Below, piece after piece: positions 1 to 64,000 of a DNA stretch of 64,000 bases (positions within the stretch are counted from its first letter, which is position 1; every line of letters begins with the position of its first letter). This DNA is from Evansella sp. LMS18. GTDB taxonomy: Bacteria > Bacillota > Bacilli > Bacillales > Salisediminibacteriaceae. The notes below the pieces were generated by a model. That model was not told where the DNA came from, made no database searches, and saw nothing but the letters and a program-made list of their open reading frames with translations. The stretch spans positions 248,001 to 312,000 of the forward strand of contig NZ_CP093301.1 of the NCBI RefSeq assembly GCF_024362785.1, given 5' to 3'. Made by a program: the position numbers and the translations under genes.

Positions 1-2
1 AT

Positions 3-482
3 TACGAGGTTGTCCGTTTACATGTAAACTTTAAAACATTAGAAGAATTCGAGAATTTCCGGGAATATGGACAGCAGGAGCTGTCAATGAAGGAAGACCT
101 CGAGGGCAATATTATTGAAAATGACAGCGAGTCTCCCTTTTATGGAGTATATTTCGGTAACAAGCTCGTCGCCAGAATGAGCTTATATAAAATAGACAAG
201 AAGTTTGACGCATATTTTGATCCTAAACAGGATTATTACGAGCTGTGGAAACTCGAAGTCCTGCCCGCATACCAGGGTAAAGGGATCGGAAAGAACCTGG
301 TAGATTTCGCAAAAAGCCTTGGGTTGCCGGTAAAAACCAACGCAAGACAGCGCTCCGACGCCTTCTGGGAAAAAATGGGCTTCGAACCCCTTTCTTATGT
401 CGAAGAGAGAGACCGGGGAGAAAATCCTTATGTCTGGTTCCCTGAGGGAGTCTCTGAACAGCACGCAGACAAAGAAGAGTAA
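3..482 (+). CDS. ylbP: YlbP-like GNAT N-acetyltransferase (5' end outside window)
   Basis: The reading frame is open from base 3 and ends at the TAA at 480-482, so the true start lies left of the window; the internal ATG at 87 is not the start because the upstream residues (YEVVRLHVNFKTLEEF) look like normal YlbP protein. It is a GNAT fold: the acetyl-CoA loop reads QGKGIG after a typical strand (ELWKLEVLPAYQG), and the end carries an FWEKMGF motif. The substrate is unknown. It matches ylbP as the neighbour of ylbO in Bacillus, and converges on ylbO across a shared terminator. Confidence 0.88.
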   Translation, partial: YEVVRLHVNFKTLEEFENFREYGQQELSMKEDLEGNIIENDSESPFYGVYFGNKLVARMSLYKIDKKFDAYFDPKQDYYELWKLEVLPAYQGKGIGKNLVDFAKSLGLPVKTNARQRSDAFWEKMGFEPLSYVEERDRGENPYVWFPEGVSEQHADKEE

Positions 483-542
483 TTCAGAATTTCCCTATTG
501 AATCCACTGGAACAGCAGGGAATTCAGAGGAAAGAAAAAATA

Positions 543-580
543 AAGCATCCACCAACAAGTTGGTGGATGCTTATTATTTT
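543..580. terminator. Bidirectional terminator between ylbP and ylbO
   Basis: A perfect 13-bp stem (543-555 with 560-572) with loop CAAG is flanked by A/T-rich tracts on both sides, so it can end both converging genes. Confidence 0.85.
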
Positions 581-1128
581 GCTGTAACTTGAGCCTGTGT
601 CCGTTTCGCTGCACGTTCAACTACATTGATCATTAACTGATAGTCGTTTTTAACAATCTCATGTTCCTGTTTTAACCGTGCCAGCTCTGTTTGCAGTTCC
701 TCATTTTCTTTTTTTATTTTTTGTATACTTTTCCCCGTCCCCACCTGAGTTCCATCATAAAGGGACCGTATTTTTTCCCTTCTCTCAGAGAGCATCTGAA
801 TCACTTCATCCAGAAGCTGCACAAGAGACTTTTCTTCCGTTTCTGCTTCCCCATTGTGCAGCTGTTCCGTTTTTAAAATATTAGCTTTTTCCGCCAGCCC
901 ATTCTTTTTAACTTGTTTACGCTGTTTTTTTGCAAGCTGGATAGCTGATTCGTATTTTTTCCTTATTGTTGAATTCCAGCGAAAGCCGCATGCCGCCGGA
1001 GTACGTGACAGTCTGTCGCCAACCTCTTCAAACGCGGAAAGCTGAGTACTGCCTTCTCTTATGTGCCTAAGCACCACCTCAGCCAGCAGCAGATCCTCAT
1101 CCTGATTCCATGCATCCTGCCTGACCAA
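574..1128 (-). CDS. ylbO: YlbO, RsfA-family prespore-type transcriptional regulator
   Basis: The 184-residue protein has an N-terminal Myb/SANT-like helix-turn-helix ([17 protein letters not shown], then [13 protein letters not shown]), a basic linker and a C-terminal coiled coil (about residues 115-170). This architecture is that of RsfA, a regulator of the sigma-F/sigma-G forespore programme in B. subtilis, and the position next to ylbP identifies ylbO. The start is a TTG at 1128, chosen because GGAGGG lies 8 nt upstream; no ATG in this frame is as well placed. DNA targets are unknown. Confidence 0.87.
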
Positions 1129-1333
1129 TAAACCATCCCTCCTTCTTTGTTTTTTCCCTTAATATGTATGCAATTAGTAGAAAAGATAGAATCATTGTCC
1201 TTATTTAGTATGAACCATATCAGTTCAGGACATCCTTCTGGATAGTGAGGGAGGAGAGGAGCAGAGGAAGTGCCCGCCTGCAATCCAGGCAGGTAAGCGC
1301 TAAAATCTAACCCCTTATCTTGACGGCAGCCCT

Positions 1334-2077
1334 CTAATTTTTGTTAAGAAACTTTTTCACAGCTTCATGATGTTCTTCTGAAACCCATAGCTTTGCACAA
1401 GCTTCTACTTCTTTGTCTATTAATTTAAATAATCTTTCCCTCTCTGGTTCCGGGAATAATGTTTTTTTATATTCTCTGACGACTTTCGCATCCAGCCACT
1501 GGGAAGACCATTGGTCAACATCTTCGAGAGAATTCATTTTTTTAGATACAAACTTCAATGTTTCCGCTTCTTCCATCGTATACTGCCTCGCTGTACCAAG
1601 CATTTCAAGCGCTGTTTCATAGCCTACTCTCATTTTAAGAAGTGAGGCTCCGCCCCAGCCAGTAGCAATGTGCAATTTACCCTGAATAAATGCAACCTTC
1701 CCGTTTCTGCCGGAAAAACGAAAATCAGCTGCAGAAGCAAGCTCCGCACCTCCTCCCACAGCTGTACCGTTTAGATATACTGCCGTTATCACGGGAAACG
1801 AAGCGATTTTTTTCAGCACTTCACTCATCGGGCGGAGCATTGATAAAGCTTCCTCTTCCGAATAAAGAGAGTGAAAGCTTCCAAGATCGCCTCCGCCGCA
1901 AAAAGCGTCACCAGCCCCTCTTATCAGGAGTACTTTTAATTTCTCATCATGTTTAAATTCTTCCAGATGCCTGGAAAGGCTTTCAATCACTTCGAAATCA
2001 ACTGCATTTTTCTTTTCAGGACGATTTAAAACTATTTCCGCTGTGGTTTCCGATCGTTTTCTCGCTATAACTTTCAT
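1334..2077 (-). CDS. Enoyl-CoA hydratase/isomerase family protein
   Basis: A 247-residue crotonase-fold protein. The first oxyanion-hole segment (RGAGDAFCGGGDL) and the second (NGTAVGGGAELASAADFR) are both present. The glutamate pair of true enoyl-CoA hydratases is not clearly conserved in the second half (QGKLHIATGWGG), so the reaction (hydration, isomerisation or 3-hydroxyisobutyryl-CoA hydrolysis) cannot be fixed. The start at 2077 (MKVIARKR) is preceded by AGGAGG at 2087-2092; a longer frame to 2107 has no such site. It stands alone between ylbO and rpmF, a position I do not recall in B. subtilis. Confidence 0.85.
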   Translation of the reverse strand: MKVIARKRSETTAEIVLNRPEKKNAVDFEVIESLSRHLEEFKHDEKLKVLLIRGAGDAFCGGGDLGSFHSLYSEEEALSMLRPMSEVLKKIASFPVITAVYLNGTAVGGGAELASAADFRFSGRNGKVAFIQGKLHIATGWGGASLLKMRVGYETALEMLGTARQYTMEEAETLKFVSKKMNSLEDVDQWSSQWLDAKVVREYKKTLFPEPERERLFKLIDKEVEACAKLWVSEEHHEAVKKFLNKN

Positions 2078-2304
2078 TGTTCTGTTCCTCCTATTGTGCT
2101 GTTTCATGAAGCATGTAAACTTCAGTCAGGTTTTCACGAAATTATGTGAATTAATATGGAAAGTCATTATTATGATTTTAACACAGGAGGTTATGATTTT
2201 TCTGAAAATTGAAGTGAGATTTGTGTTGGTTCAGCTTGTGGCAAGCTTGTGAATGAATGCGCATTCTCGGGTCCAGCGGGTACTTCTTTGTCTAAAATTT
2301 TCCT

Positions 2305-2897
2305 GGAGCGGGTACGCGAGACGCCCTTGCGTTACCGCTTTGCTTATAATTTTTCCCCAGCGGGCACGCGAGAGATCTCACGTTACCCCTTGCAACTTAT
2401 TTCCCCCCGAGCGGGCATGCGAGACGATCTCACGTTACCCCTTGCAACTTATTTTCTCCCAAGCGGGCATGCGAGACGCTCTCGCGTTACCGCTTGCACC
2501 TTATTTCCCCCCGAGCGGGCACGCGAGAGATCTCACGTTACCCCTTGCAACTAATTTTTTCCCGAGCGGGCATGTGAGATGCTCTCGCGTTACCGCTTGC
2601 AACTAATTTTCCCCCGAGCGGGTATGCGAGACACTCTCGCGTTACCGCTTGCAACTAATTTTTTCCCGAGCGGGCATGTGAGATGCTCTCGCGTTACGGC
2701 TTGCTATATATTTTTCCCCGAGCGGGCACGCGAGACGATCTCACGTTAGCCCTTGCAACTATTTTTCTCCCCAGCGGGCACGCGAGAGATCTCACGTTAC
2801 CCCTTGCAACTTATTTCCCCCCGAGCGGGCATGCGAGACGATCTCCCGTTACCCCTTGCACCTTATTTTCTCCCAAGCGGGCACGCAAGACGATCCT
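2305..2897. repeat. Tandem array of twelve 51-52 bp hairpin repeats
   Basis: Twelve units start with AGCGGG at 2307, 2359, 2410, 2462, 2514, 2565, 2617, 2669, 2721, 2773, 2824 and 2876; spacing is always 51 or 52 bp. Each holds a short dyad (GCGAGA, 3-nt spacer, TCTCGC or TCTCAC), then GTTACC and CTTGCAAC, then a T/C-rich tract. A truncated unit (AGCGGG at 2275) precedes the array. It lies between the rpmF terminator and the enoyl-CoA hydratase start. Open frames across it are products of the repeat and are not genes. Confidence 0.93.
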
Positions 2898-2914
2898 GCA
2901 GCTCAATATAAATA

Positions 2915-2946
2915 CAAAAAAACAGGAAAGCCATAAGCTTTCCTGT
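2915..2946 (-). terminator. Terminator of the ylbN-rpmF operon
   Basis: Stem 2922-2930 / 2938-2946 (ACAGGAAAG/CTTTCCTGT) is followed, on the minus strand, by a run of seven T. Confidence 0.88.
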
Positions 2947-2955
2947 CCGTGTAAA

Positions 2956-3129
2956 TTATTTATTTACAACATCTTCGCCCTTGTATGATCCGCATTCTTT
3001 ACATACACGGTGTGAAAGTTTCATTTCACCACAATTAGGACATTTTACCATACCAGGTACACGAAGTTTAAAGTGTGTACGGCGCATTCTTTTCTTAGTC
3101 TTACTTGTTTTTCTAAAAGGTACTGCCAC
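2956..3129 (-). CDS. rpmF: Ribosomal protein L32 (zinc-binding form)
   Basis: A 57-residue L32 of the large ribosomal subunit. The N-terminus ([18 protein letters not shown]) is diagnostic, and two CxxC pairs (CPNC, CKEC) show the zinc-containing C+ form. The start is GTG at 3129: AAGGAGGTGGG sits just upstream, and the added residues of the longer frame are not L32-like. It follows ylbN by 48 bp in the same direction, the conserved DUF177-rpmF pair. Confidence 0.95.
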
Positions 3130-3177
3130 GAGTCCCACCTCCTTGGAGATCATTCACATGCTGAAGTTTCAAACATG

Positions 3178-3684
3178 TTATTTCTTATCAAAGAACTTTT
3201 CCAGTTCTTTCAGTCGAGGATCAATTTTTTGAGATTCCTCTTCTTTTGTTTGCAACTCCCATCCTTTACCAGAGGCAGGAGCTGGACCTTCTTCTGCGTC
3301 ACTGAATACACGCATTGGTTTTTCAAGCAAAATTCTTTCTTTTACGTAAGGCAGTAAATCAACCTGATTATCTTTCAATTCGTGAACTTCCTCTTCTTCA
3401 TCGAAGGTGGCCCAATCATTCAACTTGAAAATTTCAGTTGCTTCAATATCAAAAGGGTACTCCACATCGTTTAACGTTCTTGCACAGGGAAGGATCATTT
3501 TGCCTTCAATTACAAGCTGAAAAGTAATTGAGTTATTGGTAAAATAAGCTTCGCCTGTTACGTTAACCGGAGCAATATCACGAATTTCACGGTCTATTTC
3601 TTTAATACTGCCAACATCAACAGTTTCATTGATGTTTAAACCTTTTTCTTTATAGGCCAACAATTGCTGAACCGACCATTTCAT
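3178..3684 (-). CDS. ylbN: YlbN, DUF177/YceD-family protein
   Basis: A 168-residue member of the YceD/DUF177 family, which in most bacteria precedes rpmF and, in plants and E. coli, has been tied to 23S rRNA maturation; that role here is by family only. The conserved segment PCARTLNDVEYPFDIEATEIF and the acidic stretch FDEEEEVHEL are visible, though the family's usual paired cysteines are reduced to one. A GAGGTGA site precedes the ATG, and a strong promoter lies 29 bp upstream. Confidence 0.9.
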   Translation of the reverse strand: MKWSVQQLLAYKEKGLNINETVDVGSIKEIDREIRDIAPVNVTGEAYFTNNSITFQLVIEGKMILPCARTLNDVEYPFDIEATEIFKLNDWATFDEEEEVHELKDNQVDLLPYVKERILLEKPMRVFSDAEEGPAPASGKGWELQTKEEESQKIDPRLKELEKFFDKK

Positions 3685-3712
3685 AGGTTTTCACCTCAAG
3701 ACAACAAATGTA

Positions 3713-3741
3713 ATTATATATTTTGATTTTTCTTTTGTCAA
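3713..3741 (-). promoter_or_regulatory. Sigma-A promoter for ylbN-rpmF
   Basis: On the minus strand TTGACA (3736-3741) and TATAAT (3713-3718) are separated by exactly 17 bp: a consensus promoter. Confidence 0.88.
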
Positions 3742-4059
3742 GGTAAATTCTTTACAAGAGAACCAGTAAATATTATTTCAAACGGACATCTGTATTTTTT
3801 TAACCCTTACGCGCCCTCCAGACTGTTGGAAAAGCATGGCGCAACTAATAGAATAACATATGAATACCTTCATAGACAACACTTGCCTTTTTAAAGGGAG
3901 CACTGAAGTCCATCCAGGTATGAAACTATGCTGCTTCTGTATAGAATGGTCAAAGGAAGATGTTTTAATACAAGCACGTACGCGGCTGTGTTACATTTAG
4001 TGTGTAAATACTTCGGAAAATTCTTCCCGATTCTCATCCACCGGCAAAGGAGTGATTTC
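3742..4059. other. Divergent intergenic region ylbN/ylbM
   Basis: It holds the upstream region of ylbM. An open frame continues upstream of ylbM (3928-4059) but has no ribosome site and no similarity I recognise. No further structure was seen. Confidence 0.5.
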
Positions 4060-5298
4060 ATGAACAATGTTCTCGGGGTAGTTGTGGAATACAACCCCTT
4101 TCATAACGGCCATCTGTTCCATCTTCAGCAATCTGTGAAGAAAACGGACGCACATATAACTATCGCTGTGATGAGCGGATCGTTCCTCCAGCGGGGTGAA
4201 CCTGCATTAACCGACAAATGGACCCGTACAAGAATGGCACTTAAAGGCGGAGCAGACCTGGTGATCGAACTTCCATACATATATTCCGTACAGAAAGCCG
4301 AAATATTTTCGGATGGCGCTGTAGCAATCCTTAACACCCTTGGGGCAAACCGGATTTGTTTCGGCAGTGAAGACGGATCCGTTGAGCCCTTCTACAATGC
4401 TGTAAACAAAGTTAATGAACATAAAACTGAGCTGGATCAGTTGATTAAAGCCCATCTGAAACAAGGGATGAGTTATCCTAAAGCATTCTCTACAGCTTTC
4501 GATACCCTTTTTAACGAAAAAGAAATCGTTGACCTCAGCAAACCAAACAACATACTCGGCTACCATTACGTAAAAGCAATCAGTAAGCTTGGAGCAGAGA
4601 TTATTCCGGAAACAGTCCACCGGCTGCAGGCACAATACCATGATGCCTCTCTTCCTGAAAATCCTATTGCCAGCGCAACTGCAATAAGAGGCAGTTTGTT
4701 TGATAAAGATGGAGATCTGCAGGGAATCAAAAGCTATATACCAGACGCCACTTTCCGTGAACTGGTGGATTTCAAAAATAACTTCGGCACTTTTGCTAAC
4801 TGGGATTTGTATTTTCCGTATCTTCAGTACAAAATTCTGTCAGAGCCTCCGGAACGCCTCGCTGAATTATATGACTGCAGCGAGGGCCTTGAACATCGTT
4901 TAAAAAAGGCTGTGTCAGAAACACAAAGCTTTACGGAATTTATGGAAGCAATTAAGACAAAAAGATATACCTGGACCCGGCTGCAGCGGCTTCTCGTACA
5001 TCTGCTCTTAAATACGGAACAGGAATTCATGGAAAAATATTGTGACCCTCTTCATCCCCCTTATGTCAGGGTACTGGGAATGACGGGTGAAGGGAGGCGC
5101 CACCTTTCTTCCGTAAAAAAGAACCTGCCTGTTCCTCTCGTCTCAAGAGCGGCAGAGCTGAACCATCCTGTGCTGGAAAAGGATATTTTAGCCGCCAGAA
5201 TGCATTCCCTCCCTCTTCAGCAAGAAGGGGCCTTACAGAAAGAGTATAAAGCTGTCCCTGTACAGTTTGATAAGAAGACAGAAACCTTTCTCACATAG
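4060..5298 (+). CDS. tmcAL: tRNA(Met) cytidine acetate ligase (TmcAL, YlbM)
   Basis: A 412-residue enzyme that activates acetate with ATP and acetylates the wobble cytidine of elongator tRNA-Met (ac4C34). The N-terminus GVVVEYNPFHNGHLFHLQ carries the HIGH-like nucleotidyltransferase motif (HNGH), and MSGSFLQRGEPAL is a family hallmark. The start at 4060 is chosen for AAAGGAG 8 bases upstream and for agreement with the family N-terminus. It is divergent from ylbN, as in B. subtilis. Confidence 0.93.
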   Translation: MNNVLGVVVEYNPFHNGHLFHLQQSVKKTDAHITIAVMSGSFLQRGEPALTDKWTRTRMALKGGADLVIELPYIYSVQKAEIFSDGAVAILNTLGANRICFGSEDGSVEPFYNAVNKVNEHKTELDQLIKAHLKQGMSYPKAFSTAFDTLFNEKEIVDLSKPNNILGYHYVKAISKLGAEIIPETVHRLQAQYHDASLPENPIASATAIRGSLFDKDGDLQGIKSYIPDATFRELVDFKNNFGTFANWDLYFPYLQYKILSEPPERLAELYDCSEGLEHRLKKAVSETQSFTEFMEAIKTKRYTWTRLQRLLVHLLLNTEQEFMEKYCDPLHPPYVRVLGMTGEGRRHLSSVKKNLPVPLVSRAAELNHPVLEKDILAARMHSLPLQQEGALQKEYKAVPVQFDKKTETFLT

Positions 5299-5384
5299 TG
5301 CTGGTTCCATTTATAGCGGAATGAGGATCCAATCCGCAAATAGATACATGGGCTTTGAAACAGGGAGATAATGAAACAATAAAC

Positions 5385-5417
5385 AAAACGCCTGGATAAT
5401 GAAATCCAGGCGTTTTT
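5385..5417. terminator. Bidirectional terminator ylbM/ylbL
   Basis: AAAACGCCTGGA (5385-5396) pairs with TCCAGGCGTTTT (5405-5416), with U-rich ends for either strand. Confidence 0.88.
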
Positions 5418-5446
5418 ATTTGTAAGAGCCTCTTTTATATGATCGT

Positions 5447-6505
5447 TTACTGGCTTCCTGCCGGTGGAAGATTCTCCAGGAATTCAAGGGCTTCTTCAAA
5501 AGTATCTATAGGGACTATTTCCATTTCTGTTCCGATGCTTTCCGCGGTTTCCAGGGCAGTCTCATAGTTGGACTGCTCAATCCCCTGTTCGCTTGGCGCA
5601 AAGAAGAAATCAGCACCTGCATTGTCAGAAGCGATAACCTTCTGGTTCACCCCGCCGATCCTTCCAACATTTCCTTCCAGATCTATAGAGCCGGTACCTG
5701 CGATATCATAGCCTTTCGTAATATCTTCTTCCAGAAGCTGATTATAAATTTCCAGAGAAAACATCAGTCCTGCCGATGGACCGCCAATAGTATCCGTGTC
5801 AATCGAAATCTCAGGGTCCTTTATTAATTCACTGTCTGTCACCGGGTAGGAAATACCAACTCCGCCCCGTTCCCCTTCAGGGTCGAGGTCTTCAGGGAAT
5901 GGCATAACTTCCAGATCAACTTCCAGTGTTTCATCTCCTCTTTCTACTATCATGCTTACTGTATCGCCAATTTCATATTCAGAAAGCACATTAAGCAGGG
6001 ATTCAGCTTCCAGCACTTCTTCTCCTGCAACCTCAATAATTCTGTCCCCTGCTTCCAGTTTCTCTTCTGCGTCCATACCTGGAACGAGGCCAGTTACGAT
6101 GACACCGTAGTTTTCAAAGTAAGCTGTCTCTCCGGCATGGTTATATGCTACATATACGGCTACTTCCTGAGAACTGGACATGAGCATCATTTGCCTGTGA
6201 TGATATTCTTCATCAGTTTCACCTTCAGGCCTGATCTGGTTTTCAGGAATCAGTTCACGCTCATCACTAACGAGAGCCCAGACATAATTTACAACGTTTG
6301 CCGGCCCCATTCTCACAGTAGTTAACATAAAGGAACCTTCATAGTCATGCCTTTCCTCTACATCAATTACCTCGGAGAGCACTTTAGCATCCCCTGGTAC
6401 GGTAAAGTAATAAGGCAGCTGATAAAAATTTATTGCTAAAATTATTACAATTAATATAATCCATTTCAATGCGCTGCGGTTGCCGCGCCGTCTGTCTTCG
6501 TACAT
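5447..6505 (-). CDS. ylbL: YlbL, membrane-anchored PDZ/Lon-type serine protease
   Basis: A 352-residue protease with one N-terminal membrane segment (about residues 13-30), an extracytoplasmic PDZ domain (about 125-200) and a Lon-type domain whose catalytic dyad is visible as Ser244 (GGPSAG) and Lys289 (VNQKVIA). In B. subtilis YlbL helps CtpA remove the division inhibitor YneA after DNA damage; streptococcal relatives (SepM) process pheromones. It begins 1 bp after the ylbK stop, so the two are translationally coupled. Confidence 0.93.
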   Translation of the reverse strand: MYEDRRRGNRSALKWIILIVIILAINFYQLPYYFTVPGDAKVLSEVIDVEERHDYEGSFMLTTVRMGPANVVNYVWALVSDERELIPENQIRPEGETDEEYHHRQMMLMSSSQEVAVYVAYNHAGETAYFENYGVIVTGLVPGMDAEEKLEAGDRIIEVAGEEVLEAESLLNVLSEYEIGDTVSMIVERGDETLEVDLEVMPFPEDLDPEGERGGVGISYPVTDSELIKDPEISIDTDTIGGPSAGLMFSLEIYNQLLEEDITKGYDIAGTGSIDLEGNVGRIGGVNQKVIASDNAGADFFFAPSEQGIEQSNYETALETAESIGTEMEIVPIDTFEEALEFLENLPPAGSQ

Positions 6506-6506
6506 T

Positions 6507-7286
6507 CTAGGACTCCTTCCACTCTTCGATCTTCCTGCAGATAATTTCTGTAAATTTTAATGTCTCTGTCTCTCCATTTTGAATGATATCCTTTACATTT
6601 GTAAACTGAGTCGACTTAATATGGGATAAAATTGGCCTAATCATTACATCAGATTCAATTTCACGATATCTTATCATTTCTTTTTCCATGATGTCCATGC
6701 TCTGCATAATGACGTCATATATAGAAGTGATTTGTGGCTCTGTGTCAAAGTATGAAACATCCACAGCAATAATAATATCTGCACCCATTTCTTTTACAAC
6801 GGAAACAGGAACTCTGTCTGCTACACCGCCGTCAACATAAATTCTTCGGTTAATCTCCTGGGGGATAACTATTCCCGGTATGGCGATGCTCGCCCTTACT
6901 GCAATTGATATGTCCCCCCTTGTAAAAACAGCTCTCTCTCCCTTCATCAAATCTGTTGCGACTACCGCGGTTTTTGGATCAAGCTGTTCAAGAGTCCTGT
7001 TATTTACAAGAGTTCCAATGACCTGCCTGATCTTGTCACCTTTAATAAAACCCATTTTAGGTACGGTAAAATCCAGAAAAAACTTTCTGCGAAATTGCAA
7101 GGCCATTTTTTCCAGTATATCAGGAGTATACCCCGCTGCATATAAAACACCGACTAACGCTCCCATACTGCTGCCGGCAATATAATCCACTTTGATTCCG
7201 GCATTTTTCAATGCTTTTAGTACTCCTATATGGGCAAACCCCCGGGAGCCTCCTGAACCGAGAGCCAAGCCGATTTTAGGTCCCAC
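6507..7286 (-). CDS. ylbK: YlbK, patatin-like phospholipase/esterase
   Basis: A 259-residue soluble protein of the patatin (RssA-like) family. The oxyanion loop GSGGSRG is at residues 10-16, the nucleophile elbow GSSMG places Ser40, and the dyad aspartate is Asp152 in DGG. The start is GTG at 7286 with GGAG 9 nt upstream. The substrate is unknown. It is the first gene of a two-gene operon with ylbL. Confidence 0.92.
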   Translation of the reverse strand: MGPKIGLALGSGGSRGFAHIGVLKALKNAGIKVDYIAGSSMGALVGVLYAAGYTPDILEKMALQFRRKFFLDFTVPKMGFIKGDKIRQVIGTLVNNRTLEQLDPKTAVVATDLMKGERAVFTRGDISIAVRASIAIPGIVIPQEINRRIYVDGGVADRVPVSVVKEMGADIIIAVDVSYFDTEPQITSIYDVIMQSMDIMEKEMIRYREIESDVMIRPILSHIKSTQFTNVKDIIQNGETETLKFTEIICRKIEEWKES

Positions 7287-7395
7287 CTGTCCCCACTCCT
7301 TTTTTAAAAGCTATATTGATTGGTCTAAAGTCTCTATATTTACGTATATTTGACTAAGGACAAGTTTATGATTTATTTGGAAATGGGGTATGTGA

Positions 7396-8616
7396 ATGAA
7401 AGTGAGTGCCTCACTGCTTAAGACTATCTTGTACAGCGGCACAAGCATCTTTCTGGCACTGTCATTTATGGCCTTCCCGAAAGAAGCCTATGAAGCATCC
7501 ATCAACGGGTTGTCAATGTGGTGGGATGTGGTTTTCCCCTCATTGCTGCCCTTCTTTATTATATCTGAATTTCTCATTCGGTTTGGTGTCGTTTCCTTTA
7601 TCGGAGCTTTTTTTGAACCGGTTATGAGGCCGTTGTTTCGTGTCCCTGGTGCAGGAGGCTTCGTATGGGCTATGGGACTTGCCTCTGGTTTTCCTGCCGG
7701 GGCAAAGCTTACTGCACGGCTTCGTCAGGAAGGAAAAATAACTGCAACTGAAGGAGAAAGACTTGTCTCTTTCACTAATGCTTCCAATCCGCTGTTTATT
7801 TTCGGAGCGATTGCTGTAGGCTTTTTTCATGATGCTGCCCTTGGAATTGTGTTAGCAGCAGCTCATTATGGGGGAAATATTATCGTTGGTCTGGCTATGA
7901 GGTTTTATGGGGATAGTTCCCAGAACAGAAACGAAGAAAAATCCCATTTTTCCCTTTCTTACGCTCTAAGGCTTATGCATGAAGAACGCCTGAAAGATGA
8001 ACGTCCATTCGGAAAAATGATGGGAGACGCGGTACATTCCTCTATACAGACATTGCTGATGATCGGTGGTTTTATCATTCTATTCTCTGTACTTCACAGA
8101 ATTCTCGAAGTAGTCCACATTTCCAGCATTTTAAGCTTCGGCATTTTTATACTTCTTAGCTTTGCCCAGCTGCCTCCTGAACTAAGTACAGGTCTCTTAT
8201 CAGGACTTTTTGAAATCACGCTTGGAAGCCAGATGATCAGTAATACAGACAGTGCAGTGCTCCTTCAGCAGGCCATTGTGGTCAGCTTCATTCTCGCTTT
8301 TAACGGATTTAGTGTCCAGGCTCAAGTGGCAAGCATCATTGCTGAAACAGATATAAAATTTAAACCTTTTTTCCTGGCAAGGTGCTTCCATGGATTCACA
8401 GCGTCCCTCTTAACATTTATATTATTTGACTTTTTATATCACGAACCTGCTTTTTCTGGTGAGTATCTGCCTGTATTAAGCACCACAGCTGGGATTGAAC
8501 GTTTCTTTGTCCTGCATTATCAATGGCTTCTCCAGTGGGGGAGTTTAATAACCTTAACAGCGCTTGCCTTATGGTGTATAAGCTTCCTGTACAGATTCCC
8601 CTCTGCGAAAGAGTGA
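7396..8616 (+). CDS. ylbJ: Sporulation integral membrane protein YlbJ
   Basis: A 406-residue polytopic protein with two nucleoside-recognition/Gate-type halves (GLASGFPAGAKLTARLRQEGKI in the first, FNGFSVQAQVASI in the second). YlbJ is a sigma-E-dependent protein needed for heat-resistant spores in B. subtilis. The ATG at 7396 has only a weak ribosome site (GGGG, 9 nt upstream). It is transcribed away from ylbK and converges on coaD. The transported molecule is unknown. Confidence 0.92.
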   Translation: MKVSASLLKTILYSGTSIFLALSFMAFPKEAYEASINGLSMWWDVVFPSLLPFFIISEFLIRFGVVSFIGAFFEPVMRPLFRVPGAGGFVWAMGLASGFPAGAKLTARLRQEGKITATEGERLVSFTNASNPLFIFGAIAVGFFHDAALGIVLAAAHYGGNIIVGLAMRFYGDSSQNRNEEKSHFSLSYALRLMHEERLKDERPFGKMMGDAVHSSIQTLLMIGGFIILFSVLHRILEVVHISSILSFGIFILLSFAQLPPELSTGLLSGLFEITLGSQMISNTDSAVLLQQAIVVSFILAFNGFSVQAQVASIIAETDIKFKPFFLARCFHGFTASLLTFILFDFLYHEPAFSGEYLPVLSTTAGIERFFVLHYQWLLQWGSLITLTALALWCISFLYRFPSAKE

Positions 8617-8671
8617 ATAACGAAATGCTGAAGATTCCTGTTCCTGTTGTCTATATTGCAAAAAAATCTAA

Positions 8672-8700
8672 AAAAGGCCGGCAAAACCCGGCCTTTTACA
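8672..8700. terminator. Bidirectional terminator ylbJ/coaD
   Basis: AAAAGGCCGG (8672-8681) pairs with CCGGCCTTTT (8688-8697) across a 6-nt loop. Confidence 0.9.
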
Positions 8701-8703
8701 TGC

Positions 8704-9207
<504 letters not shown>

Positions 9208-9765
9208 TTAAACTTCGTTCCGGTAAATGGATATCACTGTATCTCCATACCGTTCTTCTTTTGTTCTGTGCAATGTTTCGTATGATTCTTCAAGAGCCAC
9301 CTGTATCGAGTGCTCCACGACTACGGTGCCGTTTTTAACAATAAGATTGTTCTGCCCGATAAATTCCAGCTCTTCCGGGAGCCTGTGCTTCATATATGGA
9401 GGATCCAGGAAAATAAGATCGAACTGCATTTCCCTTTTCACAAGAGCTTTCAGCGCTCTGGAAGCTTCATTCCTGAAGACACTTGCTTCCCCGGAGGGTA
9501 TCCTGCAGGCTTTCAGGTTAGCGTAGATTGTTTCCACTGCCTTTTTATCCCGGTCCACAATCACTGCCTCATCCATGCCTCTGCTCAAGGCCTCGATTGC
9601 AAGGCCGCCGCTGCCTCCGTATAGATCCAGAACTGTTCCTCCCTCAAAATAAGGTCCTGCCATATTGAAGATAGCTTCTTTTACTTTATCTGTTGTTGGC
9701 CTTGTTGACTGGCCAGGCACTGCTTTTATGTGCAGACCTTTATATTTTCCGCTTATTACCCTCAT
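9208..9765 (-). CDS. rsmD: 16S rRNA (guanine966-N2)-methyltransferase RsmD
   Basis: A 185-residue Rossmann-fold methyltransferase that modifies G966 (E. coli numbering) in the small subunit. SAM-binding motif I is VLDLYGGSGGLAIEALSRG, and the catalytic motif DPPY occurs in LIFLDPPYMKH. The start MRVISGKYKGL is canonical. In B. subtilis this gene is ylbH. Confidence 0.95.
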   Translation of the reverse strand: MRVISGKYKGLHIKAVPGQSTRPTTDKVKEAIFNMAGPYFEGGTVLDLYGGSGGLAIEALSRGMDEAVIVDRDKKAVETIYANLKACRIPSGEASVFRNEASRALKALVKREMQFDLIFLDPPYMKHRLPEELEFIGQNNLIVKNGTVVVEHSIQVALEESYETLHRTKEERYGDTVISIYRNEV

Positions 9766-9890
9766 TTGTTTTCACCCTGGTAATTTTTTTGCTTTTCGCC
9801 CTTAATATCCTACCATAAAAAAAGACAAACGTGAAATTATAGAAGGGGAAAGAAAAAAATGATTTGAAGATTCTTACTGTTTCCCAAGAG

Positions 9891-9919
9891 GTATAATCTC
9901 ACATAACTGGTCCATAATA
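9891..9919 (+). promoter_or_regulatory. Sigma-F/sigma-G type forespore promoter
   Basis: GTATA (9891-9895), a 17-bp spacer and CATAATA (9913-9919) fit the sigma-G consensus and, with GG at 9909-9910 just before the -10, also the relaxed sigma-F form. It drives the RNA that begins near 9926. Confidence 0.72.
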
Positions 9920-9925
9920 AAGGTA

Positions 9926-10097
9926 GCAACAATATTTGTTGCTGACAACCGCGGAGAAGACTTACGTTTCCCCATAAGTTCTTCCTCCGGTTTCTCCTCT
10001 CCCATAGCCTTGGCAGTATTGAACGAGGGAACCCTTCGTACCCTTTTTCAGCTGCTATAAGGCAGCCCGCAGACATGAGTGCTGCGGGATTTTTTTA
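9926..10097 (+). ncRNA. csfG: CsfG-like sporulation small RNA (overlaps the ylbH-leader motif region)
   Basis: A roughly 172-nt independent transcript is predicted in the ylbG-rsmD gap, opposite in direction to both. It starts at a forespore promoter, opens with a perfect 8-bp hairpin (9925-9932/9936-9943) and ends in a textbook terminator (CCCGCAG 10066-10072 / CTGCGGG 10082-10088, then seven T). In B. subtilis the same gap holds CsfG, a forespore RNA conserved in endospore formers, and Rfam lists a ylbH leader motif there (both from memory). Position, strand and promoter class all agree. The target is unknown to me. Confidence 0.75.
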
Positions 10098-10100
10098 TGA

Positions 10101-10435
10101 AATGAATCAACATCATAAGTTCAAGATTTTCATCATAAGAACATTATCTTAAATTGTTACTTTGTTGCTCGATTTACGCTTCAGACGGACGCGTTCTGCG
10201 GGCACGGATTCATCTAATTTATGACGGCTGAACGCCGTCATAAATGGATTTTCAGCTTCTCATGCTTTTCCCGCCAGAACGAGTATCTTCATCACCGCAA
10301 ATGCATGAGTTGTTTCGACGTATATTCTACGGAGCTTGGCTGGGAGAGGAAGAGACAGTGCCGTCTTACGCTGCAATCGAAAAGTCATGTTTGTTTTTTC
10401 ATGCAAAGTCTATATATGAAAGCCATTCAAACAGA
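10101..10435 (+). repeat. Dispersed repeat element, copy R1
   Basis: About 335 bp, from AATGAATCAA to CATTCAAACAG, related to three other copies here (R2-R4). Diagnostic segments are CAGACGGACGCGTTCTGCGG, a strong dyad around GACGGCTGAACGCCGTC (11-bp perfect stem in this copy), GCTGCAATCGAAA and ATGCAAAGTCTATA. No transposase is present. It lies between the CsfG terminator and the ylbG terminator. Confidence 0.88.
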
Positions 10436-10437
10436 AA

Positions 10438-10466
10438 AAAGCTTTCAACAGAGTTGAAAGCTTAAA
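10438..10466 (-). terminator. Terminator of ylbF-ylbG
   Basis: AAGCTTTCAAC (10440-10450) pairs with GTTGAAAGCTT (10454-10464). The stem overlaps the ylbG stop codon and is followed on the minus strand by T-rich sequence. Confidence 0.85.
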
Positions 10467-10737
10467 TTCCCATTTTGTAATCAAATTCTTTTTCTTTTTC
10501 AGGCACAGAGTTCTGGTACTCTGTTTTTATCCATGGTCTCATAGACATGGAAACTTCTTTTACGAAATGAAGGGAACGGAGTTTTTCCATCGTTTGTTCT
10601 GCCCGATCTTCATCGCAATACATTACTACATATTTCATCTTTTTTGAGACATAATGTATATTTCCATATTTTCTGAGCTGTTTGACTTGTTTCAAAGACT
10701 GTATCCAAACAGCTAAGCCAACCCGGTTTCCAACCAT
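10462..10737 (-). CDS. ylbG: YlbG, DUF2129 family protein
   Basis: A 91-residue cytosolic protein of the YlbG/UPF0298 family, whose function is unknown. The core VWIQSLKQVKQLRKYGNIHYVSKKMKYVVMY is typical. The start at 10737 (MVGNRVGLAVW) is preceded by AAAGGGGA; the frame extends 15 codons further but without a ribosome site. It follows ylbF, the conserved pair. Confidence 0.9.
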   Translation of the reverse strand: MVGNRVGLAVWIQSLKQVKQLRKYGNIHYVSKKMKYVVMYCDEDRAEQTMEKLRSLHFVKEVSMSMRPWIKTEYQNSVPEKEKEFDYKMGI

Positions 10738-10814
10738 TGGTACGTCCCCTTTAATTTTCTTAATATTCAATAATACTAGCATAATTTAGAAGTTTTGACA
10801 AACTCACGCCAGTA

Positions 10815-11255
10815 TTAGCCGCAACCGCAGCTGCCTCCGCTGCCGCATCCGCCTCCGCAGCCTCCCTGATCAAAGAAAGGATTACCAGTTGGTACTTTAA
10901 TGTTTGGAGAGACAGCATCTGCAATAATCATACTAACCTCTCCCAGCAGCTGCTCCAGTTCCTTCTCCGCCTTTTTAAAATCAGCGATATATGGATGGGT
11001 GTCCAGCTGTCTTTTTGCTTCCCGGACGTCCTTAGTAACAGTTCTGAAATCAGGATGGTATTTTCCGAACCTCTGGACTTCATCGTATTTTTCCTTCAGT
11101 TGAAGAAAATTTCCGATCATCTCCTGAGCCTCTTTATCCTGCTCAAGCTGGTGCTTTGCTTTCATATATATATGGAATACTTCAGAAGAAGTAATTATCT
11201 CGCCAAAGGAATAGGTTTCCTCAAGTATATCAGCATTTGTCATTGATGTGATCAC
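10815..11255 (-). CDS. ylbF: YlbF/RicF, RNase Y specificity factor subunit
   Basis: A 146-residue helical protein. In B. subtilis RicF acts with RicA (YmcA) and RicT (YaaT) in a complex that steers RNase Y cleavage and is needed for competence, biofilm formation and sporulation; the complex carries [4Fe-4S] clusters. A cysteine/glycine-rich tail with five Cys in the last 17 residues (GGCGGGCGSGGSCGCG) is consistent with cluster binding. The GTG at 11255 is preferred (GGAGG 7 nt upstream) over the ATG at 11243. Confidence 0.9.
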   Translation of the reverse strand: MITSMTNADILEETYSFGEIITSSEVFHIYMKAKHQLEQDKEAQEMIGNFLQLKEKYDEVQRFGKYHPDFRTVTKDVREAKRQLDTHPYIADFKKAEKELEQLLGEVSMIIADAVSPNIKVPTGNPFFDQGGCGGGCGSGGSCGCG

Positions 11256-11319
11256 ACCATCACCTCCACAAATGCATTATAACATGAATTTACAGTAATC
11301 ACTAATTACTCCGGATGTT

Positions 11320-12840
11320 TTACACGGATTCTTCACTACCTGGATGAGCAATAGCTATCCGATGTATATTTGACAGAGAAAGATTCCTTCCGCTGTATGT
11401 TTCAATACCGGCTTCTTCTGTCTGATACTTCAATGTTTTCACTTCCTCGACAATCTGGGAACCGTCGCTTAATTCAATGATGACCGGGAGCTTTAACGCC
11501 TGGCTTTGGCGGATCATCCTCGCTTTCATATTCTCCCGGTAACTTGTGAGTTTAAAAGAGGCTTCCGGAATCCGTCTTGCTCCATTCCATTCGTCAAGCA
11601 GGACCTCTTCATAGTTGCCTGCTGAAAATGGCTTTTCCAGCTCTTTTCTCGCTTCAGCCTCTTCCATTCTGTCGCAGGTAAGGGAAATGCCATCCTGTTT
11701 CAAAGATTCCTCCCATACTGCTGCTTTATCAGCGGCAATAAACATACCTTCCTCAGCTTGAACAACGAACTCCTTTCCCACATTAATGACTGCTTTTTTT
11801 ATGAGCCCATTCCTCATAGAGGAGGAACTTATTTTAAAATAAACAAAGGAACCTTTGTTTATTACTGGTGCGTTCTTTTCACACAGTCTCTCCAGTTCGT
11901 GTACCACAGCCATGTCATAAGAATAATTCCTGATGATTTCATTCCAGAATGGCGAAGGGTCCGCAAACACACTCTCACCTTCCTTAATACTGTCCTCTGT
12001 AAACTTTATATGCAGCATCTGGCCAGGGCTTACCAAACGGCTGAAGGTGAGAAGTATGAATAAAAAAGATGGTTCCGTATTTAAAGGGTAGAGCCATTCA
12101 TTGCCAGGAAGGGAGATACCCTTTAAAGATCTGTCGAAATAATCCGGGAGCCTGTCCAGCGTTGCCTCAGGCTTATTGGATGTAAAAAATGGAAGCCCTG
12201 TCAACTCTTCATATGGACCAAAAAGGGAGATGGGTGCTTCGCTCCCATATAGCAAATGCTTTACATCCACCTCTCTTTTTGCTGCCTTCCTTCGAAGGTA
12301 AATCCCTGCGAAGTGTTCAGCAACACTATCAGCCCCAAACCGTAAATATTGAATCAGCTTACCGGGGTCCCTGCCTATTTTTTTCACATCTTCTGAAAAA
12401 ACACTGTCAAATTCATTGAAAACCAGTTCATCCTCAACGGGGCTCCTTTTATTTACAGGTCCGATATGATGGCTGACATAAAGCAGGAAATGAAACAAAA
12501 AGGAATTAATATCGAAGTAGACAGAACTTCCGGAAGGTTCTTCCCCACTGAAAAATTGGTTGTAAATATAGTGATCCAGTTCCCTTGGTATACAATAATA
12601 CTCCGCTTCCCCTGTTTTCAGCAGAAAAACACATTCTGATTTCATAAGCCGGCAAAGTGCCTGATGATATCTGTACGGTCCGTGTAAAGCAGTTCCGGTT
12701 TTATCAACAGTCTTTCTTTCTAATTCCGGCAGGGTGGTCAGCCACCTTAATATTTTCTTTTCACTCTCAGGCATGTTCCCCCATTTTTCTCCAGCTTCAT
12801 AAACCCTCTCTTTATCATTACTCAGCTCAGTAAAGAACAT
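11320..12840 (-). CDS. Helicase-associated protein, partner of the XPB-type helicase
   Basis: A 506-residue protein with an N-terminal winged-helix-like region (KILRWLTTLPELERKTV) and a C-terminal module (ALKLPVIIELSDGSQIVEEVKTL to LSLSNIHRIAIAHPG) that looks like a WYL/SH3-type barrel; the closest family I can name is the helicase XPB/Ssl2 N-terminal or Helicase_C_3 group, by context. The start at 12840 (MFFTEL) has GAGGAG 8 nt upstream. It overlaps the end of the helicase gene by 19 bp, so the proteins are probably made together as a complex. Confidence 0.7.
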   Translation of the reverse strand: MFFTELSNDKERVYEAGEKWGNMPESEKKILRWLTTLPELERKTVDKTGTALHGPYRYHQALCRLMKSECVFLLKTGEAEYYCIPRELDHYIYNQFFSGEEPSGSSVYFDINSFLFHFLLYVSHHIGPVNKRSPVEDELVFNEFDSVFSEDVKKIGRDPGKLIQYLRFGADSVAEHFAGIYLRRKAAKREVDVKHLLYGSEAPISLFGPYEELTGLPFFTSNKPEATLDRLPDYFDRSLKGISLPGNEWLYPLNTEPSFLFILLTFSRLVSPGQMLHIKFTEDSIKEGESVFADPSPFWNEIIRNYSYDMAVVHELERLCEKNAPVINKGSFVYFKISSSSMRNGLIKKAVINVGKEFVVQAEEGMFIAADKAAVWEESLKQDGISLTCDRMEEAEARKELEKPFSAGNYEEVLLDEWNGARRIPEASFKLTSYRENMKARMIRQSQALKLPVIIELSDGSQIVEEVKTLKYQTEEAGIETYSGRNLSLSNIHRIAIAHPGSEESV

Positions 12841-14483
12841 TGGCTCCACTCCTCTTTTTCGTAGATATATCCCTGTTCCGCCATAAAGAGCTGCCGATGA
12901 CCAGCCACTTCTTCTTCCTGTGTGGAAGGGGTAACCAGGGAATAGAAAACTACAGGCTCCCGGTCTTTCTTAGGACGAAGGAGCCGTCCAATTCGCTGGG
13001 CTTCTTCCTGCCTGGACCCATAAGTTCCTGACACCTGTATGGCCATCTGTGCATCTGGAAGGTCTACAGCCAGGTTTGCCACACGGCTGAGCACAAGTGC
13101 CTTCACTTCCCCTTGCCTGAACTGTGTATACAGCTTATCCCTCTCGGCCTGCTTCATCTGCCCTGTTAACAAGGGGAGATGAAACTGCTCTGAAATTCGC
13201 TTCAGCTGATCGATATACTGCCCGATAATAAGAAGCTGACTATTTTTGTGTTTCTTTATAAGCTGTTCAAGTACAGCCAATTTCCGTTCATTTTCGCTGG
13301 CATAACGGAACCGCTCCCGTTTCTTCAGTTGCAGGTAGTTCTCCCATTGCTTTTCTGAAAAAGGAACTTTAATTTCCCTGCAGACAGGCTGTGCAATCCA
13401 GCCGTTATTTTCCAGTTCCTTCATGCTGACTTCATATTTTTTCGGTCCTACAAGGCTGTAAATATCCCTTTCCTTTCCGTCTTCTCTCACAAAAGTTGCA
13501 GTTAATCCCGCCCTCCTTTTCCCCTGAAGATTTGAAACGATACGAAACAAAGGAGCAGGCAGTAAATGTACTTCATCGTAAATGACCAGGCCCCAGTTCC
13601 TTTCATAAAAAAGCTGGAAGTGGGGGAATTTCCCGTTCTGTGGATTTCGGTAAGTCAGCATCTGATATGTAGTAATAGTAACTGGCCTGACTTCTTTTCT
13701 TTCACTTGTATAAATTCCAATTTCCCTTTCAGTTAATGTGGTCTTTTCAAGAAGTTCTCTCTTCCACTGCCGTAGTGCCGTTTCATTCGGCACTATAATT
13801 AACGTGGCTTCTTTCACTTTTTCCATAATACCAATGCCAGTTATCGTCTTACCCGAGCCGCATGGAAGGATGATAAACCCGTTCCCCCCGTTATTTCTCA
13901 GAAAAGCATTTGCTGCTTCCACCTGATATGGACGCAATTTAACCTCGTACTGAAATTTAAACTTCAGCCTCTCTCCTTTATCTATTCCAAGAAAATCTGC
14001 TACAGGGTAGTCTTCTTCCATAAGGATTCTTTTCAATTCTCCTCTTTCATCCGGTGAAACAGCCAAAGCTTCGCCTGACTCACAGGGAAAAACTTCATCC
14101 TTCCTTTCCGGAAAAAGTTCTGCGAGAAGCTCAGGCTTAGTGGATACAAGGCATGGCCCCCTCTTTGAAAGTTCGTTCAAACTCAGCACACCTGCCCTCT
14201 CTCCCCACTGGCTGAGCAGTTCCCTTATCTTCCCAGGAATCTTTCCTGGCGAAAAAGCTGCCAGAAAGTTTGTTATTTCATCAATTGTTATCCCAAGTTC
14301 TAAAGCGTACCAGACAGAAAATGAGGAGAGTTTATAAATATGAAGCCCTTCGGGGGTTTTAACCAATTGTGAAAACTGACTAAGAAATGGCTGAACAATC
14401 TTGCTTTCAGGATGGCTGGGCCTTAGAAAAATTATGCCGTTATCCTGTATGGTTAATGGCTTTCCGTATTTTGTATGATGCAT
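12822..14483 (-). CDS. XPB/Rad25-family DNA helicase (SF2)
   Basis: A 553-residue superfamily 2 helicase. After an N-terminal XPB-type damage-recognition-like region (1-170) come motif I LPCGSGKT (Walker A), motif II DEVH in IYDEVHLLP, motif III LTAT, and motif VI QRIGRLLR. XPB homologues with an adjacent accessory gene are known in Actinobacteria and some Bacillaceae, where the role (repair, probably with a nuclease partner) is poorly defined. It is inserted between ylbF and ylbE, which are adjacent in my memory of B. subtilis. Confidence 0.88.
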   Translation of the reverse strand: MHHTKYGKPLTIQDNGIIFLRPSHPESKIVQPFLSQFSQLVKTPEGLHIYKLSSFSVWYALELGITIDEITNFLAAFSPGKIPGKIRELLSQWGERAGVLSLNELSKRGPCLVSTKPELLAELFPERKDEVFPCESGEALAVSPDERGELKRILMEEDYPVADFLGIDKGERLKFKFQYEVKLRPYQVEAANAFLRNNGGNGFIILPCGSGKTITGIGIMEKVKEATLIIVPNETALRQWKRELLEKTTLTEREIGIYTSERKEVRPVTITTYQMLTYRNPQNGKFPHFQLFYERNWGLVIYDEVHLLPAPLFRIVSNLQGKRRAGLTATFVREDGKERDIYSLVGPKKYEVSMKELENNGWIAQPVCREIKVPFSEKQWENYLQLKKRERFRYASENERKLAVLEQLIKKHKNSQLLIIGQYIDQLKRISEQFHLPLLTGQMKQAERDKLYTQFRQGEVKALVLSRVANLAVDLPDAQMAIQVSGTYGSRQEEAQRIGRLLRPKKDREPVVFYSLVTPSTQEEEVAGHRQLFMAEQGYIYEKEEWSQCSLLS

Positions 14484-14639
14484 AGGAATCCCCTCCTTAC
14501 CTGTTAATTTCTCATTTCTGAAGGAAGGATATTCATTTATTTGCAGACTCTGTTATTTTTCATGGTGCTTAGGTGACTGGGCGGGCTGCTGGTGCCAGGT
14601 ACACTGGGTTCCTGAAACTCCTGGCTCGTTTTAGGTGTT

Positions 14640-14935
14640 CCTGTTTCCTCACATTTTCGCCCGTATACTCACTCGTTCATCCTGGCACCTTGGTTCCAGG
14701 AACACCGGTTCCAGGAACCTCGGGGACACGTTCAACTGCTCCCTTTTCCTTACGCTTCCGTACGTATACTCACTCGTTCATCCTGGCACCTTGGTTCCAG
14801 GAACACCGGTTCCAGGAACCTCGGGGACACGTTCAACTGCTCCCTTTTCCTTACGCTTCCGCACGTATACTCACTCGTTCATCCTGGTACCTTGGTTCCA
14901 GGAACCCACCTTCCAGGAACCTTGGGGACACGATG
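14640..14935. repeat. 101-bp tandem repeat, 2.7 copies
   Basis: CGTATACTCACTCGTTCATC recurs at 14662, 14763 and 14864, exactly 101 bp apart; the first two full units are nearly identical. Each contains paired palindromes built from GGTTCCAGGAACC-like words. The array lies upstream of the helicase operon and beyond the ylbE terminator. The frames open through it on the plus strand are not genes. Confidence 0.93.
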
Positions 14936-14960
14936 ACCTCTCCCTCCCTTTCCAAGCACA

Positions 14961-14988
14961 AAAAAAGCAGGAGGAAAACCTCCTACTT
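14961..14988 (-). terminator. Terminator of ylbE
   Basis: AGGAGG (14969-14974) and CCTCCT (14979-14984) form the core stem; the minus strand continues into a T run. It overlaps the ylbE stop codon. Confidence 0.65.
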
Positions 14989-15222
14989 AGGTGCTGCAAA
15001 TCCCCGCATCATTTCAAGGAACATCATTGCCATATTCATATTATTATTCAGCCGGTCCATCCGCTGAGGGAATGTCTTACCGAAGAAGTATTTCGCTTCC
15101 TTCTCCATTACCGAAATTAACCCCGGGTCTCTGCCAAGCTTCCGGTACCAGTATGGCTTATATCTTAAATACTTGTGAAGCTCAGGCTTGCTGCGGATGT
15201 ACTGAAGAACATCGCTCCTCAT
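14983..15222 (-). CDS. ylbE: YlbE-like protein
   Basis: A 79-residue YlbE-family protein of unknown function. It is mostly basic and helical: an N-terminal YIRSKPELHKYLRYKPYWYRKLGRDPG block is characteristic, followed by a methionine-rich hydrophobic C-terminus (NMNMAMMFLEMMRG). It is cotranscribed with ylbD, 21 bp upstream. Confidence 0.88.
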   Translation of the reverse strand: MRSDVLQYIRSKPELHKYLRYKPYWYRKLGRDPGLISVMEKEAKYFFGKTFPQRMDRLNNNMNMAMMFLEMMRGFAAPK

Positions 15223-15243
15223 CAGCGCACCCCCTCCCCTAGG

Positions 15244-15687
15244 TTAATCGTCCGTGTATGAAAACGGCTGCCTTTGTTCCCCGCCTCCACTATCCTGGGA
15301 AGAGGGCCCGGGCCTGAATTGTTCCAGAAGCTCCTGAACAGATGCGAGAACCCCGCTGAATTGAGAGAGATGCCCCTGGAGATCATTGAGATTCATTTTT
15401 TTAAGCATTGACAATAAATCCTGGGCAGTCTTTTTTTCACCGCCAGTTTCTTCCTCTTCTGTATCTGCATCATCTCCAGCTTCATTGCTCTCTTGCTCTT
15501 CTTCCCGTTGTTCATCCTCATCTGTTTTGTAGGTCTCCCAGATATCGTCTTCTTCACCAAACAGTGCCCATTCCTCATACAGGTCCTGGAGGCTTTTTTC
15601 TCCAGCTTTCACATCTCTTAATACGTAAGGATGATTCTTGACGAACAGCTTAAATTTCTTAATGTCCGGATGGAGTGACTTGCCCAC
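15244..15687 (-). CDS. ylbD: YlbD, putative spore coat protein
   Basis: A 147-residue protein. The N-terminal motif HPDIKKFKLFVKNHPYVLRDV followed by LYEEWALFGEEDD is typical of YlbD, reported as a coat protein in Bacillus. The centre (about residues 60-100) is very acidic (EEQESNEAGDDADTEEEE). The start is GTG at 15687, preceded by AGAGGTGG; a TTG seven codons earlier is possible but its ribosome site is weaker. Confidence 0.83.
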   Translation of the reverse strand: MGKSLHPDIKKFKLFVKNHPYVLRDVKAGEKSLQDLYEEWALFGEEDDIWETYKTDEDEQREEEQESNEAGDDADTEEEETGGEKKTAQDLLSMLKKMNLNDLQGHLSQFSGVLASVQELLEQFRPGPSSQDSGGGEQRQPFSYTDD

Positions 15688-15765
15688 TTTATACCACCTC
15701 TTAGTCAAAAAACCAGTATATTCATACTACATCATACCGGTTCTCAGCATATAGGTGCGCCCAAA

Positions 15766-16977
15766 TTAACGGGGAACCAGGAAATTCTGGGTGTAAAAAT
15801 CCTGATATACGCCGACACCAAGATGTGTGAACTCCTCATTGAGGAGGTTTACCCGGTGGCCCTCACTATTCAGCCAGCCTTCAACAGCTGCAAGTCCATC
15901 TACATAACCAGCTGCAATATTTTCGGCTGCCGTCCAGAAATTTACTTCACCAGCTTCAAGCCTGTGCTGTAACTCACCATAATTAGGTGAAGTATGGGAG
16001 AAATATTCGTCCTCGAACATATCTTTACTGTGGAGATAAGCTACATAGGCTGTGTCGTCCTCCCATTCAAGCTCAGTCAGGCCATGCCGCTCCCGGATTT
16101 TATTTGTTGCATCAAAAATCTGCCTTGCCTGCCCCTCCTGAACTTGTGCCCACTCATCATCAGACAACTCGTCAGGCAAAGGCAGTTCCCCCCTGTAAAC
16201 AATAGAATATGGCCGGTGAAGCAGCAATGTTTCCTGATCCATATATCTGACTGCAGAAATAGTTCTTTCAAAATCATCAACATAAAGCTGCATCCAGACA
16301 CCATCCAGTTCTGCAAGCGGTCTCACTTCTAAATCCTCAGCAGAAAGCTCAAACTGGTATGAAGTAAATGCTCCACTCAATGATACTGTTTCATCGAATG
16401 TAAATTCCTCTTCAGCGATGTCTGCCGTATCCCCGACGTTCAGAAATTCTGTCTCAGCTTCTGGATCATTTGTAAAAACAGTGACTATCTTTCCTTCCTT
16501 TACACCTACCTGAAGATAAGGAGTGTCACTGTATATCCACCAGTCATAGCCATACTGTGACAGGTCTACTCTGTCTGGTTTACCGTACAATTCTATTACT
16601 TCGCTGCTGTCCTCTCCAACGAGGGTATGCAGCATAACAGGATCAGCGGAACTATCCTCATTTTCCGGTGATTCAACCTGTTCTGACTCCGTCTCCGTGT
16701 TATTTCGCTCTTCCCTTAGTTCTTCATTGTTCTCCTCAAGGACCAGCTCAGCATTATTAACGGGTTCTGGTTCTGCCTCTTCATTCCCGTTCTCTGTTTG
16801 TTCAGTTTCATATTCATTTTCGTCCTGAGCCTGTCCCGGCGTATTTTCATTTTCGTTATTTTCTATTAATACAATATCAAGCCTGTCAAGCTGTTCTTCT
16901 ATCGAGCCGTTGTTTATGTATACAAAGAAGGCGTAGACTGCTGTAATCATAACAAGTAAGTAAATAACTGCTCTCAT
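15766..16977 (-). CDS. ylbC: YlbC, membrane-anchored CAP-domain protein
   Basis: A 403-residue protein with an N-terminal signal anchor (residues 1-18), a long Asp/Glu/Asn-rich linker (about 35-110), a CAP-associated domain (about 115-255) and a C-terminal CAP/SCP domain (NKIRERHGLTELEWED, HSKDMFEDEYFSH, AENIAAGY, GHRVNLLN). It should act outside the membrane; the biochemical role of bacterial CAP proteins is unclear. The acidic linker is longer than I remember for B. subtilis YlbC. Confidence 0.88.
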   Translation of the reverse strand: MRAVIYLLVMITAVYAFFVYINNGSIEEQLDRLDIVLIENNENENTPGQAQDENEYETEQTENGNEEAEPEPVNNAELVLEENNEELREERNNTETESEQVESPENEDSSADPVMLHTLVGEDSSEVIELYGKPDRVDLSQYGYDWWIYSDTPYLQVGVKEGKIVTVFTNDPEAETEFLNVGDTADIAEEEFTFDETVSLSGAFTSYQFELSAEDLEVRPLAELDGVWMQLYVDDFERTISAVRYMDQETLLLHRPYSIVYRGELPLPDELSDDEWAQVQEGQARQIFDATNKIRERHGLTELEWEDDTAYVAYLHSKDMFEDEYFSHTSPNYGELQHRLEAGEVNFWTAAENIAAGYVDGLAAVEGWLNSEGHRVNLLNEEFTHLGVGVYQDFYTQNFLVPR

Positions 16978-17050
16978 ATGTTTCCCCTTCCGTTTCTTTC
17001 TTTATTATATTCGAGTATATGTTTATAAGTTCCTTCAGGCTTTTCCGTTA

Positions 17051-17300
17051 AATGAATCAATTGCATAATTCAAGATTTTCATCATTAATAAAAACATTAT
17101 CTTAAAATGGTACTTTGTTGTTCGATTTACGCTCCAGACGGACGCGTTTTGCGGGCACGGCTTCAACTTTTTGACGGCTGAACGCCGTCCAAAATGGATT
17201 TTCAGCTCGCGCTGTTCCCGCCGGAGTCGCCGTCTTACGCTGCAATCGAAAAGCAATGTCCGCTTTTTTTATGCAAAGTCTATATGTGAAGTTTATTCAA
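17051..17300 (+). repeat. Dispersed repeat element, copy R2 (internally shortened)
   Basis: A roughly 250-bp copy starting AATGAATCAATTGCATAATTC. It keeps the GACGGACGCG box, the GACGGCTGAACGCCGTC dyad and the GCTGCAATCGAAAAG end, but lacks about 85 bp in the middle relative to R1 and R4. It lies upstream of ylbC. Confidence 0.88.
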
Positions 17301-17315
17301 ATATATAAATAAACG

Positions 17316-17353
17316 AAACGGCCCGCTCTTCTCCTGAAAGAGGGGCCGTTTTT
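17316..17353. terminator. Terminator of ylbB
   Basis: AACGGCCCxCTCTT pairs with AAGAGxGGCCGTT (to 17350), followed by T on either strand. Confidence 0.82.
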
Positions 17354-17389
17354 GCATCCTCTGTTTTTTAAAGTGGATATTTCTTCTGG

Positions 17390-17818
17390 TTAATGGTGAT
17401 ACTTAGGCTCCTCCGATATCTCGGAGAGGGCATAACCAGCTTCGTCTTCGGTGGACGTATGCACAGCAAGATCACCTAAGGAACACATTCCTTCCAGCTT
17501 CCTATCCTTAACAACCGGAAGCCTTCGCACCTGCTCCTCCGCCATTAATTTCGCCGCTTCATCAACTGAAGTATCCGGACTGGCTGTAAGAATCTCTTCT
17601 GTCATTATTTCAGAGACCTGTGTTGAATTAGGTTTCTTTTCTGCTACAGCTCTCAGAACAATATCCCTGTCAGTCACCATCCCTACGACTTTATCGTCCT
17701 TACAAACAGGAATTGCACCTACACCATCATTTTTCATTTTAACTGCCGCTTCATATAAATTATCATCAGGTCCACAATAATTCACCTGTCTGGTCATAAC
17801 ATCCTCTAATTTTTTCAT
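17390..17818 (-). CDS. ylbB: YlbB, two-CBS-domain protein
   Basis: A 142-residue protein made of two CBS motifs (about residues 8-60 and 73-128), each with the typical end (VGMVTDRDIVLRA; EGMCSLGDLAVH). Such stand-alone CBS pairs bind adenine nucleotides and sense energy state in other systems; no partner domain is present. GAGGAGGG precedes the ATG. It is divergent from ylbA. Confidence 0.9.
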   Translation of the reverse strand: MKKLEDVMTRQVNYCGPDDNLYEAAVKMKNDGVGAIPVCKDDKVVGMVTDRDIVLRAVAEKKPNSTQVSEIMTEEILTASPDTSVDEAAKLMAEEQVRRLPVVKDRKLEGMCSLGDLAVHTSTEDEAGYALSEISEEPKYHH

Positions 17819-18003
17819 AAATGTCCCTCCTCGTCAAAAGGTTTTGAAAAAGAACTTTTGAAATTGTTTTATCATCATACCTTAGTGAACTGTACATTTA
17901 TAAATACCACGAAAATAACACACTAAACATATTTCGTTGCATCCCGGAGAATTTCGTAATATCATAAGAAAGAGACAAAATGCTTGAGCAGGAGGTATAA
18001 CAA

Positions 18004-18357
18004 ATGAAATTTGAAAACACAGGACTTGAGGGGCTTGTTATTGAATACCAGGCACTGGAAGATATAATGGAAAGTGCAGGATTCCATTCCGCCTATGATT
18101 ACGAGAGAATTACCTTCGATTATAAAATGGAAGTCCAGGATGAGGAAGTTTACTATCTTCGCGTACAGGGTTATGCAGTGGAAGGTGAAATCCCCGCTCT
18201 TCATTCTAAAGTAAAATTGTTGACTGTTCTCTTAGGAAAACATTATTACCCGCACGGAATAGAGTATGATGAAGTCTTCCCGAAAAATGTTGTGGACAGA
18301 AGCAACAAAAAGCTTAAAGCGATTACAGAAAAAGTGAAAGCTGAAGCTATCGCTTAA
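18004..18357 (+). CDS. ylbA: YlbA, YugN-like family protein
   Basis: A 117-residue protein of the YugN-like family, function unknown. Family features visible are the N-terminal FENTGLEG and the centre FDYKMEVQDEEVYYLRVQGYAVEGEIP followed by LGKHYYPHGIEYDE. An AGGAGG precedes the ATG, and a terminator follows. Confidence 0.85.
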   Translation: MKFENTGLEGLVIEYQALEDIMESAGFHSAYDYERITFDYKMEVQDEEVYYLRVQGYAVEGEIPALHSKVKLLTVLLGKHYYPHGIEYDEVFPKNVVDRSNKKLKAITEKVKAEAIA

Positions 18358-18378
18358 CGGTTGTACATAAGTCCGAAT

Positions 18379-18430
18379 GCTTTCGATTCAATCATTTTTA
18401 AGATAAAATGATAATCGGAAGCTTTTTTTC
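18379..18430 (+). terminator. Terminator of ylbA
   Basis: GCTTTCGATT pairs with AATCGGAAGC with an inner ATCATTTT/AAAATGAT stem, then seven T. Confidence 0.85.
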
Positions 18431-18579
18431 GCCCTGAAGCCCCCACAAGGATTAATTACATACTAAAGCAGGAATTCTTACAGTTCTTTAAAGAGAAGAT
18501 TTATTTCTCCCCCACTATGATTACTTACATTTTCATAATATAATGTATATACGGACCATCTTTGGAAAGGAGCGTTAAA

Positions 18580-19638
18580 TTGACATCTCACACAGTTAAA
18601 AAGTATTCCACAATTGTAATTGGGCTAATTATTCTGGCCCTTGTTATATACTTTGTTCTTCCGGTTTCTGTACCTATTATTGTAGCGCTCATAACTGCTC
18701 TTTTCCTGGCTCCAGCTGTAACTGCTATTGTTGAAAGAGCCAAGTTGAGCAGAAGTTTAGCAGTTTTTATTGTATTTATCCTGTTTCTGCTCCTGTTATC
18801 GTTTACAGGATATTTTTTACTGACCAGAGCGATGACCCAGCTGAATCAGTTTGTTGAGAACATTCCATATACAATTAATGAAATCAACCTCGCATGGAAC
18901 ACTTTTCTGCAGAATTTAAGGGTTCAGTTTGATCAATACTCTCCTGAAATTGTTGATGATATCGATAACGTAGTTACTACCATGCTGTTCGATTTACGGA
19001 ATAACCTTCAAAATCTTGATATTATCGGGGCTGTAACCAATATTTTGATGAGTATTCCGGCATACTTAATTTCTTTTCTTGTATATTTAATTTCTCTTTA
19101 CTTATTCCTTCTTGAGCTGCCAAGACTGAAAACAAAAGTTCTTGGGTATATGACAGAGAAAACAGCTGAAAAGGTTAAGTTTATGTCTTCCCGCCTTTCT
19201 TATGTGATCTTTGGGTTTTTTAAAGCTCAGTTTCTCGTAAGTATCATCATCTTTGTCGTTTCATTAATAGGCCTGTTATTTATCGCACCGGAAGTAGCAG
19301 TTATTATGTCTATAATTATCTGGGTTATTGATTTTATCCCAATTATTGGCTCTATAGCTGTTCTTGCTCCATGGGCTGGCTATCATATTATCGCAGGCAA
19401 CACTGCTCTGGCCATCCAGCTTCTGATACTGGCGGCAGTTTTACTTACTATCAGGCGTACAGTTGAACCGAAAGTAATGGGACATCACATAGGGTTGTCA
19501 CCATTAGCAACTCTGATTTCCTTATATTTAGGGCTCCAGCTTCTCGGAATCCTTGGCTTCATATTAGGACCGCTCATTGTAATATTATTTACAAGCGCCA
19601 GAGAAGCAGGGATCATAAAACTGAATTGGAAGTTTTAA
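18580..19638 (+). CDS. AI-2E-family permease, YtvI-like
   Basis: A 352-residue integral membrane protein of the AI-2E/YtvI family: two N-terminal membrane segments (PVSVPIIVALITALFL and LAVFIVFILFLLLLSF), a long extracytoplasmic helical domain (about 90-140) and a C-terminal bundle with the family motif IPIIGSIAVLAPW. The start is TTG at 18580 with AAAGGAG 8 nt upstream; an in-frame TTG at 18562 overlaps that site. Members range from autoinducer export to sporulation (YtvI) and Na+/H+ exchange; the role here is open. It lies where ctaG would be. Confidence 0.78.
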   Translation: MTSHTVKKYSTIVIGLIILALVIYFVLPVSVPIIVALITALFLAPAVTAIVERAKLSRSLAVFIVFILFLLLLSFTGYFLLTRAMTQLNQFVENIPYTINEINLAWNTFLQNLRVQFDQYSPEIVDDIDNVVTTMLFDLRNNLQNLDIIGAVTNILMSIPAYLISFLVYLISLYLFLLELPRLKTKVLGYMTEKTAEKVKFMSSRLSYVIFGFFKAQFLVSIIIFVVSLIGLLFIAPEVAVIMSIIIWVIDFIPIIGSIAVLAPWAGYHIIAGNTALAIQLLILAAVLLTIRRTVEPKVMGHHIGLSPLATLISLYLGLQLLGILGFILGPLIVILFTSAREAGIIKLNWKF

Positions 19639-19646
19639 AGACAAAT

Positions 19647-19684
19647 AAAGGGAACACATGGCAGTGCCTGTGTTCCCTTCTTTA
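19647..19684 (+). terminator. Terminator of the YtvI-like gene
   Basis: AAAGGGAACACA pairs with TGTGTTCCCTT, followed by CTTT. Confidence 0.8.
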
Positions 19685-19725
19685 TGCCCTCAAAAGGCAA
19701 AACATCTTTGATAGGAGCAGTATTA

Positions 19726-19769
19726 AAAAAATCCTCTGAGGAGCTTTAAAGCAGCCTCAGAGGATTTTC
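19726..19769 (-). terminator. Terminator of the cta operon
   Basis: AAATCCTCTGAGG pairs with CCTCAGAGGATTT; on the minus strand the stem runs into a T tract. It closes the operon 32 bp after ctaF. Confidence 0.85.
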
Positions 19770-19800
19770 TGTTTCGTTTGTTGGCTTTATAAGTTACCGA

Positions 19801-20151
19801 TTACCACTTTGTGATTCCAAGCAGCAGCATTAATGCCGCAACTGAAGGAATGGCAACTACTACTGCAGACCAAATCATCGCATTTGGCCATGCACTGCCA
19901 CGGTCATTTAAATGCATGAAGATATAGAGCTGGAGCACAACCTGAATTACTGCCAGCATAAAGATAAACGGAATGGCAAAGGTTGCGGGAATCGCATCAC
20001 TTGCAATCGAAATAAAAGAGATGGAAGTCAGGAAAAGCGCAAGAACAAAACCAATGATTTGAGTCTTAACTTCTTTTCTCAACTTTCGCTTCGTATTCTT
20101 TGAAGGTTCTCCGGTTAACGGAGCACTTGGATCCATACCATGATCTGCCAT
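19801..20151 (-). CDS. ctaF: Cytochrome c oxidase subunit IVB
   Basis: A 116-residue small subunit with three membrane segments (FVLALFLTSISFISIA, FAIPFIFMLAVIQVVLQLYIF, and SAVVVAIPSVAALMLLLGI) and the conserved loop FMHLND. It stabilises the caa3 complex and is the last gene of the cluster, 4 bp after ctaE. Confidence 0.93.
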   Translation of the reverse strand: MADHGMDPSAPLTGEPSKNTKRKLRKEVKTQIIGFVLALFLTSISFISIASDAIPATFAIPFIFMLAVIQVVLQLYIFMHLNDRGSAWPNAMIWSAVVVAIPSVAALMLLLGITKW

Positions 20152-20155
20152 TTTA

Positions 20156-20779
20156 TTACCCTCCTATTCCCATGAGATAAACGACTGTGAAGATGAATAC
20201 CCAAACTACATCAATGAAGTGCCAGTACAATGTAGCTGTATAGAACTTCGGCGCGTTTGTAAGTGTAAGACCAGTCTTAGCGTAACGGATAAGCAGTACG
20301 ATAATCCAGCCAATACCAAAGGTTACGTGGGCACCGTGTGTACCTACAAGAGTGTAGAATGCGGAACTAAATGCGCTCGTTGTAAAGCCTAATTCGTAGT
20401 TTACTGTGTAATCCCAGAATTCATAAATCTCGAACCCAAGGAACCCGAGCCCTAATAGTACTGTTACCCACATCCATGCGAGCAAACCTTTATAATTACC
20501 TCTCTTCATAGAGATAATCGCAAATACTGACGTTAAACTACTTGTTAAAAGCAGCATAGTCATGATAAACACGAGGTCCAGGTGGAAAAGGTCCGATGGT
20601 CCGGGACCGCCTGCAGTGCTGTTTCTCAGACCTAAATAAGTTCCAAATAAGCTGGCAAACAGGACAACCTCTCCCCCGAGGAAGAACCAGAAACCCATGT
20701 ATTTATTTTTTCCTTCAAGGGTCGCCTTCTCAGGGTTTGGAGGTAAGCTGTGCTGTTCAACGGTATGATTTGCTGCCAT
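20156..20779 (-). CDS. ctaE: Cytochrome c oxidase subunit III
   Basis: A 207-residue subunit III with five membrane segments. Family motifs are MGFWFFLGGEVVLFASLFGTYL, the VGTHGAHVTFG helix and WHFIDVVWVFIF. It has no cofactor and is thought to support proton uptake. It starts 3 bp after the ctaD stop. Confidence 0.96.
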   Translation of the reverse strand: MAANHTVEQHSLPPNPEKATLEGKNKYMGFWFFLGGEVVLFASLFGTYLGLRNSTAGGPGPSDLFHLDLVFIMTMLLLTSSLTSVFAIISMKRGNYKGLLAWMWVTVLLGLGFLGFEIYEFWDYTVNYELGFTTSAFSSAFYTLVGTHGAHVTFGIGWIIVLLIRYAKTGLTLTNAPKFYTATLYWHFIDVVWVFIFTVVYLMGIGG

Positions 20780-20782
20780 TGT

Positions 20783-22615
20783 TTACTTACCTCCTTTATC
20801 TTTTGTAATTTCTTCAACAGGAATATGGTATCCGTGGTCTTCTTTCACAGACCTCACGAACATTGAGCCAAATACGATTACAAGACCTAAGATTGCCACA
20901 ATCCACGTTTGATATACAAGACCCAGACACCCAACAAACAAACCGAGCGAAATAAAGATAGGCAGGATTGAACCATTAGGCATGTGAATATCACCCAGAG
21001 GCTCTGCCGCTTTAATTTTCCCGTCACCCTGATATTTTTCATACCAAAGTGCATCGTAATCACGAACTAATGGAGTCTGTGCAAAGTTATATTCCGGAGT
21101 CGGTGACGGAATCGTCCACTCAAGAGTACGGCCGTCCCAAGGGTCTCCAGTCGTTTCTTTATTCTTTCTTGATACGAAGATATTAATAATGAACAGCAGG
21201 AAACCAGCTGCCATAAAGATAGCTCCTGATGAACTGACAAGGTTCATGCCGTCCCAACCCTGTCCTGGAAGATATGATGCCACACGACGAGGCATTCCGT
21301 ATAATCCCAGGAAATGCTGAATAAAGAACGTTAAATGGAACCCAATCAGGAATAAAATAATGAAAGCTTTTCCTAATTTTTCATTCAATGTATAGCCAAA
21401 CATTCTAGGCCACCAATAGAAGGCTCCTCCAAATAATCCTAAAACAGTGGCACCTACAATAACGTAGTGGAAGTGTGCTACTACGAAATAAGTATCGTGG
21501 AACTGGTAGTCAGCTGCACTTACAGCAAGCATAACCCCGGTTACCCCACCCATTACGAATGTAGGAATAAACATAGCTGCACACAGCATGGCGGTAGTCA
21601 TCTTTATGCGGCCGCCCCACATGGTGAGAAGCCAGTTAAAGATTTTTATACCAGTAGGTACAGCAATCGCCATTGTAGCGATAGCGAAAACAGAGTTAGC
21701 AACAGGTCCTAGACCTACAGTAAACATGTGGTGAGCCCAAACCATGAATCCGTAGAAACCGATTAACATTGTCGCGAATACCATTGCTGTGTAACCGAAA
21801 ATACGTTTCTTAGAAAACGTAGGAATTATTTCAGAGAATATTCCAAATGCCGGCAGTGCCAGAATGTAAACTTCCGGGTGACCGAATATCCAGAATAAAT
21901 GCTGCCAGATAACAACATTACCGCCCATTTCAACCACGAAGAAATTGGATCCGAAAATACGATCGAGCATAAGCAGTAAATAACCTACAGTTAATGCAGG
22001 AAATGCAAACAGGATTAAGATAGATGCAACAAAAGTATTCCATGTAAATAATGGCATACGCATCATACTCATACCTGGTGCACGCATGTTAATAATTGTT
22101 ACAAGGAAGTTAATACCCCCGATTAATGTTCCAAGACCACTAATCTGCAAACCAAGTACAAAGAAATCAAGACCAATTCCTGAATAATGACTTGCAAGCG
22201 GTACATAGGAAGTCCACCCGGCATCAGGCGCTCCGCCTAAAAACCAGCTTAAGTTTACAAATATTCCACCAAACAGGAACAGCCAGAAACCAAGTGAGTT
22301 CAAAAATGGGAATGCCACGTCCCTGGCCCCTATTTGCAGCGGAACAATGTAGTTCATAAATCCAAATAATAATGGCATAGCTGCCAGGAAAATCATAATC
22401 GTACCATGCATCGTTAATATTTCATTAAACGTTTGCGCTGGTATTAAGGACGAATTTGGAAACATTAGCTGAGCACGCATTAATAATGCCATCACTCCAC
22501 CGATGGTGAAGAAAAATGCGCCTGCGGCTAAGTACATAATACCAATTTTTTTATGGTCGACTGTAGTCAGCCAATCCCATAACACGCTCTTCTTCTGAGC
22601 TTCCGCATATGACAC
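20783..22615 (-). CDS. ctaD: Cytochrome c oxidase subunit I
   Basis: A 610-residue haem-copper oxidase subunit holding the low-spin haem and the haem a3-CuB centre where O2 is reduced. The HPEVY motif (WIFGHPEVYILALPAFGI) gives the CuB histidine and the cross-linked tyrosine; WAHHMFTVGLG gives the two further CuB ligands; HDTYFVVAHFHYV gives the haem ligands. The YVLP-less DxxK details were not checked. It is the core of an A-type proton-pumping oxidase that needs haem A. Confidence 0.97.
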   Translation of the reverse strand: MSYAEAQKKSVLWDWLTTVDHKKIGIMYLAAGAFFFTIGGVMALLMRAQLMFPNSSLIPAQTFNEILTMHGTIMIFLAAMPLLFGFMNYIVPLQIGARDVAFPFLNSLGFWLFLFGGIFVNLSWFLGGAPDAGWTSYVPLASHYSGIGLDFFVLGLQISGLGTLIGGINFLVTIINMRAPGMSMMRMPLFTWNTFVASILILFAFPALTVGYLLLMLDRIFGSNFFVVEMGGNVVIWQHLFWIFGHPEVYILALPAFGIFSEIIPTFSKKRIFGYTAMVFATMLIGFYGFMVWAHHMFTVGLGPVANSVFAIATMAIAVPTGIKIFNWLLTMWGGRIKMTTAMLCAAMFIPTFVMGGVTGVMLAVSAADYQFHDTYFVVAHFHYVIVGATVLGLFGGAFYWWPRMFGYTLNEKLGKAFIILFLIGFHLTFFIQHFLGLYGMPRRVASYLPGQGWDGMNLVSSSGAIFMAAGFLLFIINIFVSRKNKETTGDPWDGRTLEWTIPSPTPEYNFAQTPLVRDYDALWYEKYQGDGKIKAAEPLGDIHMPNGSILPIFISLGLFVGCLGLVYQTWIVAILGLVIVFGSMFVRSVKEDHGYHIPVEEITKDKGGK

Positions 22616-22643
22616 GTCGTTTTACCCCCTTAACTGTTAAACC

Positions 22644-23675
22644 TTATTCTTCATCTAATACGCTTAGTCCATTTAGGTATTCAATTAGTGCGTCCATTTC
22701 TTCATCGGAAATCTGATCTTCAGGGAACGCTACATCCATTCCGTTTCCAGGCTTCACAGACTGGGAATCTCTGATGAATGCTCTAAGATTCTCGTTATCC
22801 TCGTCATACTCAAGGAATCCTGCAATTACTTCACGTTCGCCAAAGTTAGTTAAGTTAGGGCCGATATTTCCACCCTCATCTCCAACGGCGTGACACTGAA
22901 TACAGCTTTGTTCAAATACTTCTCTTCCCTGAAGAGCAACTTCTCCAGCATCTTCCTGCATCTCGCCTGCATCTTCTGCAGCCATGTTAGATGCCCACGT
23001 ATCAAAAGTATCAGGATCTACAGCGATAACACGGAAGTCCATAAGCCAGTGTGCTTCCCCGCAAAGCTCAGCACATTTACCAATGTAAACGCCTTCTTCA
23101 GGGGCTTCAAACCACATGTAGTTAGTAATACCAGGAACGTTATCCTGTTTACCTGCTAATGCCGGAACCCAGAAGGAATGGATTACATCACTTGCTTCAA
23201 GGTTAATATTGATTCTTGTGTTTGTAGGAATATACATGTCCTGACCAGCTACAATGCCATACTCAGGATATTCAAATTCCCACCAGAACTGATGAGCTGT
23301 TACTTCTACTTCAAGTGAATCATCTGTTGGTTCAACATCTGCTAATGTAAAGGTAGTCATTACGTTAGGTACGGCAAGCGCCAGAAGCAATAGAATTGGT
23401 ATAACTGTCCAAACTATTTCCAGTGTTCTGTTACCGTGGACTTGCTTAGGAATATGTGTATCACCAGGCCGCTCACGGAAGCGGATAAGTACAAACACAT
23501 AAATAGCGAAGACAACAACCATCACAAAGATCATGATATACAAACTTAACATTATTAATGAGTATTGCTCTTCTGCCACCGGACCACGCGGGTCAAGCGC
23601 AGACAAGTTTTGTTGTCCACAACCAGCCATCAGCAAGATGAAAGATAATGGAAGTAATCGCCACAAATACTTCAT
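22644..23675 (-). CDS. ctaC: Cytochrome c oxidase subunit II fused to cytochrome c (caa3 type)
   Basis: A 343-residue lipoprotein. The lipobox LLMAGC gives an N-terminal diacylglyceryl cysteine, two membrane helices follow, then the cupredoxin domain with CuA ligands in CAELCGEAHWLM. The C-terminal cytochrome c domain has CIQCH (residues 258-262) and a likely methionine ligand in KPGNGMDVAF. This fusion defines a caa3 oxidase that takes electrons directly into its own cytochrome c. The outer surface is strongly acidic. Confidence 0.96.
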   Translation of the reverse strand: MKYLWRLLPLSFILLMAGCGQQNLSALDPRGPVAEEQYSLIMLSLYIMIFVMVVVFAIYVFVLIRFRERPGDTHIPKQVHGNRTLEIVWTVIPILLLLALAVPNVMTTFTLADVEPTDDSLEVEVTAHQFWWEFEYPEYGIVAGQDMYIPTNTRININLEASDVIHSFWVPALAGKQDNVPGITNYMWFEAPEEGVYIGKCAELCGEAHWLMDFRVIAVDPDTFDTWASNMAAEDAGEMQEDAGEVALQGREVFEQSCIQCHAVGDEGGNIGPNLTNFGEREVIAGFLEYDEDNENLRAFIRDSQSVKPGNGMDVAFPEDQISDEEMDALIEYLNGLSVLDEE

Positions 23676-23741
23676 CTCGTCACAAACCCCTCTTTCTGTC
23701 TTTAAGTTAATAATAATTCATATTCAAAAAAGGATATTTCC

Positions 23742-24677
23742 TTAGAACATGTGTACGATAATCATAAGTACAAACAGTATAGTTAAGTAATTCAAGGAAT
23801 ACACAAACATCTGGTTAGCCCATTTCAAATCATCTTTGTATTTATAGCCAGCTATTCCAAGGGCCAGCCAGCCAATCCCGAGCAGAGATGCGATAACAGT
23901 GTACACAACCCCAAAATGTGCAACTGTAAGGGAAACAGGGATCAGAGCAGCTATATACCAGACAATCTGGCGTTTAGTGATATCGAACCCAGCCACCACC
24001 GGAAGCATTGGAATTCCTGCTCGTTTATACTCATCAGCCCGCTTCATTGCCAGTGCAAGAAAATGCGGCGGCTGCCAGATAAACATGATTAAAAACAGCG
24101 ACCATGCTATTGGGCTTAAGCCCGGATCAATCGCTGCCCAGCCGATAAGAGGCGGTACTGCACCCGCAAAACTTCCAACTATAGTATTCAGCGTTGTTGT
24201 CCGTTTTGTCCACATGGAATATAAAACCACATAAATAACAAGACCAGCAACACCAATTACAGCAGCCATCAATGATGCCATCGCCAGAAGTATTGTTCCA
24301 GCGGCTGATATTGCAAGCCCGTATGTGAAAACCTGTCTTCCTGATAATTCCCCGCTTACGGATGGTCTTTCTTTCGTACGTTCCATTAAATGGTCTATAT
24401 CTCTGTCAATGTAATTATTTAAAGCGCATCCCCCAGCTAAAATAAAAGCAGACCCCAATAAAGCAAATAAGGCATTAAGCGGATCGCTGCCTATTGTAGT
24501 ACCTGTATAGTAAGCAGCTAAAAACAACCCGGTGAAAGTAGTAATGAGATTTGACATTACAATTCCCGTTTTGGAAATAGCCAGGTACGATTTCCATGTG
24601 ACTTTCCCTGCCTCATTCCCAATCAATCCATTACTTTCCACAGCCTCATTTGATGTCAGTGCACTTGATTTATTCAT
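23742..24677 (-). CDS. ctaB: Protohaem IX farnesyltransferase (haem O synthase)
   Basis: A 311-residue UbiA-family prenyltransferase with about nine membrane helices. The aspartate-rich sites are [19 protein letters not shown] and the second loop [24 protein letters not shown]. It makes haem O, which CtaA would convert to haem A; no ctaA is found nearby. The ATG at 24677 is chosen because GGGGGG lies 8-9 nt upstream; the GTG at 24686 would overlap that site. Confidence 0.95.
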
Positions 24678-25392
24678 TCGTTTCACCCCCCCTTTAAACT
24701 AATTATAATCTAAGCATGATTATAAATATAAGTCTAATAAAGTGCATTGTCACTTTATTATCTCCATGGTAAAAAACGGACGGTAACATAATAGCGTTTC
24801 CTGCCCACAAATTCATGGGAGAAAATTATTTCCTGAAAATAAAAATAGTCCGTTTGCATCTGTGCCAATGACTCCTAATCACATTATATGACATCATTCT
24901 GTGATTTTCATCACTTAATAAGGATTACATATAACTTCCACAAGGACACAATTTTCATTTTAACATAATCACTATATTAATATTAATAATCTTTTCAAGA
25001 AAAATAAAGGTAAATGTCATAATTTCTTGCTTTTCTTTTCTGGACAAGATTATCTCAGAATTGTATGAGTTTTTTGAATTTTATATAGCGTACAGGATGA
25101 GGGGCTCTGTGGGGTGATTCTGACGCCGGAGCCTGTGCGGCCCTCTGAAAATGAAGATGCTAATTAAGCATTTTATGATTATTTTGATGCTTTGTTATGT
25201 ATGAAAAAATGTATGCAAAATCCCTAAAAAATACTGGAACAAATTTACCGGAAATAGGTCAGTATCACTATATTAGCTTTACTGTGAACTAACAACAGGT
25301 CCTTTAAATATATCCCAGAACGGCCAGGTACAAAATCTGGTACACAGATAAAAAGGGGAGCTGCCTTATAGGCGCCCCCCCCTTCTGGATTT
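24678..25392. other. 715-bp intergenic region upstream of ctaB, no gene
   Basis: This is where ctaA lies in B. subtilis, but no frame or fragment resembling haem A synthase is present. It is AT-rich, apart from a GC-rich patch near 25090-25145. It holds an Fnr-like dyad (24900-24915) and a possible -10 (ATTATA on plus, 24883-24888) on the ctaB side, and a C-rich stretch that may end dps transcription at 25350-25385. Nothing else was recognised. Confidence 0.6.
24900..24915. promoter_or_regulatory. Fnr/CRP-like operator upstream of ctaB
   Basis: TGTGA, six bases, TCACT matches the B. subtilis Fnr-type box. It lies about 220 bp upstream of ctaB and just upstream of a TATAAT-like -10 on the minus strand. 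Whether it is used, and with what sign, is inference. Confidence 0.45.
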
Positions 25393-25836
25393 TTATTCTT
25401 CAAGGAAAGACCTGAGCATCCAGTTATGCTTTTCAACAGACTGCCTAACCGCGATTAACATATCAGCAGTTGCTTCGTCACCCATTTCCTCTAATTTTTC
25501 AATATCGCTATTTAGTTCCTCGCTTAACTGTGTAAAGTCATCTGATAGTGCTTTCACCATATCTTTTGAAGCTCTTTCCCCCTGAGCTTCCTTGATGGTT
25601 GCTATTTCGAGAAACTCTCTCATAGATGCAACCGGTTCTCCCTGAAGTGTCAACAGCCGTTCAGCGAGTTCGTCAATATGGCCTGCTGCTTCGTTGTAAA
25701 GTTCTTCAAATTTCTCATGAAGTTTAAAGAAATTAACACCTTTTACATACCAGTGATAGTTATGTAGCTTAACGAACAGCACGTTCCAGTTAGCTACCTG
25801 CCTGTTTAGAATTTCAGTTGTTTTTTCGTTTGCCAT
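25393..25836 (-). CDS. dps: Dps-family ferritin-like DNA-protection protein
   Basis: A 147-residue miniferritin. The ferroxidase ligands of the intersubunit site are visible: KLHNYHWYVKG and, 28 residues on, HIDELAERL. Dps dodecamers oxidise Fe(II) with H2O2 and store iron; B. subtilis MrgA is the closest functional analogue. A cysteine-free, acidic C-terminus ends at LRSFLEE. It sits in place of ctaA between ctaB and pycA. Confidence 0.93.
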   Translation of the reverse strand: MANEKTTEILNRQVANWNVLFVKLHNYHWYVKGVNFFKLHEKFEELYNEAAGHIDELAERLLTLQGEPVASMREFLEIATIKEAQGERASKDMVKALSDDFTQLSEELNSDIEKLEEMGDEATADMLIAVRQSVEKHNWMLRSFLEE

Positions 25837-25983
25837 TTTTGATCAACTCCCATTTTGTTTGTCAGTAATTTTTATTCCCCAAAAAGGCTGCCGGAAAACA
25901 ACCTTTCCATAAGTATAACGAAAAAGTTGCTGCTTATTCAAATGATTGGTGCTTTGAGGAAATGCAGACAGAGGAAAGTTGAC

Positions 25984-26077
25984 TTATTGGCTAAAAAGGG
26001 AAGTTATTGGCGAAATTAAGATGTTTATTGGCGAAAATTGAATTTTATTGGCGGAATCACCATGTTTATTGGCGGAT
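25984..26077. repeat. Five short direct repeats with 20-21 bp spacing
   Basis: TTATTGGCNRA words begin at 25984, 26004, 26025, 26045 and 26066. The phase is about two helical turns. They lie between the dps start and the pycA terminator. Confidence 0.9.
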
Positions 26078-26110
26078 CGCCTATAAACATGCACCAGCGG
26101 ACAGTTTAAC

Positions 26111-26142
26111 AAAAAAATAAGGGGAAGCAGATGCTTCCCCTC
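26111..26142 (-). terminator. Terminator of pycA
   Basis: AGGGGAAGCA pairs with TGCTTCCCCT; on the minus strand TTATTTTTTT follows. Confidence 0.9.
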
Positions 26143-26152
26143 CACGTGCACT

Positions 26153-29100
26153 TTATTCAAATTCCACAAGCAGGTCTCCTGCCTGGATGGCCTCACCGTT
26201 TGAAACATAAAGCTGTTTAATTGTTCCGTCTTCTGCAGCCTGGACTGTTGTTTCCATTTTCATGGACTCTGTAATGATCAGATGATCGCCTTTTTTCACT
26301 TTGTCGCCTTTTTCAGCAAGTGTTTTTACTACTGTGCCAGGCATTGTAGCTCCGATATGCTTCGGATTGTTTTTATCCGCTTTCACTTTCTGGGCTACGA
26401 GTGATTCTACATTTTCATCCTTAACAACTATTTCCCTCTGCTGACCATTAAGTTCAAAGTAAATCACTCTCGTTCCATCTTTCTGAGGCTCACCTACAGA
26501 AACAAGCTTAACAATCAATGTCTTCCCTTGTTCTATCTCAATATTGATTTCTTCCCCGAGACGGAGCCCGTAAAAGAAAGTCGGGGTATCGAGCACAGAT
26601 ACATCGCCAAACTGCTCTGTAAATTGTTCATTATCAAGATAGACTTTAGGATATAAGGCATAGGAAATAAGGTCATGGCTTGTTACCTGACGCCCCAGCT
26701 TGTGATAAAGTTCTTCCCTGATCTGGTCAAAGTCCACCGGTTCTAAATGCTCACCCGGCCTGTCTGTGATCGCTTCTCTCCCTTTGAGTACAATTTCCTG
26801 CAGCTCTTCCGGGAAGCCTTTATACGGCTGCCCAATATACCCCTGGAAGAATTCAATAACTGAATCAGGAAAATCAAGGCTTCTTCCTTTTTCATAAACT
26901 GTATCTTCATTAAGATCATTCTGCACCATGAAGAGTGCCATATCGCCCACAACTTTTGAAGATGGGGTAACTTTCACGATATCCCCAAACAAATGGTTAA
27001 CCTTCTGGTACATAGATTTTACTTCATCCCAACGGTCACCAAGCCCTACTGCTTTCGCCTGCTGCTGTAGGTTACTGTATTGTCCTCCAGGCATCTCATG
27101 GAAATAAATTTCAGAATGTGGGGCGTTCATACCGCTTTCGAAGTCCTGATAATATTTCCTGGTGTCTTCCCAGTAGCTGTTCAGCTGTTCTGTTTTGGCA
27201 ATATCCAGTTTCGGCTGGCGCTCATGGCCTTTTAATGCATGATACAGAGAATTCATGCTTGGCTGGCTCGTGAGCCCTGACATGGAGCTGATTGCAGTAT
27301 CAAGTATATCCACTCCTGCATCCACAGCACGGGCATATGTGTATATACCATTGCCGCTTGTGTCATGAGTGTGCAGATGGATAGGGATATTTACCGTCTC
27401 TTTTAAAGCAGAGATAAGTTCGTATGCAGCCTGTGGCTTTAAGAGGCCTGCCATGTCTTTAATACCGAGTATGTGAGCCCCTGCTGCTTCGAGCTCTTTT
27501 GCCATCTTTAAATAGTAGTTCAAGTCATATTTATCTCTGCTGCTGTCGAGGATATCTCCTGTGTAACAAATGCTCGCTTCAGCTATTTTCCCTGATTTTC
27601 TTACTGCTTCAATGGCCGGGACCATTCCTTTTACCCAGTTGAGGCTGTCAAAGACCCGGAACACATCGATACCGCCCTCGGCAGACTTTTCAACAAACTC
27701 TTCTATTAAGTTATCCGGGTAATTCTTGTACCCAACTGCATTTGATGCGCGGAGAAGCATCTGGAATAATACATTCGGTGCTTTCTGTCTCAGCTGAATA
27801 AGTCTGTCCCATGGATTTTCCTGGAGAAAACGCATGGAAACATCGAAGGTTGCCCCGCCCCACATCTCCATGGAGAACAAGTCCGGAAGCAGCCTTGCAG
27901 TCGGTTCGGCAATTTCTGTCAGGTCTGTAGTACGCACACGTGTGGCGAGAAGCGACTGATGAGCATCCCGGAAAGTAGTATCTGTAAGAAGCACTTCTTT
28001 CTGTTCTTTCACCCAGCCTGCAAGTCCGTCAGCACCACGCTGGTCCAGTATTTGCTTAGTCCCTGCCGGCATTTCCTCAAAGTAATCCACTTGAGGAACC
28101 CTGCGCTGTTCAAATACCGGCTTTTTCTTAATCCCGATTCCCGGATAACCGTTGACAGTTGTATTAGCGATAAAAGAAAGCATTTTCGTTCCTCTGTCTT
28201 TCCTTTTTGGAAAAACAAAAAGCTCTGGCGTTTTGTCAATAAAAGATGTATTATACTCTCCGTTAAGAAACTTAGGGTGCTGAACTACGTTCTCAAGAAA
28301 TGCGATGTTTGTCTTTATTCCTCTGATACGGAATTCCCTAAGATTCCTCAGCATTTTGTGGGCTGCTTTATCAAAGGACAGAGCCCATGTAGAGACCTTC
28401 ACGAGCAAGGAGTCGTAGTGAGGTGAAATTACAGCTCCCTGGAACCCGTTTCCTGCGTCCAGCCGGACACCAAATCCGCCCCCGCTTCTGTATGCCATAA
28501 TTTTACCTGTATCAGGAAGGAACTGATTTTGCGGATCCTCCGTTGTAACCCTGGATTGGATAGCGTATCCGTGTACTGTTACATCTTCCTGATATGGTAT
28601 TCCAATTTCGTCACTATGTAATTCTTTTCCATCAGCTATCAGTATTTGTGTCTGAACAATATCAATTCCAGTAATCATCTCAGTGATTGTATGTTCCACC
28701 TGTACTCTTGGATTCACTTCAATGAAATAGAACTTCTCATCTTCTGTTACAAGGAATTCTACTGTTCCTGCGTTAATATAATCAATGTTCTTCATTAATT
28801 TAACAGCAGCATTACAGATATCTTCCCTTGCTTTCTCTGTTAAGGAAACGCTCGGGGCAATTTCCACAACTTTCTGGTGGCGCCTCTGAACGGAACAGTC
28901 TCTTTCATAGAGATGAACAAGATTCCCATGATGGTCACCGACAATCTGTACCTCGATATGTTTAGGATTTTCAACAAATTTCTCTACATACACAACTTCA
29001 TTTCCAAATGAAGCTTTTGCCTCCGAACGGGCACGGTCAAATGCTTCACTCAGCTCTTCTGCAGAGCGGACGATTCGCATTCCTCTTCCTCCGCCGCCCA

Positions 29101-29599
29101 GTGCTGCTTTAATAATAATCGGGAAACCATGCTCATTAGTAAATTTCTCCACTTCATCTAATGAAGAAACTGGGCCATCACTACCTGGAATTACCGGTAT
29201 ATCAGCCGCTACTGCTGTCTTTCTCGCTTCTACTTTATCTCCAAACATTCGTAAATGCTCTGTATCAGGACCAATAAAGATAATCCCTTCTTCTTTACAC
29301 CTTCTGGCAAATTCGATATTTTCGGAAAGAAATCCATATCCAGGATGAATCGCATCCACTCCGTTACGCTTTGCGATTTTAATAATCCCTTCAATATCCA
29401 GGTAAGCATCAATAGGCTTTTTCCCTTCACCAACAAGATAAGCTTCGTCAGCTTTATAACGATGATAGGCGCCGTTGTCTTCTTTCGAATACACAGCTAC
29501 TGTACGGATATTCAACTCTGTACATGCCCGGAAAATTCTGATTGCAATTTCTCCCCGGTTAGCAACTAATACTTTGTTGATTTTTTCTAAACGTAACAT
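26153..29599 (-). CDS. pycA: Pyruvate carboxylase
   Basis: A 1148-residue biotin enzyme that makes oxaloacetate from pyruvate, bicarbonate and ATP. The biotin carboxylase domain (about 1-455) has the ATP-grasp glycine loop ALGGGGRGMRIV and EVNPRVQVEHT; the carboxyltransferase barrel (about 540-810) has TDTTFRDAHQSLLATR and the metal site HLHTHDTSGNG; the C-terminal carrier domain has biotinyl-Lys1114 in ESMKMETT. Full length and uninterrupted. It starts at 29599, with a purine-rich ribosome site upstream. Confidence 0.97.
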   Translation of the reverse strand: MLRLEKINKVLVANRGEIAIRIFRACTELNIRTVAVYSKEDNGAYHRYKADEAYLVGEGKKPIDAYLDIEGIIKIAKRNGVDAIHPGYGFLSENIEFARRCKEEGIIFIGPDTEHLRMFGDKVEARKTAVAADIPVIPGSDGPVSSLDEVEKFTNEHGFPIIIKAALGGGGRGMRIVRSAEELSEAFDRARSEAKASFGNEVVYVEKFVENPKHIEVQIVGDHHGNLVHLYERDCSVQRRHQKVVEIAPSVSLTEKAREDICNAAVKLMKNIDYINAGTVEFLVTEDEKFYFIEVNPRVQVEHTITEMITGIDIVQTQILIADGKELHSDEIGIPYQEDVTVHGYAIQSRVTTEDPQNQFLPDTGKIMAYRSGGGFGVRLDAGNGFQGAVISPHYDSLLVKVSTWALSFDKAAHKMLRNLREFRIRGIKTNIAFLENVVQHPKFLNGEYNTSFIDKTPELFVFPKRKDRGTKMLSFIANTTVNGYPGIGIKKKPVFEQRRVPQVDYFEEMPAGTKQILDQRGADGLAGWVKEQKEVLLTDTTFRDAHQSLLATRVRTTDLTEIAEPTARLLPDLFSMEMWGGATFDVSMRFLQENPWDRLIQLRQKAPNVLFQMLLRASNAVGYKNYPDNLIEEFVEKSAEGGIDVFRVFDSLNWVKGMVPAIEAVRKSGKIAEASICYTGDILDSSRDKYDLNYYLKMAKELEAAGAHILGIKDMAGLLKPQAAYELISALKETVNIPIHLHTHDTSGNGIYTYARAVDAGVDILDTAISSMSGLTSQPSMNSLYHALKGHERQPKLDIAKTEQLNSYWEDTRKYYQDFESGMNAPHSEIYFHEMPGGQYSNLQQQAKAVGLGDRWDEVKSMYQKVNHLFGDIVKVTPSSKVVGDMALFMVQNDLNEDTVYEKGRSLDFPDSVIEFFQGYIGQPYKGFPEELQEIVLKGREAITDRPGEHLEPVDFDQIREELYHKLGRQVTSHDLISYALYPKVYLDNEQFTEQFGDVSVLDTPTFFYGLRLGEEINIEIEQGKTLIVKLVSVGEPQKDGTRVIYFELNGQQREIVVKDENVESLVAQKVKADKNNPKHIGATMPGTVVKTLAEKGDKVKKGDHLIITESMKMETTVQAAEDGTIKQLYVSNGEAIQAGDLLVEFE

Positions 29600-29812
29600 T
29601 TCTCATTTCCTCCTTCGGCCGATAAAACACCAGACTGTAAAAACTAATAAGTTATTCTATTTTTTTGAAAACTTATGCTTATCATACCATCTACAGGATA
29701 CGATTTCACGTATTAGCAAAAACAAATATGTATTAATGTATTAAAATAGCCTTTATTTCGACAAATTGAAATATGCTGCAGCCTGTCCTGACGGCTGCCC
29801 TTCACTGAACTG

Positions 29813-29846
29813 AAAAAAAACCAGCTGCCTCGACGGCAACTGGCTT
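29813..29846 (-). terminator. Terminator of ylaN
   Basis: CCAGxTGCC pairs with GGCAxxTGG around a CTCGAC-type loop; on the minus strand a run of eight T follows. Confidence 0.82.
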
Positions 29847-29861
29847 TCATATTAAAAATTA

Positions 29862-30149
29862 TTAACGTTTTCTTCCTGTACTTGCGTCATGCAGAGCAGT
29901 CAGCTTTTTCTCCAGACCATCCAGTAGTTTTTTTCCTTCTTCCTCCTGAATGAGCTGCAGGCGAATTGCAAAATCTATTTCTCTTGATAAACCGAACATT
30001 TGTGTATCTAAAACTTCCTCATAAAGAGGACATTGCGGCATAGTTAAGTTTTCCATCTGCACTTCAATAAGTTTTAGGATCTTCTGAGCGTCTTCCTTAA
30101 GAAGAGCATATGCTTTTTCACTCTGTCCGGGTAGGGTTTCAACTGACAA
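29862..30149 (-). CDS. ylaN: YlaN (UPF0358/DUF1507) protein
   Basis: A 95-residue all-helical protein of the YlaN family, reported essential in B. subtilis under some conditions and linked in recent work to iron homeostasis. The block [20 protein letters not shown] is characteristic. The start is TTG at 30149 (MSVETLPG) with GGAGGAGGG upstream. In B. subtilis ftsW follows; here pycA is next. Confidence 0.88.
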
Positions 30150-30337
30150 AGGAATCCCTCCTCCTCAATGTGTAAAAACTTCTCCTATTATCTTATATTA
30201 GCTTTTTCACCGTGAAAAAGCAATAGATGGTAATAAACAAACATAGTTTTAAAATCGACAAAGTTTTAAAAAGTCTGTTCCGGGAAGTATTGAGGATGGT
30301 TTATTGTACTTTGGGCCAGCTGAACAGCAACACATAG

Positions 30338-30401
30338 TTTGTTCGATTTGCACTTCAGACGGACGCGTTCTGCGGGCACGGCTTCAACTAATTTTTGACG
30401 T
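30338..30401 (+). repeat. Dispersed repeat element, truncated copy R3
   Basis: Only the left-central part (TTGTTCGATTTGCACTTC, the GACGGACGCG box and GGGCACGGCTTCAACTAATT) remains; the dyad and right end are missing. It ends about 12 bp from the glsA stop, and glsA has no obvious terminator. Confidence 0.82.
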
Positions 30402-30412
30402 CCGGTATAAAA

Positions 30413-31339
30413 CTAAAAAATGCTCAAGTCATATCTTTGGGACAAAACTTCCAGAAGTTGCATGCCTGCAACACTATTCCCTTTCTCGTCCAGTGCAGGG
30501 CCATATATGCCTATCCCGACCCGGTGGGGGACCGAAGCCATTATCCCTCCTGAAACTCCGCTTTTCGCTGGTATGCCAACACGGATAGCGAACTCCCCTG
30601 AAGCATTATACATGCCGCATGTAACCATAAATGTTTTTAAAATGCGGGCAATGTGAAGAGGAATGACAGGACGCTGAGATTCTGCATGCAGACCTTCGTT
30701 GGCAATGACATAACCGATCTTTGCAAGATCCTCGCAGTTTACTTCTATAGCACATTGTTTCGTATACAACTCAAGAAGCGTCTCAGAGTTTTCATTAATT
30801 ACACCATGCTGCTTCATAAAATAGACGAGTGCTCTGTTTAAGTCTGCTGTTTCATATTCTGATTTTGCGACTTCCTCATTGTAACTGATCGACGGATTTC
30901 CTGTAAGCTCATGAATAAAGGTGAGCAGCCTTCCCAGCCTTTCTTCTACACTCCCTCCGTGAATCATTGATGTGACAGAAAGAGCACCTGCATTAATCAT
31001 CGGGTTAAGAGGCTTGGAAGGGGAATGGGTTTCCAACTTGATGATTGAATTAAATGGATCCCCGGTTGGTTCCATGCCAACCCTGGAAAAAACTTCTTCC
31101 TCCCCGTTATCCATAAGTGCAAGTGCAAGCGAAAGTACTTTCGAGATACTCTGCAGAGTGAATTTTTCCTGGATGTCCCCTGCGCTTGCACAGGTTCCTT
31201 CTTCATAGACAGCAATTGAAAGTGCGTCTCTGTCGGCTGTTTTTAAAGCGGGAATATAATCGGCCACTTTGCCATGCTTCGTTAATTTGTTTGCTTCTTC
31301 AACCATTACTCGAAGCGTTTCCCGATCATTGCAAATCAT
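30413..31339 (-). CDS. glsA: Glutaminase A
   Basis: A 308-residue serine-type (beta-lactamase fold) glutaminase giving glutamate and ammonia. The catalytic pair is Ser64-x-x-Lys67 in LQSISKVLS; further family blocks are PLNPMINAGAL and SGVSGGIMASVP. AAGGAGG precedes the ATG. It corresponds by position to B. subtilis ylaM (glsA2), next to ylaN. A role in acid or nitrogen physiology is by family only. Confidence 0.94.
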   Translation of the reverse strand: MICNDRETLRVMVEEANKLTKHGKVADYIPALKTADRDALSIAVYEEGTCASAGDIQEKFTLQSISKVLSLALALMDNGEEEVFSRVGMEPTGDPFNSIIKLETHSPSKPLNPMINAGALSVTSMIHGGSVEERLGRLLTFIHELTGNPSISYNEEVAKSEYETADLNRALVYFMKQHGVINENSETLLELYTKQCAIEVNCEDLAKIGYVIANEGLHAESQRPVIPLHIARILKTFMVTCGMYNASGEFAIRVGIPAKSGVSGGIMASVPHRVGIGIYGPALDEKGNSVAGMQLLEVLSQRYDLSIF

Positions 31340-31428
31340 AGTAGTGCCTCCTTAGTAAAGCTGCTGGTTCGTGACAAAATGTGCTGCAGACTCTATACTG
31401 TAAATTGTAAAGAAAGGAGAGTTGTTTT

Positions 31429-31920
31429 TTGTCCAGTATTCTCACTATTTCAGGTAATGTAAAACATACTATTACTATTGATCCAGGTGTCTGGATTTTT
31501 GACGAAAGAAAAGTTGATCTTAAGACGTATTTTTCCCAGGAATACTTAAACCATCAGGAAAGAGAAGAGAAAAATATGGCGGAAGCATGGAATCTTCACC
31601 GCAGCCAGGGTGCTGACGCTCTGCCTAAGGGTAATAATGTAAAAGTAAGCAGAAAGGACCTAACAGAAAAGTCTTTCGGCGTTCCTTTTGCTCCATTTCT
31701 GAAAAATGCCTCGCCTTCATCCGATGCTCAAACGGTGATTTTCGAACGCAGTGAAGGGGAAGGTTTCCGCTGTTCCCTGCAGGAAGCTAATGAAGCAATC
31801 ATTGGTTTTTCAGAAGAAGGTAAACCTCTTAAAGAAAATGGACCTGTACACTTTTATTACGGTGATGGTTCAAATAAAGACAACCCGGTTACGCATATTA
31901 ACAAAATTGTAATCGTTTAA
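31429..31920 (+). CDS. ylaL: YlaL-position conserved protein
   Basis: A 163-residue soluble protein. The opening ISGNVKHTITIDPGVWIFDERKVDL is a pattern I remember from conserved Bacillaceae proteins, some labelled peptidyl-prolyl isomerase; nothing in the sequence shows isomerase activity. The symbol comes from position only: it lies between ylaK and glsA, where ylaL lies in B. subtilis. The start is TTG at 31429 with GGAG 9-10 nt upstream. Confidence 0.6.
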   Translation: MSSILTISGNVKHTITIDPGVWIFDERKVDLKTYFSQEYLNHQEREEKNMAEAWNLHRSQGADALPKGNNVKVSRKDLTEKSFGVPFAPFLKNASPSSDAQTVIFERSEGEGFRCSLQEANEAIIGFSEEGKPLKENGPVHFYYGDGSNKDNPVTHINKIVIV

Positions 31921-31954
31921 TTTATTTTTCCTTGTTTGCCTGTCTGTAAACATT

Positions 31955-31990
31955 AAACCTCCTGTCAGCACACCGCAGGAGGTTTCTTTA
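31955..31990. terminator. Bidirectional terminator ylaL/ylaK
   Basis: AAACCTCCTG (31955-31964) pairs with CAGGAGGTTT (31976-31985). Confidence 0.85.
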
Positions 31991-31992
31991 TC

Positions 31993-33324
31993 TTACAGCA
32001 GGTCAGCCGCCATCTGGGCAAGTCCGGAACGTTCCCCTTTTTCCAGTTTGATATGCCCTGTTTCAGCTAGATGTTTCAGGCGTTCCGCTACGTAGGTAAG
32101 ACCATTTGTATATTCGTCCAGATAAGGGTGGTCAATTTGTTTAGGATCCCCCATTAACACTATTTTACTTCTTTCCCCTACTCTCGTAAGGATCGTTTTG
32201 ACTTCATGCTTTGTGAGGTTCTGGGCTTCATCAATTATTATGAACTGGTCAGGGATACTCCTCCCACGGATATAAGTGAGTGCCTCTACCTGAATGGACC
32301 CCATCCCTGCGAGAATCTGTTCCAGCTCTCCCGGCTTTTTCGTATTAAATAAATACTCCAGATTATCATATACTGGCTGCATCCAGGGACGGAGTTTCTC
32401 CTCTTTTTCCCCTGGAAGAAAACCTATGTCTTTTCCTACCGGAACAACGGGTTTTGCCACAAGAATTTTTTTGTATTTCTGCAGGTCTTCTGTCTGATAC
32501 AGAGCGGCAGCCAGGGACAGCAGGGTCTTCCCCGTTCCAGCTTTTCCTGCCAGCGTTACCAGCGGTACGTCATCTCTGTTAAGAAGTTCCACAGCCATCT
32601 TCTGCTGCACGTTTCTCGGCCTGATGCCCCAGATTGTGTCATCGTGTGCCAGGAATAAGTTAAGCATCTTCCCATTTTTACTGACTGAAGACAAAGCTGA
32701 TTTAGAAGGATTTATCTCATCCTTCAGAATAAAAAACTGGTTGGGATAACACCCTTCAACCCCTGCTTCTTCCACTTTTATCATTTTCTTTTCATAGATA
32801 CGGTCCAGCATACGGGACTGGATGTATTTTTCGCTGTACCCTGCGTACATCCTGTCGTACTGGACAACTCTGTCGCTTAGGAAATCTTCCGCATGAATAC
32901 CAAGGGCATCGGCTTTTACCCGGAGGAGGGCATCCTTGCTTACAAGAGTTACTTTTGTCCCGGACTTTTTTTGTTCTTCTTCCAGACTCATATTAAGTGC
33001 AACGGCGAGAATTCTATTATCATTATTGCTCTCCAGAAAATAATCTTTCATTTTCCCGAAAGAGCGGTGATTTAATTCTACTCTGAAGGTCCCTCCGTTT
33101 ATGAGCGGTACGCCAATGTGCAGTTTCCCTTTATCCCGGAGGTCATCAAGCAGCCTTGCAATATGTCTGGCATTCCTGCCTACTTCATCCATATTCCTTT
33201 TTTTTGAATCCACTTCTTCCAGAACTACAGCCGGAATAACGACTTCATTTTGTTCAAATGCATAGATAGCAAGGGGGTCCTGCAGCAAAACGTTCGTATC
33301 TAAAATATAAATTCGCTTTTTCAA
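31993..33324 (-). CDS. ylaK: PhoH2-type PIN-PhoH ATPase (YlaK)
   Basis: A 443-residue fusion of an N-terminal PIN nuclease domain (IYILDTNVLLQDP, with acidic residues at VVLEEVDSKK) and a C-terminal PhoH ATPase (Walker A AGKAGTGKT, Walker B IIIDEAQ). Mycobacterial PhoH2 is an ATP-dependent RNA helicase and RNase. The start is TTG at 33324, chosen because AGGAGG lies 7 nt upstream and the protein then begins as in the family; the frame runs 13 codons further without support. Confidence 0.93.
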   Translation of the reverse strand: MKKRIYILDTNVLLQDPLAIYAFEQNEVVIPAVVLEEVDSKKRNMDEVGRNARHIARLLDDLRDKGKLHIGVPLINGGTFRVELNHRSFGKMKDYFLESNNDNRILAVALNMSLEEEQKKSGTKVTLVSKDALLRVKADALGIHAEDFLSDRVVQYDRMYAGYSEKYIQSRMLDRIYEKKMIKVEEAGVEGCYPNQFFILKDEINPSKSALSSVSKNGKMLNLFLAHDDTIWGIRPRNVQQKMAVELLNRDDVPLVTLAGKAGTGKTLLSLAAALYQTEDLQKYKKILVAKPVVPVGKDIGFLPGEKEEKLRPWMQPVYDNLEYLFNTKKPGELEQILAGMGSIQVEALTYIRGRSIPDQFIIIDEAQNLTKHEVKTILTRVGERSKIVLMGDPKQIDHPYLDEYTNGLTYVAERLKHLAETGHIKLEKGERSGLAQMAADLL

Positions 33325-33485
33325 CCTCTCGCCTCCTGCAATGAAAAAGTTTTCTCTTTTCATTTACTATAATGTATGTGGCTGAAAGGATGGTTAGACG
33401 TTTAAATGGACATTATCCATGACCGAATGTTTTATCCCCGGAACACTCGTAGCCCCGCTGAGTTTTCATGCTCACTTTTATCGAA

Positions 33486-33528
33486 AAAAGAAAGCGCGCA
33501 GCATATGTATGCTGTCACGCTTTCTTTA
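33486..33528 (-). terminator. Terminator of the flavin-reductase-like gene
   Basis: AAAGAAAGCG pairs with CGCTTTCTTT around an inner AGCATA/TATGCT stem. Confidence 0.82.
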
Positions 33529-33970
33529 TAGCTTCCATTACCTGTCTGTCAAGTTTGTCCGCTGCTTCTTTATCATATGTTTTTTCATATTTAGGCTCTG
33601 TTGTGATTCGGGAACCATAAAACATAACATCCCGTACCTCGTCTATTTTCACCTCTAAAAGAGCGAGTTTCAGGGGCACTCCTTCAAGTTTTTCCTCTGC
33701 AATCAATGCGCTTCCGGCAATGGAGTATGTAGAGCCGGCTCCAATCAAGGACAATGTAACGAGTGGCTGCTTACGTATATTTTCTACGATGCGTGATCTT
33801 TTATCTACCGCAAACCGGACGGTGTTTTCATCTATTGCGTATACCCAGGAGACAGCATTTACATTTGCTCCCCCGGTTTCATGGTCTACAGTAGCCACAT
33901 TAATATAATGCTCCTGCTTTAGTAATGGCAGCAATTCTTCAGTTAGTTTCGTTTCTACGCGATTAGCCAT
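33515..33970 (-). CDS. Pyridoxamine 5'-phosphate oxidase-like flavin-binding protein
   Basis: A 151-residue split-barrel protein. The strand pattern (INVATVDHETGGANVNAVSWVYAIDENTVRFAVDKRSR, then PLVTLSLIG) matches the PNPOx-like family that binds FMN, F420 or haem. The cofactor and substrate cannot be told. It occupies the place of ylaJ, but it is not a YlaJ lipoprotein. AAGGAGG precedes the ATG. Confidence 0.82.
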   Translation of the reverse strand: MANRVETKLTEELLPLLKQEHYINVATVDHETGGANVNAVSWVYAIDENTVRFAVDKRSRIVENIRKQPLVTLSLIGAGSTYSIAGSALIAEEKLEGVPLKLALLEVKIDEVRDVMFYGSRITTEPKYEKTYDKEAADKLDRQVMEAIKKA

Positions 33971-34159
33971 TTCACGTTCCTCCTTTTAATCTTCCTTATA
34001 ATTAATACTATACCTGTATTTTCATTTCAATAAAACTATTCCATACAAAGAAACAAATTCTCTCCTGATACACACCCGGTCACTCCTAGTATAGATTTCT
34101 TAACGACATGAATCGTGCTATAATGATCATTAGATAATATAAACGTAAAGAGGTGCTGT

Positions 34160-34366
34160 ATGAGGGTTAAGTGTGTATTATGCGATGTAATCGAGAATAT
34201 TAATGATTATTCACCATTAGCAAAGAAACTGCGCAACAGGCCAATTCACACATATATGTGCCAGACCTGCTATGACAGAATTGAAACCCGGACGAATGAG
34301 CGAAAGGAAACTGGCAGCTTCCGCCAGTACTCTGACGAAAAAGAGAAAGATGAATGGGTTTTCTAA
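34160..34366 (+). CDS. ylaI: YlaI, small zinc-ribbon protein (DUF2197)
   Basis: A 68-residue protein with two pairs of cysteines (CVLC near the start, CQTC at about residue 34) that would bind zinc. Function unknown. It is transcribed opposite to its neighbours and is preceded by AGAGGTG. Confidence 0.87.
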   Translation: MRVKCVLCDVIENINDYSPLAKKLRNRPIHTYMCQTCYDRIETRTNERKETGSFRQYSDEKEKDEWVF

Positions 34367-34447
34367 AGAGGCTGCACATTTTTGCCATGTATATTTTACG
34401 GCGGTTGTCCTTATGGCGGCAATTGTAATATATAGTTTTCACTATAA

Positions 34448-34500
34448 GAAAGCACCTGCTGTAACCGGAATTCCCGAGACAGCAGGTGCTTAATCTTTAT
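34448..34500. terminator. Bidirectional terminator ylaI/ylaH
   Basis: AAGCACCTGCTGT pairs with ACAGCAGGTGCTT across a 16-nt loop. Confidence 0.82.
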
Positions 34501-34501
34501 T

Positions 34502-34849
34502 TCAGTTTTCAGTCGTTGAATTTTCTTCTTTTTTATACCGCTTCAGCTGTATTTTATAAACGCCAAGAATCAGAGCGGCTACGAATAATGATTCAATAAT
34601 TGGGAGGGACAATGCCAGAAAGGTCATAAAAATATTACCAAAAAGCATTACAATATAGACAACCACCAGCTTCAATACCGGCAGTTTCCGTGCAAACCCA
34701 AGATTAAAAACGACTATAGTCAATACATTTAAAATAATATACAAAACGGCAAAAGCGAATAAAAAGTTTTCCGGGTCAGTTGCTCCTACAAGCTCCGCCA
34801 TGGGGCTCATATTCGGCGCGGTTCCGGAATTTACAGTTCCCAAGATCAT
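34502..34849 (-). CDS. ylaH: YlaH-like membrane protein
   Basis: A 115-residue protein with three membrane segments (about residues 28-50, 57-77 and 80-98) and a charged cytoplasmic tail. The motif YIILNVLTIVVFNLGFARKLPVLK is typical of the YlaH family. Function unknown. GGAG precedes the ATG. In B. subtilis typA lies directly next to ylaH; here it is absent. Confidence 0.85.
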   Translation of the reverse strand: MILGTVNSGTAPNMSPMAELVGATDPENFLFAFAVLYIILNVLTIVVFNLGFARKLPVLKLVVVYIVMLFGNIFMTFLALSLPIIESLFVAALILGVYKIQLKRYKKEENSTTEN

Positions 34850-35016
34850 CTCTTCACTCCTAGATTACTTCTGTTTAAAAGTACACAAGATAAATAAACC
34901 GTAATTATTATAGCATATATTTGCTCCTGATTAATATAGAACACGGGGAAAAAACGGTTTATCTGTCTTTAAATAAATGAATATTTAGGTTAATATATTC
35001 AGGAGGAGGTTTTAAA

Positions 35017-35211
35017 ATGAATTCATTTGACTGGCGCTTCTTTCTTCTCGCTTTCGGAGGAACAGCGGGAATGGTTGGTATCGGAGTAGGGCTTGCAGAA
35101 AGCAGTACCCTTATTGTTGTCTCAGCAATACTGCTGGCATTGTTCTCTGTCGGAACAGGGTTTACTCTTAAACATAAAATAAAACAGCAGGAAAAAGAGG
35201 GACGAGCCTGA
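35017..35211 (+). CDS. ylaF: YlaF-like small membrane protein (DUF5325)
   Basis: A 64-residue protein with two hydrophobic helices (WRFFLLAFGGTAGMVGIGVGLAE; LIVVSAILLALFSVGTGF) and a basic C-terminus. Matches the YlaF/DUF5325 pattern; role unknown. AGGAGGAGG lies 7 nt before the ATG. Confidence 0.82.
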   Translation: MNSFDWRFFLLAFGGTAGMVGIGVGLAESSTLIVVSAILLALFSVGTGFTLKHKIKQQEKEGRA

Positions 35212-35225
35212 GCTCGTCCTTTTGT
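35198..35225. terminator. Bidirectional terminator ylaF/yktC
   Basis: GGACGAGC (35200-35207), loop CTGA, GCTCGTCC (35212-35219), overlapping the ylaF stop; TTTTG follows. Confidence 0.85.
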
Positions 35226-36013
35226 TATTGGTCAGATTCATGTATGAGTGAAAGAATATTATTATGGATATATGGGTTGGCCGCCAGAAGTGTTCCTTTG
35301 TTGAGAAAATCCAGTTCTTTTCCTTCGTAATTTGTAACTGTTCCCCCAACTTCCTTTATTAATACATAGCCGCCAGCTATATCCCACGGAGCCAAATTAA
35401 AGCTGATATACGCATCCAGGCGCCCTGCTGCAACGTAAGCAAGTTCCAGAGCCGCTGAACCGTAAGAACGGGTTCCTCGGGACTCTTTTACAAGTTTCTC
35501 CAGCCTCCGGTCTTTCAGCATCCAGCCGGAATTAAAACTTAATATTGATTCATGGACTGGGACTTCCTGCAGCTCAGGTAATTTACGGCCGTTCACGTAT
35601 GCCCCTTCTCCCTTTAAACAGGAGAACATTTCATCATTCATCACGTCGTACACGATTCCGATAATTCCTTCGCCATCTTCGAAAATCCCCAGGGAGACAG
35701 CAAAGAAGCTCTCCTGATGTACAAAATTCATCGTTCCGTCAATGGGATCAAGTATCCAGACAGTTCCGTCAAGATTTTTTACCGATTCGGCCGTTCCTTC
35801 CTCGCCCATCAAAGTGTGCTGCGGAAATTTATCGGCGAGTTTCTTTTCAAAGAAATTTTCTACCCCTTTATCCACATCTGTAACGAGATCATCCTGATTT
35901 GATTTTGTACTTACAGAGAAACTTTCTTTCATCTTTTTTCTTATGTACTCACCGGCTTCCCTCGTCCAGTCAGTTGCTGTGTTAAACAATTCCTTCCGAT
36001 CATTCCTGCTCAT
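35225..36013 (-). CDS. yktC: Inositol monophosphatase family protein (YktC)
   Basis: A 262-residue Mg2+-dependent, Li+-sensitive-type phosphatase. The metal ligands are in GEEGT, WILDPIDGTMNFVH and APWDIAGG. Members hydrolyse inositol-1-phosphate, NADP or PAP; the B. subtilis YktC activity is on inositol phosphates. AAGGAGG precedes the ATG. It lies next to ykzI, as in B. subtilis. Confidence 0.93.
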   Translation of the reverse strand: MSRNDRKELFNTATDWTREAGEYIRKKMKESFSVSTKSNQDDLVTDVDKGVENFFEKKLADKFPQHTLMGEEGTAESVKNLDGTVWILDPIDGTMNFVHQESFFAVSLGIFEDGEGIIGIVYDVMNDEMFSCLKGEGAYVNGRKLPELQEVPVHESILSFNSGWMLKDRRLEKLVKESRGTRSYGSAALELAYVAAGRLDAYISFNLAPWDIAGGYVLIKEVGGTVTNYEGKELDFLNKGTLLAANPYIHNNILSLIHESDQ

Positions 36014-36123
36014 TTAAGCTCCTCCTTAAGTCAGCTGTACCATTCTTCTGATCATTTATATATAACATAACCATCTGTTTTACCGCAAACAACTTGCGGC
36101 TTTCCGGCACCCAGCCGGGAGTG

Positions 36124-36156
36124 CAAAAAAAGTGAACCCTTTTAAGGTCCACTTTG
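36124..36156 (-). terminator. Terminator of ykzI
   Basis: AAAGTGxACC pairs with GGTxCACTTT; on the minus strand T-rich sequence follows. Confidence 0.75.
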
Positions 36157-36165
36157 AATCAATAT

Positions 36166-36354
36166 TTATGCTTCTAAGTGAATTAATTCACTTCGGAGGC
36201 GCTCAAGCTTCTGTTTGCTTTCTTTAATCTGGCCTTCTTCATTGGCCTGAAGCGCATCGTATAGTGTCTGGAGTTCATAGTCAATTTCCATTTTCAGAAC
36301 AGGAATTCTTTTTTCCCCGTCTATTCTTTTTAAGGTTTGAATGACCTTCTCCAT
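36166..36354 (-). CDS. ykzI: YkzI, small hypothetical protein
   Basis: A 62-residue, highly charged, mostly helical protein (ELQTLYDALQANEEGQIKESKQKLERLRSEL). The name rests on its place between yktB and yktC. The start at 36354 has AAAGGGGTG upstream; the frame continues to 36471 but without a ribosome site. Function unknown. Confidence 0.78.
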   Translation of the reverse strand: MEKVIQTLKRIDGEKRIPVLKMEIDYELQTLYDALQANEEGQIKESKQKLERLRSELIHLEA

Positions 36355-36644
36355 TTTTACACCCCTTTTCTTAGCCTCATTATAACTGTCACAGACTAAA
36401 GCAAACTCGATTATTCTCTCATATACAACGTGTACAAACACGAGGTTTTTGTAATACAGCATATGTGCCAAGCATCGAATTCGATACGTTTTTCTTGACC
36501 TTAATTTTTGTTATCTGTATTATTGTTATCTTCTTTTCCACCGCTCAGTTAATTTTAAACCTTGTTAAGTGCTTTTGGGCATAGTCTTTTGTTTCAAAAA
36601 TATAATGTGGTAAAATGTCGGTAAATATAAAGAGGTGAGAAATA

Positions 36645-37265
36645 ATGAGTTTTACAGGCTTCACTAAACAGGATTTTGACACTTTTGCAATAGAAGGTCT
36701 CGAGGAAAGAATGGCTGCTATCCAGGAACGTATACAGCCGAAATTCCAGGCAATCAGCGATGAAATCAGCAAGGATCTGGCATCCTATACGGGTTATGAC
36801 ATATATTTACATATTGCCCGCCATGCCCGGAGAAAAGTAAACCCGCCGGCAGATACCTGGTCCGCTTACTGTCATGATAAGCGGGGATATAAAAAACATC
36901 CTCATTTTCAAATTGGACTTTTTGATGACCATGTATTTTTATGGCTTGCCTATATTTACGAGATGCCGGACAAACAGGAAATAGGCACCCGCTTTCTCGA
37001 CAATATGGATTCCATTACAGAAAATATTCCACGGGAGTTTATGGTTTCACAGGATCATATGAAAAAGGATGCTGAATCCCTTGAAACTATTGACCTGGAA
37101 AAGGCCCTGACACGCTTCCGTGATGTAAAAAAAGGTGAATTCCTTATCGGCCGGCAGATTAAGGCTGACGATCCCCTGTTACAGGATGGTGAGAAATTCC
37201 TTAATTTTGCACGGGAAACTTTTGAAACGCTGGCACCGCTCTATAAATTATCTATGAGGAACTAA
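36645..37265 (+). CDS. yktB: YktB (UPF0637/DUF1054) protein
   Basis: A 206-residue soluble protein; FTGFTKQDFDTFAIEGLEERM at the start and HIARHARRKVNPPADTWSA in the centre identify the family. A structure of the family exists but the role is unknown. AGAGGTGAG precedes the ATG. Confidence 0.9.
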   Translation: MSFTGFTKQDFDTFAIEGLEERMAAIQERIQPKFQAISDEISKDLASYTGYDIYLHIARHARRKVNPPADTWSAYCHDKRGYKKHPHFQIGLFDDHVFLWLAYIYEMPDKQEIGTRFLDNMDSITENIPREFMVSQDHMKKDAESLETIDLEKALTRFRDVKKGEFLIGRQIKADDPLLQDGEKFLNFARETFETLAPLYKLSMRN

Positions 37266-37320
37266 TTGCAACAAAAGGCTTTTGTAAAAGGTTAATATGA
37301 TATTTATAAGGATATTAATA

Positions 37321-37356
37321 AAATGGCTCAGTTCAAATTGAACCGAGCCATTTTTC
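37321..37356. terminator. Bidirectional terminator yktB/yktA
   Basis: AAATGGCTCxGTTC pairs with GAACxGAGCCATTT, then TTTTC. Confidence 0.88.
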
Positions 37357-37402
37357 TTTCCAAGCTAAGGATCTGCACATAATTTGATTATAAAATATAC
37401 AA

Positions 37403-37684
37403 TCACATTTTAATAATAGTCCCGCCTGCTGCTTCCCTGGCTTTTTTTACTACATGATAGGGGGATTGGCCAGTCTGGCTCCCATACTCTTTGAAGTCTC
37501 TTTTTTCATCCGCTTTACCTGGGACAGCTTTTTTAAAGCGCATATATAACGTAAGTAATGTATCACGGTCCGTCCCTTTCCTGTATGCCTGATCAATAGC
37601 TTCGTAAAAGTTTACTACATCAATTATTTCCTCCTGGGACCAATCCGGGGATATAGGTATTGAAATATTTTCGTCTTTCATCAT
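37403..37684 (-). CDS. yktA: YktA (UPF0223) protein
   Basis: A 93-residue protein. PDWSQEEIIDVVNFYEAIDQAY at the N-terminus and the K/R-rich C-terminal helix are family marks. Function unknown. Two ATG codons stand in tandem at the start; GAGGTGA fits either. It is divergent from speA. Confidence 0.88.
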   Translation of the reverse strand: MMKDENISIPISPDWSQEEIIDVVNFYEAIDQAYRKGTDRDTLLTLYMRFKKAVPGKADEKRDFKEYGSQTGQSPYHVVKKAREAAGGTIIKM

Positions 37685-37911
37685 ATCACCTCTGAAAATT
37701 TTATTTCCAACTGCTGTTCATTCTGGTATACTTTTTTTGTTTTGTGTAGCTTATTTACCATCAGGGTAAATATTTATACTATGAACATAACATGAGGTTT
37801 TATTTATCTCAAAAAAGTATACTCTTACTTGATTAGCAAAAATATAAACTAGGCGGAGTATAAGTCGTGATGCAGTAACAGTAACAGCAGCATAGGTGAG
37901 AGGTGATTTAA

Positions 37912-39408
37912 ATGAAAAAAAATCCGGAACAGCAGACTACGCCGTTGCTTGATGGACTTTTAAAACATGTTGAACAAAAACCGGTTCAGTTCCACATCCC
38001 CGGACATAAAGGGGGAAAAGGAATGGACGAACAGTTTCGTGAATTTATAGGGGAGAATGCATTATCACTTGACTTGATAAATATCGCGCCACTTGATGAC
38101 CTCCATCACCCCGGAGGCATGATACAGGAGGCCCAGCATCTCGCAGCAGAAGCTTTTGGGGCAGATTATACATTCTTTTCTGTTCAGGGGACCAGTGGGG
38201 CGATTATGACGATGATAATGAGTGTCTGCGGACCTGGAGAGAAAATAATCGTACCGAGAAATGTGCATAAATCAATTACTTCGGCAATCGTCTTTGCAGG
38301 GGCAACACCAATATTTATCCACCCGGAAATAGACAGCCAGCTCGGCATTTCCCACGGCATTACAGTTAATGCAGTGGAAAAAGCTTTGAACGCCCATCCG
38401 GACGCCAAAGGTCTTGTAGTGATCAATCCTACTTATTTCGGGGTTGCTGCAAACTTAAAAGAAATTGTGGAACTAGCCCACTCTTTTGACATTCCAGTAC
38501 TTGTGGATGAAGCCCATGGAGTTCATATTCATTTTCACGAAGACCTTCCGATGTCAGCGATGCAAGCAGGAGCTGACATGGCAGCGACAAGCGTCCATAA
38601 GCTTGGTGGATCTTTAACACAAAGCTCTGTTCTGAATATACAGGGAAACCTTATTTCACCGAACAGGGTACAAAGCATAATTAGTATGCTTACTACGACT
38701 TCCACCTCTTATATCCTGCTGGCTTCCCTGGACGCAGCCAGGAGGAATCTCGTGATTAATGGAGCTGAACGGATTAGCGAAGCAATCAGGCTCGCGGAAA
38801 AAACAAGAGCTGAAATAAATGAAATTGAAGGAATATACTGCCCCGGGAAAGAACTCCTGAATGAAAGGGCTATATTCGATATGGATCCTACGAAATTGAT
38901 TATTTCGATTAAAAATCTCGGCATTACCGGATACGATGCGGAAGTGTGGTTAAGAGAGAACTACAATATAGAAGTAGAACTTTCTGACTTATATAATCTT
39001 CTTTGTATCGTTACCGCAGGCGATACAGAAGAAGAAACAAACCTTCTGGTCCATGCTCTGAGCGAACTGTCCCGTCAGCAAATGAACAAAAACGAATATA
39101 AACATGATCAGGATAAACAAATTAACGTTTTTGTACCAAGCATTCCCACCCTCGCTCTTTCGCCTAGGGACGCATTTTACTCTGAGACAGAGATTGTCCC
39201 TTTAAGAGAGTCAGCAGGAAGGATAAGCGCTGAGTTCGTTATGGTCTACCCTCCAGGTATTCCGATATTAATACCTGGTGAGATTATTGATAATGAGAAC
39301 TTGAATTATATCTGGAAAAATATCGAGGCTGGCCTCCCTGTTCAGGGGCCTGAAGATTTTACCCTCCAGTTTATTCGAGTAATCAGAGAGCGAAAAGCAA
39401 TAGAATAG
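37912..39408 (+). CDS. speA: Arginine decarboxylase (Orn/Lys/Arg decarboxylase family, SpeA)
   Basis: A 498-residue PLP enzyme (fold type I, Gram-positive short form). The cofactor lysine is in TSVHKLGGSLTQSS, preceded by the conserved DEAHG; the N-terminus has HIPGHKGG. Position between yktA and the pdh-slp region matches speA, which makes agmatine for polyamine synthesis. A lysine specificity cannot be excluded by eye. GAGAGGTGA precedes the ATG. Confidence 0.9.
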   Translation: MKKNPEQQTTPLLDGLLKHVEQKPVQFHIPGHKGGKGMDEQFREFIGENALSLDLINIAPLDDLHHPGGMIQEAQHLAAEAFGADYTFFSVQGTSGAIMTMIMSVCGPGEKIIVPRNVHKSITSAIVFAGATPIFIHPEIDSQLGISHGITVNAVEKALNAHPDAKGLVVINPTYFGVAANLKEIVELAHSFDIPVLVDEAHGVHIHFHEDLPMSAMQAGADMAATSVHKLGGSLTQSSVLNIQGNLISPNRVQSIISMLTTTSTSYILLASLDAARRNLVINGAERISEAIRLAEKTRAEINEIEGIYCPGKELLNERAIFDMDPTKLIISIKNLGITGYDAEVWLRENYNIEVELSDLYNLLCIVTAGDTEEETNLLVHALSELSRQQMNKNEYKHDQDKQINVFVPSIPTLALSPRDAFYSETEIVPLRESAGRISAEFVMVYPPGIPILIPGEIIDNENLNYIWKNIEAGLPVQGPEDFTLQFIRVIRERKAIE

Positions 39409-39504
39409 ACGATATTCACGGACATTCAATAAGAAAAAACACCATAAAGAAAACTCGCCGGTGATTGGCGAGCCTGGTACTGTACTTTCCTAAAGCAAAA
39501 TAAA

Positions 39505-39537
39505 ACGGAGCTCTCTATGAGAGCTCCACATTTTTAT
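39505..39537. terminator. Bidirectional terminator speA/SR1
   Basis: GGAGCTCTC, loop TAT, GAGAGCTCC (39507-39527), with T-rich tails on both strands. Confidence 0.88.
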
Positions 39538-39665
39538 AATTCCAGAGTTTCTTCTTTTTTGCTTTCCCCGCACTCTTCGCAGCATGTTCCATAAAGTACA
39601 TGCACTTTTTCCGCCTCATAATAATCAATTACCTGGTTGCAAGATTGACATACAATACTTCCCAT
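39534..39665 (-). CDS. sr1P: GapA-binding peptide SR1P
   Basis: A 43-residue peptide starting MGSIVCQSCNQVIDYYEAEK and containing VLYGTCC. The N-terminal CQxC, the VxVLYGxCC block and the charged tail match the SR1P family, which binds GapA and promotes RNase J1 activity in B. subtilis. Zinc binding by CxxC...CC is likely. AAAGGAG lies 10 nt before the ATG. It is translated from within SR1. Confidence 0.92.
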   Translation of the reverse strand: MGSIVCQSCNQVIDYYEAEKVHVLYGTCCEECGESKKEETLEL

Positions 39666-39688
39666 GGATGACACACTCCTTTGATTTT

Positions 39689-39704
39689 TGTAAGCGCTTT
39701 TCTT
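39689..39704 (-). promoter_or_regulatory. CcpA-type cre site in SR1
   Basis: AAGAAAAGCGCTTACA on the minus strand fits the catabolite-responsive element. It begins about 6 nt after the predicted transcription start, so CcpA would act as a roadblock; SR1 is known to be repressed by sugars in B. subtilis (CcpN and CcpA). Confidence 0.65.
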
Positions 39705-39716
39705 ATCCTTATATTC

Positions 39717-39745
39717 ATTTTAGTATGTCACATTTATAAAGTCAA
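39717..39745 (-). promoter_or_regulatory. Sigma-A promoter of SR1
   Basis: TTGACT (39740-39745) and TAAAAT (39717-39722) are spaced 17 bp on the minus strand. Confidence 0.85.
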
Positions 39746-39844
39746 GGGCAATTATGTATCATAATTAAAATTATTTTTGTTATTTACTGTATAACATTGG
39801 CTGATTACTGGCATGACAGTACGAGAGTCTGGCTATTAATACAC

Positions 39845-40195
39845 AATCAAATCAATTTCATAATTCAAGGTTTTTATCATTAATATGAACATTTTCCCTG
39901 AAGTATTAATTTATTGTCCGATTCACACTACAGACGGACGCGTTCTGCGGGCACGGCTTCAACTAATTTTTGTCGGCTGAAAGCCATAAAAAAAAATGGA
40001 TTTTCACCTTTTCATGCTTTTTCCGCAAGAACGAGCATTTTCTTCACCGCAAATGCATCGAGTTGTCTCCACGGATATTCTGCGGAGCTAAACTGGAAGA
40101 GGAAGAGACAGTCACCGCCGTCTTACACTGCAATCGAAAGGTAATGTTCGTCTTTTTTTATGCAAAGTCTATAGATGAAATTCATTCAATCAGAA
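39845..40195 (+). repeat. Dispersed repeat element, copy R4
   Basis: A roughly 350-bp copy, the longest here, with the GACGGACGCG box, a decayed dyad (GTCGGCTGAAAGCC), the central segment absent from R2 (CTTCACCGCAAATGCAT), and the CTGCAATCGAAA and ATGCAAAGTCTATA ends. It lies upstream of the SR1 promoter. Confidence 0.88.
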
Positions 40196-40225
40196 GAAAA
40201 AAAACACCCTTAATGAGGGTGTAAA
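40195..40225 (-). terminator. Terminator of the DUF3055 gene
   Basis: ACACCCT (40204-40210) pairs with AGGGTGT (40216-40222); the minus strand continues into T-rich sequence. Confidence 0.83.
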
Positions 40226-40525
40226 TTACTCTGCATATTGTGTTTGCAGGCTTGTGACAGGAAGAACATCTTTAAAAAAGTCCACAAGAGCCTCTGCTTC
40301 ATAAGGGTCTACTTTAAACAGCCTCTGAATCTGCTCCACATCAGTTATATCATCAGCACATAAAAGGAAGGAACGTCCAGTTTGCATACACGTTATAAGC
40401 GGCTTGCCAAAAAACATATTCGTATACGTGATACCGAAATCATAGCGGGCACTTTCAGTAGTCATACCGACAAAATTAACATTTACCCGTTCTGTTTTGT
40501 CGTAAAGCAGCTCGTAACTTTCCAT
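40226..40525 (-). CDS. DUF3055 family protein
   Basis: A 99-residue soluble acidic protein of unknown function; VNFVGMTTESARYDFGITYTNMFFGKPLITCMQTGRS is the conserved core. The ATG at 40525 is preferred because GGAGG lies 9 nt upstream; an ATG two codons earlier is too close. It is monocistronic. Confidence 0.83.
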   Translation of the reverse strand: MESYELLYDKTERVNVNFVGMTTESARYDFGITYTNMFFGKPLITCMQTGRSFLLCADDITDVEQIQRLFKVDPYEAEALVDFFKDVLPVTSLQTQYAE

Positions 40526-40608
40526 AAACATATCCCTCCTTAGATAACTGAATATTTTAAATTATAAAATAATATTATCTATTATGCAAAGTATATGCTC
40601 TTTACACA

Positions 40609-40640
40609 GAAAAAAGCCCAGTAATCCGGGCTTAATTTAA
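40609..40640 (-). terminator. Terminator of the GAF gene
   Basis: AAGCCC (40614-40619) pairs with GGGCTT (40628-40633), with an A tract before it (T on the minus strand). Confidence 0.75.
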
Positions 40641-40656
40641 ATTATTACTCTTACAA

Positions 40657-41106
40657 TTATTTCTTTCCCCTTAACACCTCGTGTTTTGCTCCAATAAACC
40701 TGACAAGTTCATCTACAAACACATAATCCTGCCTGCTTAAGGAATAACTCTCTTCAGACACAGTAAAAACCAGTACATATTCTACCTTACCGGAAGAAAT
40801 AACAGGAGCCGCGATCGTCTGGATACCATCTTTCTTAAAGACCAATGAAGAAGGAATACCGCATACAGACAAAAAGCCTTCTCCAGGAAAATCAGTTTTC
40901 CCGCTTTGTTCAATATTGCCAAGCACATACCTCTTCTTCAGACCAGTATCGAAAGAAGGTTCATAAACAGTAATCATACACTGGTGCCCCACTAAGGAAT
41001 AAAGGGTTTGGACTACCTTTTTCAAGAAGTCTTCATGGTTGTTCGCATAATCAAATGCTAACCCTACTTTAAGTCTAAGTTCATCCAGAAAATCTGATTT
41101 TTCCAT
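40657..41106 (-). CDS. GAF-domain-like protein
   Basis: A 149-residue protein consisting of one GAF-like sensory fold: two N-terminal helices (FLDELRLKVGLAFDYANN), a strand series (CMITVYEPS; KRYVLGNI; QTIAAPVIS; EYVLVFTV) and a C-terminal helix. No output domain is present, so it may bind a ligand for another protein. The start at 41106 is chosen for GTGAGGGAG upstream; 11 earlier residues are less supported. Confidence 0.65.
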   Translation of the reverse strand: MEKSDFLDELRLKVGLAFDYANNHEDFLKKVVQTLYSLVGHQCMITVYEPSFDTGLKKRYVLGNIEQSGKTDFPGEGFLSVCGIPSSLVFKKDGIQTIAAPVISSGKVEYVLVFTVSEESYSLSRQDYVFVDELVRFIGAKHEVLRGKK

Positions 41107-41344
41107 ATACTCCCTCACCACCTGTTTTTTTTGACACATTCTTGTTGGATGGTTTTATACATTATACCATATGCCTGCGGAGGAACATGACCGGAATTGT
41201 CGTATTTAGGTAAAAACAGAAAAATAAACCAAAGGACTTATTCATGCGCCATTAAATGTATTTTAAAACATACTTTTATAACAGTTTTATTGAAGAAACC
41301 AACTAAAACATCCAGATTTGATAAGTCAGAGCACAAGGGGTTAT

Positions 41345-42274
41345 TTACTTAATTAATGCAGGATCCACTATTTCATATCCTTTGTCTCTTAACCCAGTGA
41401 TAATATCGGCCAATGCATCTTTCGTATGCTCCCGGTCGTGTATCAGCAAATTGGCCCCGTTCCCAAGAAGCGGGGTTTCAACCATTATCTCGGCCAGCGG
41501 CTCTGCCTCAAGATAATCCGGTTCCCAGTCGTACCCATACGTCCAGTTCATCCACTGCATTCCCTCTTCTTCTACTACTTCCTGAGTATATTCAGGGTTA
41601 ACACCATATGGTGCCCTGAAAAAGCGTGGTCTTTCCCCAGTTACTTCTTCAATAATATCGTTAAGTTTTACAATTTCCTCTCTCTGCTCTTCTTCAGATA
41701 ACTCTGAGAGGTTATGGTGGTGCATCGTATGGTTTCCTATTTCTACTCCCATCTCATGCAGTTCCCGCAGTCTGTCCTGCTCTTCTTCCGAAGACAAGAG
41801 CTGTCCGTTTATAAAAAAGATGGCGTTAGCATCATGTTCCTGAAGGATTTCAGCCATGTCCAGGGCATACTGAAAATTAGCGGAGAGAAATGAATCGTCA
41901 ATAGTAAGAAGTACAACCTCTTCGTCAGCTCCTGAGCCTTCTATCGGCCGGACAATAAAATTATTCTCAGGTCCGGCAACCTCATATAAAGGTTCTGCCG
42001 GCTGGTAAGCTTCTTCCGATGCATTGTCTTCATCATCTGCCTCATTTGCCGCCTGCTCCTCATTTCCTTCATTATTTAATTCATCATTTTCATCAGTTAT
42101 TTCATCAGAATCTGGTTCCTCATTGTTATTTCCATTATTATCTTCATTGTTATTCAGCTCTGTCTCTTCCCCTTCAGTTGTCTCATCATTATCATTCATC
42201 GCTTCCTCCTGTGCGCAGCCAGCAGAAACTATAGCAAGTGCTGATAATAAACTTAAAGTAATAATTTTTTTCAT
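41345..42274 (-). CDS. Polysaccharide deacetylase (NodB) lipoprotein
   Basis: A 309-residue lipoprotein (lipobox SAGC) with a very acidic Asn/Glu/Asp linker (about residues 22-90) and a C-terminal NodB domain. Motif 1 reads TIDDS rather than the usual TFDDG but keeps both aspartates; motif 2 is HTMHHHNL, motif 3 RAPYG. It probably removes acetyl groups from peptidoglycan or another cell-surface sugar polymer. GAGGAG precedes the ATG. The acidity fits a haloalkaliphile. Confidence 0.88.
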   Translation of the reverse strand: MKKIITLSLLSALAIVSAGCAQEEAMNDNDETTEGEETELNNNEDNNGNNNEEPDSDEITDENDELNNEGNEEQAANEADDEDNASEEAYQPAEPLYEVAGPENNFIVRPIEGSGADEEVVLLTIDDSFLSANFQYALDMAEILQEHDANAIFFINGQLLSSEEEQDRLRELHEMGVEIGNHTMHHHNLSELSEEEQREEIVKLNDIIEEVTGERPRFFRAPYGVNPEYTQEVVEEEGMQWMNWTYGYDWEPDYLEAEPLAEIMVETPLLGNGANLLIHDREHTKDALADIITGLRDKGYEIVDPALIK

Positions 42275-42511
42275 CGGATCATCTCCTCATTTACTGTATT
42301 AAATATGTACCAGGCAAAAACCATTACTTGAAATTCTATCATACATCACACTTTGTGAAAACGTGACAATATTCATACGGATGCTTCTTTTTTTATGCAT
42401 ATACTCCTATATTTCAACAAACAATTAATTAAGATATAGCTTCCAGGCCCGATTGTTTGATAATATTTTATATTGGGTAAGGTTAAACGAGTATTAATAG
42501 GTACATAATCC

Positions 42512-42540
42512 TTGAATTAACCCGAAAAGTTTAGGATAAT
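42512..42540 (+). promoter_or_regulatory. Sigma-A promoter of the BCCT transporter gene
   Basis: TTGAAT (42512-42517), 17 bp, GATAAT (42535-42540). The rest of the gap from 42275 is AT-rich with no gene; a T-rich tract is near 42385. Confidence 0.7.
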
Positions 42541-42619
42541 ACACACTGTTGTCTTTCCGTGTGGAAGGAGCCGGGTGTTACGGAAAAAGAACTTCCAGAA
42601 AGATGAAAGGTGGATTTAT

Positions 42620-44137
42620 ATGAAGAAATTAACTCCAGTATTTTATATTTCACTGGCTATCGCTATTGCTTTTATATTATGGGGTGTCATTGCCCCAGTT
42701 AACATGGAAGCTGTCACATCAGAAATTCAAGGGTTTTTAACAAATCAATTTGGCTGGTTTTATCTGCTGGCCGCAACTGGCTTTTTGGCTTTTGCGCTAT
42801 TTCTTATCGTCAGTCCCTGGGGACGGATTAAACTGGGAAAACAGGACGAAGAGCCGGAGTACAATTATTTAACCTGGTTCTCTTTCCTGTTCACAGCTGG
42901 TATGGGGATCGGTCTCGTTTTCTGGGGCGCAGCAGAACCGATCAACCACTTTATGTACCCTCCTCCTGCTGAGGGTGTGGAACCAGGAGACCAGAGAGCT
43001 GCAGGGGTCGCCCTCAGATATTCTTTTTTCCATTGGGGCCTTCATCCATGGGCAATATATTCTATAGTAGCCCTTGTACTCGCTTACTTTAAGTTCAGGA
43101 AGGATTCTCCGGGAGTTGTAAGTGCTGCGTTCCAGCCGCTTCTTGGAGACAGGATTAACGGGGGAATCGGTACTACTATTAACGTAATCGTTGTATTTGC
43201 CACTATTTTTGGTGTAGCGACTTCCCTTGGTTTTGGTACAGCACAAATCGGCGGCGGCATGTCTTACATGTTCAATATGGAAAACACTGTATTTCTCCAG
43301 CTCACGATTATTGCAGTTATTACAGTTCTGTATATGATCTCTTCCCAGACCGGGCTGAATAAAGGTATCAAAATCCTGAGTAAAACAAATATATACCTTG
43401 CTGGACTGCTAATGTTGTTTTTACTCTTCTCAGGCCCTACAAACCTGATTATGAACTCATTCACCCAGACATTAGGAAGCTACCTGCAGAACCTTGTCAG
43501 AATGAGCTTTCAGCTTGATACATTTAACCCTGAAGCTACATGGGTTGAAGGCTGGACGATCTTTTACTGGGCATGGTGGATTGCCTGGGCTCCGTTCGTA
43601 GGTACGTTTATCGCTCGTGTCTCCAGAGGACGTACAATTCGTGAATTTGTAATAGGGGTTATCGCAGTGCCTGCGGTTTTTGGCGCATTATGGTTCTCTG
43701 TCTTTGGAGGAACAGCCATCAGCCTTCAGACGGAGGGAGTAGATATTCTCGGTATTATGGAAGCTGGCGGCGGAGAGGAATTTGCTTTATTCGCGGTATT
43801 GCAGCAATTTAATTTCGGTATGATCATGTCCGGGATTGCCGTCCTGCTAATCGCATCATTCTTTATTACATCAGCTGACTCAGCAACCTTTGTGCTTGGG
43901 ATGCAGACGACAAACGGGACATTAAACCCTCCTAATAACGTTAAATTCGTTTGGGGGATTGTCCAATCCTTAACTGCAGCTGTCCTGCTCTGGTCAGGCG
44001 GCCTGGCGGCACTACAGACTGCTTCAATCATTGCCGCATTCCCGTTTGCCATTATTATGATTTTCATGATTTTTAGTCTGGTTAAAGCACTTAGGGCGGA
44101 AAAAATACCACCACGTAAAGTAAAAAAATATGAGTAA
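42620..44137 (+). CDS. opuD: BCCT-family glycine betaine transporter (OpuD-like)
   Basis: A 505-residue, 12-helix secondary transporter for betaine, carnitine or choline, energised by Na+ in this family. Signature stretches are GIGLVFWGAAEPINHF, and WAWWIAWAPFVGTFIARVSRGRTIREF. Substrate choice is inferred from the closest family. The ATG at 42620 (MKKLTPVFYISL) has AAAGGTGG upstream; a GTG at 42575 with GGAAGGAG is an alternative that adds 15 residues. It would accumulate osmoprotectant under salt stress. Confidence 0.9.
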   Translation: MKKLTPVFYISLAIAIAFILWGVIAPVNMEAVTSEIQGFLTNQFGWFYLLAATGFLAFALFLIVSPWGRIKLGKQDEEPEYNYLTWFSFLFTAGMGIGLVFWGAAEPINHFMYPPPAEGVEPGDQRAAGVALRYSFFHWGLHPWAIYSIVALVLAYFKFRKDSPGVVSAAFQPLLGDRINGGIGTTINVIVVFATIFGVATSLGFGTAQIGGGMSYMFNMENTVFLQLTIIAVITVLYMISSQTGLNKGIKILSKTNIYLAGLLMLFLLFSGPTNLIMNSFTQTLGSYLQNLVRMSFQLDTFNPEATWVEGWTIFYWAWWIAWAPFVGTFIARVSRGRTIREFVIGVIAVPAVFGALWFSVFGGTAISLQTEGVDILGIMEAGGGEEFALFAVLQQFNFGMIMSGIAVLLIASFFITSADSATFVLGMQTTNGTLNPPNNVKFVWGIVQSLTAAVLLWSGGLAALQTASIIAAFPFAIIMIFMIFSLVKALRAEKIPPRKVKKYE

Positions 44138-44142
44138 TCAAT

Positions 44143-44275
44143 AAAGAAAAGCGCAAGCGCCTTGGTCACGAGCGACAAGCACTGGAAGGACTTTGATAGA
44201 AGCCGCTCTTTGGCTTCTGAAAAGGCCTGAAGTGACCTCGAGCTCGTAGGTGCTGGAGCTAGACAACTATCGTGG
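44143..44275 (+). repeat. Second dispersed repeat type (Bacillaceae AAGCGCAAGCGCC element)
   Basis: About 130 bp beginning AAGAAAAGCGCAAGCGCC and ending GGAGCTAGACAA. I remember near-identical sequence scattered in many Bacillaceae genomes. It contains several dyads, e.g. AGAAGCCGCTCTTTGGCTTCT and CTCGAGCTCG. No coding capacity. One copy in this window. Confidence 0.78.
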
Positions 44276-44297
44276 GATGTTATACTTTCTTATCTGT

Positions 44298-44331
44298 TAA
44301 AAAAAGACTGCCCTGGTGCAGTCTTTTTTTT
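44298..44331 (+). terminator. Terminator downstream of the BCCT gene
   Basis: AAAAGACTGC (44302-44311) pairs with GCAGTCTTTT (44318-44327), then more T. The dispersed repeat lies between it and the gene. Confidence 0.85.
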
Positions 44332-44478
44332 GCTAATCATTTCTGATTATCTCATACCTTTCATTTATATAACAGTTGTGTTACGGAGCATCTATTCAGC
44401 TTCAATTGATGCTATTATACATTTAAGCAGAAACACCTGGATGGATATTGAATTACGGAGTGTGAAAGGATGAAGAGT

Positions 44479-44871
44479 ATGAAGGAATTTGTTGTTTATA
44501 TACTGCTATCTTCCTTTTTTATATTAGCGAGCTGTGAATCTCATCAGGCGGCTCCTCCAGACGGCGCTTCAGCTTTTCTGGACAGTTCAGCAGATAACAT
44601 CATAACACTTCTGTTTTCAGACGATGATCATATTGATGATGAAAACAGTTATTTTAACGCACTGCTTGATTTCAAGAAAGATTATCCTGACTTAATTGGC
44701 AGTATTGATATAGTCAACTCAGAAGATAACGATCTAAGAAGTGCTTTTAACATCCAGAGCTTTCCGGCCCTGCTCGTAATTGATAACTCGGAGGTAGTCG
44801 TGCAGGTGGAAGGGGCACAAACTTCTAATACGATATTAAACCTTCTGGAAGAACAGCTTGATCCGGAATAA
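44479..44871 (+). CDS. slp: Slp-like small lipoprotein
   Basis: A 130-residue lipoprotein with signal LLSSFFILASC. The mature part is acidic and has a thioredoxin-like outline (ADNIITLLFSDDD, FNIQSFPALLVIDNSEVVVQVEGA) but no CxxC. B. subtilis Slp, the small peptidoglycan-associated lipoprotein, sits beside pdhD, as here. The ATG at 44479 fits AAAGG 9 nt upstream; an ATG at 44470 overlaps that site. Confidence 0.75.
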   Translation: MKEFVVYILLSSFFILASCESHQAAPPDGASAFLDSSADNIITLLFSDDDHIDDENSYFNALLDFKKDYPDLIGSIDIVNSEDNDLRSAFNIQSFPALLVIDNSEVVVQVEGAQTSNTILNLLEEQLDPE

Positions 44872-44888
44872 TTAAATAGCAAATTAAC

Positions 44889-44926
44889 AAAAACGCCTGG
44901 ATTTTATTATCCAGGCGTTCTATTTT
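44889..44926. terminator. Terminator of slp
   Basis: AACGCCTGGAT (44892-44902) pairs with ATCCAGGCGTT (44909-44919). Confidence 0.85.
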
Positions 44927-44956
44927 GTTGTATTGCCCTGCTTATCAATCTGTTTT

Positions 44957-45205
44957 TAACGGATGTGCTCGTTTTGCGGATCCTCACTTGGAAATGAGAA
45001 TCCGTTAATACCTGCCTGGAGGTTTTTTGATTTATCGGCATGAGAGGAGCTGTAAGTGCTGGTATTAACGGAATGAGGGCCCGCTGCACCCCTCAGAAGC
45101 ACCCTTTTTGCCCTTTTAACGGAATGAGGAACCGCAAGTGCTGGCTAATCGGTTCCTCATTCCGCTATTACATGAAACTCCTTTTAAAGGAATGAGGATC
45201 CGCTT
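44957..45205. repeat. Cluster of GGAATGAGGNNCCGC words in both orientations
   Basis: Direct words at 45067-45084, 45118-45135 and 45186-45203, and inverted words at about 44977-45008 and 45150-45166. The pair 45120-45134 / 45150-45164 is a perfect 15-bp inverted repeat. A further copy lies at about 5318-5335, after tmcAL. The gap between slp and pdhD holds nothing else. Confidence 0.8.
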
Positions 45206-45308
45206 TGTTTCGCGAAAATGGTTCAATACCCTCTTTACCCCAGGCATTATTGCATTCCACTGACTGCCCCTAAATCCATGCCGATTAAAGACAATGAGAG
45301 CAAAAAGT

Positions 45309-45337
45309 AAAAAGCCGGCAGAATTCTGCCGGCTTTC
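45309..45337. terminator. Terminator of the pdh operon
   Basis: AAAGCCGGCAGAA and TTCTGCCGGCTTT form an uninterrupted 13-bp palindrome, flanked by A on the left and T on the right. Confidence 0.88.
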
Positions 45338-45343
45338 TGATTA

Positions 45344-46750
45344 TTATTTTACTACATGGATAGGCATGCCTAAGGCAACCTCTGCAGTTTCCATTGTGAT
45401 TTCACCAAGAGATGGATGCGCGTGGATAGTCAGTGCAAGATCCTCAGCAGTCATACCTGCTTCAATCGCAAGTCCTGCTTCAGAGATCATGTCAGAAGCT
45501 CCAGCTCCTGCAATCTGCACTCCAAGAACAAGTCCGTCCTCTTTACGAGTAACCATCTTCATAAATCCATCTGTTGCGTTAAGAGAAAGCGCACGTCCGT
45601 TTGCAGCAAACGGGAATTTAGCCACAGTTACATCATAGCCTTCTTCTTTCGCTTCCGCCTCACTTAAACCAACAGTCGCCAGTTCTGGCGCAGAGAATAC
45701 TACTGCAGGAATAGCATTGTAGTCGATTTCAGAAGGTTCACCTGAAATGGCTTCCGCAGCTACTTTACCTTCATAAGACGCTTTATGCGCCAGCTGAGGG
45801 CCAGGAACGATGTCGCCGATAGCGTAAATGTTTTTGGAAGTAGTACGTGACTGCTTGTCAACTTTAATGAATCCATGCTCGTTCAGCTCTACACCAGCCT
45901 GTTCAAGACCCAGTTCCTCTGTATTAGGTTTACGGCCGACTGTAACAAGGAGGTAGTTACCTTCGTATACTTCTTCCTTGCCTTTCACTTCCGCTTTCAC
46001 TTTAACACCGTCACCAGTCTCTTCAACGCCTTGTGCAAATGCTTCAGTTACAATAGTTACGCCATTTTTCTTCAGGCGCTTAGCAACAAGCTGGCTCATT
46101 TGTTTTTCGAATCCAGGAAGGATAGCCTTTCCGCCTTCAAGAATCGTAACTTCTGAACCTAAATCAGCATATGCAGACCCAAGCTCTACTCCGATGTATC
46201 CTCCACCGATAACTACAAGCTTTTCAGGAACCTCTGTCAGGTTAAGTGCTCCTGTAGAGGAAAGGACACGATCGCTCCATTTAAAAGCAGGCAGCTCGAT
46301 AGGACGGGATCCTGTAGCTACAATACAATTGTTGAATTTATAGGTTTGTGAACTCTTTTCGTCCATAATGCGTACAGTGGACTCGTCCACAAAATATGCT
46401 TCCCCTTTAATAATTTCAACTTTGTTGCCTTTAAGAAGTCCTTCAACTCCGCCAGTAAGCTTTTTAACTACAGACTGCTTCCATTCCTGAACTTTAGAAA
46501 AGTCAAGAACCGGCTCTGCAGTGATACCCATGTCGGATGAATGACCGGCATTATGGAAACGGTGGCCTGCTTCAATAAGTGCTTTAGAAGGAATACATCC
46601 TACGTTTAAGCAAACCCCTCCAAGGTTATCCTTCTCAACTATGGCTACTTTCTGTCCGAGCTGAGCAGCACGGATTGCTGCTACGTAGCCCCCTGGACCT
46701 GAGCCTACGACGAGTGTATCGACTTCTACTGGAAAATCTCCTACTACCAT
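45344..46750 (-). CDS. pdhD: Dihydrolipoamide dehydrogenase (E3)
   Basis: A 468-residue FAD-disulfide oxidoreductase that reoxidises the lipoyl groups of E2 with NAD+. It shows the FAD motif [17 protein letters not shown], the redox disulfide [14 protein letters not shown], the NAD motif [10 protein letters not shown], and the C-terminal catalytic HAHPSLGE. The ribosome site GGAGGGG is formed by the last codons of pdhC. Confidence 0.97.
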
Positions 46751-46752
46751 TC

Positions 46753-48063
46753 TTACCCCTCCATTACAATTAATTGTGGATCATTCAACAGACGCTTTAT
46801 ATGATTTAGCGCGTTCTGTGCTGTTGCACCATCAATGATACGATGATCGAAGCTTAATGACAAGGCAAGTACTGGCGCAACTACCACTTCACCATCACGG
46901 ACAACCGCTTTTTCTGCAATACGGCCGATACCAAGGATAGCTACTTCCGGATGGTTAATAACCGGAGTGAACCACTGTCCGCCGGCAGAACCGATGTTTG
47001 TGATTGTACATGAAGCACCTTTCATTTCTTCTCCTGATAAAGAACCTTCACGAGCTTTCGTTGCAAGCTGGTTAATTTCATCAGAAATAGAGAAGATTGA
47101 TTTACGGTCACTATCTTTAACAACCGGTACGAGCAGGCCTTTTTCTGTATCTGCAGCTATACCGATATTATAATAATGTTTGTGAACAATTTCATCTGTA
47201 GAGTCATCCAGGGAAGTGTTAAGCATTGGATACTCACGTAAAGCAGAAGTCAGCGCTTTAACCACATACGGAAGATAAGTCAGCTTGATTCCTTTTTCCT
47301 GGGCTACCGCTTTGAACTTTTTACGGTGAGCAACAAGTGCAGTAACATCCACTTCATCCATTAATGTTACGTGCGGCGCTGTGTGCTTGGAGTTAACCAT
47401 AGCTTTAGAAATCGCCTTACGGATTCCTGACATTTTTTCACGAGTTTCCAACTCGGCATTGGCAGGCTTGTATGGTGTAACTGGCTTCTTCTCTGCTTTT
47501 TCTTCCTGTGCAGGTTTTTCTTCAGCTGTTTCTGCAGCTGGAGCTGTATCTCCTGAAAGGAAGTTATCAATATCCTCTTTAATTACACGGCCGTTTTTAC
47601 CGCTTCCTTTTACTTTACGGATATTAACATCCTTTTCTCTCGCATATTTACGGACTGAAGGCATCGCGATTACACGTGCACTTTCATCAAGCTCTTCAAC
47701 CTCGGCTTCTGCCTCAGCTGCAGGCTGTGCAGGTGTCTGTTCCTCCGCCTTATTAGGAGTGTCTTCCCCGCCTGCTGTCTCTGCTTCATCGTCACCGCCG
47801 CCGTGAGCATCTGCAGGTGGTTCCTGGTCTGTTTCAAAAGTGATAATAACAGTTCCTACCGTTGTTACAGTACCTTCTTCAATGTGGATTTTCTTGACGG
47901 TTCCCTCTACAGGAGATGGGATTTCCACTACTGCTTTATCGTTTTGAACTTCACAAAGAACGTCGTCCTCTTTTATTTCGTCGCCTTCTTTTACTTCCCA
48001 TTTAACAATTTCGCCTTCATGGATACCTTCACCAATATCAGGCATTTTGAAATCGTATGCCAA
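46753..48063 (-). CDS. pdhC: Pyruvate dehydrogenase E2, dihydrolipoamide acetyltransferase
   Basis: A 436-residue E2 with one N-terminal lipoyl domain (lipoyl-Lys43 in NDKAVVE), an acidic Ala/Glu linker, a peripheral-subunit-binding domain (about 130-170, [13 protein letters not shown]), a second linker and the catalytic domain with SFDHRIIDG. The start is TTG at 48063 ([12 protein letters not shown] follows) with GGAGG 8 nt upstream; the open frame upstream is not E2-like. Confidence 0.96.
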
Positions 48064-48152
48064 GATTAACGCCTCCGTTTCATTGGAATATCTTCTAGTC
48101 TGTGTCTGGTAAATAACGAGGACTGAAAAGGACATGCCTTTTCAGTCTTTAA

Positions 48153-49130
48153 TTAAAAGTTGATAACTTCCTTCGCTTTTTCAACAACGTCTTTATAGCT
48201 TGGAAGCCATGTATCTTCTGCAGATGCGAAAGGATATACAGTATCCGGAGCAGTAACCCGAAGAACAGGCGCTTCAAGGCTGAGGATCGCACGTTCGTTG
48301 ATTTCAGCTACAACGTTTGCAGCGATACCTGCCTGTTTCTGCGCTTCCTGTACTACGATAGCACGGTTTGTTTTCTCTACAGAAGCTATAATAGTTTCAA
48401 TATCGAGGGGGCTGATTGTCATTAAGTCAATAACTTCCACTTCGATTCCTTCTTTTTCGAGCTCTTCCGCTGCTTTCAGGGAAGTATGCACCATCGCGCC
48501 ATACGTAACGATAGTAAGATCTTTACCTTCGCGCTTTACATCAGCTTTTCCTAATGGAACAGTATATTCTTCTTCAGGAACTTCTCCGCGGAAAGAACGA
48601 TAGAGTTTCATGTGCTCTAAATATACAACCGGGTCATTATCACGGATTGCAGAAATCAGCAGTCCTTTTGCATCATAAGGAGTGGAAGGTATAACAACCT
48701 TTACACCTGGAGTCTGAGCCATCAGACCTTCAAGGCTGTCAGCGTGTAATTCAGGTGTTTTAACTCCACCCCCGAAAGGAGAGCGAATTGTAACCGGAGA
48801 GTTGTAAACCCCGCCGGAGCGATAGCGCATACGTGCCATCTGGGCAGCAATCGCATCGAATGTTTCAAATACGAAGCCGAAGAACTGAATTTCCATTACC
48901 GGACGGAAACCGGTAACGCTCAGCCCGGCAGCAAGTCCGCCGATTCCTGATTCAGCAAGAGGCGTATCGAAAACACGGTCTTCTCCAAACTCCTTCTGCA
49001 GCCCTTCTGTTGCACGGAAAACACCGCCGTTTTTACCAACGTCTTCACCGAATACAAGAACGTCTTCGTTGTTCTTCAATTCGTTACGCATTGCGTCTGT
49101 AATTGCCTGGATCATTGTCATTTGCGCCAT
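48153..49130 (-). CDS. pdhB: Pyruvate dehydrogenase E1 beta subunit
   Basis: A 325-residue transketolase-like subunit. Typical segments are [18 protein letters not shown], the [16 protein letters not shown] loop and [19 protein letters not shown]. Together with PdhA it decarboxylates pyruvate. It follows pdhA by 3 bp. Confidence 0.97.
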
Positions 49131-49133
49131 AGC

Positions 49134-50225
<1,092 letters not shown>

Positions 50226-50474
50226 TCAATTCACCTCTTCCTTTCTTCTCGCAATGGGCCATTACTTAATAAAATTTACAGTATCTTATTTTGCCATTGT
50301 TTAGGGTACCCATTCTGATGGGAAACAATGTGAGTAAGATCGTCCAAAAAACAGTCTCTAAACACTATATACCCATTCGAATTTCCCGTTAACCATAGCA
50401 ATTGAATCGAACGTGGTATAAAACTGTATTACTTTTTCTGCAAAATAACTGATACAATTCCCTCTACGATGATA

Positions 50475-50503
50475 AGTTTAACCACGATTTTTATAGAAGT
50501 CAA
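50475..50503 (-). promoter_or_regulatory. Sigma-A-like promoter of pdhABCD
   Basis: TTGACT (50498-50503), 17 bp, TAAACT (50475-50480) on the minus strand. Confidence 0.68.
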
Positions 50504-50759
50504 TTATTTTAAACCCGTTTTTAAAGATTTTCCTCCTGCCTTACAGCTTACTGGAACAACTACCCAATCAATCTGTTATAATAATAAAAATTCATCTGTT
50601 ATATAAAATGACCCTTCAATCAGTGAGGGGGTTATTCATACACACTGATTGTTATTTGAACCTATCGGAATGTTGGTGTCCGTTACCTCACGCATAAAGA
50701 ACATCTTCGCTTCCACTCCTGTTTTGCGGCTGGAGTTTTACGGACGGTCCCATCACATC
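50504..50759. other. Intergenic region between pdhA promoter and ykyA terminator
   Basis: No gene. A hairpin (CCCTTCAATCAGTGAGGG, about 50611-50629) and a GC-richer stretch (50660-50755) with partial dyads were seen. The pdhA leader on the other side (50223-50468) contains a small CCCAT/ATGGG hairpin. I assign no function. Confidence 0.45.
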
Positions 50760-50794
50760 AAAAAGCCAGCGTACACTGTTGTACGCTGGCTTCT
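50760..50794 (-). terminator. Terminator of ykyA
   Basis: AAGCCAGCGTAC (50763-50774) pairs with GTACGCTGGCTT (50781-50792). Confidence 0.87.
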
Positions 50795-50841
50795 ATATAA
50801 GGCATTATTTATTACTGGTGCCTGACCATGGAATAACGTAA

Positions 50842-51492
50842 TTAATCTTCAAAAACTACTTCTAAACCGGCAGCTTCGTAAAAGTCACGCTTTTCATCAT
50901 TATAAGCTACAGTGTATTCATTAAACTGGTCGTTCAGGTCGTTAATCTCTTCATAATAACTGTTTACAGAATCATGCTGTTCCTGGAGTTCTTCTACAGT
51001 CAGCTCTTCTTCATAAACCATCGTATACAGCTCGATATCCATTTCAATAGTTGAAGTGTAAGCCTCGTACAGCTCCTGATAAGCCTCATATCTGGATTCC
51101 ATGGTAGCAATCATATTCTCAGCCTGTGATCTGACTTCTTCTTCTTCCAGGTCAGAAACATACTCCGTTGCCTGCTGGAATTCTTCATATGCTTCATCGA
51201 TTATTTCCTTCTCTTCTTCAATCAGGGCTCGTCTGTTCTCTGCGGATTCAATAGCCTGGCGGGATAACTCTTCCAGCTCGTCCAAGTCGGAAGTTTCCAG
51301 CATTTCCTCATAGAGCTCATATTCGTTGTTTTCAGCCTCCGTTAAAGGCTCCTGATGTTCCTCTACAGCTCTTTCAATCTGCACAGCCTCTTCCAGATGC
51401 TCAAACATCAATTCTGCAGGATCTTCTCCTCCGCAAGCTGTTAAAAATAAAATAAGTAATGATACCGAAACCATCATGCTGATTTTTTTCAA
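50842..51492 (-). CDS. ykyA: YkyA, putative cell-wall-binding lipoprotein
   Basis: A 216-residue lipoprotein (lipobox LTAC) whose mature part is almost wholly acidic coiled coil (e.g. ENRRALIEEEKEIIDEAYEEFQQA). This is the YkyA family; B. subtilis ykyA is adjacent to pdhA as here. The start is TTG at 51492 with GGAGGAAG upstream. It probably spans the envelope space; function unknown. Confidence 0.88.
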   Translation of the reverse strand: MKKISMMVSVSLLILFLTACGGEDPAELMFEHLEEAVQIERAVEEHQEPLTEAENNEYELYEEMLETSDLDELEELSRQAIESAENRRALIEEEKEIIDEAYEEFQQATEYVSDLEEEEVRSQAENMIATMESRYEAYQELYEAYTSTIEMDIELYTMVYEEELTVEELQEQHDSVNSYYEEINDLNDQFNEYTVAYNDEKRDFYEAAGLEVVFED

Positions 51493-51656
51493 TTTACTTC
51501 CTCCTTCAAGGTTCCCTCAAAAACAATACTACTAAAAAACTATCTTATGTGGGGGAATTTTACAAGGAATTTGGATGAAAAAATCTCTCTTTTTTAATCA
51601 CCTTATCATTTGAACTGGCAGTCTGGGTGTTTATCCACTCACAGACGGGATACGTG

Positions 51657-51665
51657 CATAGGATA
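51657..51665 (+). promoter_or_regulatory. Sigma-K-like -10 element
   Basis: CATAGGATA matches the late mother-cell consensus CATANNNTA, with an AC dinucleotide 14-18 bp upstream. It lies 45 bp before a sporulation-type gene. Sigma-E and sigma-K boxes are hard to separate by eye. Confidence 0.5.
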
Positions 51666-51709
51666 ACAGTAAAACAAAGCTCTGACTTATTTTGCGAGGA
51701 GGTTTAAAT

Positions 51710-51895
51710 ATGAACACGTGCATTGGAGGCCACCATCTCCCTCCGCCCCCTGTATGGCATGGCTACGGAGCACCTGCTTACGGTGGGTTTGGGGCACCTG
51801 GTTACGGATGGGGTGCCGGTTTTGTTATAGCAATCGTTGTAGTTTTGTTTGTCTTATTTATACTAGTAGGCGCAGCCAGACTAACGCCCCGCTGA
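51710..51895 (+). CDS. YjcZ-family sporulation protein
   Basis: A 61-residue protein: a Gly/Tyr/Pro-rich N-terminus (YGAPAYGGFGAPGYGWG) then one hydrophobic helix (FVIAIVVVLFVLFILVGAA). This two-part plan is that of the YjcZ family of small sporulation membrane proteins. GAGGAGG lies 7 nt before the ATG; a CATANNNTA box upstream fits mother-cell expression. The exact role is unknown. Confidence 0.82.
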   Translation: MNTCIGGHHLPPPPVWHGYGAPAYGGFGAPGYGWGAGFVIAIVVVLFVLFILVGAARLTPR

Positions 51896-52224
51896 CTCCT
51901 TTAATTGGCGAGGTCATTTTCACCACATACAAATGGCCTCCCCCTTCATTTCCTTCGCAGTTCATAAGGATGAATGAAAGCTGATAAATGAAAAATCGTT
52001 TCGTTTCTTCTCTTTTTTGGATTTTTGCTATAAGATAATAATTAAGCTTAATTTAACCGGGTAAAGATACAGGAGCAGGCTTAATTGTAAACCACCCGCT
52101 GCCTGTCGACAGAAACAGCTTTCAAAATAAAAAGCCAGGTATATAACTAATGCTAATATGAAAAAAACCACATAGTGTATAAGGAAGAAGAACTTTATTC
52201 ACACAGCCGGAAGGAGTTATTTTT
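51896..52224. other. Intergenic region before defB
   Basis: A GAGGxCATTT/AAATGxCCTC hairpin at about 51910-51942 may end the YjcZ-like transcript. The remainder is AT-rich leader of defB; nothing else was seen. Confidence 0.5.
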
Positions 52225-52806
52225 ATGCTGACAATGAAAGATGTTATTAGAGAAGGCCATCCTACCCTTCGTAAACAGGCAGGAGAAGTTGCAATTCCAC
52301 CTTCGCCTCAGGACCAGCAGACTCTAAAAGAAATGATGGAGTTTTTACTACATAGCCAGGATCCGGAAACAGCCGAAAAGTATGATTTGAGACCAGGAGT
52401 GGGACTGGCAGCTCCACAGATTAATGTAAGCAAACGAATGATAGCTGTCAGGGTAACGGACCATAATGATGAGTTAATCGACATTGGCCTTTATAACCCT
52501 AAAATTATCAGCCACTCTGTTGAAACCACCTATCTCGAAAACGGCGAAGGCTGTCTGTCTGTCGACCGGGATGTGCCAGGGATTGTTCCAAGATATTCAC
52601 GTATTAAGGTTGAGGGAATTTCCCATGAAGGGGAAAAAGTCCGCCTGAGACTTAAAGGTCTGCCTGCTATTGTTTTACAGCATGAAATTGACCACTTAAA
52701 CGGAATTATGTTCTATGACAGAATCGAAGAAGAGGATCCTTATAAACAACCTCTTCCTCCAAACGAAATAATTAAACGGAACGATTTTGACGGCCCCTTC
52801 ACATAA
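52225..52806 (+). CDS. defB: Peptide deformylase
   Basis: A 193-residue type II (Gram-positive) deformylase that removes the N-formyl group from new proteins. All three motifs are present: GVGLAAPQ, EGCLSV and QHEIDH (metal ligands Cys and two His). The insertion typical of type II follows the N-terminus. GGAAGGAG precedes the ATG. In B. subtilis this is defB (ykrB), near rnjA. Confidence 0.95.
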   Translation: MLTMKDVIREGHPTLRKQAGEVAIPPSPQDQQTLKEMMEFLLHSQDPETAEKYDLRPGVGLAAPQINVSKRMIAVRVTDHNDELIDIGLYNPKIISHSVETTYLENGEGCLSVDRDVPGIVPRYSRIKVEGISHEGEKVRLRLKGLPAIVLQHEIDHLNGIMFYDRIEEEDPYKQPLPPNEIIKRNDFDGPFT

Positions 52807-52822
52807 GGGAGCCGTTTTTTTT
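52789..52822 (+). terminator. Terminator of defB
   Basis: ACGGCxCCTT pairs with AAGGxxGCCGT, followed by eight T; the stem overlaps the end of the gene. Confidence 0.85.
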
Positions 52823-52942
52823 TGAAATTATGTTTTATTCAAACCCTTTCCCATACTTTTCCTTCAATTTCATCTTATTTTTTGCAAATACTATCCTAAA
52901 AAAGATGCCTTACTCTTGAATAAGATTGAAGGAGGGTTTAAA

Positions 52943-53014
52943 ATGTTGAAAAGGTGGAGAGAACGAATATTAAAACGCTGCCGGGATTTACTCCCGAAAA
53001 AGTTATATGCATGA
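52943..53014 (+). CDS. Candidate 23-residue basic amphipathic peptide
   Basis: ATG at 52943 is 9-10 nt after a strong GAAGGAGG site and opens a 23-codon frame, MLKRWRERILKRCRDLLPKK plus LYA, ended by TGA. It has 10 Lys/Arg to 2 acidic residues and leucines spaced as in an amphipathic helix. A perfect hairpin follows 8 bp later. No family recognised; a small basic protein such as an Fbp-type regulator or a membrane-active peptide is possible. Support is only the ribosome site and the flanking hairpin. Confidence 0.5.
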   Translation: MLKRWRERILKRCRDLLPKKLYA

Positions 53015-53022
53015 ATGTCCAG

Positions 53023-53053
53023 ATCCTTCTTTCTGTACACCTGAAAGAAGGAT
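53023..53053 (+). terminator. Hairpin after the small basic peptide
   Basis: ATCCTTCTTTC (53023-53033) pairs perfectly with GAAAGAAGGAT (53043-53053). The T run comes only about 17 nt later, so termination is likely but not certain. Confidence 0.55.
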
Positions 53054-53220
53054 TCTCCATGAAAATATAATTTTTTCACAATACTGATCGGTTGTTTATA
53101 CAATAAGCAAAAATGGGGATAACATACTTAGGACAGTTATTACGAGAGGGAACACAAATTAAATAATAAATGATCCTAATGTATTAATTAATATAAAGGC
53201 TTTGTTAAAGTTTCTTGTTG

Positions 53221-53345
53221 ATTGGCTTAAGAATCCAGCCGGTTAATCTTAAGCGGCACCCCCGCAGGGTTAAAAAGAGACAAGCCGGAGAAACCTGCGT
53301 AAACGTATACTTCCGGCCTGGCGCAAAACGGCTGGCCGATGCTCT
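53221..53345 (+). promoter_or_regulatory. Candidate structured 5' leader of rpoY-rnjA
   Basis: A GC-rich stretch in AT-rich surroundings, ending 57 nt before rpoY. It has stem GCTTAAGA/TCTTAAGC (53225-53232/53247-53254), whose loop word CCAGCCG (53235-53241) is complementary to CGGCTGG at 53329-53335; GCAGG/CCTGC (53264-53268/53294-53298), whose loop word GCCGGA (53284-53289) is complementary to TCCGGC at 53312-53317. Both pairs are interlocked, as in pseudoknots. It matches no riboswitch class I know. Confidence 0.4.
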
Positions 53346-53401
53346 GATCAGCAACAGAACTAACAACGCCATTACAAAAAAGCAATAAGGAGAGGGATTT
53401 A

Positions 53402-53611
53402 ATGATTTTTAAAGTATTTTACCAAACCTCATTTACAGAAGTTCCTGTCAGAGAGAAGACAGAAGCTATGTATCTGGAGGCAGAAACAGAAGAGGACGTT
53501 CGTAAAAAACTTGCCGACCGCCAGATTAATATTGAATTTGTGACGCCCCTGGAAGGCGAAGCATTAGCTTACGAACAGCAACATGAAAACTTTAAACTGG
53601 AGAATGTGTAA
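53402..53611 (+). CDS. rpoY: RNA polymerase epsilon subunit
   Basis: A 69-residue subunit (RpoY, formerly YkzG) of the Firmicute RNA polymerase. The opening [20 protein letters not shown] and the charged tail are characteristic. AAGGAGAGG precedes the ATG. It is followed 2 bp later by rnjA, the conserved pairing. Confidence 0.95.
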
Positions 53612-53613
53612 TT

Positions 53614-55278
53614 ATGAAGGTGAAAAATCATCAAGTTGGTGTTTTCGCTCTGGGCGGACTGGGCGAGATCGGCAAAAATATGTATGCAGTGCAGTTCCAG
53701 GATGAAATTATAATTATCGATGCAGGTATAAAATTCCCTGAGGAAGAACTTTTAGGTATCGATTATGTAATCCCTGACTACACTTACTTAGTTAAAAACG
53801 AAGATAAAATCAAAGGTCTCATCATCACTCATGGACATGAGGATCATATCGGTGGTGTTCCATACCTTCTCCGTGAAATAAACGTTCCTATATACGGTGG
53901 TAAACTTGCTCTCGGGCTGATCCGTAACAAGTTGGAGGAGCATGGTCTGCTGAGAAAGGCTCAGCTTAGAGAAATTAACGAAGATGGAATCATCAAATTC
54001 CAGAAAACTTCTGTTTCATTTTTCCGAACTACCCACAGCATTCCGGACTCATATGGTATCGTTGTAAAAACTCCTGCGGGCAATATCGTTCAGACAGGTG
54101 ATTTCAAATTCGATTTCACACCTGTAGGTGAACCTGCAAACTTAACTAAGATGGCTAAAATAGGAGAAGAAGGAGTACTGTGTCTTCTTTCCGACAGCAC
54201 GAACAGTGAAGTGCCTGGCTTTACAATGTCTGAACGTAAAGTCGGCGAAAGTATAGACCAGATCTTCCGTTCAGTGGAAGGAAGGATTATATTTGCTACT
54301 TTTGCTTCTAACATTTACCGCTTGCAGCAGGCTGTAGAATCGGCCGTTAAATACCGAAGGAAAATTGCTGTATTCGGCCGCAGTATGGAATCAGCTATAA
54401 ACATCGGCCTGGAACTGGGATATATAAAAGCTCCGAAGAGCACTTTTGTAGAGCCATCCCAGCTGAATAAGCTCCCTGCTGACCAGGTGACAATTCTCTG
54501 TACAGGAAGCCAGGGTGAACCTATGGCAGCTCTCTCAAGGATTGCTCACGGGACTCACCGTCAGATTCAGATTATACCTGGAGATACAGTTGTATTTTCT
54601 TCTTCACCTATCCCAGGTAATACTCTGAGCGTCAGCCGCATTATTGACCAGCTTTACCGTGCAGGGGCAGATGTGATTCATGGTTCCCTGAATGATATCC
54701 ACACTTCCGGGCATGGCGGCCAGGAAGAGCAAAAATTAATGCTTCGTTTAATGAAGCCTAAATATTTCATGCCAATGCACGGCGAATACCGTATGCTTAA
54801 AATGCACGCTAAACTTGCGCAGGATTGCGGTATTCCTGAAGAAAACTGTTTCATTATGGATAACGGCGATGTGCTGGCACTCGATAAGAACGAAGCATCC
54901 CTTGCCGGGAAGATTCCATCAGGCTCTGTCTACGTAGATGGAAACGGAATTGGCGACATAGGAAATATCGTCCTCAGAGACCGCCGTATCCTTTCAGAGG
55001 AAGGCCTTGTGGTCGTAGTAGTAAGCCTGAATATGAAGGAATTTAAAGTAGAAGCAGGCCCTGATATCATCTCCCGCGGATTTGTATATATGAGAGAATC
55101 CGGGGACTTGATTAACGAAGCTCAGAAAAAGCTCGCCGATCATCTTAACGGAATGATGGAGAGAAAAACTACTCAATGGTCCGAAATTAAAAATGAAATT
55201 ACGGACATGCTGGGACCATTCCTTTATGAAAAAACAAAACGTAAACCAATGATTCTGCCGATTATTATGGAAATATAA
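53614..55278 (+). CDS. rnjA: Ribonuclease J1
   Basis: A 554-residue metallo-beta-lactamase/beta-CASP nuclease with 5'-3' exonuclease and endonuclease activity, central to mRNA turnover. The zinc motif is HGHEDHIGG, further beta-CASP marks are SGHGGQEEQ and MPMHGEYRM, and the C-terminal domain is complete. Translation is probably coupled to rpoY. Confidence 0.97.
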
Positions 55279-55289
55279 GAATGGCAAAA

Positions 55290-55325
55290 CAGGAGGGCTC
55301 CCACCTTGGCGGGAGCCCTCTCTAT
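55290..55325. terminator. Bidirectional terminator rnjA/ktrC
   Basis: GAGGGCTCCC (55293-55302) pairs with GGGAGCCCTC (55311-55320), followed by TCTATTT. Confidence 0.88.
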
Positions 55326-55362
55326 TTATATCAGTTGATTGTTCCAGCTTACTGCAGGATTA

Positions 55363-56028
55363 TTATACGTTGTCAAACCATGCCCGCTCCAGCCTGTTTA
55401 TATCTGTGTCAGCACCAATAACAATTACAACGTCGCCCGTTTTAATTATCTCATCCGCCAGAGGAGAAACATTGATATCCCCCTCCCGCTTTATGGCTAC
55501 TATATTACATCCGTACTTTGCCCGTACGTTTAACTCCACAAGTGATTTCCCATTGATTTTTCTGCCCGCTCTCAATTCTATAATGCTGTATTCATCAGAA
55601 ATCTCCAGATAATCAAGAACGTTTTAAGAAATAATATTATGGGCAATTCTGACCCCCATATCACGTTCTGGGTGTACGACCATATGCGCCCCAATTTTAT
55701 TAAGCACTTTTCCATGGTAATCATTCTGGGCTTTCGCAGTTACGTTTTTTACTCCCTGCTCCACTAAAATCAACGTAGTAAGAATACTTGCCTGAATGTC
55801 CTCTCCAATGGATACTATAACATGGTCAAAATTCCGGATGCCGAGGTTTTTCAATGTCGCTTCGTCTGTTGCATCTGCTACGACTGCATACGTAGCTTTA
55901 CCAGCAAATTTATTTACCCGCTCCTCACTTCTGTCAATTGCAAGCACTTCCACACCGTGACTCAGCAATGCTTCACAAATACTCCCTCCAAACCGGCCTA
56001 GTCCTATTACCGCATACTGTTTCTTCAT
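55363..56028 (-). pseudogene. ktrC: KtrC K+ uptake regulatory subunit, interrupted by one in-frame stop
   Basis: The frame from ATG 56028 to the stop at 55363 would give a 221-residue KtrA/KtrC protein, the usual length, but codon 135 is TAA (55624-55626). The first part is a complete RCK-N domain (VIGLGRFGGSICEAL; HPERDMGVRIAHNIIS); after the stop the same frame goes on NVLDYLEISDEYSIIEL into RCK-C. In relatives a serine stands at the stop, so one C-to-A change (TCA to TAA) explains it. No ribosome site supports restart. A sequencing error, a fresh pseudogene, or a 134-residue product are all possible. Confidence 0.88.
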
Positions 56029-56186
56029 ACTGCTCTCTCCCTGACAAATATTCTATATTTATTAGAGGCTCTCTTTTATATACCAACAACAAAGAGATAT
56101 CACTCCCACCATTATAATCCGAACTCCGACTTTGTGCTGAAATAAGCTTCTTTTGCTTTTTAGGGTACCCCTTTCTAATTGTAAGA

Positions 56187-56226
56187 AAAACGCTGTTACG
56201 GATGCCAATCCGAAACAGCGTTTCTC
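56187..56226 (-). terminator. Terminator of ykuV
   Basis: AAACGCTGTTxCGGAT pairs with ATCCGxAACAGCGTTT. Confidence 0.88.
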
Positions 56227-56235
56227 ACAATCAAT

Positions 56236-56682
56236 TTATTCTTTTATTCCAAGAACACGGTTTACACGCTTTGTCAGCATTTTCATTCCGCCTCCGCCTG
56301 CCTGGAAGTGCCTTAACTGGCCTTCTTCATCAAAAACGTAGTAGCTTGGCACGTACTGGTTTTCGAAAGCATCAGTCAGTTTATGCTGGTTATCAACAAA
56401 GATAGGCTGCACAATGTCATGCTCCTCTGCTACCTTCTTAATTTCATCAAGGTCCAGGTCTTTTTCAGAACGGGGCATATGCACTGCTATTACATTTAAC
56501 TTGTCTTTATACTTATCCCGAAACTCATTTACATCAGGCATTGCTTCCTTGCAAAGCCCGCAGCTGATCGACCAGAAGTGGATTAATGTCGGCTTATCAC
56601 CCACTAAATCAGACTTGCTTACTTCCCCATTAATCCACGTAGTTGCACCTTCAAGTTCCGGCATTGGAGATCTTAGTTTCAT
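56236..56682 (-). CDS. ykuV: YkuV, thioredoxin-like thiol-disulfide oxidoreductase
   Basis: A 148-residue soluble TlpA-like protein, the same length as B. subtilis YkuV. The active site is Cys41-Gly-Leu-Cys44 in FWSISCGLCKEAMP; the cis-proline region is YVPSYYVFD. The absence of a signal peptide places it in the cytosol. It follows ykuU, the 2-Cys peroxiredoxin it may reduce (inference). Confidence 0.93.
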   Translation of the reverse strand: MKLRSPMPELEGATTWINGEVSKSDLVGDKPTLIHFWSISCGLCKEAMPDVNEFRDKYKDKLNVIAVHMPRSEKDLDLDEIKKVAEEHDIVQPIFVDNQHKLTDAFENQYVPSYYVFDEEGQLRHFQAGGGGMKMLTKRVNRVLGIKE

Positions 56683-56788
56683 GATTAATCACCTCCATAG
56701 TTTTACTTCTATTTCACCTTGATCATCCCAACTATGTAAAAGACCCAACAATCTCTTGTCAGGCCTCTTACTCAGGGGGATTCGATGA

Positions 56789-57334
56789 TTAAAGAGTTTC
56801 CTGCCCTGGCTTCCAGTTTGCCGGGCAAAGTCCCCCTGTTTGCAAGGCCTGAAGCACACGCAGTGTTTCATCTACATCACGGCCGATGTTGTTATGGTTA
56901 ACAACAGAATACATTAATTCCCCTTCAGGGCTGATAATGAATAATCCACGAAGGGCTACACCTTCTTCTTCTATCAGGACACCGTATTCACGGGAAACGT
57001 TGTGGTTGGTGTCAGCAGCTAAAGGGTATTTCAGGTCGCCAAGTCCGTTGTCATCACGGTCCGTTTTAATCCATGCCAGGTGAGTGTGAATTGTGTCAGT
57101 AGATACACCTATTACTTCTGCATCGAGATCTTCAAATTCATCGTAGCGGTCACTCATCGCAGTGATTTCAGTTGGACATACGAAAGTGAAGTCCATTGGA
57201 TAAAAGAAAAGAACTGTCCACTTGTCCTCCTTCATGATATCTTCAAGGTTTACTTTTCCAAATTCCTTGTTCGCCATTACAGCATCCATTTCAAAACGTG
57301 GAGCCTGTTTTGCAACCATACGTTTGTCTGACAT
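56789..57334 (-). CDS. ykuU: 2-Cys peroxiredoxin (YkuU)
   Basis: A 181-residue AhpC/TSA-type peroxiredoxin. The peroxidatic Cys53 is in DFTFVCPTE and the resolving Cys170 in GGLCPANW. It reduces peroxides with a thioredoxin-like donor. GGAGGG precedes the ATG. It heads the ykuU-ykuV pair and is divergent from ykuT. Confidence 0.95.
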   Translation of the reverse strand: MSDKRMVAKQAPRFEMDAVMANKEFGKVNLEDIMKEDKWTVLFFYPMDFTFVCPTEITAMSDRYDEFEDLDAEVIGVSTDTIHTHLAWIKTDRDDNGLGDLKYPLAADTNHNVSREYGVLIEEEGVALRGLFIISPEGELMYSVVNHNNIGRDVDETLRVLQALQTGGLCPANWKPGQETL

Positions 57335-57602
57335 ATGTAATCCCTCCGCCTTTACTTTGTTTACATTAACCCTCTAATAAGACTAACTATTGCCTTTTAA
57401 ATAATTCACTAATAGTTGAACACCCTATTAATATGGCCAAAAATATGGTGTTTAAACAAAATTATTCCGGCATGATGTACGATTATAGCGATACATATGC
57501 GGATAATTTATTTTGTTTAATTCTGTTTAGTTTTGTCAGTTGCTGCTTTATGATAAACTCTATAATCAGGTTGAAGATAACTTTTTGAAGGGAGCTTAAC
57601 AA

Positions 57603-58445
57603 ATGAACGAATGGCTGGAAGGGATCGACTGGGCTGGAATCAGTGTGGTTATCATGACTGCGGTCCTGCAAATTATACTTATTCTTATTGTTTTCTTAAT
57701 CATCAGGGCAATCGGGAAAAGATTTATTTCAAGCAGCTTTAACCGAATGGGCGGCCAGCGTGGCATGTCAGCGGGAAGAGCCAGAACTCTGGAAAAATTA
57801 TCACTGAATGTTTTTTCGTATGCGCTTGGCTTTATGCTCGTAATATTCATTGCCGACATATTTAATTACAACGTTTCTGCGTTAATCGCAGGTGCCGGGA
57901 TCCTGGGGCTTGCTATAGGCTTTGGTGCACAGGGTCTTGTGAGTGATGTCGTCACAGGCTTCTTTCTTCTCCTGGAAAGACAGCTCGAGGTAGATGAATA
58001 TGTCACCGTCGCAGGAATCGATGGTATCGTGGAAGGAGTCGGGCTGCGGAACACCAGAATCAGAGGATTCGATGGCACTGTCCACTTCATACCTAACAGG
58101 GAAATCAGCACTCTCAGCAACCATTCCCGGTCAAATATGCAGGCAATTGCTGATATCAGCATTGCTTATGATGAAAACATTGACGAAGCTATATCGGTAA
58201 TACAGAAAGTATGTGACCGTATCGCTTCAGAAGATGAAACAATAGTGGAAGGGCCTCATGTAATCGGAGTTCAGAGTCTCGGTGACAGCGATGTTGTCCT
58301 AAGAGTCATCGCTAAAACTGTGAACATGGAACAATGGGCTGTGGAAAGAAAGCTTCGTAAAGAAATTAAAGAAGCGCTGGACAACCATAACATTGAAATT
58401 CCGTTCCCACATCAGGTATATATCCATAAGGAAGAAAAAGCATAA
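57603..58445 (+). CDS. ykuT: Small mechanosensitive channel (MscS family, YkuT)
   Basis: A 280-residue MscS-type channel with three membrane helices. The pore helix reads ALIAGAGILGLAIGFGAQGLVSDVVTGFFLL, followed by the beta domain (VDEYVTVAGIDGIVEGVGLRNTRIRG). It opens on hypo-osmotic shock. The start has AGGGAG upstream. Position between ykuS and ykuU identifies ykuT. Confidence 0.93.
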   Translation: MNEWLEGIDWAGISVVIMTAVLQIILILIVFLIIRAIGKRFISSSFNRMGGQRGMSAGRARTLEKLSLNVFSYALGFMLVIFIADIFNYNVSALIAGAGILGLAIGFGAQGLVSDVVTGFFLLLERQLEVDEYVTVAGIDGIVEGVGLRNTRIRGFDGTVHFIPNREISTLSNHSRSNMQAIADISIAYDENIDEAISVIQKVCDRIASEDETIVEGPHVIGVQSLGDSDVVLRVIAKTVNMEQWAVERKLRKEIKEALDNHNIEIPFPHQVYIHKEEKA

Positions 58446-58458
58446 TATCGATATGTAA

Positions 58459-58496
58459 AAAAGCTGTCCGGTAAATTTGTTACTGGACAGCTTTTC
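58459..58496 (+). terminator. Terminator of ykuT
   Basis: GCTGTCCxGTAA pairs with TTACxGGACAGC, followed by TTTT. Confidence 0.87.
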
Positions 58497-58651
58497 CTAT
58501 TGGGGCTTAGGTTAAGTGTATAGCGGGACTAATTTAAATGTCTGATGATAAACTGGCACTCGGGCCTTGATCCTTAGCTTAGTTGATCCTTCGTTCTATT
58601 CAGAACAATGAAAATCCTCAGGAAGTAAAACTTTTTTTACAAGCAGTACTA

Positions 58652-58906
58652 TTACTGAGTGCCGCCATTTAAGCGGCTATCCACTGCCTCACATACTTCT
58701 TGTGCGTTCATACCATGGGCATTAATTACAGAGCCTTCAATGCTTGTTTGCTGAATTCCCATCATATTTTCATCCTGACCTGTAACAACACAGCAGTCAC
58801 AGCCTGCAGCATCCTGCTCCTGACGCAGCTGTACAACTTCATGACCTCTTGCTTCCAGCTCCTGCTGAACGTTCGTTAATGATTGTTCTACTCCAACTCT
58901 GGCCAT
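58652..58906 (-). CDS. ykuS: YkuS (UPF0180) protein
   Basis: An 84-residue protein; [22 protein letters not shown], then [21 protein letters not shown] are family hallmarks. The paired CDCC suggests metal or redox chemistry but no function is known. AAGGAGG lies 7 nt before the ATG at 58906 (another ATG at 58909 is closer). The frame stays open far upstream through the short-repeat array; that part is not protein. Confidence 0.88.
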
Positions 58907-59071
58907 CATGGACCCTCCTTTATTTCCGGTTAAAAGGTGAGGAATAAAACTCGTCCGTTTTTTTAGAACGGCAAGTTTATCCCTGCTTACATAATATAAG
59001 ATGACCAAAATTTCCATGTCTATTCTTCCAGGGTAAAAATGAGGCTGGCTTTCCGTGTCATGTACGGTTAG

Positions 59072-59292
59072 GCTGTTTCGAGAATGGAACGCCTGATTTT
59101 GAGAATTGGAGCTCTCCCTTCGAGAATGAAACACTTGATTTCGAGAATTGGATGTCCGTTCGAGAATGGAACCGCTCGTTTCGAGAATGGAACGCACGAT
59201 TTCGAGAATTGGATATCCGTTCGAGAATGAGACCCTTGATTTCGAGAATAGAACCTCTCGTTTCGAGAATGGAACGCCTGGTTTCGAGAATA
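59072..59292. repeat. Eleven TTCGAGAAT repeats with about 21-bp period
   Basis: CGAGAAT words start at 59079, 59100 (TGAGAAT), 59121, 59142, 59161, 59182, 59203, 59222, 59243, 59264 and 59285. Spacing is 21 bp apart from two 19-bp steps (59142-59161 and 59203-59222), giving a 61-bp higher-order unit. It lies between the dapL terminator and ykuS. Confidence 0.93.
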
Positions 59293-59309
59293 GCTCACCC
59301 AACCCATAC

Positions 59310-59348
59310 AAAAAAGCAGAAAAGAGGATCCTTACCTCTTTTCTGCTT
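59310..59348 (-). terminator. Terminator of dapH-dapL
   Basis: AAGCAGAAAAGAGG (59314-59327) pairs with CCTCTTTTCTGCTT (59335-59348), with an A tract before (T on the minus strand). Confidence 0.88.
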
Positions 59349-59352
59349 ATAT

Positions 59353-60498
59353 TCACACTGCTGTTTTATCTAAATAATCAATCAGCAGCCGGATTCCGGT
59401 GGTTATCGCGTCTTCACTTGGGTTCAGCTTTGCTGAATGAAGGCCGAATTCACTATCTGCTCCGAGCCAGAACATGAAACCTGGGATTTCTTCAAGAAAA
59501 TATCCGAAATCCTCACCTGTCATTGCCTTCTCCGCCGGCTTAAACGTAACATAGGAGGAAGACTCGGCAAATTTGATGAAGTCTTCTGTTATCTCATGAT
59601 TATTATAGACCTGGCAGTAGTTCGCGCCATAATCAATATTGCCAGAGCAGCTGAAGCCGGACTCGATACCTTTTACAAGCGCCTCTATCCGCTCTTTTAC
59701 AAGCTCCATCGACTCAATGGATAACGTCCTGATTGTCCCTTCAATCCGGGCTCTTTCCGCTATGATGTTCTGCTTTGTCCCGCCAGTTATCTTACCGATT
59801 GTAACAACTGCAGAGTCTAAAGGCGAAACATTCCTCGATACCACTGTATGCAGCTGTGTAACGAGATGGCTTGCGGCAACAATCATGTCGTTAGCCTGAT
59901 GAGGAAAAGCGGCATGCCCGCCCTTTCCTTTTAAGTCAATAAAAAGCTCACTCGTATTAGCAAACAACAGGCCGGTTTTCGTGGAAACAGTACCTGCAGG
60001 AAGTTCGGGTGCAATGTGCAGTGCAACTATGCTGTCAGGCTTCCACTCCTTAAATTCTTCCGACTCAAGCATGGGCTTGGCTCCGCCAGGCCCTTCTTCT
60101 GCCGGCTGAAAAATAAAGAGCAGATTATCTTTCGGCTGGTTTTCCGTGAAAAAACTTAGCACCCCAAGAGCAATGCTCATATGGATATCATGTCCGCAGG
60201 CATGCATCATCCCCTGATGGTTTGAGGAAAACTCCAGGCCTGTTTCCTCATCCATCGGCAGACCATCGATATCCGCACGATATCCAAGCGTTTTTGAAGG
60301 GTCGCTCCCTTTCACTCTAACAAGAATACCGGTTTTCCATGTTTTGATCTCCAGATTATCCGAAGGAAGGCTTCGCAGGTAGGTTAATAAATAGTCCTGC
60401 GTCTTCTTTTCGGCAAATCCCAATTCCGGAATCTGGTGAAGATCACGCCTGATTTTTATAAAAGGAGCTGTATCAAACATCTGTCCCTCGCTGGCCAT
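59353..60498 (-). CDS. dapL: N-acetyl-diaminopimelate deacetylase
   Basis: A 381-residue M20-family amidohydrolase, equivalent to B. subtilis YkuR, the last acetyl-branch step of diaminopimelate and lysine synthesis. Metal-site stretches are [15 protein letters not shown] and [12 protein letters not shown]; the start region [15 protein letters not shown] is typical. Two starts are possible: ATG 60498 (GAGGAA upstream, within the dapH end) or ATG 60480 (GAGGGA); the first is given. It is 2 bp from dapH, so coupled. Confidence 0.92.
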
Positions 60499-60500
60499 TT

Positions 60501-61220
60501 TTATTCCTCGTTCAGCTTACGGAGTTCCTGCTTGATTTCAGTTTTCCCTTTAGTTTTTTCATCGATTTCTTTAATAACTTTCGCTGGTGTTCCTGCTACT
60601 ACTGTGTTTGGAGGAACATCTTCTGTAACGATTGCGCCTGCAGCAACTACTGCGCCTTCTCCAACAGTAACACCTTCAAGGATAACAGCGTTTGCTCCAA
60701 CTACTACACCGTCTTCAACAACAACTGGCTTAGCAGATGGCGGCTCGATAACACCTGCCAGTACCGCTCCAGCACCAATGTGGCAGTTCTTGCCTACTGT
60801 TGCTCTTCCGCCGAGTACAGCGTTCATATCAATCATTGTTCCTTCGCCGACTACAGAACCAATGTTAATGGAAGCGCCCATCATAATTACTGCGGAATCA
60901 CCAATCTCCACCTGGTCACGGATGATTGCACCTGGCTCGATACGAGCGCGGATATTTTTCATATCAAGAAGCGGAATAGCAGAATTGCGGCGGTCGTTTT
61001 CCACAACAAAGTCTTCTATTTTACCTTCATTCGCCTGAAGTGCTTCGTTAATTTCTTTCCACTCGCCAAAAAGGACGCCTGTCCCGTTCTGAATGAAGCT
61101 TTTTGTGTTCTCGCCAAAGTTGATTCCATCCAGATCGCCTTTTATATGTACCTTTACAGGAGTTGACTTCTCCGCATTTGAGATAAAGCTGATAATTTCG
61201 TTTGCATCCATCATTTTCAT
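60501..61220 (-). CDS. dapH: Tetrahydrodipicolinate N-acetyltransferase
   Basis: A 239-residue hexapeptide-repeat acetyltransferase that acetylates tetrahydrodipicolinate, the entry to the acetyl branch of the diaminopimelate pathway. The left-handed beta helix is visible as [45 protein letters not shown] split over residues 110-160. The start at 61220 ([13 protein letters not shown]) matches the family; AAAGG is about 12 nt upstream. It is followed by dapL. Confidence 0.95.
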
Positions 61221-61514
61221 AATAATATTCATCCTTTCAGCAATCAGTTTAAACACATACTAATAATAGACATTCAGGGCGAAAAATGCAATAAAGGCGA
61301 ATGATTCTAATGTAATTTCTCTAAAACTGGTTTTGGATTCCCGGTCATTGGGCCGCCATAACACTTTCGCTGTTTAAACCCACTGCATAATAATCCTCTA
61401 AACGACCATAATATGCTTATCAGGGGATTAAGCTGCACAAGAAGCATTATGGAAAGACATACCGTTTTTTCCATAACAGGTGAAAAACCTTGCAATCCCG
61501 CCACAGCTAATATG

Positions 61515-61557
61515 ATTTAAAAAGGACTTGAGGGTTAATCCTCAAGTCCTTTTTTAA
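61515..61557 (-). terminator. Terminator of the second mscS gene
   Basis: AAAAAGGACTTGAGG pairs with CCTCAAGTCCTTTTT (loop GTTAAT); it overlaps the stop codon. Confidence 0.87.
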
Positions 61558-62650
61558 CACTTCCTTCTATATTACCTGCGTTTTCCACATAGATACTCTG
61601 AGAAGGGAAGGCGATTTGAACTCCTTCTTCTTCAAGCACCTGAAGAATGTAGTGGTTCACTCTCTCCTTTACTTCAAGGAATTCTGTCCATGCTGTCGTA
61701 TTAGTAAAGCAGTAGACAAAGATATTTAAGCTGCTGTCTTCTATTTTATCAAAACGAACCATGATCAATTCCTGGTGAATTTCCGGATTATCCTGCAAAT
61801 AGTCGTTAATCCTATCTACAGCCCGCTTTATATTCTCTCTCGGGGTTGAGAAGGTCACACCCATATTAATGGAAATCTCCCGTTTCCCCATCTTTGTCCA
61901 GTTCGTAATCGGTTCGTTGGCTAAAGTTGAATTTGGCACTGTAACAAGGGCCTGTGAGAATGTCCGGATCTTAGTACTCCGGAAAGAAATATCCTCTACT
62001 GTTCCTTCCACGCTTGGAGTGCTGACCCAGTCGCCAATTTTAAATGGCTTTTCGGTTATAATAACCACTCCCCCGAAGAAATTGCTCAGGGAATCCTGTG
62101 CTGCAAGAGCGAAAGCAAGACCTCCAAGTCCGAGTCCTGCAACAAAACCAGATACGTTATATCCCCACTCCGCCGCAATAATGCTTATCGCCATCGCAAT
62201 GATAGCAAACCTGAGCAGCTTCGAAAGGAATGGCATAAGAATATTATCAGCTTCCACGTGAAACCTTTTACCTACCTTGGTAAACACCGCAGAATTTGGG
62301 CTGGTTAAATTGAACAATCCCCAGGCAACAAGAATTACAATCAGGGATCTGTATATTAACCCGATAAAATTCATAACATTGTCCCCATGCGGCAAATATA
62401 CAAGTGCTATATAAATACCAATGATAAAGAAAAAAGCTCTTAACGGCCGCTCAAAGGCCAGCAGCACATTTGTTAACACATCAGCGTGAGCTTTTCTCGA
62501 AAACATGAGAATAAACTTAAAAAGATATGTAGTAAATATCTTCCGGAAGATGAGAAATAAAATAACTATCCCTACAGCAATCCCAAACTCTGTCCAGGTA
62601 AAGGTTATTTCTATCTCTTCTAATATTTCTTCGAAGTCTGTTTCGTTCAT
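61535..62650 (-). CDS. MscS-family mechanosensitive channel (YhdY-like)
   Basis: A 371-residue channel with an extended N-terminus of about five membrane helices before the MscS pore helix (VAGLGLGGLAFALAAQDSLSNFFGGVVIITEKPFKIGDWV) and the cytoplasmic vestibule. The length resembles B. subtilis YhdY. GGAG precedes the ATG. It is the second MscS gene within 5 kb but is only distantly related to ykuT. Confidence 0.9.
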   Translation of the reverse strand: MNETDFEEILEEIEITFTWTEFGIAVGIVILFLIFRKIFTTYLFKFILMFSRKAHADVLTNVLLAFERPLRAFFFIIGIYIALVYLPHGDNVMNFIGLIYRSLIVILVAWGLFNLTSPNSAVFTKVGKRFHVEADNILMPFLSKLLRFAIIAMAISIIAAEWGYNVSGFVAGLGLGGLAFALAAQDSLSNFFGGVVIITEKPFKIGDWVSTPSVEGTVEDISFRSTKIRTFSQALVTVPNSTLANEPITNWTKMGKREISINMGVTFSTPRENIKRAVDRINDYLQDNPEIHQELIMVRFDKIEDSSLNIFVYCFTNTTAWTEFLEVKERVNHYILQVLEEEGVQIAFPSQSIYVENAGNIEGSVKKGLED

Positions 62651-62712
62651 CTTGTTTGCTCCTTTCTAAGACAATAGCCTCCCGCAAGTAACAGTATAAA
62701 CACTAACGGTGA

Positions 62713-62749
62713 ATAAAAAAAGCACTCTCTATCATTTAGAGAGTGGTTA
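62713..62749 (-). terminator. Terminator of the usp gene
   Basis: CACTCTCT (62723-62730) pairs with AGAGAGTG (62738-62745), with an A tract before it. Confidence 0.82.
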
Positions 62750-63175
62750 GTTCATATTGTCAGGAACTACCATTACAGGGCATTGAGCCAGATGAAGCAC
62801 ACCGTAACTGACACTTCCAAGAATGGCACTGACAAAAGGTCCGTTTCCCCGGGAGCCAATAACGATACACCGTGCTTTTTGTTCTGCAGCTTCATCCGTA
62901 ATCTGAATCGAAGGTGTACCGATCCTTACTTTTTGTACAAATGGAACTCTGTCATTCACCAGGTCTGCCGCAGACTTCATCACTTCCTGTCCCTTCGCCT
63001 CTTTCTCAGCGAGCCACCTCTCGTCTCCAGGGTCCTCCCCGGAAAATAATTTCTCCTTTTCAGGCTGTACATTGAGCATTAAAAGGGCTTCCGTATATTT
63101 TTCTGCCATCTCCACTGCAGTTTCCACTGCTTTCAGAGCATGGGAAGAGCCATCAACAGGTACAATTATCATCAC
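62747..63175 (-). CDS. Universal stress protein (UspA family)
   Basis: A 142-residue UspA-fold protein. The ATP-binding signature G-x2-G-x9-G-(S/T) appears as GSRGNGPFVSAILGSVS, and the N-terminus VPVDGSSHALKAVETA carries the first nucleotide loop. The start is GTG at 63175, with ATG at 63172 an alternative; GGAG is 7 or 10 nt upstream. Confidence 0.9.
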   Translation of the reverse strand: MMIIVPVDGSSHALKAVETAVEMAEKYTEALLMLNVQPEKEKLFSGEDPGDERWLAEKEAKGQEVMKSAADLVNDRVPFVQKVRIGTPSIQITDEAAEQKARCIVIGSRGNGPFVSAILGSVSYGVLHLAQCPVMVVPDNMN

Positions 63176-63397
63176 ACCAACACTCCTTTCAATAATACTT
63201 CGCTTCCACTCACGTTTTGAGGGGGTACGAACGAATACATCGGAATAATTGCATAGTACCTTTTTTTATGAAGGATAAAACTTACCCGCCTCAAAAATAT
63301 ATGCATAAGTATAAAGCATTGGGGAATAACATAATACTTATCAACGGAAAATTCTGAATAAAAAGACACTTGTAACAAAACTGTCATTTTTCAACAA

Positions 63398-63412
63398 AGA
63401 AAGCGCTTTCAT
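63398..63412. promoter_or_regulatory. Palindromic CcpA-type cre site
   Basis: AGAAAGCGCTTTCAT is a near-perfect catabolite-responsive palindrome. It lies 84 bp upstream of the ABC ATPase gene and about 220 bp upstream of the usp gene on the other strand; the rest of the gap (63176-63495) holds no gene. Confidence 0.65.
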
Positions 63413-63495
63413 TTTTAGCATATTGATGGTTAAATACTCATAAGGGGACTAAGGTTACGTGTGCAGAAGCAAAAAATTCTTTTGGGAGGTTGTTT

Positions 63496-64000
63496 ATGGG
63501 GATTGTTAACTTATCCAATGTACTTAAACGCTTTTCATCCAACGGGGAAATGAATATTCTTTTCGAGAATATGAATCTGCAAGTGAACGAAGGTGAGGTA
63601 GTCGTCATAACAGGTGGTTCACAAACGGGCAAGTCCACATTGCTTCACATGATCGCGGCGATGACACCGGCAAACAAAGGAACGGTGGAAGTTTTCGGAC
63701 AAAACCTTGTAACGGTCAAAGAACGTCCGAAATGGAGGCTGGAGAACATTGGCCTTGTTACGGATGAAGGATGTTTATTACCTTATTTGACTGTAAAACA
63801 AAACCTGCTTCTTGGTACTGACAGCAGTGAGCCGGATTATCCACTGAAAGAGGCACAGGCTCACAGAATTCTCGAAGAGCTTGGTTTTTCATCTGAATCA
63901 CTGAACGAAACTCTCGAAGGGCTGACTTCCAAAGAACAAATCCTCGCAACTATCGGGAGAATCTTTATGACAAATCCAAAGCTTATTCTTGCTGATGAAC
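63496..64000 (+). CDS. ABC transporter ATP-binding protein with degenerate motifs (3' end outside window)
   Basis: The first 168 residues of an ATPase of the FtsE/LolD/MacB type. Walker A is intact (GGSQTGKST, Lys46) and Walker B is LILADE, cut at the window edge. The Q-loop position reads GLVTDEG, with Asp90 where glutamine is expected, and the LSGGQ signature is replaced by LTSKEQ (143-148). Such changes suggest weak hydrolysis or a regulatory half. GGAGG lies 7 nt before the ATG. The cognate membrane protein would lie to the right. Confidence 0.85.
   Translation, partial: MGIVNLSNVLKRFSSNGEMNILFENMNLQVNEGEVVVITGGSQTGKSTLLHMIAAMTPANKGTVEVFGQNLVTVKERPKWRLENIGLVTDEGCLLPYLTVKQNLLLGTDSSEPDYPLKEAQAHRILEELGFSSESLNETLEGLTSKEQILATIGRIFMTNPKLILADE

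Follow-up and report, generated by a model that had tools for sequence, protein, structure and literature searches.

A copy of the forespore small RNA gene csfG in Evansella sp. LMS18, and its probable reach among endospore formers beyond Bacillus

CsfG is a small RNA of Bacillus subtilis, reportedly described by Marchais et al. (2011, RNA Biol 8:358). Northern blots in B. subtilis left the ylbH-sense strand undetected and detected the reverse strand strongly, and the reverse strand was equated with CsfG (PMC3574147). The gene is under the control of the forespore sigma factors sigma-F and sigma-G and had no known target in 2021 (PMC8216469), while a 2025 paper states in its introduction that CsfG regulates sporulation, germination and competence mRNAs, with no target named in that passage (PMC12456014). 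These two sources differ on CsfG targets, none known in the one and mRNAs regulated in the other. The segment name S547 is likewise used in two ways: of PMC8216469 and PMC9147052, one applies it to CsfG itself and the other to the homologue of Bvs196, next to CsfG.

We analyzed a 64,000-nt stretch of the Evansella sp. LMS18 genome (the window). In it, csfG sits between ylbG and ylbH/rsmD and is transcribed opposite to both neighbors, with the following layout in window positions.

9208-9765, minus: rsmD (Pfam Cons_hypoth95)
9891-10097, plus: csfG interval, with promoter, 5' hairpin, core and terminator read in the sequence
9891-9919, plus: sigma-F/sigma-G-type promoter, -35 GTATA (9891-9895), 17-nt spacer, -10 CATAATA (9913-9919)
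9925-10094, plus: small RNA gene csfG (about 170 nt), with its ends predicted from promoter and terminator
9925-9943, plus: 5' hairpin AGCAACAA-TAT-TTGTTGCT, 8 bp, loop of 3 (TAT)
9952-9989, plus: core hairpin of the Bacilli, 13-bp stem, from RNAalifold on 35 Bacilli
9980-10003, plus: conserved core TCTTCCTCCGGTTTCTCCTCTCCC, from alignment A1, with exact matches in at least 118 genome contig stretches
9991-10001, plus: invariant 11-nt TTTCTCCTCTC inside the core, in 49 of 49 distinct aligned segments, all found by family similarity, which favors conserved copies
10023-10045, plus: internal terminator-like hairpin ACGAGGGAACCCTTCGT then ACCCTTTTT, from a generic terminator scan
10066-10096, plus: intrinsic terminator, CCCGCAG-ACATGAGTG-CTGCGGG (10066-10088), A, then T7 (10090-10096)
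10462-10782, minus: ylbG (DUF2129)

The preliminary description had reported a GTATA-N17-CATAATA promoter, an 8-bp 5' hairpin and a 7-bp GC-rich terminator with T7, all on the plus strand and opposite to both neighbors. Direct reading of the letters confirms these elements, and rsmD and the DUF2129 gene at 10462-10782, which we take to be ylbG, are both on the minus strand; coaD and ylbF lie beyond these flanks. The promoter type and the terminator place the RNA on the plus strand. As a motif score, calculated from sequence only, the promoter of this locus reaches the maximum of 12 out of 12 against the sigma-F/sigma-G consensus that we used. The core hairpin carries TTTCCCC (9967-9973) in its loop and CTTCCTCC (9981-9988) in its 3' arm, and the reverse complement of the core region, GGAGGAAGAACTTATG, has the layout of a Shine-Dalgarno sequence and start codon. 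The terminator at 10066-10096 has a 7-bp GC stem and a loop of 9 nt and is thus unlisted by the generic scan, whose loop limit is 8 nt. The same scan reports the internal terminator-like site as 10023-10039, followed by ACCCTTTTTC, at a position inside the csfG RNA. A run similar to the 10023-10045 hairpin is also present in a close relative (L075). In the window copy this internal hairpin could yield a shorter csfG RNA, giving two RNA lengths.

This interval holds the csfG gene, a known small RNA gene whose RNA is on the plus strand. The Rfam family RF00516, the 'ylbH leader', matches the minus strand from 10098 to 9949 at 80.6 bits (cut-off 50), covering model positions 1-122 of 122; this is its sole match in the genome at E<=1e-3, and the family also matches in the B. 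subtilis control genome. The covariance-model check with RF00516 thus returned a match where the absence of a hit had been named as grounds for doubt. Together with the position in the gap between ylbG and rsmD, the direction of promoter and terminator, and the B. subtilis northern (PMC3574147), this match upholds the earlier proposal that the region is CsfG, and the sigma-F/sigma-G control that it gave for the B. subtilis RNA agrees with PMC8216469. Elsewhere in the window, at 39497-39713 on the minus strand, there is an Rfam SR1 sRNA match (48.9 bits, cut-off 45). One frame there, MGSIVCQSCNQVIDYYEAEKVHVLYGTCCEECGESKKEETLEL, resembles the SR1P peptide, and a dual-function SR1 is likely at this position.

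The distribution of the element was followed in a draw of 398 Bacillota genomes. RF00516 matches 149 of them at E<=1e-3 and 13 above its cut-off. Around a subset of the RF00516 matches we took 120 loci (L001-L120), and the core is present in 118; the other two (L079, L080), second weak Rfam matches, are without the core and were left out of later counts. In 20 loci outside Bacilli, no Rfam family reaches its gathering score. A sequence-only model of the core (R1), trained on 49 distinct segments of the core, of which many come from the drawn genomes themselves, and giving E-values that are rough, finds 195 genomes of the 398 at E<=0.01 and 179 at E<=1e-5; in the window genome (G000) its match G000:C1:257959-258011 corresponds to window positions 9959-10011. 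Among the 16 weaker genomes at least one match is real by eye (G270, locus L116), and three are from genomes without SigG (G119, G140, G247). A double match in G108 proved to be two overlapping contig ends. The exact core matches include Syntrophomonadaceae, Fuchsiella, Dethiobacter, Alicyclobacillus, Brevibacillus and Thermoactinomycetaceae, and, judging by the names among them, the non-Bacilli genomes of the draw are presumably Clostridia. Two metagenome-assembled contigs labelled Acetobacteraceae and Desulfovibrio (L170, L171) have a typical csfG core, which probably reflects wrong binning of Bacillota contigs. In Bacillus velezensis, an 807-kb 'plasmid' (L241, NZ_CP083716.1) carries ylbJ-coaD-rsmD-csfG-YlbG family and looks like a piece of chromosome filed as a plasmid.

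The occurrence of csfG follows that of SigG. Calling SigG by TIGR02850 at E<=1e-100, with 1e-50 to 1e-100 as intermediate, we found it in 333 of the 398 genomes, with eight intermediate and 57 having only weaker matches of other sigma factors. At E<=1e-5, csfG is present in 174/333, 4/8 and 1/57 of these classes, respectively (Fisher p 2.6e-15 for csfG against SigG, a value that ignores shared descent), and the sole SigG-negative genome with csfG, G343, is 61% complete. No copy was found at E<=1e-5 in 159 of the 333 SigG-positive genomes of this draw. Among 60 relatives, SigG is present in 49 and csfG (E<=1e-5) in 48 of those 49, as against none of the 11 SigG-negative relatives, which belong to two genera (Fisher p 3.5e-11, again with shared descent ignored). 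In the 49th SigG-positive relative, G014, the copy is diverged (L078) and scores 44.4 bits with Rfam and E 0.0037 with R1, and weak matches near the cut-offs occur in the SigG-negative relatives G012 (R1 E 0.008) and G028 (Rfam E 3.1e-4). The window genome carries SigG (E 3.4e-155), and its host is predicted from sequence to be an endospore former.

What the csfG of Bacilli shares with that of Clostridia is sequence. Among 35 Bacilli sequences the core hairpin is nearly invariant, one of its 13 pairs having changes on both sides, and the folding energies of ten Bacilli copies range from -13.0 to -17.9 kcal/mol; in three diverged copies (L037, L077, L078) the hairpin still folds with changed pairs. 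In L078 the stem is rewritten yet folding and the middle C-rich piece is lost, while TTCCCCA and TTTCTCCTCTCCCA are kept, so that the RNA retains UUCCCCA and UUUCUCCUCUCCCA. Of nine Clostridial copies folded, four have almost no structure (L044, L048, L097, L118; -0.7 to -2.6 kcal/mol), two have a stable hairpin upstream of the core (L053, L060) and three have part of the core paired (L045, L088, L113; -5.6 to -8.7 kcal/mol). The core is thus unpaired or nearly so in six of the nine, yet conserved, which argues that what is shared is the sequence and not the fold. From the small form in Clostridia it seems that the C-rich strip alone may suffice, and the 11-nt stretch, unchanged in all 49 distinct segments of Bacilli and Clostridia, points to the bases that a mutational study should change.

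For these features we propose a mechanism. The forespore-specific sigma-F or sigma-G would direct RNA polymerase to make the plus-strand RNA of about 170 nt, ending at the terminator 10066-10096. Of the C-rich stretches that the RNA would display, UUUCCCC would lie in a loop and CUUCCUCC in a stem arm, with UUUCUCCUCUCCC unpaired, and the strip would pair in trans with Shine-Dalgarno and start regions of forespore mRNAs and block their translation. Support for the pairing is indirect: the strip is complementary to GAGAGGAG-type Shine-Dalgarno sequences, the reverse complement of the core reads GGAGG-N8-ATG, the core does not depend on its orientation to rsmD, and the design resembles that of RoxS and FsrA. 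We think it rather likely that csfG encodes a forespore sRNA acting in this way from the plus strand, the trans pairing, the translational block and the targets being what we infer.

We searched 40 relatives for targets with the pattern GAGAGGAGAAA-N1-12-ATG, which complements the 3' strip. It matched in 36 of the 40, at 95 places in all, compared with 39 when the pattern was reversed; 90 start regions among the 95 places were read (30 loci and 60 stretches), and 78 of these have a frame of at least 40 aa. No supported target emerged among these 78, where abrB was the one gene to come up in more than two genera. It did so in four cases, one of them in G013, a genome without csfG; six other clusters have two members each. 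A comparison of 50 abrB start regions (30 loci and 20 further) does not support abrB as a CsfG target: GAGAGGAGA is also present in L363, L369, L370, L376 and L379, whose genomes lack both SigG and csfG, while the abrB of this genome (L368) is without it. In these start regions (L332-L381), GAGAGGAGA is a frequent form of the abrB Shine-Dalgarno sequence among Bacilli, including those that lack SigG and csfG.

Protein binding could account just as well for a conserved unpaired strip. CsfG might titrate, as a decoy, some RNA-binding protein with a preference for runs of pyrimidines (Hfq, a cold-shock or a spore-specific protein), and this would fit with sequence, not structure, being the part held in common with Clostridia. 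The B. subtilis RNA was co-purified with Hfq, and its level drops modestly when hfq is mutated (PMC3574147), but that same modest effect of hfq loss argues against the decoy, as do 11 consecutive invariant letters in a 24-nt core, which would seem to exceed what loose pyrimidine binding needs. We consider a decoy unlikely, and retain pairing in trans with mRNA start regions as the preferred reading.

The neighborhood of csfG bears on whether it instead silences rsmD-coaD in the forespore in cis, either as an antisense RNA or through interference between transcripts being made. Using the rsmD of this window in tblastn searches, we found rsmD divergent and upstream of the core in 220 of 236 loci (113/118 and 107/118), and this neighborhood is kept in Bacilli and Clostridia, with the other flank variable, as a cis effect would lead one to expect. 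A minus-strand promoter-like site also lies beyond csfG at 10160-10132, at chance level (1 found, 1.3 expected). Against this, three loci (L034, L100, L121) have csfG turned round with respect to the rsmD operon, so that rsmD runs in the same direction, and rsmD was not found near the core, within a 1.5-kb flank, in ten (3/118 and 7/118). The core is exact in L034 and one base off in L100 (L121 was chosen by exact core), and, where rsmD was unfound, exact in L057 and one base off in L059 and L107. Since the core is kept or one base off where csfG is inverted relative to rsmD or no rsmD was found nearby, csfG need not act in cis; the conservation, moreover, is in the core, at a median of 199 nt from the start of the rsmD match, and not in an overlap. 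Silencing in cis is thus improbable. The earlier characterization of the RNA as antisense-oriented stands for this window and fails as a fixed property, csfG and rsmD having the same direction in the three inverted loci.

It is very improbable that CsfG pairs with the ribosome, for which the starting observation is that CTTCCTCCGGTTT is the exact 13-nt complement of 16S rRNA AAACCGGAGGAAG, in this genome in 10 of 10 16S matches. A 16S segment was found in 17 of 68 genomes searched, one of which, G013, is without csfG; the complement is exact in eight of the 16 csfG-bearing genomes (G000, G038, G047, G198, G293, G430, G145, G366), but inexact in the other eight, with no covariation. In G400, G357 and G144 the 16S is changed with no matching CsfG change, in G154, G115 and G246 the 16S is changed (wobble) and CsfG unchanged, and in G014 and G081 the 16S is kept and CsfG changed.

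RF00516 presents the element as a 5' leader, a cis-regulator of rsmD/ylbH on the minus strand, and indeed it matches the rsmD-sense strand, with rsmD divergent beside the core in nearly all loci as counted above. We set the strand evidence across loci against this. From 238 loci, 12 sequence duplicates were removed to give 226 distinct loci (including two viral stretches, L239 and L240), and eight with short flanks to give 218 for promoter and terminator counts; L121-L238 were picked by exact core match and so are uninformative on core conservation, and were not selected on promoter, terminator or neighbors. A promoter motif of at least 11/12 is present in 119 of the 218 loci, compared with 6 of 1090 shuffles and none of 218 on the other strand's side; at 10/12 or more the numbers are 191/218, 110/1090 and 2/218, and of these 191 promoters 105 have a spacer of 17 nt and 81 one of 18 nt. 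A terminator-like hairpin lies downstream of the core in 211 loci, against 25 of 218 shuffles and 48 of 218 on the far side of the other strand.

Wobble and energy were counted in those 184 of the 226 loci whose promoter scores 10 or more and which also have a terminator. Stems of the 5' hairpin, which 140 of the 184 RNAs have near the 5' end, hold 181 G-T against 77 A-C, and terminator stems (180 RNAs) 163 against 66; two flank controls are without this G-T excess (94 vs 223 and 190 vs 223). More G-T than A-C in stems favors the plus strand, overall; in Clostridia alone the stem wobble is neutral (28/25 and 34/31). Folding energy gave no preference for the plus strand, which is lower in 71 of the 184, with a mean difference of 1.4 kcal/mol towards minus; this slight average advantage would fit the leader, and we set folding energy aside as uninformative on strand. 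Promoter and terminator run opposite to an rsmD/ylbH transcript, rsmD lies at the other side of csfG and in the same direction in the three inverted loci, and the leader strand was undetected by northern in B. subtilis (PMC3574147). We give the leader hardly any credence. The direction of promoter and terminator across relatives, with the northern, makes the Rfam 'leader' a mirror image of csfG; RF00516 itself reaches gathering score on the minus strand only, and the preliminary view that the 'leader' is a separate RNA on the opposite strand is borne out.

That the minus-strand GGAGG-N8-ATG starts a small protein (MGKRKSSPRL... here) has next to no chance of being right: the ATG complement is present in 203 of the 226 distinct loci, but the frames run from 2 to 73 aa with stops anywhere, and the printed sequences share no protein beyond the nucleotide motif. 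A plus-strand peptide was also considered and dropped, the commonest frame being of 13 codons, without a Shine-Dalgarno sequence, in 79 of the 184 RNAs.

Pieces of the core match 20 viral stretches, of which 17 look like chance by eye; the other three, all on phage contigs (IMG/VR), are as follows.

L239, 5939-5961, minus: csfG segment
L240, 1467-1489, plus: csfG segment
L387, 1-40, plus: csfG segment

All three carry the 3' half of csfG; in L239 and L240 this includes AAATAAGTTCTTCCTCCGGTTTCTCCTCTCCC and what looks by eye like a terminator run, and in both the core starts about 100 nt after the end of a tyrosine integrase match (PF00589), in L239 to the C-terminal part only. L387 begins inside a csfG of the L038-L042 type, which we take to be that of Paenibacillus, less than 0.5 kb from an amidase gene. 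A search of the 236 genomic csfG loci gave no relative of the L240 integrase, nor were further relatives of it found, and the phage collection gave nothing. A csfG segment beside an integrase is as if csfG contained an attachment site, this being what such a site would look like. If csfG is an attachment site, the prophage would sit inside a forespore gene.

While the element in the window is itself a known RNA, CsfG is probably an ancient forespore sRNA of endospore formers, with a reach beyond Bacillus: many Clostridia would have a stripped form at rsmD, consisting of promoter, weakly folded C-rich strip and terminator, Bacilli would have folded the first half of the strip, the gene would be gone where sporulation was lost, and some temperate phages would carry its 3' half beside an integrase, as if it were an attachment site. 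In the literature searched, we found no description of Clostridial csfG copies or of phage use of csfG; the 2011 paper by Marchais et al., which lies beyond that search and has 'endospore formers' in its title, may contain Clostridial copies.

Like CsfG of B. subtilis, the window copy lies in the gap between ylbG and ylbH/rsmD on the same strand, and the two agree in promoter type, in C-rich stretches and in matching the family RF00516. It differs in having a second terminator-like hairpin (10023-10045) between core and terminator, and the present core search extends CsfG to many Clostridia. The RF00516 'ylbH leader' is the identical element, matched at full length, but it is drawn on the opposite strand and typed Cis-reg, and its 50-bit cut-off accepts 13 of the 398 drawn Bacillota genomes versus 179 with the core at E<=1e-5. 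The Rfam family should therefore be reversed in strand, retyped from leader to sRNA gene, and widened. With RoxS/RsaE and FsrA of the Firmicutes, CsfG shares unpaired C-rich stretches, which RoxS and FsrA use against mRNA targets, and PMC4409812 and PMC8216469 group CsfG with them. Unlike these RNAs, CsfG has a sigma-F/sigma-G-type promoter in place of ResD or Fur control, and a long invariant core; the likeness is one of design.
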